NCBI GenBank assembly: GCA_015146655.1
Contig: VKHL01000092.1
Location: 47,587 to 111,586 of the forward strand
Direction: 5' to 3'
DNA from: Ochromonas danica
Taxonomy: Eukaryota; Sar; Chrysophyceae; Chromulinales; Chromulinaceae
DNA: 64,000 bases
Positions 1 to 64,000 of this stretch are shown in pieces. Below the pieces are notes generated by a model. The model searched no databases and was not told the DNA's origin. It saw only the letters and a program-made list of their open reading frames with translations. The first letter of the stretch is position 1; every line of letters begins with the position of its first letter. Both the position numbers and the translations under genes were made by a program.

Positions 1-369
1 CAGTTCTCGACTATGTTCCATAGCGGAATAGTATTCAACATCAGATGGAATACCCATCATAGCAATCGGAATCCATCCACGAAATAAACCTTTTAAACCA
101 ACTGTAGCCATTGATTGACGCATTGCTTTAGTGACACTTTGATGTTGAATCTGTTGTGCTTCAGAGATAAGAGAAGAGGATGCTTGTTGTCGAATAGTAA
201 GGACGGTAAGAGGATGTGAGATAAAGGTAGTACTTAATGAGAAGGCTGTCAATAAAGCTGTGAAATATGACTTATCCATAGAACTATAATGTACCCAGGA
301 GTCATCATGACCTTCTGAGTCATGACTATGAGCTGCTGCAAGGGCTGGTTGATGACTTGGGTCCATCAT
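1..369 (-). CDS. Mitochondrial carrier family protein (SLC25A44-like), 5' part only
   Basis: The reading frame starts at a double ATG (369 and 366) and runs off the left edge, leaving about 122 residues. After a polar, His-rich N-terminus comes a hydrophobic helix followed by the degenerate carrier signature HPLTVLTIRQQ. A helix then ends GLKGLFRGWIP, the loop signature of one carrier repeat, followed by a helix around GIPSDVEYYSAMEHSR, so just over one of the usual three repeats is visible. The normally acidic residue of the PX[D/E]XX[K/R] motif is Thr here, as in divergent carriers. The family moves metabolites across the mitochondrial inner membrane. The SLC25A44-like assignment (branched-chain amino acid carrier group) rests on general resemblance only. 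Confidence 0.7.
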   Translation of the reverse strand, partial: MMDPSHQPALAAAHSHDSEGHDDSWVHYSSMDKSYFTALLTAFSLSTTFISHPLTVLTIRQQASSSLISEAQQIQHQSVTKAMRQSMATVGLKGLFRGWIPIAMMGIPSDVEYYSAMEHSREL

Positions 370-1487
370 CTTTTATATGATAACTATGACTTGCCTACAC
401 CAACTATCCAAGAACTACTAGGAAAGGAAGATAGGACAATAGAATGTCAATGGAATAAGTAGAATCCCTCTAGGAGGGAAATAGAAAGAATGAAAGAATG
501 AATGAAAGAAAGAATGAAATGAATGGGTGCTGCAGCTGCTGAAGTTGTTCTGCTGCTGCAACTCTCAACTAATTCCACGCAACACCACAACACCACCAGA
601 AAACACACCCTTGGTTTGGGTGTTGCATTATTGTGATGCGTGGGGTGCATATTGGATTTGGTCATTGAAAATGCTTGCAATCTCAGATGTACAGTACAGT
701 ACACGACAAAAGTACTAGATCTTATCTAAACGTTAAAGATATAAGACATGCGCTTATCGAGGCAAGATGAGTTGAAAGAAGATCGTGTGTTTGTAGAACA
801 TTCTTTCTTTATAACTTTTGTTTTTGCCGAACGAACATTCGCTTCTTAAAAAAAAACACTGAGTGCGGTGACTGAACGCATGACAACATGCCGCCAAGTC
901 ATGTCAAACGTATCTGTGCTGGTGCTGTGGTGATTCACAATCGAAATTTCCCACAAACCTGCCTGGATCTGTACTTGGGCGCAATGTAAACACTTTCATG
1001 ATTCATTGCCCCGGCAAACAAACGTCATGCAATGAACCGCAGAATTGTTTGTGTTTCACCCGCGGCCAGTTCGCGGCAGGTTCTCTCCATCAGATTTCGC
1101 AATCACATTGTTCGCCATGAGCATATTTCAAACATTCCTGTTCATCATTGCATGTTCAAGACACAATATGCAAGGATGATCAGAAGTGTTTAAAATATGC
1201 TCACGCCGAACAATGTTTAACAGTTGTTTAGTCTGTGTGGTCTGGTGAGTTGTTTAATGGGGTCTCTTGACTGTTATGTTATCCATAACTCTATTTGAGT
1301 AAGACATTCATTCTGATGCTATAGAAACTTTTGAATAACTTGTGTTGATTAATTACTCTTAAAGAATTAGATGACACACGCTTCAGATTACTAAGATGTT
1401 AAGATACTGCGAAGATAAGATATTGTCTGTCAAAGTATCGCATTAACTGACTCGTGGAAATGGCGATGAATAATCATTCTTTATTGT
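370..1487. other. Intergenic region with GAAT-type repeats and a 112-nt foldback
   Basis: No convincing gene is visible between the carrier and the acetyltransferase. It holds an imperfect GAAT/GAAA repeat at about 485-524, a TGCGTGGG word at 637-644 that recurs in other promoters here, and an imperfect inverted repeat at 1105-1216 listed separately. Short open frames at 447-718 look like chance. Confidence 0.6.
1105..1216. repeat. Long imperfect inverted repeat (foldback)
   Basis: The arm at 1105-1157 pairs with the arm at 1164-1216 around a six-base loop (1158-1163). Comparing the arms by eye gives about 44 matches in 53 positions, with no gap needed. Both outer ends read ACATTGTTCG when each is read inward. 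It could be a small non-autonomous transposon, a hairpin RNA precursor, or a decayed inverted duplication. No flanking target-site duplication is obvious. Confidence 0.7.
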
Positions 1488-2362
1488 TTAGTTTGAAACT
1501 TGCCGAGGCTCTCGAATCATGAACCAATTCTTATAGGCATACTTCTCTTCACCATCTTTGGGATGAAAGACTTCCTCAAACACTAGCTTGAAGCCACTAG
1601 AATGGTACACACACACATACATATATACGTACATATATACGTACATACACACACACACACACACACACATACACACACACACACACACACACAGGGAAAA
1701 ATACACAATCATATTCATATACAACACCGACACCATTGAGTGGAGGAAAGACACATGAAGTGGTAAGATCAGAACACTTACAGTCGAGAATAGAAAGTGA
1801 CATTTCGTTCTTCTTGTGTACCCAAGACAACAGGTAAACCTTGTCGATCAGCTTCTTTCAAAGCTTCACCCAACAGCTTACTACCTAGTCCTTTCCCTTG
1901 CATAGCAGGATTGACAATCATTCGTTGTAACTGTAAATGAGATCTACCTTGCATAATCTTAGCAAAAAGATCATCATGATGATCTGCTCCATAGAGTAGA
2001 CGCATGAACGTTGTCCAACCATAAATGAAAAACAAAGTGAGTAACCCGTGTACAATCTTATCCCATAGAGAGAATTCTAGATTAGCAGGTACTAGCATAA
2101 AGCTACACACTAGCTCCTGACGGGAATCATCAGTGTAGTAACAATGGATTGAGTTGGTAGCTTTGCTCTGTACCATAGAGAGATTTCTCTGGAAGAGTTC
2201 TTGTAGATGATACTGCTTCTCTTCCTCTGATCCTCGAAAGATCTCAACATAGGAAGGAGTGTTAAGAAAGGCTTTGGCAATTACTTTGCTTACTTCATTT
2301 AATTCATTCTCTCCTAATGGAGTAGGAGAACGATAGAAAGAAGTGGTAGTAGTACTTGTCAT
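1488..2362 (-). CDS. GNAT family N-acetyltransferase
   Basis: Two exons (1782-2362 and 1488-1596) are joined across an intron at 1597-1781 with GTAAGT and TAG ends, giving 229 residues. The GNAT fold is visible. LQRMIVNPAMQGKGLGSKLL, around residues 140-160, is the acetyl-CoA-binding motif A with the Q/R-x-x-G-x-G/A pattern (QGKGLG). The join restores FYSRLGFKLVFEE, the typical motif B 'YxxxGF' ending. A hydrophobic stretch with FFIYGW lies in the middle. The family acetylates amines with acetyl-CoA; the substrate cannot be told. The intron holds a CA-rich microsatellite. The gene is divergent from uS9m, with about 240 bp between the start codons. Confidence 0.85.
1604..1693. repeat. CA/TG microsatellite inside the GNAT intron
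   Basis: Mostly CA dinucleotides, including two copies of an ATATATACGTAC-like unit near 1621-1646. It fills much of the intron and does not touch either splice site. Confidence 0.9.
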
Positions 2363-2599
2363 TTTAGTGAAGGTTTGTGTTGTTCAAAGAGGGGGTGGGG
2401 TGGGGAGGGATAGAAAGGATTTCAATTCTGTCACAGACAGTCTAGTCTACTATGGACGACGACTACGGTATTGTATCTACTTATCATATCTTGTCCAATA
2501 GGATGCTGGGAGGAGCTCCTGACCGCTAGATACTGTATGACAGATGACAGACCCAAGGTCTAGCTTTTTAGAGATTAACTTAACAAGTCTGTCAAGTTA

Positions 2600-3527
2600 A
2601 TGGTCTCTCTGCTTGGCTTTGTTGTTGGCTTGGGTTTGTTGTTTGGCGCTGCAGGGCAAAGAAGAAGAAGAAGACGAAAAAGAAGGATGATGATGAGCCT
2701 TTCGTCCCGAACTTTAGTCACTCCTTTCATTAGAAAGGTTAGGTTAAGTCCATTATCAACAGCTGCTGCTTCTTTTCAACAGAAGACAGTTCAGGTATAG
2801 AATAAATAAATAAATACAATTAATTAGTATATAAACATCATCACTCACCGTTTTCCTTGTCATCGTCAATCTTCTTCTTCTCCTCTACCTCTCTCCTCTA
2901 TTGATCCCGTAGAATAATGCTACTGCCTTTGTGGTCAACGAAACAAGTGAATCAGCGGTAAATCCTCATATGGATGCACACGGCAGAGTATATGCTACGG
3001 GGAGAAGGAAAACTAGTGTGGCAAGAGTATGGATCAAAGAAGGCAGTGGACAGTTCTTGGTCAATGACAAGAACGTTGCAGAATACTTCCAACCTCTTCA
3101 ACGATCAGATGTCTTAACACCTTTCCTTGTTTCAGAAACAGGAGGTCTATTTGATGTCTTTTCCACTGTCAAAGGTGGTGGCATGTCTGGTCAGTCGTCC
3201 ATGACAGTCTATCTACTCACTCTTCTTCTTCTAATTTGATGATGTTCTGTCTGTCTACTTGTTTGTTGGTCTGGTTAATTAGGTCAAGCAGGTGCGATAA
3301 GATTAGGACTGAGCAGAGCTTTACAAAAGTACAACGCAGCACTGCGTTCTCCTTTGAAGAAAGGTAATATCACTCTGTTGTGCTTTTTGTTATGATCTAG
3401 GACATGATTTTGATGATCTTCTTGTTCTATGGTAGCTGGTTATCTAACAAGAGATGCCAGAAGAGTGGAGAGAAAGAAGCCTGGTCAGAAGAAGGCCCGT
3501 AAGCAATACCAGTGGGTCAAGCGTTAA
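2600..3527 (+). CDS. Mitochondrial (organellar) ribosomal protein uS9
   Basis: Four exons (2600-2794, 2913-3189, 3283-3363, 3436-3527) join in frame to 214 residues. The first exon encodes a hydrophobic then strongly Arg/Ser-rich leader typical of organelle import. The S9 domain follows, with GRVYATGRRKTSVARVW, then VKGGGMSGQAGAIRLGLSRAL spanning the second intron. It ends DARRVERKKPGQKKARKQYQWVKR, close to the usual S9 C-terminal KKxGxxKAR...KR tail that reaches the small-subunit P site. A plastid location is possible because of the hydrophobic start, but S9 is usually plastid-encoded in red-lineage algae, so mitochondrion is preferred. A TTAACTTAA word lies just upstream (about 2575-2583). 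Confidence 0.9.
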
Positions 3528-3755
3528 AACAACTAGACTATTGTTAGACTTGACTAATTCTCATTCCTTCTCTCTATTTCACTCACGCGCATACTTCATC
3601 ATACCACTAAAGATACGTTTGATTTGCATCGGCAGTGCAAGTAATTAGGGCATCATTACATTACGGTTAGAAAGCTATGGATACATGGTCAGAAGGTTGC
3701 AGTCAGAAAGGAATGCAGAAAGTGTAGTAGTACTACAGAAGATATCTTATGCACT

Positions 3756-4999
3756 CTATGCCTTCTTGATGAAATCTCGGAACTCCTTCTCTGTGGCGGA
3801 CTTTTCCGCTTCACTCATGACCTCCAACTTGGCGGACAACTCTTGTGTCTGCTTCCAGATGTCAAGACCATTCTTGCCAAACTTCTCAACAACGGAGGCA
3901 TCAAAGAAACCTTTAGGATCTGCCTTGAACTTGCTCATGCGTTCCTTCATCTTCGCAAGGTTGCGACCATACTTAGCTTCGAACTCCTCCTCAGGAGTCA
4001 ATTGGTGGTGATCTGCATCATGATGGCCATGATGATGAGTGGCTTTCTTGGAAGCCAAGCGAGCCATCTCATCAATCTCCTTCTCTTGAGCAACACGATA
4101 AGCTTCCCATTCCGCTGGGGTCTGAGGGAAAGACTCCAACTTAGTGCGCAATGCCTGATAGTGCTTCTTGGATTGCTCATCAGGGAAAGGATCATTAGCG
4201 CGAGCAAGAAGCTTCTGATAGGTAGCATCCAACTCTTTGAATGCCTGCTCTTTCAATTCATCGAGTTGTTTACGAGCATCGGTGGCATCTAAGCTAACAT
4301 TCTCCTTGCTATATCCAGGGACATTAAGAGTACCATCTAAAGCAGCACCAAAGAGTTCTTTCAAGTTGTTATATGGAAGACCACCTTTCTCTTCTTCAGT
4401 GAAAGGAACAGTTAAGTCACGAAGATTAGCCTTGGGATAGTATTTCTGCAATAACTCGAAGTCATTGACAGGAAGACTCTTAGCGTCTCTCTTATTGGTC
4501 TTAGAGACTTCAGCAGTCCATTTAGAGATATTCTCAAAAATCTTTAACCATTCCTCATCATTGACCTCACGTTCTGCTACCCAATCAAAGTCTTCACCTA
4601 ACTTTCCTTGCAATGTGAGGTCAAGATAATAGGTATAATAGAGATCACGATATTCCTTTAACTCAGGATAGTTAGCAGCAGAGAAAGGAAGTTCTTTGCC
4701 TTTCTTTTCCACAAGACGATTTAATCGATACTGCCAATAGAAGTCAGGACCTGGAATAATGTCCAACTCTTCCGCTTGGGCAGTGGTAGTTGACATAGAA
4801 AGACCTGGAATAGCACAAGGAAATAAAGAATATGTATAAGGTGAATTATAATGACAGGGGTTGTGCAATTTCCAGTGCAAGAATTTAAGGATATTTGCAT
4901 ACCTTTGAAGATAAATCCACTTCGTTTAGTTTGTCCATTCAAAAATGCAGTTGAGACAACTAAAATAGACAAACAAATAGCTAAGAAAAGATAGCTCAT
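3756..4999 (-). CDS. Plastid-targeted His-rich protein of unknown function
   Basis: Two exons (4903-4999 and 3756-4804; intron 4805-4902) give 381 residues. The N-terminus MSYLFLAICLSILVVSTAF is a signal peptide ending in an AF-type site, followed by a basic stretch (NGQTKRSGFIFKG). This matches the bipartite plastid presequence of heterokont-type algae. I do not recognise the mature part. It is soluble, helical and highly charged, with aromatic-rich segments (PDFYWQYRLNRL, YRDLYYTYYLDL) and a cluster of His residues at about 289-299 (THHHGHHDADHH) that could bind metal. The start at 4999 is chosen because the signal peptide begins there; an upstream in-frame ATG (5077) would bury it. A GTTGACGTCAGAG word lies upstream (about 5213-5225). 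Confidence 0.75.
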
Positions 5000-5368
5000 G
5001 ATAGAGACAGAGTATATGAAAGAGAGAATGTCAGATAGGAGGGGATGAAATGAGAAGATGTCGAAGTGAGAAAGCAAAGGTCGAAGGAACAGGAAAGACA
5101 GACCAGCAGCAGAGCAGTCAGTCAGCAGTCAGTCAGCCCCCTCTGCAGTCAGTCACCCACACACACTCACACTCACACAGAGAGGTTGTTGCAGCACGAA
5201 GCCAAAAGCGAAGTTGACGTCAGAGCCAACCCACAAACCCCACCCTGCCTGCCTGCGTGGCTAATACACTATGGTTAACATAACAATAAACAACGCAAGA
5301 CAATAATATCTTACCTTTTTCGTCCTCATCCATACAAAAGCAAAGCAATAATAGTAAATATAAAAAAT
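5000..5368. promoter_or_regulatory. Divergent promoter region of the His-rich plastid gene and THOC7
   Basis: It contains a CAGTCAGT-rich stretch (about 5106-5153), CACACTC repeats, a bZIP-type TGACGTCA at 5215-5222 and a one-mismatch form of TGCGTGGG near 5253. Roles are inferred only from recurrence of these words upstream of other genes in the window. Confidence 0.4.
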
Positions 5369-6130
5369 ATGATTGATAATAAGCATCTTGAACAACGACT
5401 CTTATTAAAAGAATCAGTTATTGGAGCATCTTCTCTAGCACGTTGTGCTGTGAAGTTAAGTGGATGTAAACCATTAGGAGGAGGGACGACTAACTGGGAC
5501 AGCAAGTCAGTGGATATCTTCCTAAGAGAACTTTCTCTTTATCGTCTAGAAATAGAAAAATCTAATCGTAGTTTAAGAAGTTTTCCATCTCAATTAAAAG
5601 AATATGAAGAACTTGAAAATTCAATTCAAAAGAAAATTCTTTCTGCTACAGAAGAAATTGAAGAATTAAAAGAAAAATTAAGACAAGCTAAAGAAGTTCG
5701 TACTCATCGTAAAGAATTAGAAGATTTAGCTATTGTAGTTAATCAAGAGCAAAGGTCTTCATTAACAAAGCGGAAGATCTCAGAAATAACTGAAAGTATC
5801 CTATCTGTGAAAGATACGAAGAAGAAAGTTGATAATGAAATTCTTACTCGTTTCTCTCAAGTTGAGAAGTTAATGACTATGATTGAAGAGTTAGAGATGA
5901 AGTTAGGAGGAGAAGAAGATGGTGGTATTGATGGAGAAGAAGAACGTGATCGTGAAGATGATCGAGGAGGAGGTGACAAGGGTACAGGGGGTGATGGTGG
6001 TGTAGCAGAGGCTAATGGTAATGGTGGTGGTGGTGGAGGAGAAGATGGAGAAATCGTAGCAGAAGATACCATGAGCTTGGATGAAGAAGGTCTTCTTCTA
6101 GAAGATGGTAAAGAAGCGGGAGAGGTCTAG
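5369..6130 (+). CDS. THOC7: THO complex subunit 7-like protein
   Basis: A single exon of 253 residues. Residues about 45-180 form a long coiled coil with the family pattern: FLRELSLYRLEIEKS, a conserved EYEELENSIQKKI segment, LRQAKEVRTHRKELEDLAIVV, then a second helix ending VEKLMTMIEELEMKL. THOC7 belongs to the THO/TREX complex, which couples transcription to mRNA export in the nucleus. The last 70 residues are a low-complexity acidic and Gly-rich tail. The first 45 residues (LLLKESVIGASSLARCAVKLSG) match the short helical head of the family only loosely. The start follows an AT-rich leader, and upstream lies a CAGTCAGT-rich stretch. Confidence 0.75.
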   Translation: MIDNKHLEQRLLLKESVIGASSLARCAVKLSGCKPLGGGTTNWDSKSVDIFLRELSLYRLEIEKSNRSLRSFPSQLKEYEELENSIQKKILSATEEIEELKEKLRQAKEVRTHRKELEDLAIVVNQEQRSSLTKRKISEITESILSVKDTKKKVDNEILTRFSQVEKLMTMIEELEMKLGGEEDGGIDGEEERDREDDRGGGDKGTGGDGGVAEANGNGGGGGGEDGEIVAEDTMSLDEEGLLLEDGKEAGEV

Positions 6131-6229
6131 GCTAGCATCTGAATTTATGAAATTCCTTAACAAACACCCCTACACGCCCTGTGTCTATGTGGGCTAGAAT
6201 CTGGATTTATGAAATTCCTCAACATACAC
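6130..6229. repeat. Pair of 38-nt direct repeats after THOC7
   Basis: The segments at 6130-6167 and 6192-6229 are about 34/38 identical by eye (core ATTTATGAAATTCCT) and are separated by 24 bases. The first overlaps the last base of the THOC7 stop codon, so they lie in its 3' region. Confidence 0.8.
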
Positions 6230-6360
6230 TTCCCTAGACTATGATGGTCTACAGTATCTACAGTACCGTACTACACCACTAACTTCACTTCACACAGACA
6301 ACCCACACCGTAGCAGTACAGTACTGTAAGTAGACTAGACTAACCCTCTTCACTATTAAC

Positions 6361-7605
6361 TTAAGGAGCATACTTCACATAGCCTGTTCCTGCCTTGTCT
6401 ACCCAGGAAGCTTCGTCAGTCACATCAACACGTACTTGTCGTACATTCATATTAATTCGATGACTTCGTAAATAACTCAATACGATCTTATCCATCTCCT
6501 CAATACCATCATGATGACGATCATAATATGAATGAATACGAGTAGTCTCACCTGTTAATCTCTCTTCAACAGCTTCTGAGAGAATCACAGGTACTCCATG
6601 ATAACAATGACGACTTTCACCTGACATTACTACAGCATCACCACTACGTAAAAGAAGAGCATTAGGATGAATATCTTTTGTTCTTCCTCCCATTAAGAAG
6701 ACTGAAGCACAACCAATAGATAAAGAGACAATAGGATGATTTAAAGTATGTTCTGCATCATCAAGATGTCCTCCCATACATGATCCTAAAGGATAATAAT
6801 TAACAATAGCAGCTTCAGGAATTAAATCAGCATGAACTTCTTGTGCAATAAATCGACAAATCTCTGTTAATTCTATTGGAAAGAGAGATTTTACATTTCG
6901 TTGATACATACGTTTTGTCCAGTCATAATGATAACCTAGACAACTCCAACGTAATTTATTAAATCGAGTGAAATTATCCTTAGCCTTAATAGACTCTTCC
7001 CAAAGATTAGTGAGATCTTCTACTTCTTCTCTCTGTTGATGATGTTGTTGTTGCTTCTCTTCATGTACTCCTCCTCTTCCTCCTCCTACCTCTGTCTGCT
7101 GTTGTTGTTGTAGTTGTTGTTGTCTGTGTAGGTTAGAGAGGTTGGTATGTTCAGCTTTGGAATAGTCTAGTAATGCTCTTCTAGCCCAGAGTAACTGAGC
7201 ATTATCACATAATGCCTTAGAAAAGACAAAGAGACCAGGAGGATAGTTCTCTATTTCATAGATCACAGTACCTCCTCCTCCTCCTCCTCCTTCTTCTTCT
7301 TTACTACTGCAGCAGTCATGAGGTTCAGGACAGCAGCAGTGAGAGAGAGTCTTCACATAGCGAAGTCTCGCTGTACCACTATCACTAACACTATCACTAG
7401 GACTTGGGATGTTAATCACCTCAGACCAATCAAACAGAGTCTCTGTTGTCTCACTAGTACTAGTAGTAGCTGACCAAACTCGCTTTTTGTTTTTGTTTTC
7501 AACTTCTTGTTGTTTAGCTTTGATATAGTTTTTAAGATTGCGATCAACTATCCGATACTTATCCTCAGCATGGACTACTGGGGCATTTTCTACTGTACAA
7601 CTCAT
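6361..7605 (-). CDS. ALKBH1: AlkB homolog 1-like 2-oxoglutarate/Fe(II) dioxygenase
   Basis: A single exon of 414 residues. The catalytic half (about 215-410) begins RWSCLGYHYDWTKRMY. It has the Fe-binding pair in GGHLDDAEH (His280, Asp282), a distal His in SRHCYHGVP (about 333-336), and the 2-oxoglutarate-binding C-terminal INMNVRQVR typical of ALKBH1. The family demethylates tRNA and DNA bases, and ALKBH1 acts in nucleus and mitochondria. The N-terminal half has Gly-rich, Cys-rich and Gln-rich low-complexity inserts (about 90-195) that lengthen it. A separate 63-codon frame (7612-7803) ends seven bases before the start and looks like 5' leader. A TTAACTTAA word overlaps the 3' end. Confidence 0.88.
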   Translation of the reverse strand: MSCTVENAPVVHAEDKYRIVDRNLKNYIKAKQQEVENKNKKRVWSATTSTSETTETLFDWSEVINIPSPSDSVSDSGTARLRYVKTLSHCCCPEPHDCCSSKEEEGGGGGGGTVIYEIENYPPGLFVFSKALCDNAQLLWARRALLDYSKAEHTNLSNLHRQQQLQQQQQTEVGGGRGGVHEEKQQQHHQQREEVEDLTNLWEESIKAKDNFTRFNKLRWSCLGYHYDWTKRMYQRNVKSLFPIELTEICRFIAQEVHADLIPEAAIVNYYPLGSCMGGHLDDAEHTLNHPIVSLSIGCASVFLMGGRTKDIHPNALLLRSGDAVVMSGESRHCYHGVPVILSEAVEERLTGETTRIHSYYDRHHDGIEEMDKIVLSYLRSHRINMNVRQVRVDVTDEASWVDKAGTGYVKYAP

Positions 7606-8347
7606 TCTGTATCAATGAATGTAGTCTGAGGTAATGATCACAATATCACAAGGACAAGGAAGTGATTGGCCAAAAGCCAAGCCAGCAGAGACAGAGCCAG
7701 AGAGACAAGGAAGAGCATGAGGAGTCAACTTAAACCCAAATGACCAAATCTGGCGATTTAGAGCTGTGAGTGTTGACTTCTGTAACCTTTTCCATGCATT
7801 CAATACTATGCCCTCTAAGCTTCACTCTGCGAGGCTTTCTTCTTCTTCTTCTTCTTCCTTGTAGCTCATGAAATCACTCTACTTCAAAGAAAATAATGGA
7901 TATCTTTAGTTTTCTTTTTGTGAAAGTCAGAAAGCTAAATCTAGGAACGAGGAATCATGATCACTGTGAGGTTAGTTCTCTTGGGATTTAACTCATTTAA
8001 TAGCATTAAATTAACAACTCTGGTTCTACACTAGGTACTAGATTGAAACTATACTCCAAGAGCGAGGACTTCTGCAAGGAGCACACTCCTAGTGCTATCA
8101 TCATGAATTAGGAAGATGTTTCTTCATTACCCAATCCTGATCCATTAGCAAGTGGATAGTTTAGTTATCTTGTTGGTTAGGTTAATGGGTTGTCAGTTAT
8201 CGACATGTACTCACTTAGCAGCTGAATGCATCATCTCTTCTCCAACTAAACACTGTCGTTGTATAGTTTAAACCACCAAACTCTCCTTTACATGCCATGT
8301 CTACGCCATATGGCCCAGGCCATGGCATGGAATCATCCTAACCATGA
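7606..8347. other. Intergenic region
   Basis: No gene is recognised. It holds a CTT repeat (about 7839-7858) and, near 8291-8330, a hairpin whose arms CATGCCATG and CATGGCATG flank a CCATATGG core. This sits just beyond the 3' end of the HNH gene and may mark its transcript end. Confidence 0.5.
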
Positions 8348-8893
8348 CTAATAGCGGATATAGCGATGATCATGTAACTTAGCTGCCCACTTTGCATAGC
8401 GTCCGAATCGACTATCTTCAAGTAGTAATTCAATAGTATAGTATGACTCAGCTAGCTCTTCATTAGTGAAGAGACGATGGATCGTAGAATGACATAAACG
8501 ACAGATAGCAATGGTAGTATTCAAAGAAGAAGCAGGATAACCTTTCTTTTTCAAACGATTATGTACTTCTCGAGGGAAGACATGATGTCTTGAGCGACGA
8601 AGATGACGCTCACAGATCTGACAGCTACCGTCATCAACCTCCTCCTCCTCCTCCACCTCCTCCTCTGCTACTACAACTACTGCAGTAGTGTCTTTCTCTT
8701 CATAGCGCTCTTTCCAAAGGTCTTCTAGGAAGTCTGATCCTCCATAGATCTCTTCTAATCCTCCTAGTACTTCACGTGGGAGCATGTCTTGCATGAAGGA
8801 GAGGAAGGTATCCAGTGACTTCACAACATGTTCTTCTTCTTTAGCTAAATCACAGCATTCTTCTAGTAACTGAATCATTGTGTTGGGGTCCAT
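8348..8893 (-). CDS. HNH-type zinc domain protein
   Basis: A single exon of 181 residues. After an acidic N-terminal half with a Glu/Asp run (about 76-87), the C-terminal half has an HNH-like zinc/nuclease fold: CQIC, then HHVFPREVHNRLKKKGY, then CRLCHSTIHRLF. This gives two CxxC-type pairs and the HH/H metal-active residues. The tail (NEELAESYYTIELLL...WAAKL) matches a widespread eukaryotic HNH family by its LAxxYxTxxxLL pattern. Nuclease activity is possible but not established for this family. No organelle signal is seen. Confidence 0.7.
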   Translation of the reverse strand: MDPNTMIQLLEECCDLAKEEEHVVKSLDTFLSFMQDMLPREVLGGLEEIYGGSDFLEDLWKERYEEKDTTAVVVVAEEEVEEEEEVDDGSCQICERHLRRSRHHVFPREVHNRLKKKGYPASSLNTTIAICRLCHSTIHRLFTNEELAESYYTIELLLEDSRFGRYAKWAAKLHDHRYIRY

Positions 8894-9426
8894 GCTATCT
8901 GTTTGTTCTAATATATGGGAGAATGGGAGGTAGTAGTAGTCTATTATAAATGATTATGAACCATTGCAGAGAGGACAAAGAGAAGAGCAGGAAATGTTCT
9001 GGAAGGATTCAGAGAGATGTTGACAGACGCCCTGCTTTTGCTTTCCCAACAATCCTCTTCTGAGGCAACAATCCAACTCATGCCCAAATAGTTAACTTAA
9101 CACGAGAGTTAACTTAAGTTAACTGCTGGAGTTAACTTAAGACGAAATTAACTTTAGACGAGAAGTGAGGGAGCCGTTTCACCACATTTGAAACAGCCAC
9201 CACACCACCAACAACGACAACAACAACAACAACAATAGATCTCCTCTAGTCTGGTCGAAGGGAACACACATTACTAACACTATCATTAAATCTCTCTCCT
9301 CTCTCAAACTAACACAACTCATTCTTCTTAAATATTTTTCACTCTCTCTCTATCTATAATCAATTAATTAATATCATATTAATAATAATTACAATAATAA
9401 ATTAAAATCAAATCAAATCAAATAAA
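8894..9426. promoter_or_regulatory. Divergent promoter region with clustered TTAACTTAA words
   Basis: GTTAACTTAA occurs exactly at 9091-9100, 9108-9117 and 9131-9140, and a near copy at about 9148-9160 continues into TAGACG. AACTTAAGACG (9134-9144) also occurs upstream of the YciI-like gene (12134-12144). The rest is AT-rich leader with CAA repeats before the dynein start codon. Confidence 0.5.
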
Positions 9427-11687
9427 ATGCCTCCAAAGAAAAACACTACTCTACCAACTAACAAGACTACTACTACACTAGGAGGAGGAGGAGGAGGTAA
9501 GAAGAAGACTTCCAATGATCAACTCAATGACCCTGCAGGAGGTGGAGGAGGAGGAGGTGGTGGAGGGGGTGGTCCCTCTTCTCATCTATCTCATAATAAC
9601 AATACTAATAACCTTCATGTTGAAGATGAAGATATCTATCGTGAACCTATTAAACGTACTGTACGTCCTGATAATCAACTTCAACTAACAGAAGAACAAC
9701 TAGATGAAGACTTCACACGTGTTCTAACTGCGAATGATCCGAATGTTCCAAATAATATTACAAAATATAACTATAAAGAAAAAGCATATAAACAAGATCC
9801 TGAAGGTCCAATGGATCATTTAGCATTTCATTTTATTATGGATGGTTGTTCATTACATAAAGAAAGTGAAGAAGCACAATTACAACAACAATATGAAGAA
9901 GCAAAAAAAATGGAAATGGATCGTATGAAGAAAGAAGCAGCACAAGAAGCACATGATGCTGGTGAAGAAGATATTGAAGCTGAAGCACCTAAAACAGGCA
10001 AAAATCAATTTAATTATAGTGAACGTGCTGCACAAACATTTAATAATCAATTACGTTCACGTGGTGTTGCAACAGAACCACCACCTGTTGTACAATTTTT
10101 CTCAACTGTTACACAATGGGATATCTATGATGCTTATATGCAAGATGTGAAAAATTCATTACAAGAAGAAGAAATGGCTAAACATAGTGATAAGAAGAAA
10201 GGTAGTGGTGGTAGTGGTCATAATGGTAATGGTCAAAATGAAGAAAATGGTAAAAAAGGTAAAGAAGATGATATGGTACATAGTCAAAAAATGAATGCAG
10301 CATTGAAAATTCTAGAGAGAATGGTAAATCAAAATGCTGAAGATGAAATTTTCCAAGATTGTAAATATTGGGAAGATCAAAGTGATTTCTATCGTAATGG
10401 TGAAGGGAGTCTATTACCACTTTGGAGATTTTCAACGGAACGTACCAAACGTAAACAAGTGACAACTTTATGTTGGAATCCATCCTATCCTGATCTCTTT
10501 GCTGTCGCTTATGGTAGTTATGATTTTATGAGACAAGGATCAGGGATAGTATGTTGTTTTTCATTAAAAAATACATCACATCCTGAATATATGTTTAATA
10601 CAGAATCAGGTGTAATGTGTTTAGATTTCCATCCTAATTATCAATCCTTATTAGCTGTAGGATGTTATGATGGTACTGTAATGGTATTTGATGTACGTCA
10701 AAAAGTTAATCGTGCGATCTATTCTTCTTCTATACGTACAGGTAAACATACTGATCCAGTCTGGCAAGTCTATTGGCAAGTTGAAGATTTAGCTAAAGAA
10801 TTAAATTTCTTTTCGATTTCATCAGATGGACAAGTTGCATCATGGATTATGTCAAAAAATGAATTAAAAATGGAACCTGTTATGCAATTAAAACTTGTTT
10901 CAAATGTAAGAGATGATCCTGAAGAAGTTAATTTATCAGGTCTAGCAGGTGGATGTTGTTTTGATTTTAATCGTTATAATGAACATCTCTTTATTGTGGG
11001 GACTGAAGAAGGGAAAATTCATAAATGTTCTAAAGCTTATTCTGGACAATATCTAGAGACTTATCAAGGACATCATATGGCAGTTTATGCTATTAAATGG
11101 AATCCTTTCCATCCACGTGTTTTCATTTCCTGTTCTGCTGATTGGACAGTGAAAATTTGGGATCATAATATTGCTACTCCTATTATGTCATTTGATTTAG
11201 GGAATGCTGTAGGAGATGTTGCATGGGCACCTTATTCTTCTACTGTCTTTGCTGCTGTAACAAGTGATGGAAAAGTACATGTTTTTGATCTAGCAGAGAA
11301 TAAACATGAACCATTATGTGAACAAAAAGTAGTGAAAAGAGCCAAATTAACTCATGTTACTTTTAATCAGAAAGAACCTATTTTAATTGTAGGAGATGAT
11401 CGTGGTGGAGTTAATTCATTGAAACTTTCTCCTAACTTACGCAAGGTTAGTATTATTGATTAAACTACTACTGCTGCTATTACTATTACTATTACCTCTC
11501 TTACTCTTACTGTGTGTGATGTGTGTTATGCGTGATGTGTGCAATGTGTGTAATGTGTGCAATGTGTTATGTGTGATATGAATAGGTTCATGAACCACGA
11601 GATGAAAATGGAGAAGTTATTCCACATGATCCTGTGCAATTACAAGTGGATAAAATGGAAAAACTACTTCAGACTGCTTCCAACTAG
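9427..11687 (+). CDS. Axonemal dynein intermediate chain (DNAI1/IC1 type)
   Basis: Two exons (9427-11445 and 11586-11687) give 706 residues. The N-terminus is Lys/Thr-rich with two Gly runs (about 19-24 and 38-49). The middle is charged coiled coil. From about residue 330 there are WD repeats: TTLCWNPSYPDLFAVAYG, VMCLDFHPNYQSLLAVGCYDG, AVYAIKWNPFHPRVFISCSADWTVKIWD, GDVAWAPYSSTVFAAVTSDGKVHVFD. The last exon supplies VHEPRDENGEVIPHDPVQLQ after LRK. The protein anchors the outer dynein arm motor to the axoneme, so the organism very likely makes motile flagella. Codon third positions are strikingly AT-rich compared with many neighbours. Confidence 0.92.
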
Positions 11688-12201
11688 TTTAACAACAACA
11701 ACAACTGTTTGTTATGTTAACACTGCTATTACTACTCCTGCTACTACTACCACTGCTACTACCACTGCTACTACTACTAGTCAAGTCCTCCTCGTAGGAT
11801 GATTGGCTTGGATTGTCTTCTTCTGTCTACTGCAATGTTGCTGTTAACTTTACCGCAGTAGGTCTATAACCTCTTAAGTTAAGATAGTAGATACTGTAGT
11901 TACTTAGCAACTTGTTCATAGATATCGTTAGCTACTAACTGCTTCGACCTATGAAGGACCAATACAATCTCCCAACCGATACACGGTAGTAACCCTGATG
12001 ATTGGTGGTGGTGGTGGTGGTGGTGGTGGTGGTGACGGCGGTGGCGGTTGAATGTCATGTAAGTCACTGCCATGGTGTCCCGGATAGGTGGCGCACAACC
12101 AAGTTTAATGAGGTTAGATGATCAACAAGCGTGAACTTAAGACGTGAGATTAACTTAAGAGATTGAAGTTCGGAACTCGAACTCTCTGTTGGAACTGAAA
12201 T
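11688..12201. other. Intergenic region with ACT and GGT repeats
   Basis: It contains ACT/ACC-rich triplets just after the dynein stop and a GGT microsatellite at about 12004-12050. Before the next gene lie AACTTAAGACG (12134-12144) and ATTAACTTAAG (12149-12159), words shared with the dynein promoter. No gene is seen. Confidence 0.6.
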
Positions 12202-12702
12202 ATGAGGTTATTTCAGCTTCTGTTAGCTCTTCTTCCTCTTGTCATGGTCCCTTCTTCCGCCTGGCTACTGCATCCTCTCAAGGCATCATCATCCAATGCC
12301 ATCACAATCAAATCAAATCTTCACTGCTTGACTTCTCTGACTGGTAGTAGTGTCACCGCTATTAGATCTGTTAGTAGAAGATGGATGACATCCACTTCCA
12401 ATCCTTCTTCTTCTTCTCCTCCTAAGAAGAAGTTCCTATTAGAATATCAATATGTGGATAATATGGCTGAGAAGAGAGGTCCTTATCGTTCAGGGCATTT
12501 AGAATTGGCTCAAAAGTTGGTTAAGGAGAAAGTTATCATTGCTGGTGGAGCTTTCTTGCCCAAAGTTGATGGTGCCTTGTTCATCTTTGAAGGCCTTCCT
12601 GAAGATGTCGAGAACTTTGTCAAACATGATCCATATGTACAAGCTGGTCTTGTACCACGTTACACGATAAAGGAATGGGCTGTAGCAGTGGGATCGATCT
12701 AA
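12202..12702 (+). CDS. YciI-like domain protein with organelle presequence
   Basis: A single exon of 166 residues. The N-terminus MRLFQLLLALLPLVMVPSSAW is a signal peptide followed by a Ser/Arg/Lys-rich stretch to about residue 75, so import into the plastid is likely (aromatic Trp at the junction). The C-terminal 90 residues are a YCII-related domain: FLLEYQYVDNMAEKRGPYRSGHLELAQKL, then GGAFLPKVDGALFIFEG, then FVKHDPYVQAGLVPRYTIKEW. The conserved His of GHLELA and Asp of KHDPY are the usual active-site-like residues of this small alpha/beta family, whose biochemical role is poorly known. Confidence 0.8.
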   Translation: MRLFQLLLALLPLVMVPSSAWLLHPLKASSSNAITIKSNLHCLTSLTGSSVTAIRSVSRRWMTSTSNPSSSSPPKKKFLLEYQYVDNMAEKRGPYRSGHLELAQKLVKEKVIIAGGAFLPKVDGALFIFEGLPEDVENFVKHDPYVQAGLVPRYTIKEWAVAVGSI

Positions 12703-12860
12703 TTCATTGGATGACCTACTCCTTGACTATTCATTGAATTAAATTAGACTACATACCACATGGCAACACAAACAAACCTCTCTATTAACTATCTGCCCTA
12801 TAAGCATTGTAATCATGTCTTCCTGTTTTAGCATTCTAGATGTCTTACTATCGTTCATGC

Positions 12861-14348
12861 TTAACATGGACGTTCGAAAGTGATCACATTCTCTATGTGT
12901 CTTGTCTGAGGAAAGAGATCAAAGGGAAGAACTTGTTTGATTGAATAGCCTGCAGCAACAATAGCCTTGGCATCCCGTGCTTGAGTGGCAGGATCACAAG
13001 ATACATAAACCAGTCTACGAGGAAAGAAAGCAAACAACTGCGACAAGAAGCTCTCATCACATCCTTTTCGTGGAGGATCGATAATTATCACTGTCTCATC
13101 CTCATGGAGATGCTCTACCGTACCAAAGATTGCTTCCGCTGAGCCAGAGAGAAAATGAGCATTGGTTAACCCATTGCCTAATGCATTCTTTCGGGCACAT
13201 CGCACTGCTTCATCACTTACTTCAACACCATATACCGCCTCGAAAGACTCTGCTGCACAGATAGCGAAAAGACCTGAGCCGCAATATGTATCAATCAGAT
13301 AGCGACAGTCCTTTGAGCCAATAGCTTCCTTCAAGACATGCTGTACAAGCAGAGGCAAGACATATGGATTATTCTGAAAAAACTCTCCCGCTTTCACCAT
13401 GAAGACCTTGTTCAATACAGTTTGCTTGATTTCAGCCTTATGAGAGGTCTCTACATGACCTCCATCAGCTTCTCGGAGTAAGAGTGTTGCTCCTCGTTTA
13501 GGAGGAGATTGCACTAACAACTTCTGGACACGTTCTCGCTCTTCACGGTACTTCTCATTAATGGCTGGCGTAGCAATTAAACAAGATGGGATATCAACAA
13601 TACGATGACTATTTCTTTGTTGAAAGCCGATTTTGACATCTTCATGAGGCTTGGGTAGGTTGAAATGTGGGGTAATCTTGGAGCGATAGCCAAAAGCATG
13701 CTCACTACCTTGCACCTCTCCAATCAACAGAGGATCCAAGACAATACCTCCAATCCGTTGCAAGACATTGACAACTTGATCTTTCTTCCATTTCCTTTGA
13801 GCAGATAAGGTGGCGTGCTGGTATTGACAACCTCCACAAAGCTGATAATGGGGACATGCAGGTGTAACACGATCCTCTGAGGGGGTCAATACAGTGACCA
13901 GATCTGCCTCACTGTAGGAGTCATAGTTGCTGTAGATACGAACTCTGACTTTTTCTCCTATCAGAACATTGGGCACCATTACAACCCATTTCTTGCCATC
14001 AGCCAGTGGTACTCGACCCACACCATAGCCAAGGTTTGTGAGATCTTCGATAACCAAGTCCATCTCATGATGATAGTCAAATGGCTGAGGTACGAATTTG
14101 CGAGGTAATTTAGGAGGTTGAGGAGAAGATGTTGAGGTTGTTGAGGTGGTAGTGGGGGCTGGTGAGGGATGGGCATGAGATGCCATGCACTGGTGCCTGC
14201 TATTCTTCCATGGAAAGCCTCCACCGCCGCCTCCCAGAAGATAAGTGATAGCTGGCTTCAAGGTTGACTTGACAGATAGCAGGTGGTATGAATAGCCACT
14301 AATCATGCCCAGTAGCAGCAGAGAGAAGATAATGCTGCTCCTCGCCAT
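12861..14348 (-). CDS. RumA/TrmA-family RNA (uracil-5-)-methyltransferase
   Basis: A single exon of 495 residues. The N-terminus (MARSSIIFSLLLLGMISGYSY) is hydrophobic and followed by a Ser/Thr/Pro-rich linker, suggesting plastid import. A TRAM-like domain follows (about 95-155, VIEDLTNLGYGVGRVPLADGK). Then come iron-sulfur cysteines in CPHYQLCGGCQYQH, an SAM-binding Rossmann core (YLIDTYCGSGLFAICAA), DPPRKGCDESF, and the catalytic SCDPATQARDAK near the C-terminus, which carries the nucleophilic Cys. The family methylates U to m5U in 23S rRNA or tRNA with SAM. It shares about 145 bp of promoter with the divergent fibrillin gene. Confidence 0.88.
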   Translation of the reverse strand: MARSSIIFSLLLLGMISGYSYHLLSVKSTLKPAITYLLGGGGGGFPWKNSRHQCMASHAHPSPAPTTTSTTSTSSPQPPKLPRKFVPQPFDYHHEMDLVIEDLTNLGYGVGRVPLADGKKWVVMVPNVLIGEKVRVRIYSNYDSYSEADLVTVLTPSEDRVTPACPHYQLCGGCQYQHATLSAQRKWKKDQVVNVLQRIGGIVLDPLLIGEVQGSEHAFGYRSKITPHFNLPKPHEDVKIGFQQRNSHRIVDIPSCLIATPAINEKYREERERVQKLLVQSPPKRGATLLLREADGGHVETSHKAEIKQTVLNKVFMVKAGEFFQNNPYVLPLLVQHVLKEAIGSKDCRYLIDTYCGSGLFAICAAESFEAVYGVEVSDEAVRCARKNALGNGLTNAHFLSGSAEAIFGTVEHLHEDETVIIIDPPRKGCDESFLSQLFAFFPRRLVYVSCDPATQARDAKAIVAAGYSIKQVLPFDLFPQTRHIENVITFERPC

Positions 14349-14492
14349 CTCTTCAGCTTTGGCACAACACCAATCACAAGAAGCTGTTTTCCAGCCAAAC
14401 GCGTTGCCAGTACAACTTTAGACTAATCATTACCATGCGTGGGGTGTTGAAAGAAACAGCCTTGAAAATAATCAATCAATTTATTAATTAAT

Positions 14493-15202
14493 ATGAATAT
14501 TGTCTTAATTGCCCTATTAGCTCTATGTTTGAATTGTATTCATGGCTTGACATTTTCAAAGCCAACAAGGACTGCTAAAGTGATCAAAGAAGAACTTCTG
14601 TCTTTAAGTCGGAAAGTCAATCGTGGTGTCTCTGAACGTCTTGAAGATCGTCAACAAATCATGGCGTTATTCGAAGAACTTGAAGAAAGAAACCCTGTAA
14701 AAGTAACTTTGACCAATCCTCTCTTAAATGGTGTATGGGAGTTAGAGTATTCTACCAGTGAAGGAACAATTGGTAAGAAAGGTCCCAAGAAAGTAGGCAA
14801 GATCCTACAGACTATTGATGTCAAGGAAGGAAGAGTTCAAAATGATGATGCTGTTCAAGCCTTTGGATTCCTAACAGTTCCTAGGAAGGCTGTGGCAGCT
14901 ATCACTGGAGTGGAACCACCACAACGGGTGAGTTCGGTCATTCCATGGAATGCCCCCCCCATCACATTCTTCTTCTCACCCTCTGTTAATCCCTCTATTG
15001 CTGACTCTCTGTATGTATGCTATAGGCCTATGTAGAGTTTAAAAGGTTCTTTGTGGGTGGTATCCCTATTCCAGTACCTCCTCAAGGTGCCAAGGCTTTC
15101 TTGGATGTTACCTATGTTGACGAAGAAGTCCGTCTAGCACGTGGTAATCGAGGAAGCATCTTCGTGCTTAGTCGTCATGCTTCTCTGCCATCAAAACTCT
15201 GA
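14493..15202 (+). CDS. Plastid lipid-associated protein (PAP/fibrillin)
   Basis: Two exons (14493-14927, 15026-15202) give 203 residues. MNIVLIALLALCLNCIHG is a signal peptide, followed by LTFSKPTRTAK as a short transit region. The PAP/fibrillin domain shows the family pattern: LLNGVWELEYSTSEG, then QTIDVKEGRVQNDDAV, and the C-terminal ARGNRGSIFVLSR, close to the conserved 'RGxxGxxFVL' ending. Fibrillins bind lipids at plastoglobules and thylakoids. The intron (14928-15025) starts GTGAGT and ends TATAG. The start is fixed by the signal peptide. Confidence 0.88.
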
Positions 15203-15432
15203 TCTCCCAGCCCTCGCCTCTGACTGATCCTTTTCTCTCTACTACCTCTTTCTCCCAGCCTTTTCTATTATCCTTTTACTTTTTAAAAGCAATTTACATT
15301 ATCCTCCACGCCCTATAAAAGCTTATCAGCACAGTGTTGACCCTACTTTAGATACCACCACCATATTCTAGAAGCTGTTGAATGAGATTGTCTGTGCTGA
15401 CTACATGAGAAAAACTACGAATAAAAAGCATT

Positions 15433-16946
15433 TCACAGATGTTTGGCAGAGTCAATGATGCTTTCCTTCAAAGCATCAATGAGCTTGTCGATATGTCTCT
15501 TTTCAGAGATGAGGGGAGGGCTCATAACCACAGCCGAACCACTGACACGAACGAAGACTCCCTTGTTGAAGCAACGGTCGAAGACATCAAAAGCTCTCTT
15601 CGTAGGGGCACCAGGAAGAGGAGCTAACTCAATCGCTCCCATCAGACCAAGATTTCGGATGTCGATGACATGAGGCAGGTCACGCAAAGAGTGCAAACCA
15701 GCTTCCAAGTAAGGCTCCAACTCAGCTGCACGCTCAAAGAGACCTTCTTCCTTATACACATCCAGAGTTGCAATACCAGCCGCCATGGCCAGAGGATGAC
15801 CACTATATCAACAAAACAAAAACATTACCTAATCGAATGACCAAGCGAAAGGTTTGAAATCTCTTCTTACCTATAAGTATAGCCGTGGAAGAACTCCATT
15901 TGAACACCAGGATTAGCATGAGCAGCAGAATAGATAGAATCGAAGATATGTCCCTGACAAATGACAGCACCAGCAGGCACAGTAGCATTGGTCAGGCCCT
16001 TGGCACAAGTGATAATATCAGGAGTGAGATTGAAGCGCTCGGTGGCGAAGGAAGATCCTAAACGACCAAATCCTGTGATGACCTCATCGAAGATCAACAG
16101 GATATTATGCTTGGTACAAATTTCACGGATCTTCTCAAGATATCCCTTGGGAGGAGGAAGTACACCAGTGGATCCAGCGACAGGCTCGACAATCACGGCA
16201 GCGATGGTGGAGGCATCATGGAATGCAACCAGTTTCTCCAATTCATCAGCTAAATGAGCACCCCAATCAGGCTGACCACGCGAGAAAGCCATGTCTTTCA
16301 AAGAGTGGGTATGAGGGAGATGGTCGACAAAAGGGAGAAGGGCAGAGGAGAAGACCTTGCGGTTAGGCAGAATGCCACCCACAGAGATGCCACCAAACCC
16401 CACGCCATGATAGCCACGCTCTCTACCAATGAAGCGAACCTTCTCACCATGTCCACGAGCACGATGATAAGCCAAGGCGATCTTCATAGAAGTATCCACA
16501 GCACTGGATCCACAAAGGGTATAGAAAACCTCCTGGAAGCCACGATTGGGTAACAAGGAAAGCACCTTCTCAGCGAAAACATGTCCCAGATCATGGGAAG
16601 TATTGAAAGTAGGAGCATAGTCAAGCTTAGCAACTTGCTTCTGGACAGCTTCAACGATCTTTGGGTGGCAGTGTCCAGCATTGACACACCATAAGCCAGA
16701 CATGGCATCGTAGAGCTTCTTGTCACCTTCTGAGGTGTAGTAATACACACCTTCGGCACGAGAAAAGGAATGACCCTTATCACGAAGACGTTGATGATCA
16801 GTGAAAGGCTGCCAGAAGCCACCATTACTCAGAGAGGATCTAGTGGCAGTAGCTGTAGCAGTACCAGAAGCAGTCTTAGCAGAAGACAGTCTTCTGATTC
16901 CTTGATGGAGTGTTGGAGAGATTTTCAAAGTTGAAACAAAGGACAT
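15433..16946 (-). CDS. Class III aminotransferase (omega-amino acid/beta-alanine-pyruvate type), mitochondrial
   Basis: Two exons (15871-16946, 15433-15802; 68-bp intron) give 481 residues. The first 35 residues are Ser/Arg-rich without acids, a mitochondrial presequence. Domain landmarks are [75 protein letters not shown] (the cofactor Asp) and [15 protein letters not shown] with the PLP-binding Lys. The join restores [16 protein letters not shown]. It transfers amino groups from omega-amino acids such as beta-alanine to pyruvate; exact substrate preference is inferred from overall similarity. Confidence 0.88.
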
Positions 16947-17557
16947 CTTGCAACAAAGGGGATCTTTCTTTCTTTAGGGTAGTTCGTTGAGTGAAAGTTA
17001 GTTCAATTGACTTGGACTTCTGCTTGGGGGTTTGGGTTGTGTGAACAGTCTCAGTCAGCTGTGCTGCTTCTGGATCTTCCTGCCGCTGTGAGGGTTGCTG
17101 TCACGTGGGGGGGTGTTGAGTGTTGAGTTGACCTGCTTCAAGAGAGGATCACCTCACCTGTTCTCTGGAAATCTGGGAACTTGGAACATAGAATGGAATC
17201 AGAATGGAGAATGGAATCAGAAATGAATAAACTCGTTGTTTGTTGGCAACTCGAAAAGTCGTCGACAACTTAAAGAAAACTTAGTGTAATTCCTTATCAG
17301 GTATATCATCATCACTGTCATCATTCCCTCCCCCTCAAGTGGCAGATTCGAGGATTGCTGGGAGTGAGTGAGTGGATCGAATCATCGCCACTTAAAACAA
17401 CATTCGCTACTGGTATCCTTTCTTTCTTCCATAGAACTTCTTTTCATTCTCTTTCTGTTGTGCGTGAGGGTTGTTCAACCCTTATTATCTCCCATAGTCT
17501 AGTCAGTCATTGTTTGTTTTCCTGTTAGTCCCGTGTTAACGTTTCTCTCACTTACCA
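16947..17557. promoter_or_regulatory. Divergent promoter region
   Basis: This lies between the aminotransferase and the F-box gene. It contains a CACGTG box near 17103-17108 and an AGTCAGTC stretch at 17501-17508 about 50 bp before the F-box start codon. No gene is seen. Confidence 0.4.
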
Positions 17558-18901
17558 ATGATGGCAACCTTCAATGATTTATCCGATGAAGTAGTGATCT
17601 ACATTCTCACTTATCTTCGTGCACATGACTTTGCCTCTATTCAATTAGTCAACAAGGTCTTATTCCCAGCCACACGATGGCAAGCAGCTATTCAACAATG
17701 GATGAACCAACATCAACCTGCTCTTATTGTCACTCCATTAAGAAAGCAGATGATGTTGACCATGACTATACCTAGTCCTGCTAGTCTCTATGTCTTTGAG
17801 GCGACCTCCTTACTCAACGCTCTCTCTCTACCCACTCCTCTCACTGGGAAGGGCTATTGGATTAGCACTGCCTGGGTAGCATCAGCCAAGAAATACTTTG
17901 AAAGTCTTATCTTGCCTGATCTTACCCTTTCTTCAATTTCTTCCTCGCCTACTACTAGCAAGAAGAATACACCCAATAGCAAGCGAAAGGGAACTCGTGG
18001 TGGAGGTCGATCTAGTAGAGGATCTTCTACCAGTGACCATCTCCCCTATCCAGCATTAAGTATCAACCAAGATTTGCTCTGTGCTCATGGTGGATTAGCT
18101 ATGAGCTCAGGTCCAGGTCCTCGACGACGAGCTATTGATTCCCGAGGCTGGCATTGTCTCAGGAAGTACTTCCCGTATGGTCCAGAGTTTAAGTGTGCAT
18201 TCTCAACAGATTGTGTGATTTGTGTTGAAGGGCATCAAGCTGCACGAGCTGGTCAAGAACGCCAACGAGTAACTGAAATAGCCCAGCGGCGCTCGACTCT
18301 GCTTCCTGCTGGTCTGGAAGCTCTGTTTGATCGCAAGTCTGGTGTGCCAAGTGAAGCGATGTATCGTCCCTGGGCTTTCCTAGAGGAAGGTGGGGAGGAA
18401 GCCTTTGTTCCATCCGAGGAAGAATTGTCACATCAGCTTCCTCTCGCATCTGGTCTGTACAATCTTGTTCCTCGCAAGTGGTTGAAGGAATGGAGGAGAT
18501 ACGTGAAAGATCCTTCTGTGACTAGCTTGGCTGTCTTGGATTGCAGTCGATTATTATGCTTCAATCATGGCATGTTAGTTGTACCACCGCACCTGGAGGA
18601 GTTCTTAGTAGGCTTGAGAAGAGGACTATTGTCTGGCTTGGGTGATTACGAAGGAGAAGTGGTGGAGCTGGTGACTGCCGAGGAGTGGGAGGAACTGCAA
18701 CACCTGCACCGCGGCGTGGGGACACCAGACTTGGCCATCTGCTGTGCTGTGGATGGACACTCTGTCCTTTGGTCCGTTGATGTTTGCAATGAATGCGATC
18801 CCTTGAGCAAGGCAACATACGCTGGGGGTCGTCGTGATCTGCTTGGACGAGGAGGAGTGCTGCCTCGCCATCGACAAGTGGTGGCCATGAGCGTCATGTA
18901 G
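17558..18901 (+). CDS. F-box protein with a USP48-like DUSP region
   Basis: A single exon of 447 residues. Residues about 5-45 (FNDLSDEVVIYILTYLRAHDFASIQLVNKVLF) are an F-box, which binds Skp1 in SCF ubiquitin ligases. A basic Ser/Gly linker (about 130-160) follows. Then come two segments resembling the DUSP repeats of the deubiquitinase USP48: LSINQDLLCAHGGLAMSSG with CLRKYFPYGPEFKC...CVIC, and YNLVPRKWLKEWRRYVKDPS with LDCSRLLCFNHGML. No ubiquitin protease catalytic domain is present. The protein could recruit a substrate normally recognised by USP48. It ends 51 bp from the convergent Sec14 gene. The F-box is fairly sure, and the DUSP likeness is by eye. Confidence 0.75.
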   Translation: MMATFNDLSDEVVIYILTYLRAHDFASIQLVNKVLFPATRWQAAIQQWMNQHQPALIVTPLRKQMMLTMTIPSPASLYVFEATSLLNALSLPTPLTGKGYWISTAWVASAKKYFESLILPDLTLSSISSSPTTSKKNTPNSKRKGTRGGGRSSRGSSTSDHLPYPALSINQDLLCAHGGLAMSSGPGPRRRAIDSRGWHCLRKYFPYGPEFKCAFSTDCVICVEGHQAARAGQERQRVTEIAQRRSTLLPAGLEALFDRKSGVPSEAMYRPWAFLEEGGEEAFVPSEEELSHQLPLASGLYNLVPRKWLKEWRRYVKDPSVTSLAVLDCSRLLCFNHGMLVVPPHLEEFLVGLRRGLLSGLGDYEGEVVELVTAEEWEELQHLHRGVGTPDLAICCAVDGHSVLWSVDVCNECDPLSKATYAGGRRDLLGRGGVLPRHRQVVAMSVM

Positions 18902-18952
18902 TTGCTCAACGAAATTATGTATAGTTGTCTGGGCATGGATAAAGGATTTACA

Positions 18953-19774
18953 TTAAGGTGCATCATAGTTACCAACATCAGCATCCTGTTCCGGTTGGAA
19001 GAATGTCTTGGTTGAGGCGGAAGGTACAGCCCTCTGGGCACGCACACGCTCGACAAACTCGGGAGGATAAGGATCTTGATAATCATCCAAGTTAAACTCG
19101 AACGTACTTTTCCCTCCCATATTAGCAGGGATATGTTCATCATCAATGAACTCTTGTACACCAGACAAGTAAAGGACAGGGGCAGCTTTGTTACGAGTGA
19201 CAGGATCAAAGAACCACTTGACTACATTAAAGATACCCCAGAAGATAAGACCAGAAGGATAAATAATAGCACGATGTAATCTCTCAGGATGTTGATCCTG
19301 GAATAGTTTGGAAAAGTGTCTGGAAAACTCAATGTCTCCATTACCACCTCCTGAGCGATTGATAAGAATGGTGAACTTGGACTTGTCCTCAGGCAATTGA
19401 GAGATGGCATACTCCATCCACCACATGGCCGCCTTGGCTGTCTCTTCAATATCACGTGTATTGACATCATGGAGATAAGGATTGACATGAAGGATAGGGT
19501 GTCCTTCCTTATCATGGCCATGTACGAAGAGCACACCTTTCTTCAGAGCATTGACACATTCTTCCTTGAGGACAGGCCAGCGGCGACTTCTCCATTGAAG
19601 AGCTTTACCAAGAAACTCTTTAGCTCTCTCTAAGTCATTATTTCGAGCGATGAGATAACGTGCAATGGTAGTATCATCAACCTCGGGGAAGGAAGTCTTT
19701 AACTTTCCATGATTCTCCGCAGAGAATAAGCTGCAGTCAATATCTTTGGAAGTGATTGTATAGGAGGAGGACAT
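18953..19774 (-). CDS. Sec14-like CRAL-TRIO lipid-binding protein
   Basis: A single exon of 273 residues. An N-terminal CRAL-TRIO-N helical region (about 25-60, TTIARYLIARNNDLERAKEFL...ALQWR) precedes a CRAL-TRIO lobe: FVHGHDKEGHPILHVNPYLHD, FTILINRSGGGNGDIEF, LHRAIIYPSGLIFWGIFNVVKWFFDPVTRNK and the C-terminal FIDDEHIPANMGGKSTFEFN. The last matches the conserved 'LP.e.GG' loop. The family carries phosphatidylinositol or other lipids between membranes. No signal peptide is seen, so it is probably cytosolic. Confidence 0.88.
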   Translation of the reverse strand: MSSSYTITSKDIDCSLFSAENHGKLKTSFPEVDDTTIARYLIARNNDLERAKEFLGKALQWRSRRWPVLKEECVNALKKGVLFVHGHDKEGHPILHVNPYLHDVNTRDIEETAKAAMWWMEYAISQLPEDKSKFTILINRSGGGNGDIEFSRHFSKLFQDQHPERLHRAIIYPSGLIFWGIFNVVKWFFDPVTRNKAAPVLYLSGVQEFIDDEHIPANMGGKSTFEFNLDDYQDPYPPEFVERVRAQRAVPSASTKTFFQPEQDADVGNYDAP

Positions 19775-20187
19775 GATAGCAGTCAGTGAATTTCTCTCTC
19801 ACAGTCGAAGTGCTGATGGTGGGGGGGAACAGAAGGGATCGATAACTGAAGAAGATACGCTTTCGTTCTGTTGCTGTTGCCTGCCAAACTGAACTGAAGG
19901 CAAAGGTGGCAAAGAGAACTAAACAACGCGTTTTCCAAATCTGTTTTTGACTTGTCGTGGGAAATTAGTGAGCAGACAAAGTCACAATTCGCAGTTTTAA
20001 AGATCAGAAAATGAGGATTTCTTGATTGATTGAACGCTTTTTCAAGAAGAACGCGTTGTTTGAAGGCAGTGATGTGATGTCTCTCATTCCTTCACAAGTA
20101 TTGTATTCCTTCTACTACTTATCAGTATCCAGTCACTCAGTCAACCAGTCACTCAGTCAGTCAGTCAGTCAGTCAATTATTGAAAGA
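19775..20187. promoter_or_regulatory. Divergent promoter region with sense-strand CAGTC repeats
   Basis: This lies between the Sec14 gene and the SLC49-like gene. A CAGTCA(C/G)TCAGTC-type stretch occupies 20131-20175 directly before the preferred start codon of the transporter. No gene is seen. Confidence 0.4.
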
Positions 20188-21673
20188 ATGAGAGACAGTA
20201 TAGGATTTAATCCTTTATTAAATTGTGAAACAATTGAAGGTTCTCGTGAGAATTCTACTGCTATGAATCATCGTATCTTTGAAGTCTATAGTTATCGATG
20301 GATTGTCTTAACAGTTTTCATTCTAGCAGGAGTATCTAATGCTATTGTCTTACTTACATGGTCTCCTATTAGTGATAAAGCACAAACCTTCTGGAATAAT
20401 ATTGATATTACTGCTATTAATCTATTAAGTGTAGTCTTTCAAATCTGTTATGTTCCTGGGACTATGTTAGGATTATATTATTCTGAAAGATATGCTTTAC
20501 GTGGTGTACTTCTTATTGGTGGTCTATTAACTACTATAGGATGTATTATTCGTCTATTAGGTGTCATTGCTATTGATGGTGGAGGTAGAAATACTTCTTA
20601 CGCCATTGTACTATTTGGTACTATTCTTGTAGGTCTAGCACAACCATTTTATCTTAACATGCCAGCTAAGATTGCTGCTACTTGGTTTGGTGTTAAAGAA
20701 CGTGATATTGCTACTACTATGGCATCTTTAGGTAATCCTTTAGGTAGTGCTATTGGCTCACTTCTACCTCCTATGCTTGTCTCTCAGGATAGTGACCATT
20801 CGATTGAAATTGGCATTCGAAACTTGTTATTAATTCAAACGATTATAGCATCTGTTATCCTTGTGATAACATTTTGTTTCTTTCGTAGTCGTCCTAATAC
20901 TCCAGCAAGTGCTTCAGCAGAACAAATGCAAATTATGGCATCAACACGTGCATTAAATACTATGTTTGGAGAAATGCAACGATTATTAGAAACAAATCGA
21001 AACTTTGTACAATTATTATTCTCTTTTACAATTGTCTTAGGAAATCTTAATGCTATTGCTGCATTATTAAATCAATTACCAGGTGGATATAGTAATGGTA
21101 CAGCTGGTACTGCTGGTGCTTTATTAATTCTATCAGGATTTGTTGGAGCATTTATGACAGGATTTCTATTAGATTGGACAAAGGCATATCGTGCTATTCT
21201 AAAGACTTCTTATATCCTAACAGGATTATTTTGGATTTTCTTCTTTTCGAATTGTCGTGCACATAATGATCTTTTGTTTTTACTTTCTGCTGCTTTACTT
21301 GGATTAGCTACTTTACCCATTAGTAAGCAACAACACATTGATTGTGACTGATATCATCGACTAATGTACTGTACTGTGTGTGTATGTTTCAATAGTCCCG
21401 GCTAGTATTGTAGCTTGTGTGGAATGTTCTTATCCAGTGTCAGAGGAAGTCTGCGTTGGTCTGATGTACATGGGGGCCAATGTCTTTGCTATTGCATGCA
21501 CTTTCGGTGGTCAGGTACTTCTCCAACTGTCATCATTGGGACCTGCACCACTCTTCCCCTATGCTATTGTGGTTGGTACACTTCTTGTCATGGCAGCAAC
21601 ATCAGTATTCTTCTTTCAAGGCAGTTATTTTAGACTCGAACAAGATGCTAAACACCTTCTCAATGAAGCTTGA
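20188..21673 (+). CDS. Major facilitator transporter of the SLC49/FLVCR type
   Basis: Two exons (20188-21322, 21396-21673) give 470 residues with about 12 hydrophobic segments. The start RWIVLTVFILAGVSNAIVLLTWSPI, then ICYVPGTMLGLYYSERYALRGVLLIGG and FYLNMPAKIAATWFGVKERDIATTMASLGNPLGSAIGSLLPPML are characteristic of the SLC49 family. Members move heme, choline or ethanolamine across membranes. The ATG at 20188 is preferred because the in-frame stretch before it is CAGTCA repeat; an in-frame ATG at 20077 is the alternative. The intron is GTAAGC...AATAG. The substrate here is unknown. Confidence 0.82.
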
Positions 21674-22055
21674 TTTACAGCGGTGAGATTGAGAAGAATA
21701 TAACAGTAACAAAAAAGAGTGTGAGAGTGAGAGAGAGAGAGAGTTTAGTGCACTAAGTGTGGTTAGTGTATATTGTATAATGACATATTATTCAAGAGAT
21801 CTGCTTATACACCTGATTCAAACCATGACATGAGACAAAGCATGTTTGTAGTCTAGTACAGTACAATATAGTACAGTACAGTGATGGTCTGGATTTGGAG
21901 CATATGCAATCCTTTGATTGGGATAGCACAAGATGCCCTTCTTTTATTCCCAATCCCCCCTTCCTCCCTTACAGCATGCTTGCTATCGCCTAAGCCTAAG
22001 TAGTAATAATAATACAGTTCATGTATGCATTTTCTTTATCTTCATCTTGTTAGTG
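21674..22055. other. Convergent intergenic region
   Basis: It contains a GAGA run (about 21725-21743) and a cluster of GTACAGTA words (about 21851-21883). It is the 3' region of both flanking genes. No gene is seen. Confidence 0.5.
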
Positions 22056-23426
22056 TTATAATAGACCACTAGATGCTAGAAACTGTGGGAAGAGGTTAGG
22101 GTAGTAGTAGAGTCCTTGTGGTCCATCATCTCTTACGATGAGTTGCACTTCCTCTGCTCTTCGCACTACCTCTTTAGCAACTACCACTGACACTCCAAGT
22201 AACTGAGCAATATCCATTGCTGTTGCACCTTTCATTCGATAACTCTCAATAGAAAGTAGACGATCTGCTAATCGTTGTGCAGCAGCTTGATCTGAAAAAC
22301 TATCCAATTGTATAACTTTCACACCAGAATTAAATATTCTTAAATGCATTCCAAGTTGTAATCTTTCCATACGTTTACTAGCAGCAAGTAAATCATCTGG
22401 AGATACAAGAGAAGTACCTCTTGCACGATTAATTAAACAATAAAGATCAGGTAAAGTAACTAAACCACCTAATCGTTCTAAACGATGATCTATTAATAAT
22501 AAATCAGCAATTTGTCTTGCTAATTGATTATGATATTGTCTACCAGCTGTAGACTTTGTAATCGGTGAGATAATACCAATACTTTGTAAGATATTCTCCA
22601 TTTCATTTGTCTCTGTTGTTAATGATGAAGCTGTCTCACTGTTCATACCCTCCTCCTCCTCCCCCTCCTTCTCTGCAGTAACATAAGCTGCATAACGTTG
22701 AACTACAGAGATGACTTCTCGTGCACGATTCATTAAAGCATCTAAATCAGATAAAGCAGATTTAGTTAACTGATCTACTGACTCTAAACTCTTTTCTTGT
22801 TTACGAATTATACCACTGACTCCAGCATTTCTTACTGAGAAACCTTTACCAACCTCATCACTAACAGTAGTGGAAGAGGTAGTACTAGTAGTAGTAGTAG
22901 TAAGAGTAGTCACACCACTACCACCTGGGATAGTAGAGGTATCAGCAGCAGGAGGAGTAGGAGTAGGAGTAGGAGGAAGGATCTTCTCCCATGACTTCCT
23001 TGTCAATGCTCTTTCTATTTGAAGAAGAAAATCATCTTTCTCTCCTCCAATAAAGCGAAATGTCAAATCTTTCATTGTTTTACGATGATGAAAGTTAACT
23101 TTCACTCGAGTTGATCTTTTGAATAATCCAGAATTATTCTCAATTGATTGAATAGTCTGTAAGAGGATTCCATAGGAACTAGGAGGAGCAGGAGGAGCAG
23201 GTGGTGGTGGTGGAGGAGGAGGAGGAGGTTGTTGACTCTGTGAGAGGACGAGAAGAAGACGAAGATTGGTTAGTATGAGGACAGCAGGTGGGAAGAGATG
23301 CTCGAGATGTCCATTAGGATGGATTAGTACTGTCTCGACATTATCGACTACTTTGACTTCAACTTCTTCTTCTAGGAGGACTGGTCTTCCAGCGGAGGTA
23401 AGAGGTATGGAAGTGAAATAGTCCAT
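22056..23426 (-). CDS. VPS36: ESCRT-II subunit VPS36
   Basis: A single exon of 456 residues. An N-terminal GLUE-like domain (about 10-140: VEVKVVDNVETVLIHPNGH, VLILTNLRLLLVL, then VKVNFHHRKTMKDLTFRFIGGEKDDFLLQIERAL) is interrupted by a Pro-rich run. A Thr/Ser/Pro linker follows. The C-terminal winged-helix region (about 290-456) has LARQIADLLL, LPDLYCLINRARGTSLVSPDDLLAASKRMERL, FNSGVKVIQL and AMDIAQLLGVSVVVAKEVVRRAEE. VPS36 binds ubiquitin and lipids and helps sort cargo into multivesicular endosomes. A CAGTC repeat lies in the upstream region in sense orientation. Confidence 0.88.
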   Translation of the reverse strand: MDYFTSIPLTSAGRPVLLEEEVEVKVVDNVETVLIHPNGHLEHLFPPAVLILTNLRLLLVLSQSQQPPPPPPPPPPAPPAPPSSYGILLQTIQSIENNSGLFKRSTRVKVNFHHRKTMKDLTFRFIGGEKDDFLLQIERALTRKSWEKILPPTPTPTPPAADTSTIPGGSGVTTLTTTTTSTTSSTTVSDEVGKGFSVRNAGVSGIIRKQEKSLESVDQLTKSALSDLDALMNRAREVISVVQRYAAYVTAEKEGEEEEGMNSETASSLTTETNEMENILQSIGIISPITKSTAGRQYHNQLARQIADLLLIDHRLERLGGLVTLPDLYCLINRARGTSLVSPDDLLAASKRMERLQLGMHLRIFNSGVKVIQLDSFSDQAAAQRLADRLLSIESYRMKGATAMDIAQLLGVSVVVAKEVVRRAEEVQLIVRDDGPQGLYYYPNLFPQFLASSGLL

Positions 23427-23745
23427 GACAATTCAGTAGTAGTCTTCTTGTAGCTATTCACTGACTCACTTGATTGACTGACTGACTGACTGATTCAATG
23501 ACTCACTGATTCAGTCACCCTCTAGGAAAGATACTGAGGGAGAGATAGAGATAGAGAGAGAGAGAGAGGGAAGGTGAAAACTGAAAACTGAAAGAAGAGT
23601 GAAGAGTGTGTTAAGGATCTTTCACTCTGACTCTTTCACATTCTGCTCATCTTTTATGAAATACAGTAATTCCCAGTTAAGCAAATCCACAACAAGCTTC
23701 TGTTGTCTTCCATCCTAATTATGACTTCATCATCTAATAATAACA

Positions 23746-23824
<79 letters not shown>

Positions 23825-24226
23825 GTGTTTTTTTCTTTACAACTCTTACATTCACTATCTGAACAAAACCTCTTCCGAGGATATCATCAACAAATGATGA
23901 CCCAAATCATATCATATCATAGACTGACTATCATATCAATCATTAGCTACACTACTGTAGCTATCCAACAACACAACATGACAGTCAGTGGTGATGATGA
24001 TGGTAGTGTAGCTACCATATGACATGTACAATAAGCAATCAGATGCCATCTTCAACATGACAAGTCATAGTTGAAAGAGCTCATTCTCCATCCTTTACTA
24101 CTTATTCATACTATAGCATCCCACCACCACATTACACCATATTATAGTATTATGACACACCATACATGATGACAATGGTCAGTCACTGATAGAGAAAGAG
24201 AGAGAGAGAAGTAGTCTAGACAAAGC
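23427..24226. other. Intergenic region with CAGTC, GAGA and AAT repeats
   Basis: It holds TGACTGAC repeats (23461-23515, upstream of VPS36), GAGA repeats (about 23544-23569) and a long AAT microsatellite (about 23745-23822). No gene is recognised, though a small last exon of the TTC1 gene could lie in the right part. Confidence 0.6.
23745..23822. repeat. AAT trinucleotide microsatellite
   Basis: About 25 uninterrupted AAT units in non-coding DNA upstream of VPS36. Confidence 0.95.
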
Positions 24227-25183
24227 TCACCTGATGCTCCAACTACCAGTGCTAGGGTCTTGATTCATCTTGAAGTTGTCTAAGGACATACCAAAGCATC
24301 CCAACACACTGTTACCTAACTGCTTTAACTTATCCATTGCCTCTGCTTTCATCTTCTCCATCTTCTCATCATAGAGTCTTTGTAATCTTAACACTGTGGA
24401 AGCTATCTTAGGGTAGCTTGGGTCAAGCTCTTGAATCTTCTTACCGTCTACCCATCCCATCCCATTCCATCCCACCCCAACACAAAAACACACACAGACA
24501 CAGACACATACACACACAGACACACACAAACACACACAGTCAGTAATGACTAGTCAGAGAGTACCAGTAGCAGTGAGAGAAGAGGGATTACCTGCAAGAG
24601 CTTCTTCAATCTTATTCAACTTCTCATAAGCTTGCATTCTTCTTGCTAAGACTTTCACATAGTCTGCTTTAAGCTCTAAAGCTCGTGTGCAATCATCTAC
24701 TACTAGTTCATAGTCTTCCATAGCAAAGTAAGCAGCAGAACGATTACCATGGAAGGTAGCCAAAGTCTCCTTATGGATGTCATCAGAAGGACAGTGATCA
24801 ATCGCATAGGAATAAGCTTGAGTAGCATCATCATAATTCTTTAGGCGGAAGAGCTCATTGCCTTCTTCCTTATAGGCCAAGGCCTTGGTAATGTCCTTCT
24901 CTACTTCAAGACGAGAAGGTTCTACTTCAACTACTGTTTTCTCGAGATCTTCAGCCAGTTGGTTCACTTCTTCTTCTTCTTCTCCCTCTTGTTCTTCCTT
25001 CTTCTTCTCTGTAGTAGTTGTTGTTGTTTGGATAGTCTCAGCAGAAGAGTGTGTGGTAGGAATAGAACTCTGCTGCTCTGAGATCTCATTGTGGACGACT
25101 GTAAGGTCATTAGAAAGAGTCTCCTTACTAGTAGCTAGTTCCTCAGGGCCAGGTTGGCATTCAAAGAATTCGTCCTCTTCCAT
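24227..25183 (-). CDS. TTC1: Tetratricopeptide repeat protein 1-like (TTC1)
   Basis: Two exons (24592-25183, 24227-24447) give about 270 residues. An acidic N-terminus with Glu runs leads into three TPR units from about residue 95: ALAYKEEGNELFRLKNYDDATQAYSYAI, LATFHGNRSAAYFAMEDYELVVDDCTRAL, VKVLARRMQAYEKLNKIEEALADGKKIQELDP. The C-terminal MDKLKQLGNSVLGCFGMSLDNFKMNQDPSTGSWSI is diagnostic of TTC1, a co-chaperone-like adaptor. The splice GCAG/GTAATC joins as EEALAD-GKKIQ. The last codon before the stop coincides with a possible donor (CAG/GTGAGC), so a further tiny exon cannot be excluded. The intron holds a CA-rich repeat. Confidence 0.82.
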
Positions 25184-25493
25184 CTTAGGATAGATAATTT
25201 CTGTCCCACTTCCTCCAGTCTGGTCTAGAAGCTGCGAACTATTATTAGGTGCGTGGGTGTCTCTTAGAGAGAGGGTGTACTATTATTGTATGCGTGGGCC
25301 TCTCTTGCAGACAATGTTAGATAGAGACAAGTTGATTTAGTTATGAGAAAATAAAAGATCAAGTTAATAACATAGGACATCTCTTTCAAGGGACTAAATA
25401 ATTTAACTTGAGTACATCCACTCTAAGCAAATATACCGGCACTAGTATATAAATACTAAACTCTCTCACTAAGTTGCTAGTGACAACTTACAC
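25184..25493. promoter_or_regulatory. TTC1 promoter with a duplicated 41-nt unit
   Basis: A unit starting ACTATTATT and containing TGCGTGGG occurs at about 25239-25267 and again at 25280-25308. The TGCGTGGG words are at 25250-25257 and 25291-25298, some 65-115 bp before the TTC1 start. The right part is the 3' end of the sulfotransferase gene. Confidence 0.5.
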
Positions 25494-27233
25494 TTATATA
25501 CCTACTGGACGAACGCCATTAGGCCGAGGCTTCATAGGGGGGGCCTTCTTCTTAATCATGTTGGTATTGATGTTATTTGTAGTAGCTTGTTCTGGTGGCG
25601 ATCTGGAAGCAGCTAACTGAAGATCCATTTCTGCCAACTTTTGTTTACGCAACAACATCGTCTCCCTCTTCCTTCGTGCAACTTCTAATCTAAATTTTCT
25701 CCGCTCTTCATCAGAACTAGTACCATTAAAAACATTAAATGTCTTGGTAAGGTTAGCTATTCTCTCGGGTGTCAAGATCTGAGCAGGCATTACGGCATGA
25801 TTGAGTTCTCCTGAAGGACCAACATTAATATTTGGAATCTTAGCATATCCTGTACAGTTATAATTTGCCCAAGGACGATAGCCATGTTGACTAGCATACT
25901 TCCCAAAGAGAGCCCACATACGACATGCTATTTCAGGAACATAAGCAATCTCTTTGGTCATAAACTTGGAGCGATCGACACTACGTAATGCATGTCTGTT
26001 CTCAGCTAAAAGAAAAGCACAAGCTATTCGGTCCTCGGTCTTAACTATAGAAGGAGGTAAGCGTAAGAAGTCCACCATACGCTGCAAGGCTTTTAATCTC
26101 CGCTTTGGATGCTTTAGATCCTCATACTTGACGTAGATATAGTCTTCTAGTTTGAAGACTCGCTCAATTCCTGCATGCTCTACAGCCCACATCTTAAAAT
26201 AATAATGAGATAAAGAGGCAGCATTAGCTTGCCATCGTCTCCAATCAAACTCTTGTCGTAAAATACCACCTACATGACTCTTACTAACACGACGTTGGAA
26301 TTCACTCCAAATAGAATCAAAAGGATCACGAAGAACTAAAATAGCACGATCAAATCGTTTGATATTTCCTTTATTGCATTTACCATCATCACTAGGGACT
26401 TTGACCCCATGTAGCTCAGCAAAGGTATGTGTGTGAGGATGTACCTTCACCACATTTACCTTCCAATTACAAGTGAATTCTCCTGGTAGAGCTGCTAGTA
26501 ATGAAGCATCATTGTAGACTGACCCAGAATAGATACCTGTAGCATATTCTAGGAGAAGCCTTCCCCAAGTGTTTCCACTGCCTGGGAAAGTGTAAAACAT
26601 AGGAGGATGACGCATTTCACCATCTGATAAATATTTTCGTTGTCCATATCTTAGTCGACATTTCTCCTTCTCTTTTGCTATAAATACACATATCATATAA
26701 TATATACATTATTTATAATGTCATTCATGAAGAGCAAAAGTGTCAAAATGAAAGAAGTCTCACTCACCTAATTCTGTCTTATTTGCGGTCTTCAAGATAC
26801 CAGCAGATGGTAAGATCTTAGTCTGAGATGAGGTAGTCAACATGGAAGTTGAAGATGATGATATCACAGGTTGTGAGGCTGAGAGAGTACTCTCTGTATG
26901 ATTGAGAGAAGGAAATTGTGAAAAAGACGACAGATCTTTCACAGATTGTAATGAACCATTAAAGATACTCTCAGCTTTCAGTTTTATCGTCTGTAGAAAG
27001 GTCTGAGATGGAGTAGAACTACTACCAGAGGAAGAGGATGACTGGACATTGTCAGTGGATAAGTGAACTGCCGTCGTGTCCACATTAGCAACTACTGCCC
27101 AACCTGAACCATTTTGATGAAGTACAGCAAAGGAGATTAGAGCAGAGAGAACAGCACCAGTAAGTAAACCAATAATAAAGGATATTCTGGATGATTGTTG
27201 AATGCTATGGTTAGGAATATTTTTTGTTGCCAT
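25494..27233 (-). CDS. Membrane-anchored sulfotransferase (WSCD type)
   Basis: Two exons (26768-27233, 25494-26677) give 549 residues. A hydrophobic segment at about 17-38 (ISFIIGLLTGAVLSALISFAVL) after a short cytosolic tail predicts a type II Golgi membrane protein. A Ser/Thr-rich stalk follows. The sulfotransferase domain starts MFYTFPGSGNTWGRLLLEYATGIYSGSVYND, with the 5'-PAPS loop PGSGNTW, and continues VNVVKVHPHTHTF and RFDRAILVLRDPFDSIWSEFQRR, the 3'-phosphate-binding motif. The family transfers sulfate from PAPS to glycans or glycoproteins. The C-terminus is basic and unusual. Confidence 0.82.
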
Positions 27234-27657
27234 TATTCTTTTAAACCCATAGCATGTGATGATGTCCAGCGAAGCGGAAAAAACGCGAACAGAGCTGTTG
27301 GGAAACAGCCATCAAGAAGTGTTTCACAGCAGCTGCGCGAGTTAACTGCACGAAGCGAGGCTGAGCTGCTGAGCTTAACGAGAGAAATCTGACAAAATCT
27401 AACTATTCAGTACTCCTTCATTCATTGTTAAGATCAATATCAAGGAGGAAATCCTAGTTGATTATGTTAAGTATAATATTCAATCAATATGGCTGTTTCT
27501 GTTTGTAGGATTTTGGGCAACAACTCAAAACCAAGTGCACTGAAGCGTTGTATCAAGCAGAGCAGAGTAGAGGGACAAAGCGATACAAACTGTGTGTATA
27601 GCTTATCATGGAATACGAACTCTATAAGGCAGTTAGATGTAGTTTCACCATCAGAGA
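27234..27657. other. Intergenic region
   Basis: It lies between the sulfotransferase start and the MOCS2B 3' end. Small open frames on the plus strand (27195-27392, 27489-27734) have no recognisable content, and the second is antisense to MOCS2B. No gene is claimed. Confidence 0.5.
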
Positions 27658-28293
27658 CTATTCAGGAACCTTGTGCTCTTGGTTTTCCTTCCATGAACCT
27701 GTTTCATCACTATAGAGCTCCTTTTTCCAGATAGGAACTTTAGCTTTGAGTTCGTTGATGGCAAAAGGAAGTGCCTCAAGACTGCCTGTTCTATGTGCCG
27801 AAGAGATGACAATGGCCACACTGATGTGACCAACTGGACAACTGCCAAGCTTGTGCTGCATAACAATATTGTATACTTGCCATTGTTGCCTTATCTAAGA
27901 AAAGGTTGACACACAGTCATGAAGTGATGAGCTGGGATAGGTACCATCATCATCACTACTGTAGTGTCCTTCCTACCTGATCACATATGGTAAGCATGGT
28001 CTCTAATGCCATTTCTGTATAAGCCTCATATTCAAGATGTGTTACAATCTTTTCTTCAAAGTTATCTCTCGTGGTACCAAAGAAAGTTGATATTGCACCC
28101 GCCCTGGGAAAGCAAACAGTTATCAAATCACACTTGTGAAGAGGAATAATGAAAGAGACCGACCGTACTTGTTAGATTTGGCCATTTCCACTACTGAAGA
28201 GACATCTATATCATCTTCAACTAAAGATACATGGTCATAGAAGTCCTCACCCACTTTGCGACTCACTTTCCCTGCCATCTTTTTGGTGATCAT
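27658..28293 (-). CDS. MOCS2B: Molybdopterin synthase large subunit (MoaE/MOCS2B)
   Basis: Three exons (28169-28293, 27977-28103, 27658-27894) join in frame to 162 residues. The mature protein shows AGAISTFFGTTRDNFEEK, THLEYEAYTEMALETMLTICDQ, YNIVMQHKLGSCPVGHISVAIVISSAHRTGSLEAL and the signature LKAKVPIWKKELY with the catalytic Lys residues. MoaE and the small subunit MoaD convert precursor Z (cPMP) to molybdopterin. The first donor is placed at AACAA/GTACGG because it yields KAGAIS; a second GT 14 bases on would add four residues. The 5' end is 113 bp from the divergent PTAR1-like gene. Confidence 0.9.
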
Positions 28294-28406
28294 GAATCGC
28301 CGGATTGTTTTGATCTGGATCTGGCATTTGGAGATCTGGGATTTGGGATCTGGAGTTAACTTGACCAGCACCATCCTGTTCTCATTTCAGTTTTTGAAGG
28401 AATGAA

Positions 28407-29901
28407 ATGAATGAAAACGATCTTGAAGTGTTAACCAAAGAGATCTATGAGATATTCTCAAGTCATGATATCTGTGAGGTTGACTTCATTCCTAGCTTAC
28501 AGCCTCCTTTCATCATATGTGATGGAGGTGCCTTTGGACTCGCTTATGCTATCTTGAAGCCCCTCTATACCTATTCCTACAAGTCCCTCTGTCACCATTA
28601 CACTGAAATGAAGACTCTAGAAGTCAACAGTACCCTAGGAGAGCAGCAACAACTATCTCTTTCTTCTTCCTCCTCCTCTCATCATCATCAACTCATTGAT
28701 CGATATTCCTTAGTCACATTACTAATTAAAGGAGATCTTGCCTTTGCTTATAATATTCGAAAAACTTGGTTAAAATATGATTTATTCAGTCTATCAAAAG
28801 AATTTCTTCTTCTTCGTGCTATCTTTTCAAAACATCCTAAATCCCCTGCTGGATGGGATCATCGAAGATGGTGTTATCGACAACGTCATCATTTAACACG
28901 CATTATGCCTCTTCAAGATACAACACTTTTTCACAATTCTATTCTTTTAACTCCAACTGAAATTGAAACTGAAAAAGAAGTATGTCGTATCATGGGGGAG
29001 CGCTATCCTCGTAACTATTATGCCTGGATGCATCGCCTTTGGCTCTTACCACAGATGACAATCTATCAGGTCAGTCCCTTTATGAGACTTACTCTTCTAC
29101 TTCTTCTTCCTCTACTGCCTAACTGAGATAGATGAATGAATGAATGAATGAATGAATGAATGAATGATACTATAGCTGGATGATGAGATCATCTTCTCAG
29201 AGGAGTGGTTGAGAAGACATATCTCTGACCATACAGCAGCACAGCATTACCTACAAGTACTTACCCATATTCTAGAGAGAAAGGAAGCCTTAGACCATGT
29301 CATTCTTCAATTAGTTCCTCGATATGAAAGCTCTCCTATTGATATGAAAAGGAAAGTTCTCCTGCTGTCATTCTGGCAGAGCAGTCGCAAGCTATTGACA
29401 GAGAGACCAGGTCATGAGAGTCTGTGGTCCATACAAAAGGGTATCTTTACTTTATTAATCGATGACTTCTCGGAAGAAGAAGTAAAGACAATTCAAATAG
29501 AAGAGTCTCTATGGGCTTTGGCTCCTTTACTTGATGATGAAGTGCAAAGAAAGGATGTGGTAGAGCTACCCCATGACCACAAGGTCGATCAACAAGATGA
29601 TGATGCTACAGAAGAAATTGTTCAAATGGTGGATAAGCTTCAAGCGATTGTGCTAGGCGAGATTGAATTTGTGAGAGAGCAGTTAGAGACTGCACGCTTT
29701 GCAGACAATCCCATTTGGTCTCCTAGGGATCACATTGTGGCTGCGTTGAGGGCGTTGCTCTTCATTCTAGCAATTGTATTGAGAAAGAGACATGATCCAA
29801 CAGATCCAGCTAAATTGCCCTATGAGATGATTGTGAAATACATGGAGAATCATGATCCTGTTTGCTGTACGACAGCTTACCTTTCAGCATGTAAGACTTA
29901 G
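28407..29901 (+). CDS. Protein prenyltransferase alpha-subunit repeat protein (PTAR1-like)
   Basis: Two exons (28407-29069, 29176-29901) give 462 residues. Prenyltransferase alpha-type repeats are visible: FLLLRAIFSKHPKSPAGWDHRRWCYRQRHH, then EKEVCRIMGERYPRNYYAWMHRLWLLPQM, then DEIIFSEEWLRRHISDHTAAQHYLQVL. The length and divergent C-terminal half fit PTAR1-like proteins better than the farnesyl or Rab geranylgeranyl transferase alpha subunits. In animals PTAR1 pairs with a beta subunit to prenylate SNAREs. A plus-strand GAATGAAT repeat (about 29131-29167) fills most of the intron. Confidence 0.78.
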
Positions 29902-30000
29902 ATGCAACAGAAGCAAAAGCACACCCTCCCCCCTACCTCCTTTAGATTTAGAATACTATGAAGATAACCTAACGCTCTATCCAAGGGACAATAATCTTCA

Positions 30001-31474
30001 TCACCGTGCACTCTTCACTTCTCCCAAAGTATCTAATAGTTGAAGAAGAGTCTTCTCTTCCTCCTCTACACACGCTCTGATAGTTCCAATAGGAATGGTG
30101 CTTTGTGGTGGCCATAACAATTTAGCACAACTACCCACTGGCGTCGCCCTCGAGTTGAATGTGAGGCTACCAAAGGACTCCCTATGCAGCAGCAGTACCG
30201 AATGGCCAGCATTGTGAAGCAGTCGACGGACCATGCGATACTTTCCTTCTGTCACGGAGAGACGAACATATGAATACTCTTTCACTTCCATCGCATATTT
30301 GATATCTTGATCTGCCTCATCCACTTGACCATTGGTTGTTGCTTTCACAACCTGAAGATGTTCATCGATTAAACCCTTGAGATACAATCGATCCTGGATG
30401 AACACAACACATAGAAATACCAAACAGAACATACAATACAGTACAGTAAGTATGTCAGCATTGTCTGTGAGAAGAAGGTGGAAAAATGCAGTTTGTCTCA
30501 CTCACGTCATCACTGGACAAGGCCTGTGCTTGCAAGAGAGTGGCAGGGAAAGTGCCATCAGTGGTAGCTACCCCACTAGCCAGGCGTTGCGCTAAAGCTG
30601 TCTGATCGACCTTACCTGCAACGATTGCCTCATAGACACGAGGAACACAAGTGTTAGGATCTAACAGACTATTTGTTAGCTGTCCATGTGAAGAGAACAA
30701 TAACAAGCCTGAGGTGTCAGCATCTAATCGTCCTACTGGATGCAAGCTCTTGAAGAATGGGTTGTTCTCATAGACACTTTCTAAATTCAGTCTTCCAAAG
30801 GCATCTCCCACTGTACTGTACACAATAGATACAAACACCTTGTTAAGATGAGAGACATGGGGGAAGGGGGTGTCATCATGATCATCTGCTCTACATCACA
30901 TGACATGACACTGGACTAGACTACCATACTATACTGTACTTTACTGTACATGTACTATACCTGTGCATTCCAACAGGTTTGTGGAAAACAGCCAGCCAGG
31001 GGGTCTAGTACAATAAGTAGCAGTGAAGTCTCAGACAGGGAAGGGAATGTAGGGGAAGACTAACTGACTTACCGGTGCTACTGTTCTGTTATCAATAGAG
31101 AGGAGGATGTTGACAGGGAACTTCTCTGCACCACTTCGCACTACCTTGTTGCCTTGTCCTAGTAGCACTTTGACACGACCTTGTCTTAAGAGAGATGTTA
31201 CATCTTTTCTAGAACCAAGATTACGATTACTTAAGATACGATCTATTCGTTGTAATTCTTGACATTCTGATTGATATCTTTCTATCCAAGTTGTTGTCTT
31301 AGTAGTAGCAGTCAACACTACTAGACCACGACAACAACGATGATGATGACGATGATGATGTTGTGTCCTTATTGTATGAAGAGTGAACGAATAGGAAGGA
31401 ATAGTATAGAATAGAAACATGATGATCAGACTAAAGACCAATCCAAGCAAGACCATCTCACTCTCCCATTTCAC
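30001..31474 (-). CDS. RsuA/RluB-family pseudouridine synthase, plastid-targeted
   Basis: Four exons (31073-31474, 30961-31004, 30506-30815, 30001-30393) join in frame to 382 residues. MVLLGLVFSLIIMFLFYTIPSYSF (from the second ATG, 31456) is a signal peptide followed by a His/Arg-rich stretch. An S4 RNA-binding domain follows: QRIDRILSNRNLGSRKDVTSLLRQGRVKV. The 44-nt second exon encodes PWLAVFHKPVGMH. Next comes FKSLHPVGRLDADTSGLLLFSSHGQL with the catalytic Asp in RLDADTSGL. EGKYRMVRRLLHNAGHSVLLLHRESFGS closes the catalytic domain. The enzyme converts uridine to pseudouridine in rRNA, here presumably plastid rRNA. It ends 99 bp from the convergent PTAR1-like gene. Confidence 0.88.
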
Positions 31475-31809
31475 TCACTCACCCATTCACTCAACTAGAC
31501 CCAGACTGACATATTACTGTCATGCGTGGGAGAGCCTTCCCCTAACTGGCTAAATTGCCAGATATTTGAATTCTTCTAGAAGGGGGAAGGGAGAGTGTGT
31601 GGCCCACAGCATAGCATACACAAGACAGGCAGAGGGAGACAACAAGCAATCGCCAAGTGGCAGTGGCCGTCAGAATCGTAATAGCCAAGAGCTCCTCCCC
31701 ACCTGCTGGCTCAGTGCTGGTTGAAGAAGCTTCATTACCTTCTCACTTGCTATCCATCCATCCTGCCTCATCATCATTATCATTATCATTCTTCATTCAT
31801 TCATTAATC
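31475..31809. promoter_or_regulatory. Divergent promoter of the pseudouridine synthase and Hsp70 genes
   Basis: It contains TGCGTGGG at 31523-31530 and a TCATTCATTCAT run just before the Hsp70 start codon. No other gene is seen. Confidence 0.4.
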
Positions 31810-34800
31810 ATGAAGAATAATAACAACTACCACAATGTTGTCAGAGTCATCCTTTGCTTTCTGCTCTTACAGCAGATCATGGTCTTAGGAAATCTCTTTC
31901 CTACCAGTCGATGGTTGAAAACCCCTTCTATCTCATCAGAGAAGAAGAAGCAGCAGCCATCATCATCTTCATCTTCTAGTATCTTTCACAGATGCTTATC
32001 ACTTCGTGGTGGAGCAACAACTGGAGGAGGAGGAGGTGGTGGTGGTGAACAACAAGAAGGAAATAAGATTCAAGGTCATTGCATTGGTATTGACTTGGGA
32101 ACCACCTATAGGTAAGTCCACTCTCTCTCTCCCCCACCCCCTCTCGCTCTCTTCATAGACTCCTTATTAACCTTCCCTGTTACCTGCTCTCTAGTTGTGT
32201 TGCTGTTTGGAAGAATGGACGAGTTGAAATCTGTCCTAATGAACAAGGTAATCGTATTACACCTTCTTATGTCGCCTGGACACCAGGTGAAGGACAACGA
32301 TTAGTAGGAGATGCTGCTAAGAATCAAGCAGCTTCTAATCCTTTCAACACTGTTTTCGATGTCAAAAGATTGATTGGACGTAAATTCTCTGATGCTTCCG
32401 TACAACGTGATGCAAAGTTATTACCTTATAAGATTAATTCTGGTCCTGGTGATAAACCATTAGTTACTGTTCGAATGGGTAGTAGTAATGAAGAGAAAAC
32501 TTTCGCACCAGAAGAGATTAGTGCGATGGTATTACGTAAGATGAAAGAGACAGCTGAAACTTATCTAGGCGAGAAGATAGTTCATGCTGTTGTTACTGTT
32601 CCTGCTTATTTCAATGATGCTCAGCGTCAAGCAACGAAAGATGCTGGGCAGATTGCTGGATTGAAAGTGGAAAGAGTTCTCAATGAACCAACTGCCGCAG
32701 CCATTGCTTATGGATTGGATCGTGGTAAAGCGAAAGAAGAGAATATCCTAGTTTTTGATTTGGGAGGTGGTACCTTTGATGTCACATTGCTGACGATTGA
32801 TAATGGTGTCTTTGAAGTCAAAGCTACAGCTGGTGATACTCATCTTGGTGGTGAAGACTTTGATCAACGTTTGATGGACTTCTGTATCGCACAGTTTAAG
32901 AAGAAGAATGGTATTGATATTAGTGGTGATAGTAAAGCTATTGCTCGCTTAAGAAGACAGTGTGAGACTGCCAAGAGAACCCTTTCTACACAGACTTCCA
33001 CTCAGATTGAGGTGAGTTAACGATCTTGTATATGTTGTGTTGTATATCTTGTATATTTTGGACTGGTCGGAGTGGGTGTCGATTTTCACAGTGCGGCCCC
33101 CTCTGTACCCTGCGCTGCACGCCTAGGCTGTTCCTACGGGAACAGTCACTTCATGTGGTATAGGTGCTAGCAGAAAGTTCAAGATTGATTGTGTATATGA
33201 CTTGCTTCTGTGCACAGGCTGGGCGTTGTAGGCCTCTGGCCTCCGTCTGGCCAAAACTCTATATTCCACCTCTTGGTCGCGTCCTCATGGGCAATGCGAA
33301 GTTTGGAGAAAACCATAGAGTGTACATATATATATATACTTGAATATGTTATATACTTGAATATGTTATATGCTTGTGTGAAACTGTCCTTTGTTGTTAT
33401 TTTCTGAGCTCATCATTTTTGTCATTGTTGTTTCATTAGATTGAATCTCTCAGTCAGGGCATTGATTTCAGTCAAACTATCACTCGAGCTAAATTCGAAG
33501 AGTTGAATATGGATCTCTTTAAAAAGACTATCGCTCCAGTAAAACAAGTATTACAGGATGCTGATATGCAGAAGGCTGAGATTCATCAGATTGTACTGGT
33601 TGGTGGCTCGACTCGCATTCCCAAGGTGCAGGAACTGCTCTCCGAGTTCTTTGATGGCCGTGCATTGAATAAGGAAATTAACCCCGATGAAGCAGTTGCC
33701 TATGGTGCAGCAGTGCAAGGTGCTATTCTTTCCGGTGCATCTGACCAGACTAAAGAGATTCTTTTGTTGGATGTATCGCCACTCTCTTTGGGCATTGAGA
33801 CTGCAGGAGGAGTCATGACTAAATTGATTAATCGCGGAACAACCATTCCAACAAGGAAAACGCAAGTATTCTCCACCTTTGCAGACAATCAGCCTGGTGT
33901 TCTTATCCAAGTGTACGAAGGAGAGCGTTCCATGACAAAAGATAATCGTATGTTGGGTCGCTTCCAATTAGATGGTCTTCCACCTGCTCCAAGAGGTGTT
34001 CCTCAAATTGAGGTCTCATTTGATGTGGATGCAAATGGAATTCTTCAGGTACTAACATTGTGCATACTATCTGTATATCTTGTATATTGGACTGGTCGGA
34101 GTGGGTGTCGATTTTCACAGTGCGGCCCCCTCTGTACCCTGCGCTGCACGCCTAGGCTGTTCCTACGGGAACAGTCACTTCATGTGGTATAGGTGCTAGC
34201 AGAAAGTTCAAGATTGATTGTGTATATGACTTGCTTCTGTGCACAGGCTGGGCGTTGTAGGCCTCTGGCCTCCGTCTGGCCAAAACTCTATATTCCACCT
34301 CTTGGTCGCGTCCTCATGGGCAATGCGAAGTTTGGAGAAAACCATAGAGTGTACATATATATATATACTTGAATATGTTATATGCTTGTGTGAAACCATT
34401 TCTTGGCTTCTGTTATCTGACTGTTCTCAAATGTATTGTTCTCAGGTTTCTGCTCAAGATAAGCTATCGGGAAAGAGCCAGTCCATTACCATCACCTCTG
34501 ATAAAGGTCGCTTAAGTGAGGATGAAATCGAGCGCATGGTTAAGGAAGCGGAAGAACATGCAGAAACCGATCGTCTTGCAAAGGAAAGAGTTGAAGCTCG
34601 CAATCAATTAGAGTCTTATCTTTATGGTTTGCGTAGCACTGTCCAGGACAGTTTGAAGGACAAGCTTTCTGAAAGTGATAAGGAAAGCATTCTTAAAGCA
34701 GTCAACGATGGTTTGCACTGGGTGGAAGAGCATCCATCAGCGACTAAAGAGGAGTATGATGAAAAGAAACAGGAGGTAGAGGCCATTGCTAGTCCTATTA

Positions 34801-34904
34801 TTACTCAGGCTTACAAGGGCGCTTCGCCCTCTTCTAATGATAATGACGATCATGACCCTGAGGATGATTCATCTTCTGGTCCCACTGTCGAAGAGGTTGA
34901 TTGA
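31810..34904 (+). CDS. Hsp70 chaperone with N-terminal leader and C-terminal EEVD
   Basis: Four exons (31810-32111, 32195-33011, 33440-34048, 34446-34904) give 728 residues. Residues about 10-27 ([18 protein letters not shown]) are a signal peptide, followed by a 70-residue Lys/Ser/Gly-rich spacer. The ATPase domain has [32 protein letters not shown] and [10 protein letters not shown]. The substrate-binding domain has [19 protein letters not shown] and ends EEVD. There is no KDEL/HDEL. EEVD is typical of cytosolic-type Hsp70, yet the leader implies entry into the ER route. This fits a chaperone of the periplastid compartment, the relict endosymbiont cytosol. An ER or secreted protein is the alternative. 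Two introns carry a nearly identical element. Confidence 0.93.
33041..33384 (+). repeat. Intronic element, copy 1
   Basis: This 344-nt segment takes up most of the second Hsp70 intron (33012-33439). From 33060 to about 33352 it is identical by eye to copy 2. It differs only by two extra T bases near its start and a 17-nt tandem duplication (ACTTGAATATGTTATAT) near its end. It is GC-richer than the intron flanks and holds strong hairpins. No terminal inverted repeat or clear target-site duplication is visible. Confidence 0.93.
33128..33145 (+). other. RNA hairpin with UACG tetraloop in the intronic element
   Basis: CTGTTCC and GGAACAG pair over seven perfect base pairs, closing a C(TACG)G loop, the very stable UNCG class. 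The same hairpin is present in copy 2. A second stem lies just upstream (GTGCGGC at 33091-33097 with GCTGCAC at 33114-33120, one G-U pair). A perfect ten-base palindrome CTGTGCACAG lies at 33208-33217. Confidence 0.7.
34072..34396 (+). repeat. Intronic element, copy 2
   Basis: This 325-nt segment lies in the third Hsp70 intron (34049-34445), in the same orientation as copy 1. The intron ends outside the element (first 23 and last 49 bases) are not similar to those of the other intron. The shared unit therefore sits inside both introns rather than being the whole intron. Confidence 0.93.
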
Positions 34905-35309
34905 GACTGAGTGTCCTCGTTAATGCAAGCCTTCAACCCATCCCTCCCCACCTTGTTTTGTACAATTTCCCTGTAAATAGTTCTCTAATTTAACATCATT
35001 TTCTTCTATTATCCACCCATCCTCTTTCTCAACTATGAGTTAAAAATTGTATTCTAACAGCTCGCTCACACTATATTGTCAACCGGTCCACAGTGTTGGA
35101 TCTCCTGGATCTGCAATCTGGATCTAACAACCATACATCCCTCACCTCCTTCATGAGAAAGTCACTCTTTTGCACTTTTATCTCGTAGATGCGCGTCTTA
35201 ACGGATGACGCCATGACAGAGGATTTGCATCGTAGCTGAGCTCCACCCCAGTCTGTCTTGTTGTTCGGGATTAATACAGTAGTAGTTAGTGACCATTACT
35301 TGATCTCCA
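34905..35309. other. Intergenic region
   Basis: This is the Hsp70 3' region and GPAT upstream region. It holds two ATCTGGATCT-type words near 35100-35127 and no gene. Confidence 0.5.
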
Positions 35310-36702
35310 ATGAAGTGCTTTCAAGGTATTCTAAGGACGCTGCTCTGTTTCTCCATGCTTCTTCTGGCCAAGAAGTGTGCTGGCTTTCTCTTTACTCGAG
35401 GAGGGAGCAGCAGATGGCATGGTTCTCATGGTCTAACGGTGATGACAGCCTCACTTGATGCTAAAGCTCAGATCTACGAAGAAATAAAGCGAGAGATCAA
35501 GTTTGCAGTGGCTAAGCAACAAGTTCCACCTAGTGAAGACTCTCCTGCTTCTCAGTTTGGATCAGTCTTGAGTGACTTCCTGGATGAATACACTGTGTAA
35601 GTACATCTCACATGAATATTCTTGTCCGTTGAAGTGACCATATAATATGATATTGCTTAGGTCTAATATTGAGGCAGGTGAGGATCCAGAAGTATTCAAG
35701 AAGAATGTCATGGTCTTCCTCAAAGGTGTTCAAGAGGCTGTCACCAATCCCTACCAATTCAGTCCTTACCATCAAGCAGTTCGCACTCCCTTTGACTTCT
35801 ATCAATGGTACAAGGCTTTGTAGGACTAATCTTTGCTCTCTCTTGACAAAACTGATGGAATATCTTGGCTGTGTGTTAGGGGTAATGATTTCTTGCGACC
35901 CTTGGTCATTGCTGAACAATCTCGTCTTGTGGGACGTGAACAAGCAGAGAAACTACAAGCCTTCCTTGCTCAAGGACACAATGTTATCATTCTTTCAAAC
36001 CACCAAACAGAGGCTGATCCACAAGTGATCTCTATCTTGTTGGAAAGAGAAGGTCTCTCTGACCTAGCGGAGAAGATTGTCTTCATTGCAGGTCATAAAG
36101 TGACCAATGATCCTGTTGCTATCCCCTTTTCTATGGTATTCAATCACTTGTCATTGTCAGTAGTCCTGTATTCATTAACTCTATTGACACTACCCTTATT
36201 GCTCTCATAGGGTCGCAATTTGATCTGCATCCATTCGAAGAAGCATATCAAGAATCCCCCCGAAGATATTCCTCGCAAACAGGCACAAAATTTGCAGTCT
36301 ATGCAAGCTCTCTCATCTTTGCTAGCAGAAGGAGGAAAGGTCTTCTGGGTTGCTCCCAGTGGTGGACGCGATCGCCCCAACGAGCAGGACCGCTTTGTAG
36401 TGGCTCCTTTTGATCTTAAAGCGTTGGACATGTTCAAGCTTCTAGCCATGCAGAGTCCCAATCCAACTCATTTCTTTCCCATGGCTATGTATACCCACAA
36501 ATTAGTTCCTCCACCCAAGATGGTTTCCAGTGGACTTGGTGAAACTCGCAGTGCCAAGAGAGGTGCAGTTAGTGTTGCCTTTCTTCCTGAGACTGATGGC
36601 CTTGGAGGTCTAAAAGACAAAGAGTTCGCACAGGACTTGCAGCATTCCGTAGAAGTTGCTTATGATGACCTTTCTGCCTGGCATGATGCCCACCAGAAGT
36701 GA
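35310..36702 (+). CDS. Plastid glycerol-3-phosphate acyltransferase (plant ATS1 type)
   Basis: Four exons (35310-35596, 35661-35819, 35880-36135, 36211-36702) give 397 residues. The leader ILRTLLCFSMLLLAKKCAGF is a signal peptide ending in an aromatic, followed by a Ser/Arg stretch. The soluble plastid GPAT fold is clear: NDFLRPLVIAEQSRLVG, then the acyltransferase motif ILSNHQTEADPQVI (H-x-x-x-x-D), IVFIAGHKVTNDPVAIPFSMGRNLICIHSKKH, and FWVAPSGGRDRP. The enzyme acylates glycerol 3-phosphate from acyl-ACP in the stroma, the first step of plastid glycerolipid synthesis. All four splice joins keep the frame. Confidence 0.93.
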
Positions 36703-36830
36703 GTGCTTTTTGTTTAGAAAAAGTGTTTTAACCATAAGATCAAGTGCTTCTTGTGGGTACTTTCTGTTTTCAGATGATTATTCTGGTTTGCTTGACATGT
36801 GAGTTGTATTGTACAATCTACGGACATTGG

Positions 36831-38132
36831 TTACTTGATAGGGATGGTGTTTGTAGGATAAATGACCATTACTTCTTCCCACACGTCCTCTTGTTCAGAT
36901 GCCGACCCAAATGGATCACCCAAATAGCGAATATTTCTATTATTACTCCATGTATCATCAACAAGCTCTCTGGTGTATAGTGGCGTTTCCGCTGAAGGAT
37001 TAGCGACGAATGCATAGTCATCATTGTCACATATTTCAAGACTCTCTGCACTCGCACGGAGGTTAGTTAATTTCACTTTATAATGTTGCTTCACGAAAGC
37101 ATCAAAAAGCTGCCGATCGCTTGCCCTTAGCATTCCTGGTAGTAACCGTGCTCCTTCGTAGTAATGAAAGAGTGGTATTGCCAATGGATACTGTTGAAGG
37201 TGTGGTGCCAAGGAGGATACAAAGCCATTAATAGAGTCCAGCTTGAGTTTCTGATCCACTTGTCGTGATGGTGATAGCTCACCGGATACGTAGAGATCGA
37301 ACTGCAGGACTGCTCTCAACCCTGAGGTAATAGGCGATACTCCATGAAATAGATCTGGATGAAATGCGCACCATCGCACCTTATTACTATCCTCTTCAAG
37401 GCGCCAATCACCAATTTTTGTATTATGTGCTCGGAAGGTAAGCTGTCCTCCTTCATGCTTACTTTTGACTTCAATCAATAATGTCCCTTGATGGCTTGCT
37501 GAACGTTGTCTATCACGATGTTCACGAAAGAAACCACCTTCAGGATAGATAATCAGCTTACAGAAGACAATTGATACACGCTCAGCAAAGGGGTAGAGCT
37601 CAGATCGTATGACAGTATTGATATAGTGCTCCAGTCGACGACATACTGCATTAGTATCATCAGATTGGCTATCTGTTTGACTCAATTTGAGAACCTTAGC
37701 ATCAAGCTCAACTCCATTACGAAAAGAAGTATCCATGATTGATGCACTATCTTTACCCATCCTAGAGGGAGAAGCAAATTGTAATAATTGTTGTATATCT
37801 GGTTTAGCAACACTACCACAACTAGTGTAATAGCTATTATGTTGTTGTTGTTGTTGTTGGTCTAGAGGATTTGATTGAATAACAGTCATATGCAACCAGT
37901 CAAGATCAGAGTCACAAGATTGAACAGTGCAAGTCCTAGGAAGATCTTTCCAAGCTTGGAAGAGTGTCTGTTGATCATGGAAAGGATGACATGATGCTAG
38001 TAGTAGGGTGGAAGGGGAACTACTGGAAGTGGTAGTAGAAGGGGAAGGTAAACGTGTGGATGTCAAATGAATAGCAATTCCTATTTTCCAGGAGAGATAG
38101 AAGAGAAGTGATAGAATCAATCTTGTCATCAT
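36831..38132 (-). CDS. 2-oxoglutarate/Fe(II) oxygenase with signal peptide
   Basis: A single exon. The start at 38132 (433 residues) is preferred because MMTRLILSLLFYLSWKIGIAI is then an N-terminal signal peptide; an in-frame ATG at 38216 would add 28 residues. The catalytic core resembles prolyl 4-hydroxylase-like enzymes: VFCKLIIYPEGGFFREHRDRQR with the HxD iron ligands, then EGGQLTFRAHNT, and CAFHPDLFHGVSPITSGLRAVLQFDL with the distal His and the Arg that binds 2-oxoglutarate. The substrate is not known; the N-terminal 150 residues and C-terminal 150 residues are unfamiliar. Its 3' end is about 130 bp from the convergent GPAT gene. Confidence 0.8.
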   Translation of the reverse strand: MMTRLILSLLFYLSWKIGIAIHLTSTRLPSPSTTTSSSSPSTLLLASCHPFHDQQTLFQAWKDLPRTCTVQSCDSDLDWLHMTVIQSNPLDQQQQQQHNSYYTSCGSVAKPDIQQLLQFASPSRMGKDSASIMDTSFRNGVELDAKVLKLSQTDSQSDDTNAVCRRLEHYINTVIRSELYPFAERVSIVFCKLIIYPEGGFFREHRDRQRSASHQGTLLIEVKSKHEGGQLTFRAHNTKIGDWRLEEDSNKVRWCAFHPDLFHGVSPITSGLRAVLQFDLYVSGELSPSRQVDQKLKLDSINGFVSSLAPHLQQYPLAIPLFHYYEGARLLPGMLRASDRQLFDAFVKQHYKVKLTNLRASAESLEICDNDDYAFVANPSAETPLYTRELVDDTWSNNRNIRYLGDPFGSASEQEDVWEEVMVIYPTNTIPIK

Positions 38133-38279
38133 TCCTATTACTATGCAAGTTGAAGAAAGGATTGAAAACTGAAGATATTCTGATCGAACTGAAAGGAAAT
38201 GAAGTATACGCCCCACATTTCGTTGGAATGATACCTAAAGAGCTAGAATCTAGACTATCTGGGTGCTTAAGTTAACAAG

Positions 38280-39130
38280 ATGGGCTTTTGTTCATCTCAT
38301 CTCCATCAGATCAATACAACAATTGAGATGACAAGTGTAAATATCACTTCCTTTGTGACAAATCTGTATAGTGAAGGATCTCTCTTAAGAAGGATCTTAT
38401 ATAGAAATGAAAAACAACATGGGAAAACTCGTATCTTTACCTATCTGAAAGGTGTTTGGAGACCTTTACATCGTATGACGAAGTCAAGACTGTTACTAGT
38501 TATTGACAAGGCCACAGAGACTTTACATTTGACATCCCTCTCACAAAGAGTCGCAGAGAGTAATCTAGCCTTAGAGATTGCGAGTCTGCGTGGTGTTGAT
38601 CTCGCAGTGAAGGCTCTAGTGGTGGCTGCTCGGAAAGGTCACTGTGCACTGCTCTGTCTGACTGCTCAGCTGCGCAAGAGAGTCTTCACACCTATCTTCT
38701 CCATGTTAGCTGCCCTGACCAGTCGGATGTTGAGGTGTCTGAGAGAGCTATTAAAGTCTCTTATGGAAACTCATCAAACATTGCGCGATCGCCTCACAGT
38801 AAGCACCCTTCTCTACCCCCTTGTTACCAGCTTAGTCCACCTCATTGCTTCGTGACTCGTGTACTGTAGTTCTCTCTACCAACGCTTGACAATCAAGAGC
38901 ATCATCGTGTAGTGGCTGGCTTGGTTCGTGAGGCGTTGAGGCTCATGCCCTCTCATGATGATCTTCAGATCTCTTTCCTCAAAGCCTCAAAAGAAGATTC
39001 CCCAAGGAATTCAACTGCTACGGATGAGGATAGTGATGGTGATAAGAAAGTTAGTGAGGTTGATATAAGGGAGATGGACGATGACGAGATGGATGACGAC
39101 ATTGGAGAATCTGTTAACCTACCACGGTGA
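38280..39130 (+). CDS. Rmp1/Nepro-like protein (possible RNase MRP subunit)
   Basis: Two exons (38280-38798, 38870-39130) give 259 residues. The best landmark is LYRNEKQHGKTRIFTYLKGVWRPLHRM (about 40-66). It matches the 'RNKNQHR..' core of the Rmp1 RNA-binding domain, shared by RNase MRP subunit Rmp1 and nucleolar NEPRO/DUF4477 proteins. The rest is helical, rich in Leu and Arg, with a strongly acidic C-terminal tail (EVDIREMDDDEMDDDIGE). A role in rRNA processing is inferred from that motif only. CTTAAGTTAAC lies immediately before the ATG (38267-38277). Confidence 0.55.
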
Positions 39131-39857
39131 CAGATGCGAGAATGACATTTTACTGAGACTTTTGTGATTAATGATGATTCATAATTCCCTGGATTGGTAA
39201 CTTGGTACGCGGTGATGACGAGCCGCACTAAATTATGCACTGAAATGATCTGAGTGCTTATTATCATCCGTCTAGAGGATGAAACATAGCATTTACTTAT
39301 AGATTGATCTCTTTTGGCTCCATCACCACACTACCACCAGGACGACTCACGATAGTGAAACTATGTTGTCTATGAAAGCAAACACATCTTTGGTGTTCCA
39401 GGAGGAACAAAGAAGAGTTGACGACTCTCACGGGAGTTTATCGTGTGAATTCTGAGTGCACTTTGCCTTTATAATCTAGGATGAAACCCGGAAACCTTGA
39501 AGCAGTTAATGAGTAGTAGTTCTTCGAAAAGTGTCGGAAAGGTGCTTTCCTTGGGGGATTTAGATTTGTGCAAAACGTTGGTGTAATTGCGTGTCCTCTA
39601 TTGCTAGGTTGCGTGGGGAAAACAAGTTGGCGATGTGGCAGTGTGAGTGCGTGCGGTGCCAGGGTGCATGTGCTGAGTTTGGTGTGTGCAGGAGGATGAT
39701 GGAAGTGTTGACGTCAGAGTGAAGACTGACAGGATGATCGATGTGGCAAAGTTCCACAAACAAACCCAACCCTGATCATTCCTCATTCCGATCATTCCTC
39801 TTGCCTTTGCATTGCCTTAACTTGAGAATTAATTCTCTTTGATTGAGATTTGAGAAG
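39131..39857. promoter_or_regulatory. Intergenic region and ferredoxin promoter
   Basis: No gene is recognised. Upstream of the ferredoxin start are TGCGTGGG (39610-39617) and a GTTGACGTCAGAG word (about 39707-39719). The second is shared as an exact 13-mer with the region upstream of the His-rich plastid gene. Confidence 0.45.
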
Positions 39858-40472
39858 ATGATGTTGAACAAGATTGGTCTTATTGTGTTCCTTGCAATTT
39901 TCATGCTGACGGTTTTTCATCAGGCAAGTAGTAGTGAATGACAGTTGACTATTGCATGTTCTAAACAGTCATTTGTATTATTTCTATCACAGCTAGCGGA
40001 GGCATTCCACGGACTACCTTCCTCCTCCTCCCATCCCATGCGAATGACCACCTTAAAGATGATCTTTGGCAAAAAGGCAGCCCCTGCCGCTGCTAAGAAG
40101 ACCGTAGAAATCATTGTTGATCGGAAAGTCATTACAAGCTCAGAAGCTTCTGTGAATCTGCGTAAGACTCTCATGGCCAATGGTGTTGATGTCTATCCTC
40201 TAAAGGCGAAGATCACAGGAAATTGTGGTGGTGCTGGTAAGTGATTGTTCATCGCGTAACCAGCCGTCTCCATCATGTTATCCTCTCTTCATCTAACTTA
40301 ACTTCTCTTAGGTATTTGTGGCACTTGTGCTGTGAAAGTGATCTCTGGTATGGAGAATATTAGCCCCGCTTCCAAGAATGAGCAGAATACATTGCGCAAC
40401 CGTCCTGCTGACCAGCGGCTGAGCTGTTGTGCCAAGGTTTCTGGTCCTATTACTATTCAGACTAAACCATAG
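39858..40472 (+). CDS. Plastid-targeted 2Fe-2S ferredoxin-like protein
   Basis: Three exons (39858-39923, 39993-40236, 40312-40472) give 156 residues. MMLNKIGLIVFLAIFMLTVFHQLAEAF is a signal peptide ending in an AF site, followed by HGLPSSSSHPMRM as transit-like sequence, so plastid location is likely. The 2Fe-2S domain has NCGGAGICGTCAVKV (C-x5-C-x2-C) and a fourth Cys in LSCCAKV. The x5 spacing is that of adrenodoxin-like and some cyanobacterial ferredoxin-like proteins, not of photosynthetic PetF (x4). The first intron appears to start GC (CAG/GCAAGT); an alternative GT donor four bases later with a shifted acceptor also keeps the frame. Its electron partner is unknown. Confidence 0.85.
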
Positions 40473-41081
40473 AGAATGATTAGTTATGGTCCTTTAGTTT
40501 TGGTCTCTTTCACTGCCTCCCTCTTGTTCACTGCATCTTCTCTTCTTTTTGTTGTATGTGATGTAATATAAGTACCTTGAACTTTGATGACGTGTGGTTG
40601 ACTTATGCACTACTTGAAAAGTTTGGGTCACCTTCCATCTGTACAGGCAAGTTGAACATGAGGCTCAATAAAGTATGTTAATGTGGGCAGCATTAAAACT
40701 GAGTCAACATACCATGACCCTTAATTGATGACTTGTTTCCAATCATGAACCTCTACTGTCTTGTGAAGAAGATAGAGATTATTTGTGAATACAAACATTG
40801 CATTACATGTATTGTGCCGGTTTATCGCCAAGTCACAGCGAGTCACAGACCGTTTATTCAGAAGTGCGTTTTTAGGCGCGTTTTTATAACCTTCTCCTTA
40901 CTCATTCAGCAAAGTCATATTCACAAGAGTAAAACTCTTACTTTGTTATGGACAAAATCGAAATTCATCCTTCCCAAGCCTCTCGTTGAGAGGAGAACTG
41001 ACCGACCTTCAGGACCTGCTTGGTGCTGGGCGATCTCTGCTGCCTCTTGAAGACTCTCACAAGAATAGGCCTTGCCTGGTT
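40473..41081. other. Intergenic region
   Basis: This is the ferredoxin 3' region and the E1 upstream region. A 105-codon open frame (40733-41050) has no recognisable content. No gene is claimed. Confidence 0.5.
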
Positions 41082-44000
41082 ATGTCCTTGTCTCCACCAA
41101 GTAAAAAGGCACGTACAAGCTCGATGGAAAGACAGCATTCTTTGGACAGACATCCATCCTTGAAATTGGATGAGAAAGCTTTGAATAAGTTTTCCCGTCA
41201 GAATGCAGCTTTAGGTCAGAATTTTTCTGTTTGTTAACTTTTGATATGAAATTTTCTAATCATTCCTAATGAAAACAATTTGTCCTAGGCGCTGAAACTA
41301 CAGCTAAGTTGATTAAGATGCATGTCCTGGTCTTTGGACTCCGTGGAGTGGGAGCAGAGACATGCAAAAATTTGGCATTACAAGGTGTGGGTGGAATCAC
41401 TGTAAGTTACTCTGTTTTAATCTATTTTATGGATGATTTAATTGTTTCATTATATATCATTCATTATATAATTGAATTATCATGAATTCCGCCATTTTTC
41501 ATTTTTTTCCCTTTTCCGTTTTTTGATATCTAACCAAAAAATGAATAAATGGTATCTTTTCATATATAAATCTCTCTCTCTCTCTTAGTTAGTGGATTCC
41601 CAAGTGGTAGAAATTCATGACTTAGGAGTAAATTTCTTCTTCCAAGAAAGTGATGTTGGCAAGGCAAGATGTCAAGTTGTCTTACCCAAGCTTAAGGAAT
41701 TGAATCCTCTTTGTTCTCTTCATATTGCTTCTTCTTTACAAGAAGGATTAGCCTCTGATCATCATCCTACTGCTGTCGTCATTACTCAACCTTTAGATCT
41801 CAATCAATTAATTGCGATCAATGAAGAATGTCGTCAACGTCATATCTCTTTCTTTTATGCTTTTACAGGAGGAGTGACAACAGATATCTTTGTTGATCAT
41901 GGTCCTGATCATCATGTTCATGACTTTGATGGTGAACGTCCTATGCAGAAGATTATCACAAATATTTCTCAAATCTCTACTGAAGAGATTTTAATTCGTT
42001 ATGAAACACCTGAAGGACAATTACCTGTTTCTATCACGAAAGGTAATTTTGAGATTTCGGAAGTGATTGGTATTGAAGGAGTTAATGAGAAGACTTTCCA
42101 TGTCAAAGTGGGAGAGAAAGATCCTGTTAAGACTATTCGTATTCCTTATGTTCTACAAGGCGACGAAGAGTATCTGGGTGGTGGTATTCTCACTGAGAAG
42201 AAAATCCCTACCAAGTATCACATGGAATCTCTGGCTGAGAAGATCAAGCATCCAGGCAATACCTTTGCTGAACCACCTTCCTTAGTACTCACTGATTTAC
42301 TTCATTTCGGGTCAGAAGTTCAACTTCATGTGGCACATATCGCCACCTTAACCTTCTTCTCGACTCACAAGCACCTGCCCAGAGCGAATCTCACCAAAGA
42401 TGCTGATGAAGTGGTAGAAATAGCTAAGCGTCTTCTGAGTGATAAGGTTATTGACCTCGAAGACTTTGAGCTTGATGTTGACCTTGTGAAACGCTATGCT
42501 CTGCACAGTGGAGCAGAGCTTCAACCTTTGGCAGCCTTCACTGGCGGTGTGTTGGCTCAGGAAGTGGTGAAATGCACTGGCAAATTTACTCCGATCCCCG
42601 GATACATGCATTTCGCTGCATTTGAGTCCTTGCCAGACAATTCTCCAGATGACAAAGACACACAGCCACGCAATAGTCCTCAAGATGAATTGGCAGCTGT
42701 GTATGGGTGGCCATTTGTAGAGAAGCTTGGCAATCTGCAGTATTTCATGGTTGGATGCGGTGCTTTAGGCTGTGAGTTCATGAAGAATTTCGCGTTGAAC
42801 AATGTCTGCTGTGGCCCACATGGCAAACTCACGGTAACCGATGCTGATCGTATTGAACTGAGCAATTTGTCTCGCCAGTTCCTTTTCCGTGAACATAATG
42901 TTGGCCAACCTAAGTCCAAGGCAGCTGCCGCTATGGCAAAGCAAATGAATAAAAACTTCCACGTTGAGCCTGTTGAGTTGTTGGTGGGAACTAAGTCGGA
43001 AGATACATTTGATGATTCATTTTGGCTGGGTCTGGACGGTGTTTGCAATGCTTTGGACAATATGGAAGGTCGTCTTTATGTTGATCGTCAGTGTGTGAAA
43101 TATGAGAAGCCACTTCTTGAGAGTGGCACTATGGGCACTAACGGCAATGTGGACACCGTTTATCCTTTCAAAACGCGCACCTATGCTGAAGGTGGTAAAG
43201 CAGCTGAAGGAGGTGGTGTGCCTATGTGTACTCTCCGCAATTTCCCCCATCTGACAGATCATTGCATTGAATGGTCTCGAGATCAATTCGAATTACTGTT
43301 TGTTAAACTAGGCAAGAATCTTGAAAGCTACTTGGCTGATCCCACTGGCTTTGCGAACAAGATCCGCGATAAGGCAGCTTCCGAACCCGGCGCTGCTTTC
43401 TTCGATGTTCGTTCTGTTACTTCCTTTGCCAAGCTTGTGAGTAATCCTTCTATTGGATCTGCCGCACAGCTTGCTTATGACATCTTTCACTTCCTCTTCC
43501 GCGACCGCATTTTGGACCTTCAAGCAGCTTTCCCTAAAGATTACCGCATTATTGACAGTGTGACCAAGGTGGACAAAGGACCTTTCTGGGGAGATAAAAA
43601 GCGTTACCCTACTCCCGCAGTGTTTAATCCTCACGATCCTGCCCACACTGATTTCCTTCTCTCGGCTATCTGCTTGTTTGGAGTTGCCGTGGGTATTCTC
43701 CCAGCTCGAAAGGAGGGAGATGACCATTACTTAGAGGAATTCCGTCAGAAGGAATGGATTATTAACATTGCAGAGGGCTTGAGGTCTCCTGCCTATGTTC
43801 AAGCTCCTGTTTCTTCTGATGGCATGGAAGAGGCTGCATCGGCCAGCCCCACCACCAGCAAAGAGTCCGTCGATGAATTGTTGGGGCAGATGTTGAGTGA
43901 CCTTGCTCATGCCAGTGCTGCTATCAACAAGGAGAAATCGAATAAGTTCTTTGAACCTGCTGATTTTGAAAAAGACGATGATCTCAATTTCCACATTGCC

Positions 44001-44951
44001 TTTGTCACCGCTGCTGCCAACTTGCGTTGTGATAACTATTCTATCAAGCGAACCGACTTCCAAGGTTGCAAAGTTATTGCGGGTAAGATCATTGCAGCCA
44101 TTGCTACGACAACGGCTGCAGTTTGTGGATTGGTCATTCTGGAACTCTTCAAAGTTGTCCTCGGCAAGGACACGGATAGCTATATGGCTAGAATGATTGG
44201 ATTGGGTGCATACACATATACTTCATTTACTGCTGATCCTCCACAAGCCCATCGCACCCGCACAGAGGTGGTGGTGCCTGATCCCACTGAGCCTTTGCCC
44301 GAGGATGCCTATGATGAGCATGGCCGAGTCAAGAAGGAGTATTGCACAACTGTGGTGAAGCGAGCTTATCCTGAAGGTCACAGCGTATGGGACAAATTGC
44401 CTGTCTCCGCAGATCTCACTCTGAGAGAATTTGCAGACTGGTTACTGAATGAACATGGACTCAAGCTAAACTCTTGGGACTTCGTTTATGCTTACAAGAC
44501 TGTGCAAGATGAAGAAACCAAGACCAAGGAACAGAGTGGCGTTACTGCTACGATCTATCCCATTAAACCTGTATTGGATTACAGCTTGCTGCCTTCCTTG
44601 GAGCTCACTTTAGCTCAGGCCAGCGTGACCATCATGAAAACTCCTTTGGCGAAGCCAACACAGCAGTACGTTGCTCTGTGGAGAGAATTCAAGACGTTGG
44701 GATCCATCCCTGCCCAACCTGCAGCCTCACAGGATGCTATCACAGAGAGCAGCACCTTGCGAGAGATTCTTCAAAAGATGAACCGCCTGGCTGAGGAGAA
44801 CATTGCCAAGGGCACCGCCGAAGCTAGTGCTATTTCATACCTTGAGAAGAGAAAGTTCGTTCTCATCCCCGCCTCTGAAACGCCAAGCTGCGTGCATGCA
44901 GAATCTGGTGAAGAAATCGAGCATCTTTGTGCGCTGAAGATCTTGTTGTAG
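41082..44951 (+). CDS. UBA1: Ubiquitin-activating enzyme E1
   Basis: Three exons (41082-41214, 41289-41401, 41589-44951) give 1202 residues, near the usual 1050 plus a longer N-terminus. The inactive adenylation half starts KMHVLVFGLRGVGAETCKNLALQGV. The active adenylation half has YFMVGCGALGCEFMKNFALNNV (ATP loop) and DADRIELSNLSRQFLFREHNVGQ. The catalytic Cys lies in GGGVPMCTLRNFPHLTDHCIEW. A C-terminal ubiquitin-fold domain covers the last 130 residues. The enzyme adenylates ubiquitin and passes it to E2s. The first two small exons are inferred from an in-frame splice that restores the ThiF-like nucleotide loop. Confidence 0.94.
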
Positions 44952-45310
44952 TGGGACAAGTTACAGTACCTGCACCCTATCCTCGAATGCTCTCATAGCA
45001 TAAGACGATATTGTAACAAAAGTTATTGCCCAACTCATGATTGATTGCACAGATGATGGTTGGTTCTTTAGCAATTATGGAGAACGATTAGATCACTCTT
45101 GCCATTAATTCCAGTGTGGTACTCTAAATCGAGCTTTCTATCATTGACCATTTCACGAAATACCATACTCTAGGTCCATGTTAGCAGATCCTAAATTGCC
45201 AGATTTGGAGTCTGGAGGAGTATCTTCCAAGTTAACACCAATTCAAACATCATCTTTCAATTCAATTCATTCCTTCTTCTTTTCTTTTTTACCAATTTAC
45301 TTGATTATTA
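44952..45310. other. Intergenic region
   Basis: It contains an ATTTGGAGTCTGG word and CAAGTTAACACC (about 45229-45240), 70 bp before the next start codon. No gene is seen. Confidence 0.5.
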
Positions 45311-48300
45311 ATGGAAGGCTTTGAAGAGCTTTTTGCGTCAACAAAGGAGTCGATTAGCAGTCTTCATCATGACCTCCAGTCCATGACTTTAGAAGAACAA
45401 CAACTTCTTCTTTTACGTCATCAACTTGGCAAAATTAAGAAAATTCGTGAAGAACAAATAAAAAAAGATCGATTAATTATATCTTTGAAAGAACGTATTG
45501 CTATTTTAGAACATGATGCTGCTCAATCTGGTCGACAATTTGCTGATTTACAATCTTTAATGAATGATCGTATTCAAACATTAGAAAGATATCTATCTGA
45601 AAAAGAAAGTCAAGAAAGAGAATATCGTCAACAGATTCTCTTTCTAGAAGAAAGACATCAACGGATTGACTTCTTAGAGGAAGAGTTAACTTTAGAGCGG
45701 AAGAAGTAAGTGAATATGATAATGCCTACTGTTGACTAATCCCTTCCTATCCCCCACACACAGTGCCTTATACTGAAATCCTTCAGTCCTTTCTCTTCAC
45801 TCACTTCGTTCTCTGACTTGATAGTCTGATATCTGACTTATAATTGAATGTCATCATTGCTTAGATGCTCACAATACCAACAATTACATGAACAAGTGGT
45901 GAAGGAATTGACGGTGATACAAGCCAATGCTAGTAGTGCTCATGTTACTTCATCAACAACAACAACTCAACCTTCTCCTTCAACTACGTCCGATCCATTG
46001 CCTCTTTTATTGGACACGCTGAGACAAGAGCTTGCAGCAAAGGATGCTGAGCTGCTAGTTTACAAAGAAAAAGAACAAGAACTGATCCAGAAAAGACAGC
46101 GACTGGAAGACTGTGAACGGAGCCATCTCTTACTTGCGGATGAGGTAGAGAGGCTTACTACCATGAATGGCCATCTGCTGGAAGATGTTCGTCACTATCA
46201 GAGCCAGAATGACTCGATGAAGAATCAATACGATGAAAACTATCATCGTACATTGGAAGAATACAAAGCTACAACTAAAGATATTTTGGATAGTTATCGA
46301 GGTTGTCTGGTGACGTTTGCAAGTAGCATAAATCAGATTTCATCATTAGTCACTGAGAGAATTGGCAACGATGTGGAGCAGCGAGTGAAAGGGATTGTAG
46401 AAGCTCTTACCACTTCTTTGAAGGGAGTACAGGAGGTGGAGAAGAGAGTTTTGGATCGATTTGTAAAGCCGTCACAACAGCCCATCAATCTGACCTTGAC
46501 AAATGTGACTATCGACTTGCATCGTCTTGAAGCTGATCTCTCGCAATGCACGTCAGCCATCTTGGACTACCGAGCGGTGCAGATGGAACTGATACGAACC
46601 GGACAATTGCTAGTACAAAAACATTCTGTTGAAACCAGGTCATACTCTACGAAGACTGTAGTCGAAGAAATAGTAGACAAGGGTATCAATACTCCAGATC
46701 TCCCCACTGTGCCCTCCGTAGTTGCTACCACTCCTTCGGTGGCATACGAAATGATAAACAGAGCTTTCCAAGAACTGGAAAAGAAATTTTCCGCTGTATT
46801 GGAAGATAGCCGAGTTGCAGATGAAGTTGTCACGACTGTAGTGGAGGTATGCCAGCAAATTGGAATAACGTTTACCTCTTTCGGCGATGCTGCGGCCCCA
46901 ACAACTTCCACGCAGGGACCTCCTTTCCCTGGTGAACATCAATTGACCAACCTTCTTCAGCACTTGTCGTTTCAGGCTGGCAAACGTGAGCAGGTATATC
47001 GTCGATTGGTCCAAGGGATTCAAGGACTCGTTCGCTCACTCATGACATACAAGCACCACTGTCATTCTCTTCAATCGAACTATTTGACACTACAAGAGGA
47101 GCATGACCAAGCCAAAGAAAGTTTTGAACGCCTTGAAGTTGAAGCTCAATTAGCCGTCCAAGTTAGCACGGATGAAGTGCAGCGCAGTCAGAACCTTCTT
47201 CAGCTTGATTATCAGCGGAAATATCTAGAGTGCGAGAAGCTACATCAACAACAGCTGTCAGAAGCACAACAAATATGTAAGGTTTTGGTGGATAAATACC
47301 GAGAAGGGCTGTTAGTTATACACTTTTTGCTTGACCGGCTGGATGACGTGGAACAACGAGGTGTTCTGCTGCGGGATGTTCATGTGATCAGTCAGAAGAT
47401 GTTGCGGGGATATACAATACTTGCCAATGATGTAAAGATGCTTGCTTTGCTCTATTCAGAAAAGTCCAAAGCCCAAGATGAGAATCTCCGAGTCGCAGCT
47501 TCAACTCAAGCCACATCGACGAACAACATAATTAGCAGCCTGCCTAAATCGGAGCTTTCGTTTAAATCTGCTGCCTTGGTGGTATTAGCAGCCAATCGTT
47601 TGCGATCACTGCTGCGTGTACGTCGTGAAAAAGGCTCTCAGCGCATCAGTGAGTTGAACTATCTTGAAAAGAAATCTCTTTTGGTGAGCGGGACTTTGAA
47701 GGACCTGGATCTGTTTGTCAACTTTTGGACTTTTCCCAATATTGAGGAAATTCGTAAAGCATACCCATCTCAAGAGAGTGTTGACGGAATAGTTCACTAT
47801 CTGCGTCACTTATTATCTGTGAGAGGCTCAACATCTGCTATGGAGGCTAACAAGATGGAGAAGCGGTGGAAAGCTTCTTCTAGTCTTATTGAGAGAATAA
47901 GTCGAGGTTTTCCAAAAAAGATCGATCGTGGTGGATATTGCAAAGAACTTTACGGACAGAAAGAGCTAAATGATCTCCATGCAGGATTATTGCAGCTCTT
48001 CTCTCAACGAGACGAGCTGTTTTCACAGAAGGATGAGTTGAGACGTTCCTTTGAAGATTCAAAGGTAAGCTCTTGTGCGATAAGGTAGTCTCGGTATTAA
48101 ATGATCTGTCGTCATTGTTGTGCTATAGCAATTTATTGTGGAAACGGAGCGACGTGCTGATACCTTTTATAAGGAGAATGCATCTCTACGAGTGGAGAAT
48201 AGTCGCTTGCAAGCTGACCTTGAAGAAGCCCATAGACAAAGCGAAATCCAAGCCCGTAATGCCGCCTTTAGGCTTGATGAAGAAAGAAAGAAATACCAGA

Positions 48301-49541
48301 CTTTCAGTCAAAACAGAGGCAATGTGGATGTTAGCTTCGTGAATAAATACGAACAACAAGATCAGCAACAGCATCAAAGACGACGCAAAGAAGAGAAAGA
48401 GGCTGAACGAGAAGCAGCAGTGAATGAATATGAGAAAGATGGAGAACAATCGCTACTAAAACTTTCAAGATCTTTTTATCGGGAGAAGAGCAATAGCAAT
48501 GAAGAGAAGGTGCGAGTTGCTTCTGCTTCCCAACTATCCACATCACAAACCCAGGATAACGTTGGAGATTCGTTCTATCGCACCGAGCAAGACAGTCCAG
48601 CTACTCCACCTCAGAAACCATCTCATTCTGTTGTGCAGGATCGTCGGGAGCTAATTAATCGGTTGGAAGAACATCGAAGAGATGTACATGAAGATATAGA
48701 AACAACAGCCCGTCAACTAGCCCACACGCGACTCTCTCAGCGCAGTCGTTATTCCACTCAAAGTTATGTTAATGCTGATCAACCAAGTTTCAGTCTGCTG
48801 TCTACCGAGCCAATTCTCAAAGGAGTTGACAAGTACCGAGAATCTCAACGCCCAACTACCGTGATTGATAAGGAACCACTTTCTCCTGCATCAAGCACAG
48901 GGGAGTGGAGCTTTCGCCAGCACTTTTTGGGTGCGAGCCAAACAGATGCGGGCATAGAGGCTACTACAAAAGCTCGGAACATTTCTCAGCAAAGTAGTGT
49001 CAGCGGTGGAAGTCGTTACAGTACTCCACAGCGAATGCGTGATGCTTTTCCAAACAGTACTTTGACCAGTGCTACTCAGACTCCCAATCATCAGTATTTA
49101 CCCCAACCATGGGACTATTCTCCGGCCCTTCCTCAGCTTCATCGCCCTCAAGAAGCTCATTATCAGCATACTCGTGAAACAAGCACTCATCATTCGTCTT
49201 CTTCCAAGAATATTCGTAACAGCTATTCCTCATCTGCTGGTGGGCTTCATCACAGGAACAATGATGATGCGAGCCGTGATTATAGCCGTCAATTTGATGA
49301 TTCCTTTGTGTCTACTCAATCTCAATCCCACAATGGAAGTCGGAGCTCTTCTCGGTCTAGAGAAAGTACTAGTTCGCGATTTCTTCGGATTCACAATGCA
49401 GAGCGCGCCAAAAATGAATTGAAAGATATGGAACTGCTTGAAATTTACTCTGATATAGGGCGGTTGACTGGTCGTCTGGAATCCCGTCTGCGACAAAGTC
49501 ACAGCAGAGCTTCATCCCCTGAGCATTTTGTGAATAAGTGA
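45311..49541 (+). CDS. Long coiled-coil protein, function unknown
   Basis: Three exons (45311-45705, 45865-48064, 48129-49541) give 1335 residues. I do not recognise the family. Residues about 1-140, 165-270 and 430-560 show dense heptad-like charge and Leu patterns of coiled coil (for example RIAILEHDAAQSG, LEVEAQLAVQVSTDEV). Another charged helical stretch spans the third exon start (ERRADTFYKENASLRVENSRL). The C-terminal 300 residues are low-complexity, rich in Ser, Gln, Arg and His (HHSSSSKNIRNSYSSS), ending in a short helix. No membrane or signal segment is seen. Length and layout resemble centrosomal or flagellar scaffold proteins, which is only a guess. Confidence 0.75.
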
Positions 49542-50254
49542 GGTATTTGAAAGTTGTTTAGCTGCAGGATGTTTGATATGTGTGCAGATGATTTCAATCT
49601 CGTTGTAGCTTTAATTAAGTGTACCTTGAAGTGATGTGCGAGAAAATGTTAACCAACTTCAAAACGGAAATCTTTAAGGCAAGACGAAAGATGAATGTGC
49701 ATCAGACATGTTCTGCATTGTAGTGCTAGACTGAACTAGGCTTCACACTTTAGCCTTTTGAGCTAACCAATAACTTGCGTTTAGCCTTCGTATGGAAAAC
49801 ATAACTGAGCTCCTGTTGTTAGATAGAAAGTTAGAAAATCTAAACAACAACCTCCAGACCTGCATATTGCATATTGTCAGTAGGCATAGCAGCTTCATAG
49901 ACCACAAAGCTCAATCATCCAGATCTGGTCCTTTGGACCCCTTAACGAGGGTCTGAGAATTTGAAAATTAGTTTGAAAATTCAAATTATTGTTTCTGTGT
50001 GGGAAGCACTCAGTAGTCACTCAGTCAGTCAGCAGTCAGCGCACTTGCAGCACAGTCTATGAGAAGAAGACACAGACAACGAGCAGAGAATCAGAACTAA
50101 TCAATCCAGATCCAGCTCTCCACTTCGCTTACTTGACAACACAAGCACACACACTTTCTCTCTCTCTCTTTGCTTGCTGCTACTACTGTTCCTTGATCTT
50201 CTTCTTCCTCTTCTTCTTCTTGGCGTGCTTAAATCATCGTGTCAACTCTTAAAG
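49542..50254. promoter_or_regulatory. Intergenic region with sense CAGTC repeats before RNR1
   Basis: An ACTCAGTCAGTCAGCAGTCAGC stretch lies at about 50007-50039. A CT-rich leader runs up to the RNR1 start codon. The left 400 bp show nothing recognisable. Confidence 0.4.
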
Positions 50255-52917
50255 ATGTATGTCATTAAACGAGATGGACGTCGTGAACATGTTCACTTTG
50301 ATAAGATCACTTCACGTATTAATAAACTTTGTTATGGTTTGGATCCTAATCATGTTGATGCTGCAATCATCTCTCAGAAAGTCGTACCAGGTCTCTATCC
50401 TGGTGTGACAACTTCTGAATTAGATGAACTCGCCGCACAGACTGCTGCTTCACTTGCTACACGACATCCTGATTTTAGTACTTTAGCTGCTCGTATCTCT
50501 GTTTCTAACTTACACAAGCAGACTTCTAAGGTCTTCTCTGATGTCATTGAGGTGCTCCACACAAACATTCACCCTGCCACGGGTGAACCTGCACCTCTCG
50601 TCTCTGACCGTCTCTATGCTCTTGTCCAGGAGGTAATAATATCCTACCTTGTCTTTGCCTTCCCATGTGATGTAATGAATGATCCATACTAACTCATACA
50701 TTACGACCTATCTGTCCATCATGTTGTCATGTTGTCTATATGATAGAATAAAGAACGTTTAAATTCTGCTATTATCTATGATCGTGATTATAGCTATGAC
50801 TACTTTGGATTCAAAACCTTAGAACGTTCTTATCTTATGAGTGTCAATAAGGTCATTGTTGAACGTCCTCAACATATGATCATGCGTGTTGCCTTGGGTA
50901 TTCATGGAGAAGACATTGAAAGTGCTTTAATCTCTTATGATCTCATGTCTCGTAACTACTTTACTCATGCTACCCCTACCCTCTATAATGCTGGTAAGTC
51001 CCCCTTCCCCTCCTTTGTGTTAATCATCTATTAGTGAGAGTCATAATATGATGTTATGACTTGATGGTTGTGTAGGTTCTCCTCGTCCTCAATTGTCTTC
51101 TTGTTTTCTCTTGATGATGAAGGATGACTCCATTGATGGTATCTATGACACATTAAAGCAATGTGCGATCATCTCTAAGTATGCAGGAGGAATTGGCTTA
51201 GCTATTCATAACATTCGTGCTTCCTCTTCCTATATTCGTGGTACCAATGGCACATCCAACGGTATCGTGCCTATGTTAAGAGTGTTCAACAATACCGCAC
51301 GTTATGTTGATCAAGGTGGTGGAAAGCGTAAGGGATCCATTGCCATCTATCTTGAGCCATGGCATGCTGATATCTTTGAGTTCTTGGAGCTTAAGAAGAA
51401 TCATGGCAATGAGAATGAACGTGCTCGTGATCTGTTCTATGCCTTATGGATTCCTGATCTCTTCATGAAGAGAGTAGAAAGCAATGGTACATGGTCTCTC
51501 TTCTGTCCTAATGAAGCTAAAGGTTTGTATGATTGTTGGGGTGAGAAGTTTGAAGAGCTATACACTCGTTTTGAATCTGAAGGTAAAGCTCGTAAAGTGG
51601 TTAATGCACAAGAGTTATGGATGGCTATTCTAAACAGTCAAGTGGAGACAGGTACACCTTACATGCTTTATAAGGATGCCTGTAATGCCAAGTCTAATCA
51701 ACAAAACCTTGGTACCATCAAGTCATCCAATCTATGTACTGAGATCTTAGAATATACTGCACCTGATGAATGTGCAGTATGTAACCTTGCTTCAGTCAAT
51801 CTCTCTGCCTTTGTGGATGAAAGCAAACGTGTCTTTGACTATGATAAGCTCTATGAAGTGACTAAAGTCGTGACTAGAAATCTGAATCGTGTCATCGATG
51901 TTAACTTCTACCCTATCATTGAAGCTGAGAACTCCAACAAGCGTCATCGTCCTATTGGTATTGGTGTTCAAGGTCTGGCAGATGCTTTTGCTAAGTTACG
52001 CTTTCCTTTTGAATCTCCTGAAGCAACACAAACCAATCTTTACATCTTCGAGACCATGTACTATGCAGCTGTAGAGGCATCCTGTGAGGTAGGTGGTTGT
52101 CCTATGCTAATAGCAGATTGGTTCACTTGACTTCTCTTCTGATGTCTCTTACCTGGTTGTTCAATAGCTTGCTGAGAAGGAAGGAACATACGAGACTTAT
52201 GCAGGCTCTCCTATGAGCAAAGGTCTGTTTCAACCTGACCTGTGGGGTGTGACTCCTTCATTCGATAAATGGGACTGGACTGCTCTTCGGGCTAAAGTAG
52301 CCAAGCATGGTGTACGCAATTCCCTGTTGCTTGCACCCATGCCCACTGCCTCCACAGCTCAGATCTTGGGTAACAATGAGTCCACAGAGCCTTTCACTTC
52401 TAATATGTACAATCGCCGTGTGCTAGCTGGTGAGTTCACTGTGGTGAATAAGTACCTCTTAAGAGACCTCGTGGAAAGAGGACTATGGACTGCTGAAGTT
52501 CGTAATCAGATCATTGCTGACAAGGGCTCTGTCCAACGTGTTCCTTCTATTCCTCAAGAGATTCGTGATCTATACAAGACAGTGTGGGAGATCAAACAAC
52601 GCACTATTATTGATCAAGCTGCTGATCGTGGTGCTTTCATTTGCCAATCTCAATCACTTAATGTCCATATGGCTGAGCCAACCACGGCGAAGCTGACGTC
52701 AATGCATTTCTATGCTTGGAGAAAGAAATTGAAGACTGGCATGTACTACTTGCGCTCTCAGCCTAAGGCGGATGCTATTCAGTTCACTGTGGATCAAGCC
52801 TCTTTGATGGTTCCTAAGAGTACCAGCACCCCACAGAAGTCTGCCGCAGCTAAACAGATGGCTTGTAAGGCCAAGGCAGATGAAGAAGATGGGGTGTGTG
52901 AGATGTGTTCTGCATAG
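50255..52917 (+). CDS. Ribonucleoside-diphosphate reductase large subunit
   Basis: Four exons (50255-50632, 50747-50993, 51076-52088, 52168-52917) give 795 residues. The N-terminal ATP-cone is [22 protein letters not shown]. The barrel follows: [21 protein letters not shown] with a catalytic Cys, [52 protein letters not shown] with the active-site N, C and E, and [17 protein letters not shown]. The C-terminal CEMC pair re-reduces the active site. With a small radical subunit, not in this window, it makes deoxyribonucleotides. The start follows a CT-rich leader, and an upstream in-frame Leu-rich stretch without an ATP-cone role is left out. Confidence 0.95.
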
Positions 52918-53313
52918 ACCTAGTCTCTGCTGTGAAGTGTACATACCAACAACAACTACTACTACAGGGTGTTGTTCAAACCCTATATGACGTCATATGA
53001 CTGACTGTACTGCATGACTTGTGGACCACTATTATACCTGAAGAATGAGGCTAAGAATATCACCTCTACTATGTAAGATCAAAGAATTTTATGTGATATA
53101 TTTCTCTGACACTCTTGTAAGACCTCAATGCTGAATGTCTGGTCGATGCTTATATGGCTTGGTGATGTTAAGATGGTGGCTTATTAGCTAAGATGGTGGC
53201 TTATATATGTGGGATCTTAGCGTACCCGCGCTCAATAATAATTGATTCCCCGGAAGACACAGCCAGAACATTCGCTGACACCCTGCATATCCATCACAAT
53301 CTAGCCCATCATC
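52918..53313. other. Intergenic region
   Basis: It holds a perfect 14-bp palindrome ATATGACGTCATAT (about 52985-52998) around a CRE-type TGACGTCA, and a doubled AAGATGGTGGCTTAT word (53170-53203). No gene is seen. Confidence 0.6.
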
Positions 53314-54158
53314 ATGGCTACCTCTCCTTGTTGCCCTCCTAACGCTTATAAATTCCTTGCCTCTGACTATACTGCTGTGGGTCAAACTCATCGCTTGGAG
53401 AATGGTCAAGAGTTCTATCACACTGGCAAAGTAGGAGAAAAGGCTATCCTACTCATCCCTGATATCTTCGGTTGGAATGGTGGACGTACTCGCCATATTG
53501 CTGACTTCCTCGCTGATGAGGGGTATTACACTGTGGTCCCTAAGATCATGGTGCCTCCTGTGGATGGCGGAGTCGATGGAGATGGTAAGCTAGTTGTGTG
53601 ACGTCATCATAACCCGGTTGCTTATCTGGAGATATGTGACTTGTAGGCTTCAATGGCTTTAGTTCGGTTCCATTTCTTCTGGAGAACTTGAGAAATCGTT
53701 ACCCTGCTTCTGATCTTTTGGCTCGTATCAAAGTGGTGGTGGACCACATGAAGAGTGAGGGAGTGAAGAAGATCAGTATCCTTGGCTTCTGCTGGGGTGG
53801 TTGGGTTGCTGCACATGTCTTGTCATCCGATGAGGCTGATAACTATGTATGCTGTGCAGTTGCTCATCCCAGTCTGATCCTGGAGGCTGGAGCCTTCGGT
53901 GGGGACGTGCTGGCACTCGTAGCCTCTGTGCGCAAACCCACATTGTGGTTACCTGCTCGTGGAGATGATGAGGAGTATAATGTTGGAGGTGCATGGTTTG
54001 AGAAGCTCAAGGAAAACCACCCCACTTCTCTCACTATCCCCTTCCGTGAAGTAGACCATGGCTTTGTTCCTCGTGGTGACGTCTCTGATCCTTTTGTCAA
54101 GCAAGAGGTTGATCGTGCTCTGGCTGCTATTCTGTCCTTTTTCCGCAGCCACATGTAA
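53314..54158 (+). CDS. Dienelactone hydrolase family protein
   Basis: Two exons (53314-53584, 53647-54158) give 260 residues. The alpha/beta-hydrolase core begins AILLIPDIFGWNGGRTRHIADFLADEGYYTVVP. The nucleophile elbow is GFCWGGW, with Cys as in dienelactone hydrolases. The Asp lies in the region around RGDDEEYNVGG and the His in EVDHGFVPRGD. The family hydrolyses lactones and esters; eukaryotic members (CMBL-like) are cytosolic with broad ester activity. No targeting signal is visible. The exact substrate is unknown. Confidence 0.88.
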
Positions 54159-54310
54159 TATAGTTTTGAGCTACTCAAATGACGCAAAAAGATCTTGAAC
54201 TGTAATATGATATGAAGTGACGTGGCGTAACAGACTACAGCGGAACTGTATAATGTGATAAGAAGTGACTTAACAGACTACAGTGACCCTCTAATAATTG
54301 ATTTTCTCAT

Positions 54311-55586
54311 CTACCGAGGAGGAGGGGGAGGTTGGAAAGGAGTTGATGGGTAGTATACGGGCTGCACATAAGCACCTGGTGGTGGTGGTGGTGGAACTCC
54401 ATAAGGAGCAGGGTAACCATATGGTGGAGGAGCGTAATACGCCATGGGCATCATCCCGTATGGCTGTTGAGGGTAAGCAGGCCATGCAGCTTGTTGAGAC
54501 TGTATTGGTTGTTGATTTGGTTGCTGAGAAGCGCCAGGATTGCGTGAAGGTCGAGTAGGCTTTGCTCTTGGACCAGGAGGAATTGCATCCATTGAAGGTG
54601 CAGCAGCTCGCGCTTTTTGAACCTTCTTTGCCTTCTTAGCAGCCTGTTCCTCTTCATCATCGGAATACTCCACTTCATCTTCACCAGGCTAGTACATATA
54701 TCAAGTTGATATGTGAGTGTGAGAATCAGACAAATAAGACGGGATAATTCAAACTAACCTCTTCATCAAAGGCATTGGAAGCATCTGATCCTTTGATTGT
54801 TTTCAATGCTTGTACATCGGAAGCTGTCAAGAAGCTCGCATGCTCTTTAGCTGTGTACACTGTAGTATTGGGGGTAAAGAGAGTGGTAATAGCAGTAGTG
54901 ACACTGTCTTTGGGGAAGCGAACAATATAGAAGGGCTCAGTGACAGGTCCAAAGACTTCTTGTACCGCTCCTAAGACTGCTCCTTCCTCAGAGCATAGCA
55001 AGGATCCTTCTTTCAAGGGAGCATAGGTGATATAGGCTTTAATCAACATGGTCTTCTCATGGTCAATATAAGATAAGACAGTGCCAATGGCTTGGAAGGA
55101 ATGTCTTGCTTGATCTAATCGATCCACTGCTAAGGGCTCAATGGCTTCTTCTTCAACCTCATGCTTACTACGAGGTGGACCACAAGGAAGAGAATCATCT
55201 TCTTCTTCAGTTAACATATCTTTCAGTTTTTTACGGAAATCTTGTGAAATTTCAGTTTCTTCTTCTTCTGTGTCTTCTTCGTCTTCGTCTTCACTGCCTT
55301 CTTCAGGCATATCTTCAAGAGGCGCTGCTGGGAGAGAGACATCTTCATCATCTTCCTCGTCATTAGCATTCATCTCAGCATCATGATGAGCATCATCATG
55401 GTCCATGGCCAGGACATAGTCTTCCTGCACATCTGCAAAGGAGGCAATATAGGCTAGATCATCCATAACTGGTTCATCTCCTCTCTGAACATCTTCTTCA
55501 ATATCTTCATTGACATCATCTTCTACAGAATTCTCTCCATTTGAAGACTCCTCTTCATCACTATGATAGTTTGTTACCACGTCCAT
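54311..55586 (-). CDS. NAF1: H/ACA snoRNP assembly factor NAF1
   Basis: Two exons (54759-55586, 54311-54688) give 401 residues. An acidic N-terminal half (Asp/Glu-rich to about residue 150) leads to the Gar1/Naf1 beta-barrel: QAIGTVLSYIDHEKTMLIKAY, then LKEGSLLCSEEGAVLGAVQEVFGPVTEPFYIVRF. The C-terminal tail is Lys-rich then Pro/Tyr/Gln-rich (YAPPPYGYPAPYG), as in NAF1 of other eukaryotes. GAR1 is less likely because it has Gly-Arg repeats and is shorter. NAF1 helps assemble H/ACA particles in the nucleus. The start at 55586 is preferred; an ATG at 55667 is possible. It is divergent from the next gene. Confidence 0.85.
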
Positions 55587-55755
55587 TCTTTGAGTGTGTT
55601 GATGACTCCCTTGACTCTTCAGTGAGAAACAGTTTCTGGAAGAAACAACGGATGAGGTAAAACTCAATGGTAAAATCTGTCCAATCGCTGCCGCGCTGAC
55701 CTTTCACGCTCCCCACAACACCTTGCTGCCTCAGTTGATCCACAGAAACGGAGAG

Positions 55756-56940
55756 ATGAGGTCATTCGTGTCTACATTGAAAAGATTTAAAGCTGTCTCT
55801 GTATTAAAAGGACCTGTTTTCCAAAGTGCTCAGCCATGGAGGGTTCCAGTTCGAAGCTTCTCTGGAGTCATTGAAGAGCCACAGTACATGTGTGATGAGG
55901 AAGGCCTGCTCCAGCCTCAGGTCATCCGAATTCCTTACTTACGAGACACCGTAAGACAAGAAATTTATGCCAGATATATCACTGACCCTGAGAAGTGGAC
56001 TTTTGCTGCCTTATCTGCGCATTATCAAGCTTCTCTGGACCGTGTCAAAGCTGTCGTTCTTCTCATGCACCATCGCTATGAGTTCATGAAGAATGAAATG
56101 GGCTTTACCGTTGACATTGTTTCCAATGGTGAGAATAGTATTCCCAAGGTTGTTGTGACCATCCCTCCTCTGTGGCGTGCCCTCCACGAGAAGCACCTCG
56201 CTGCCCCTGAAGACCCTCTCACGAAGTTGCTGGCTGACCACAACGCTTCAGTCGTTGCTGAAGAGGACAAGACCTCCATGAACGAAGAAGAGTTGAAGAA
56301 GATCTTGGCCAAGATGGCTGACCATGATCGTCGTACAGAAAACTTGAAGGATTACGAGGAGGACATGGAGGAGAAGTTGAAGCGCATTGAAATGTCCGGC
56401 GTCAACACCAGATTTGCTGAAGTGCCTGCAGTTCCTGCCAACTATGATTTCCAGAGTAACTATTTCCCTCCCTTGTTGGGTGATGAAGAGTTCGAGGAGG
56501 AGAAGAAGATTCTTCTGAAACGTGTTGCAGAGGAGACCAGTGCAATCGTTCGTCCTAACGTCCACACTTATGTCCAGCAACATGAAGATTTGAAGGATGT
56601 CAAGATCACAAATATGGAGGCCAGGAAGACCGAACCTATTCGTTGGAAGTTGGCCTTCAGGGAGCTCACTCCAGATGGCAAGAAGCAGCCCACGGTCATT
56701 CGCACCCGTACTGGATCAATCAGACGTGCTACCCCCTTAGAAGAGATGCAGCGAAGCTGGAATGCTAGACCCTTGCCCATGGATGTTCAGCTTGCGGAAA
56801 CGTTTGAGCACTTTTCAGAGAAACTCGTGAAGCCCTACACCGACGTGGACAAGGAAGACCATCTCACCTCGCGTATTTCGCTCAGCATGCGTGACAAGAG
56901 GAAGAAGGCAAAGGAGGCTGCAGATGCTAAAGGCAAGTAG
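55756..56940 (+). CDS. Probable mitochondrial ribosome protein (mS45/Bot1-like)
   Basis: A single exon of 394 residues. The N-terminal 35 residues (MRSFVSTLKRFKAVSVLKG...VPVRSF) are basic and free of acids, a good mitochondrial presequence. The segment RQEIYARYITDPEKWTFAALSAHYQASLDRVKAVVLLMHHRYE (about 75-115) resembles the core of the fungal mitochondrial small-subunit protein mS45 (Bot1), where a helix-turn-helix-like stretch follows a 'W' motif. The rest is charged and helical, ending in Lys-rich RDKRKKAKEAADAKGK. The family name is a suggestion by eye; mitochondrial import is more secure. The start is the first ATG in frame, 169 bp from NAF1. Confidence 0.6.
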   Translation: MRSFVSTLKRFKAVSVLKGPVFQSAQPWRVPVRSFSGVIEEPQYMCDEEGLLQPQVIRIPYLRDTVRQEIYARYITDPEKWTFAALSAHYQASLDRVKAVVLLMHHRYEFMKNEMGFTVDIVSNGENSIPKVVVTIPPLWRALHEKHLAAPEDPLTKLLADHNASVVAEEDKTSMNEEELKKILAKMADHDRRTENLKDYEEDMEEKLKRIEMSGVNTRFAEVPAVPANYDFQSNYFPPLLGDEEFEEEKKILLKRVAEETSAIVRPNVHTYVQQHEDLKDVKITNMEARKTEPIRWKLAFRELTPDGKKQPTVIRTRTGSIRRATPLEEMQRSWNARPLPMDVQLAETFEHFSEKLVKPYTDVDKEDHLTSRISLSMRDKRKKAKEAADAKGK

Positions 56941-57192
56941 ATAATGGTAGAGAGGAGATAATTGGTAATTGAATGCCTCCGTCCAAACTTACATTATTAC
57001 TCTTTGGTGCCCTTTTCGTCGTCAAGAAAAGGAGGAATAAGTGGTTACATACAAAGAAGACTAAACTATGAAATAAGGGACAAGCACGGAGGTATCATCC
57101 CACACTGGCAGTTGCTCCTGCCAGTCCATCTGTTGTTGCTGATGTCGAGCTGTAGTAATTCTCGCAACAACACTACGCTAGACTAGACTAAG

Positions 57193-57935
57193 CTAAGACT
57201 TGGAACAGCAAGAGCTACGCTCCCTCCGTCGACGCCGTTCACGCTCTGCAAAGTCTGCTAAAATAACTGACTTCCCCGACGGACCATCCAAGTCATCTCG
57301 CACTTGCGTCAGCTCTGAGCGATGACTGTGAAGCACTTGTCTGCCCAGCTCCACAAAGATTTCTTGGACATTCAGTCCACTTGATGCTGAGCATTCGATC
57401 ACAGGTATACCAACTTCTTCTGAGAAGGCAACATATTCTTCACGTTTTGTTTGCCATAGTTCAGGTGAAAGATCAATTTTATTCGCACAGAGAACTAAGA
57501 CACATCCTCTGGGTGCAATCTATACAAAAATATAAACCATAAACCAACCAAACAGACAGAAGAGAATGAGGGAACTGAGAGACAAAGGAAGAGAGAGTGT
57601 GTGTGTATGTGTGTGAGAGAGGATACCTCATTGATCTCTTTGATCCATGAAGGTAGTGCTTCAAAGGAATAGCGTAAGCCAACATCAAAAGTGATGGCAA
57701 TGCCCTGAGCTCGACTGTAGAAAGCAGATGTCATGGATCTGAACCTCTCTTGACCTGCTGTATCCCATATCTGAAGTTTCACTGTCTCACTATCAATCTG
57801 AATCTCTTTAGCCTTATAATCTACTCCTATGGTAGCCTTTTGGGCGAAGATGAAGTTGTTCTCATGGAAACGTACTAACAAGGACGTCTTCCCAACACCT
57901 GTCTCTCCTACAATGAGCAAGCGTATGAGATACAT
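57193..57935 (-). CDS. Rab-family small GTPase
   Basis: Two exons (57627-57935, 57193-57519) give 211 residues. The G-motifs are complete: IVGETGVGKTSL (P-loop), TIGVDYKAKEI (switch I), LQIWDTAGQERFRSM (switch II), ANKIDL (NKxD) and ECSASSG (SAK-like). The C-terminus is Arg-rich and ends SCCSKS, a CCXXX type prenylation end compatible with Rab geranylgeranylation. The subfamily is not clear; switch regions are Rab-like rather than Ras-like. The protein would act in vesicle traffic. The intron (57520-57626) holds a GT-rich run in the sense of the plus strand. Confidence 0.9.
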
Positions 57936-58836
<901 letters not shown>

Positions 58837-59820
58837 ATGACGAAGCTTCTCATCTTCTTCTTAATCATCACTCTGCTCTTTGCTGATGGATTCCGTTCTT
58901 TCCCTTCGATTACTTCCTCTTCTTCTATGAAGAAGAAGTTACGTCATCCTGAGACTTCTCTTGTTCGTCTACATCTATTTGATCGCATTACACGTGTGAT
59001 TACCTCTAATGTGAACAACTTTATCAAAGGCTTAGAAGACCCAGAGAAGATCATTGAGCAGGCGGTACTGGATATGCAGAATGATCTCATCAAAATTCGT
59101 CAGTCTTATGCTGAGGTTTCAGCCACACAGAAGCGAATGGAAAGACAGTTAGAGCAAGCACAAGGAGCTGCTGCTGAATGGTATCGCAGAGCACAGCTGG
59201 CATTGCAAAAGGTACCTCTCCTATATCTCCTCTCCCACCACGTCATTACCCATGACTAACCAACTCATCACATACTCTTCTTACAGGGTGATGAAGAGCT
59301 CGCCAAAGAAGCATTAAGTCGTCGTCAAGTCCAGTTAGATATTGTTGAGAACTTGACCAAGCAGATCAAAATTCAAGCTGATGGTATTGAAAAACTTTAT
59401 TCTTCCATGCAGGCTTTGGAGACCAAAATTAGTGATGCCAAGCGACAGAAAGAAGCATTGATAGCTCGTGCTCGCACTGCCAAGACCTCTGTGCAGGTTA
59501 ATGATATGCTTTCAACGTTGAAGACATCTTCTTCCATGGAAGCGTTTGAAAGAATGAAGGACAAAGTGGAGACTCTAGAGACTCAAGCTGAAGTGGCGGG
59601 TGAGCTTGCGTCCTCGTCATCCTTTGGTCCATCCACTCCTGGATCACTGGAAGATCGTTTCCGTGCTTTAGAAGGATCGACAGTGATTGACGATGAATTG
59701 GAGAAGCTCAAGCGCCAGTTACCTGGTGGGCAAAAGCAGATCGCTCAGCTACCAGCAGCGTCCTCTCTCGATCTCGATGCAGAGTATGAACAACTCAAAC
59801 GTGAAATGCGCAGGAAATAA
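58837..59820 (+). CDS. VIPP1: PspA/VIPP1 family protein, plastid-targeted
   Basis: Two exons (58837-59211, 59287-59820) give 302 residues. MTKLLIFFLIITLLFADGF is a signal peptide ending in an aromatic, followed by a basic Ser/Lys/Arg transit stretch. The family core is complete: LFDRITRVITSNVNNFIKGLEDPEKIIEQAVLDMQNDLIKIRQSYA, then long coiled coil to about residue 245 (KRMERQLEQAQGAAAEWYRRAQLAL, ENLTKQIKIQADGIEKLYSSM). A C-terminal extension ends LDLDAEYEQLKREMRRK. VIPP1 forms ESCRT-III-like assemblies that maintain thylakoid membranes. The splice AAAAG/GTACCT joins QK-GDEEL. Confidence 0.93.
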
Positions 59821-60141
59821 CTTGTTGGGTGTGCTACTTTGTTTTAGCCAGAAGTGCTTGCCTTGTAAATCAAATATGACCTTTCCTAACACAATAAATA
59901 AAGACGAGACGATACCGATACCAATCCCCACTAATCCGTGATCGATCTCCACAGTCGCTAAAGAACTAACACTCATATGTGTAATCAACCCTCTCTAAAC
60001 AACAGAAGAATTCGTTTTAACTTCAATTGTTACTTGGAGAAGACTATAGCTTAGTGTAGTAGTAAGATATACTAGATAGTACCTTACACTACAATACAAC
60101 ACACCCCAACCCCATCCATCACTACCACCACATTCCTCTCC
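59821..60141. other. Intergenic region
   Basis: This is the VIPP1 3' region, with an AATAAATAAA poly(A)-type signal near 59891-59900. Beyond it is an AT-rich stretch before the QorB-like gene. No gene is seen. Confidence 0.6.
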
Positions 60142-60999
60142 TTAGACTTGTAATGTTCTCTTGATCAACACATGCAGAGGAGTCGTGCCATGTCCAATCA
60201 GACGACTCAGCTGCTTGCCATCTTCAAACAAACCTCCCTGACAGGCACCTCCATCACAGTTCGCTATCAGATCAGCAATAGCTTGAGGAAGACCAGCTCC
60301 CAGCAAAGCCGAGGCATACTCGCTCTGACTCATGTTCACATACGGGATGCTGCGACCAGCTTGAGCACTCAACTCGGCTGCGAACTCGCTCAGAGTGAAG
60401 GACTCGTCTCCCGCCAGCTCGTACACTTGGTTGACATGGCTCTCAGGGGACAGTAACACTGACACCGCAGCCTCCGCGTAGTCTTCACAAGCAGCACCCG
60501 AGATCTTGCCCTCTCCTGCTGCACCCATCACAGCTCCATGTTGCAAGGCCACAGGGATACAGCGCAGGTAGTTCTCCGTGTACCATCCATTGCGCAAGAT
60601 GATGAAAGGGATCCCGCTGCCTTTCAACATCTCTTCGCTCACACCATGTTCCACTGTGCATGTGGTCAACGGACTGTTGGGAGCGCGCAGAAGACTCGTG
60701 TAGACCAAGAGCTGCACACCACATCGCTTGGCTGCCTCGATCGCATTGCGATGCTGCTCTACACGACTTCCCATCTCGTTCGAAGAGATCAACAATAGCT
60801 TCGACACTCCGCGGAAGGCTTCTTCCAACGACGCGGGGTCGGTGTAGTCTGCCTTTCGGATCTCGACGGCCAGATCTGCGGCACGGGAAGGAGAGAGCAC
60901 AGCCGCGATGATCTTCACTCCCGCACCAGCTTGCTTGACCAAGTGCTTTATGACAAGACGACCCAATTGACCCGTGGCTCCAGTGACAGCGATGCTCAT
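60142..60999 (-). CDS. qorB: QorB-like NAD(P)H:quinone oxidoreductase 2 of bacterial type
   Basis: A single exon of 285 residues, the length of Escherichia coli QorB. The Rossmann start MSIAVTGATGQLGRLVIKHLVKQ binds NAD(P). HRNAIEAAKRCGVQLLVYTSLLRAPNSPL, PFIILRNGWYTENYLRCIP, GAAGEGKISGAACEDYAEAAVSVL, YELAGDESFTLSEFAAELSAQAGR and the end GGLFEDGKQLSRLIGHGTTPL are all close to bacterial QorB. It reduces quinones with NADPH. The DNA is visibly GC-richer than neighbouring genes and has no intron, suggesting transfer from bacteria. The start at 60999 is chosen by homology; the frame stays open upstream to 61437 without sense. Confidence 0.9.
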   Translation of the reverse strand: MSIAVTGATGQLGRLVIKHLVKQAGAGVKIIAAVLSPSRAADLAVEIRKADYTDPASLEEAFRGVSKLLLISSNEMGSRVEQHRNAIEAAKRCGVQLLVYTSLLRAPNSPLTTCTVEHGVSEEMLKGSGIPFIILRNGWYTENYLRCIPVALQHGAVMGAAGEGKISGAACEDYAEAAVSVLLSPESHVNQVYELAGDESFTLSEFAAELSAQAGRSIPYVNMSQSEYASALLGAGLPQAIADLIANCDGGACQGGLFEDGKQLSRLIGHGTTPLHVLIKRTLQV

Positions 61000-61000
61000 C

Positions 61001-61450
61001 TTAGGGATGAATCCACTCCCCTTCTGCGTCGCCGGGCAGAGTTGACAGGCCCCAGGCTCGAGCCGTAGTGGACAACGATGGACGGTCGCCAAACAGAATC
61101 CCGCCTTCCATGATGGTGAGCAACAATCGGCCGGCACGCGGTTGCAGTCGAGAAGAATCGGCCAACAAGGCCGGTGGATCCAGAGCCGAGGGTCGTAATC
61201 CCAACCTTTCCTGCCACGAGCGCATGGCTGGCCAACGTTGCACTTCACCGGCAGTTTGTTCCAAACAGCGACGCAACAGCAGTTTTCGCACATCATAGGG
61301 TAAATCCACAAACCGAAACACGCATTTTCCGCGATAGGACAGCAGCCCCATATTCGTGGCCGCATGATCCGTTCCTCGTGACAATAAAATCCAATGACGA
61401 ACGGACTGCATGTCCTGCAGGTCGTCTCCGTGTGCATTTAGATCATGCAA
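61001..61450 (-). CDS. Hypothetical open frame directly upstream of the QorB-like gene
   Basis: A 149-codon frame (a shorter start at 61411 is possible) ending TAA one base before the QorB-like ATG, an arrangement more like a bacterial operon than this genome. I do not recognise it. It is GC-rich, with Leu/Arg-rich helical segments (LPYDVRKLLLRRCLEQTAGEV, LQPRAGRLLLTIMEGG) that faintly recall the C-terminal half of TetR-type regulators, but no DNA-binding domain is seen. The QorB frame is also open across this stretch, so GC-rich chance openness is a real alternative. Confidence 0.35.
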   Translation of the reverse strand: MHDLNAHGDDLQDMQSVRHWILLSRGTDHAATNMGLLSYRGKCVFRFVDLPYDVRKLLLRRCLEQTAGEVQRWPAMRSWQERLGLRPSALDPPALLADSSRLQPRAGRLLLTIMEGGILFGDRPSLSTTARAWGLSTLPGDAEGEWIHP

Positions 61451-61766
61451 GTGGGACAGAGGATGAGGTTTTAAGGGTTGTTGTTATGAAACCACCATGT
61501 AGTTTTCTGCAGGTCGTTCAAACGTCTTGACATAGGTTGCATGCGCTTTGGGACATAGGGGGGTGTTCGTAATTTGGCAAAAGGACGTCCATCGCGGACA
61601 ATCCACAGGATAAAATAGCCAACGCTGCAGCGACAACGGCAGAACAGTAACCAGACAGCAGCGGTAAACAGTGTTATAGTGACAGTCAAGCTGACATTAT
61701 CTTTTAGTCCACGTTAAAGAAGACAAACAAACAATACCTATTCACTCTGGAGAGCTTGCGCGAGCC
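61451..61766. other. Intergenic region
   Basis: Nothing is recognised here. A 72-codon minus-strand frame (61471-61689) has no family likeness. Confidence 0.5.
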
Positions 61767-63569
61767 CTAGTTGGGCGGCGATATATTGAACATCTGCAGC
61801 ACATCAAGGAAGTCATCATTGAAGTCGTCTTGACAATAGACCATTAATGGGACCTCATGTTCGCTAAACCTCACGGTCGATTGGGATGTGACATCTTCCG
61901 CTACCGCTTTATTAGTAACAAGAGCAAAAGAAGCAAGAGTGAACTGCATTCCAGGAAAGGAGGCCGTCAAGGCAGGCAGGAGGCTTTCCCAACCAACATT
62001 TGCTTTCCTTACGATTGCAGTGAAGAACTTGGAAGCATCAGAGCTCTTGGCTGTACCAGGGGTAATTTTTTTTCCGAGCTCGCCGCATTTGATTTGCGTC
62101 ACTCCCACCAACACGGAATTTCCCTCGCCGCGCATCAATACGAAGGAGTCCAGACCATCGTAAGGAATAGGGACACAAATATTGTCATAGAGCAGATCCA
62201 AAGAAACATTCAATTCAGAACCTCGTGACACCAATCGGCGCGATGACCCACCAATGTGCCACTCCCAATTGTCATACTTTAATAACGGGTTGCTGAAGGG
62301 GCCTTTTCGTTTGGAAACTAAAGTTCTAATTATCAAAGGCTCCAAAACTTGTCCGGCCGATTCAAACCCTTGCCAACCTTTCAACGTAGTCTCCAGAGCC
62401 AAATACTCCAAGCGGGAAACATCCGCATAGATTTCCCGAAGTCGTATGATATGATACGGGTAAAGAAACTCATAAGTGCGAGTCATACCATTCGTATGCA
62501 CGAAATGCTTGTCGATCAACTCCATCACAACAGCACGATGACCATGGTTTGCGAGTCGTAATTGCACTTCCGTTAGCCCCTTTTGCTTGAAATAGTCAAC
62601 GGGATCACTGTCATCGTGGTTTGCCACGTATAAACTTCGAATTACTTCTCCATATCTGGGGTGGTCGACACAGTCCTCAATTTTAGGAAGAGCTGCGTAT
62701 ACGAAGGCCGAAATCTCTCTGAACTCATCAACCATTCGTCCCACTCCACCGGTCTTGCAGAATACCTCATTCACATGCTCGATCAGTGAATCCCTACCTC
62801 TCAATCTCAATATTTCCTCTAATTGAAGTTTTTCTCTAACAGGCGAAAATCTATATTCCACATAGACTGTGCAGTTTAAATTAGGGAAACCATTGTGTTT
62901 CGCATCATCGGGATCTTCCTTGAACGCCAATGATTTTAACCCCGCCGATGATCCAGAAATGATACCAAACCCCAATGTTGACTTTCCCAAACTGAGTATT
63001 TCGCGCGCGATTCGAATGGATGTTTGACGATCATCGCTCGCATACAAGGTGTCAAACTCGTCACCAAAGAAGATGAGACATTTTCGGTGTTCAAGACACC
63101 ATTGGTTGTATGCTTCTGTTGTAAAGGCTCGATCAAATCCTAACACTTGTGACGGACCCAACAGGCTGCCGTCTTCCTCAAAGTTATAGTAGACTGCCCG
63201 GACATGTCCACCAGAATAGCTGTTGATAATCGTTGCAAGACCTTTCATTAGGGTCGTCTTGCCGACCCCTTTTGTTCCCGTTATGAGGACATTTCCGCCA
63301 CTGCTAGTTGGATGCTGACCACCGATACGAAAATACTGTTCCATTCTCAGCCACGTGGAGACCACTTTGATAGCTATCTCCTCAACAATAGTAGAAGGAT
63401 AAAGAAGATCATGAATTTTCCCTATGTCATAGTTCACTTTCCATCGTGTACGAACAAAGGTCATGCACTCCTCAGGCGAACTGAAAGGCGTCGGTGGTCT
63501 CTCCGGCGGTAGAACCGGTAACGACGTTTGAAGTTCATGGAGGTCATGCAATGGATGTCTATCGACCAT
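61767..63569 (-). CDS. P-loop NTPase with nuclease-like C-terminus (Crinkler/RHS type)
   Basis: A single exon of 600 residues. The N-terminal 90 residues are unfamiliar. Walker A is GTKGVGKTT (98-106) and Walker B is CLIFFGDEFD (164-173), followed by GIISGSSAGLKSLAF and a helical lid (RFSPVREKLQLEEILRLRGR, GGVGRMVDEFREI). The C-terminal region has IPYDGLDSFVLM then VLVGVTQIKCGE. This D...QxK pattern fits a PD-(D/E)xK nuclease fold. NTPase plus such a nuclease is the architecture called Crinkler-RHS (CR) type, found in oomycete effectors, trypanosome RHS proteins and many protists. Host role is unknown; mobile-element or conflict-related origin is possible. No signal peptide is seen. Confidence 0.65.
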   Translation of the reverse strand: MVDRHPLHDLHELQTSLPVLPPERPPTPFSSPEECMTFVRTRWKVNYDIGKIHDLLYPSTIVEEIAIKVVSTWLRMEQYFRIGGQHPTSSGGNVLITGTKGVGKTTLMKGLATIINSYSGGHVRAVYYNFEEDGSLLGPSQVLGFDRAFTTEAYNQWCLEHRKCLIFFGDEFDTLYASDDRQTSIRIAREILSLGKSTLGFGIISGSSAGLKSLAFKEDPDDAKHNGFPNLNCTVYVEYRFSPVREKLQLEEILRLRGRDSLIEHVNEVFCKTGGVGRMVDEFREISAFVYAALPKIEDCVDHPRYGEVIRSLYVANHDDSDPVDYFKQKGLTEVQLRLANHGHRAVVMELIDKHFVHTNGMTRTYEFLYPYHIIRLREIYADVSRLEYLALETTLKGWQGFESAGQVLEPLIIRTLVSKRKGPFSNPLLKYDNWEWHIGGSSRRLVSRGSELNVSLDLLYDNICVPIPYDGLDSFVLMRGEGNSVLVGVTQIKCGELGKKITPGTAKSSDASKFFTAIVRKANVGWESLLPALTASFPGMQFTLASFALVTNKAVAEDVTSQSTVRFSEHEVPLMVYCQDDFNDDFLDVLQMFNISPPN

Positions 63570-63848
63570 TTCGAATTATTTTCAATCCTTGAAAATCTTT
63601 GGTTCTGCTTGTGAGCCCTTTAGAATGAACACACAGTATTGGTGCCATATTGTGTTTGAATGAATGGCGACCTAACGGAAACAAAACGAAAAGAAAAGCA
63701 AGTCTGGAAAGATGGGTTTGGTCAAACTCGAGATTTCCGTTCAAGGTTGCGCTCGAGGTGCTAGGTACGAAAGTCAACATGACGACACATGTAGAAATTG
63801 TCATCCATCCATACACGAAGGCTATCATCACAGCGGGTGGTCTGTCTG

Positions 63849-64000
63849 TCATGTCAGTTGGTTGCCTTCTTCTTCTTCTTTCTTCATCTTCTCAACAATT
63901 CCCTGCCAGCAGATGCTGCGCGGTGCACTGCGAGGCGGTGGTGACAGCAACGGCCAACCTGCCAGATCCTCCTCTTCCTCACTCAGCTCTGGGAATCTGG
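63849..64000 (-). CDS. C-terminal end of an unidentified gene entering from the right
   Basis: An open frame without a start comes in at the right edge and stops at 63849-63851, giving about 49 residues. It contains an acidic stretch (PELSEEEEDLAGW), a Pro/Arg segment and a basic-acidic tail (KMKKEEEEGNQLT). The composition looks protein-like, but the fragment is too short for a family. The codon-like pattern could also be chance. Confidence 0.35.
   Translation of the reverse strand, partial: RFPELSEEEEDLAGWPLLSPPPRSAPRSICWQGIVEKMKKEEEEGNQLT

Follow-up and report, generated by a model that had tools for sequence, protein, structure and literature searches.

Host gene and the repeated unit

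The window under analysis, a stretch of 64,000 nucleotides of the Ochromonas danica assembly, carries on its plus strand an Hsp70 gene (31810-34904) made up of four exons located at 31810-32111, 32195-33011, 33440-34048 and 34446-34904, the last including the stop codon. Joining of the exons returned a single frame of 728 amino acids, open from the ATG to the stop; the initial annotation had likewise placed two copies of one element within introns of a single Hsp70 gene. Exons 2 and 3 matched the Pfam family PF00012 with E-values of 1.3e-124 and 2.2e-88 respectively, and all three introns showed GT..AG ends. Intron 1 is 83 bp long, while introns 2 (33012-33439, 428 bp) and 3 (34049-34445, 397 bp) host copy 1 and copy 2 of the repeated unit and would measure 84 and 72 bp without it.

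The encoded protein shows an N-terminal hydrophobic leader, after which comes a long stretch of low complexity, rich in serine and glycine (31810-32111) and located before the ATPase domain, and it ends with an EEVD C-terminus. Its nearest paralogues were the products of L012 (66% identity, DDEL end) and L010 (59% identity, EEID end). From these sequence features we infer an Hsp70 of the ER or of the periplastid compartment, perhaps a symbiont-derived protein in the latter case.

The two copies of the repeat, both in plus orientation, occupy 33041-33384 (344 bp) and 34072-34396 (325 bp). Their global alignment showed two indels and no substitutions. One indel, close to the left end, is of 2 bp (TTTT/TT); the other, close to the right end and just 3' of the predicted RNA described below, is one 17-bp tandem unit (TATATACTTGAATATGT-like), and this unit occurs twice in copy 1 (33333-33367) and once in copy 2 (34362-34378). 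The longest exact run shared by the copies is 297 bp (33058-33354, equal to 34087-34383) and reaches into the tandem unit, and a second run covers 35 bp (33350-33384, equal to 34362-34396). When aligned by BLAST without the 17-bp gap, the copies were 99.06% identical over 319 columns with one mismatch, and the pair was the longest repeat in a BLASTN self-comparison of the window (E <= 1e-5), in which the next one spanned 113 columns. The coordinates given by the initial annotation were correct to the base, its estimate by eye of about 290 identical bp agreed with the computed run, and its description of the two indels of 2 and 17 bp as the only differences was confirmed by the global alignment. 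As the copies carry two different indels, a duplicated-assembly artefact, at least of the simple kind, is unlikely.

The intron ends surrounding the repeat were compared against 500 shuffles per side, and the score of their local alignment was matched by 48.6% of the shuffles on the left and 80.6% on the right. The ends of introns 2 and 3 are then unrelated, as the initial annotation had also observed, and the duplication of a whole intron, one of the origins it had offered, was discarded on this basis.

At the far left of the window, positions 1105-1216 hold a near-perfect palindrome of 112 bp (inverted self-match of 79.6% over 113 columns) with a sub-threshold match to mir-5595, perhaps a small inverted-repeat element.

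Family match and predicted RNA anatomy

The region 32900-34600 was scanned against 4227 Rfam families, and the top match was RF00045 (SNORA73, corresponding to U17/snR30), found once in each copy on the sense strand with the full model, a score of 21.8 bits and an E-value of 0.0078. The matches span 33122-33329 in copy 1 and 34151-34358 in copy 2. When copy 1 was scanned alone, RF00045 was again the best of the 4227 families (E 0.0016). Over the whole 64-kb window the E-value rose to 0.29 and three microRNA-type families ranked higher; no Rfam family reached its own cut-off anywhere in the window. The gathering cut-off of RF00045 is 74 bits and, as the copies score well below it, they are not automatic members of the Rfam set. 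A chance match of comparable E-value (0.051) was returned at an unrelated locus, and RF00045 also matched below its cut-off in 5 out of 14 control genomes. Given the E-value over the window, the chance match and the low score, the assignment could not rest on the E-value by itself.

The best Rfam E-value of the window (1e-4) belongs to a mir-297 match on the minus strand at 1604-1674, with 44.4 bits against a cut-off of 90, and this match is possibly a simple repeat.

The assignment is carried by the anatomy, since the matched sequence has the defining features of U17/snR30 as these are described in PMC7601244. The predicted RNA covers 33058-33329 in copy 1, about 272 nt, its 5' end being placed from the fold and its 3' end from the ACA box plus three nucleotides; the corresponding segment of copy 2 (34087-34358) is identical letter for letter. 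The 3' hairpin (33256-33321 in copy 1) is closed by a basal stem of 7 bp (33256-33262 with 33315-33321), whose MFE pairs had probabilities of 0.84-0.99 in the fold of 33057-33329. In comparison with the Rfam consensus, three of the seven pairs of this stem are changed on both sides and four are unchanged, none being broken.

The m1-like word AUAUUCC, corresponding to the first seven of the nine letters of m1, lies at 33261-33267 (34290-34296 in copy 2), and the m2 word AAACCAU, matching in all its seven letters, at 33310-33316 (34339-34345). In the predicted 3' hairpin, both words border the internal loop on its basal side, an arrangement described as specific to U17 (PMC7601244). The ACA box at 33324-33326 is followed by three more nucleotides of the Rfam match, and the distance from the top of the internal loop to the ACA is 15 nt (33309-33323), within the published range of 14-16 nt (PMC7601244). 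The tail of m1 departs from the published motif, as it reads AC in place of the UA, UG or UU of Table 1 in PMC7601244, and position 8 is an A where all 14 organisms of that table have a U.

Upstream of the 3' hairpin, the energy fold predicted a 5' domain that is closed and contains sub-hairpins (33057-33182), followed by an internal hairpin, as described for snR30/U17 (PMC7601244); this fold conflicts with the way in which Rfam aligns the 5' portion (model positions 1-107). The candidate H box AUAUGA (consensus ANANNA, 33195-33200) is doubtful, its letters being paired in the predicted fold, and the word AGAUUG, right after the 5' domain, is one letter off the same consensus. We considered and rejected an external AU-rich stem that would close the RNA, as its pair probabilities were only 0.22-0.33 and it would consume the ACA region. 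The fold of the whole copy 2 showed a z-score of -2.46 on the sense strand, with none of 100 shuffles as good, and of -0.78 on the opposite strand, with 19 of 100 shuffles as good.

The specificity of the motifs was evaluated with the pattern AUAUUCC-N30-60-AAACCAU-N5-10-ACA, which occurred at three places in the 31.19-Mb assembly, two of them being the copies themselves, while the reversed control occurred at none. Base composition predicts about 1.5 such places in the assembly; the third one, on contig C6, showed no RF00045 match at E <= 5 and fits that chance expectation. In one 344-bp stretch, counting both strands and before requiring the stem, the expectation is about 1.6e-5, a figure to be read as descriptive because the motif was chosen after the Rfam match had been seen. 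A stricter pattern was found at no place in viral contigs and at 12 places in prokaryote genome contigs, taken as chance occurrences because that collection is large.

Copy number, origin and alternative explanations

The initial annotation had read the unit as a possible mobile element and had suggested searching the genome for dispersed intronic copies. A DNA search of the assembly (31,187,593 bases in 337 contigs) with copy 1 returned two candidates, both corresponding to the known copies. Simple repeats and words of very high frequency are left out by this search, so that the low copy number argues strongly, though not conclusively, against a family dispersed in the genome. The whole-assembly search with RF00045, in which 29 of 954 candidates were scored, did not report the two copies and gave three weak matches of 13.4-14.4 bits.

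These data bear on the idea that a mobile or introner-like element was put into both introns and resembles U17 by chance, which we consider improbable. The introns deprived of the repeat are close in size to intron 1, as if the unit had entered ordinary introns, and the near identity of the copies would denote a recent event. A dispersed mobile family was rejected since only two matches occur in 31.19 Mb; an insertion by retroposition or transposition with target-site duplication was rejected as well, as no such duplication was evident around the copies, their longest shared flank words being 6 and 5 bp, and no inverted repeat pairs were reported in 32000-36000. Moreover, a chance resemblance would have to account for motifs, stem and ACA box placed in the correct order and at the correct spacing. 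Introner-like elements share with this unit the presence of a repeated sequence inside introns; they differ in that here two copies were found, the unit lies within unrelated intron ends and it brings no splice sites. A different H/ACA RNA, a pseudouridylation guide or other, would be just as improbable. The Tetrahymena H/ACA family TtnuHACA7 gave a weak match to copy 1 (E 1.3, 16 bits) that stops at the same 3' position, and plain H/ACA anatomy alone gives a hairpin loop 14-16 nt before the ACA; however, m1- and m2-like words flanking the loop on its basal side are peculiar to U17, and RF00045 outscores TtnuHACA7 in the scan of copy 1.

Finally, the unit might be a snoRNA copy that is dead or in decay, or a piece of intronic DNA that yields no RNA, having been duplicated or gene-converted. 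This is the least probable of the alternatives: the RF00045 score under the curated cut-off speaks in its favour, but the predicted RNA is identical in the two copies with both indels falling in the flanks, motifs and stem are intact, and no better candidate emerged in the assembly from the RF00045 or the motif-pattern search, neither of which was exhaustive. We therefore regard the repeat as very probably consisting of two predicted intron-encoded copies of a U17/snR30 snoRNA, and not of a mobile element. The nature of the unit, predicted here as an H/ACA snoRNA of the U17/snR30 kind, had been missed by the initial annotation.

The identity of the copies extends beyond the predicted RNA on both sides, by 16 bp on the left, including the 2-bp indel, and by 55 or 38 bp on the right, including the 17-bp unit. 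This extension suggests that the copies were made or homogenised at the DNA level, and recently. Recent DNA-level copying or gene conversion between the two introns fits the data, and the mobile family, also among the origins first proposed, is not supported. One intron may have received its copy from the other, by recent segmental copying, or both may have been homogenised by gene conversion.

The assembly also contains plastid-type genes. Three plastid-type DnaK frames, L013 (contig C311), L014 (C202) and L015 (C319), show 61-67% mutual identity, two of them being flanked by rpl3- and rpl4-like frames, and two distinct psbA genes occur on contigs C336 and C289. Owing to the three divergent DnaK frames and the two psbA genes, the assembly may mix several algae, in which case any one of them could be the source of the contig of the window. 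For the D1 protein of L006, the nearest PDB chains were 6jlu and 6j3y, which we take to be diatom photosystem II. On contig C289, a frame of 233 amino acids (L007, 2848-3549) lies beside psbA on the opposite strand and has by eye the look of an intron-type endonuclease.

Comparison with known systems and possible role

The predicted RNA resembles U17/snR30 (RF00045) in the basal-side m1 and m2 of its 3' hairpin, the ACA followed by three nucleotides, the long 5' domain and the internal hairpin. It differs in the AC tail of m1, the ambiguous H box, the 21.8 bits against a cut-off of 74, and the predicted length of about 272 nt as compared with 207 nt in human and 606 nt in yeast (PMC7601244).

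According to PMC7601244, human U17a and U17b reside in two introns of one gene, U17HG, Xenopus U17 occupies all six introns of a ribosomal-protein gene, and in both organisms the intronic RNA is trimmed at both ends from the excised intron. For unicellular organisms the same source, taking yeast as its example, presents snR30 as transcribed by Pol II from a gene of its own. As in human and Xenopus, copies of one predicted snoRNA are found here in successive introns of a single host gene, whereas the host is a protein-coding algal Hsp70. An Hsp70-family host is itself known from vertebrates, where hsc70 carries U14, a C/D box snoRNA, in three introns (PMC7277114). The likeness lies in an Hsp70-family gene with several intronic copies of one snoRNA required for 18S production, while the snoRNA class is different and the lineage distant; the sharing of an Hsp70-family host is presumably convergent. 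Among algae, 72 of 131 snoRNAs of Ostreococcus (O. tauri) are intronic in protein-coding genes (PMC7671301), but the terms snR30, U17 and hsp70 have no occurrences in the main text of that paper. In open-licence PMC articles we found no earlier description of a stramenopile snR30, a diatom intronic H/ACA snoRNA or a diatom U17, nor, judging by titles, of an algal hsp70 snoRNA. The string "U17" appears in a diatom snoRNA paper as part of a transcript name.

On the proposed mechanism, each copy would be a sense-strand intronic H/ACA box snoRNA of the U17/snR30 (SNORA73) kind. After splicing of the Hsp70 pre-mRNA, both introns would be debranched and trimmed from their two ends, the RNA being shielded from trimming by H/ACA core proteins attached to its hairpins. 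By analogy with intronic U17, each round of Hsp70 splicing would yield two U17 precursors. The mature RNA would then pair through m1 (UAUUCCA) and m2 (AAACCA) with rm1 and rm2 in expansion segment 6 of the pre-18S rRNA, and this pairing would enable the early pre-18S cleavages. A role for rm1 and rm2 in ES6 is supported by PMC12095548, and variation in m1 and m2 is reported to be matched by the 18S of the same organism (PMC7601244).

The 18S rRNA was not found in the assembly with two primer-like patterns and one 153-base probe, and a word of a yeast probe was used in its place. This probe, 18S-15, serves for 18S depletion and contains AGCATGGAATAAT (PMC8044721), and this word is also present in the 18S primers of PMC10052501 and PMC10220642. 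Pairing of UAUUCCA of the window with UGGAAUA, the word of the 18S-15 probe standing in for the organism's own 18S, gave 7 bp and -7.4 kcal/mol, as compared with 6 bp and -6.4 kcal/mol for the canonical AUAUUCCUA. Against UAGGAAUAAU, which we take to be the human-type 18S word, the canonical motif was the stronger (-8.1) and the window motif the weaker (-6.7). Because UAUUCCA pairs better than the canonical motif with the yeast-probe word, the odd A of m1 would be well matched to a AUGGAAUA-type 18S. If the unusual end of m1 pairs with a matching change in the 18S, the locus would offer a direct test of snoRNA-rRNA co-evolution.

The reading as U17/snR30 would turn an apparent mobile-intron story into that of a housekeeping RNA gene, one that annotation would miss because it scores so far short of the Rfam threshold. 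As a pair, the copies would illustrate how two introns within one gene evolve in concert in nature, and they would extend to an alga the vertebrate practice of housing a multi-copy 18S-processing snoRNA in the introns of a single host, once more an Hsp70. More tentatively, and as a suggestion that we hold to be rather doubtful, the dosage of U17/snR30, which is essential for 18S processing, might in this unicellular alga with complex plastids depend on how strongly a secretory-pathway, perhaps periplastid, Hsp70 gene is transcribed, with the two copies kept identical by gene conversion. If this were true, Hsp70 genes would have served repeatedly as hosts of snoRNAs in eukaryotes far apart, and ribosome production would be coupled to the demand for chaperones.
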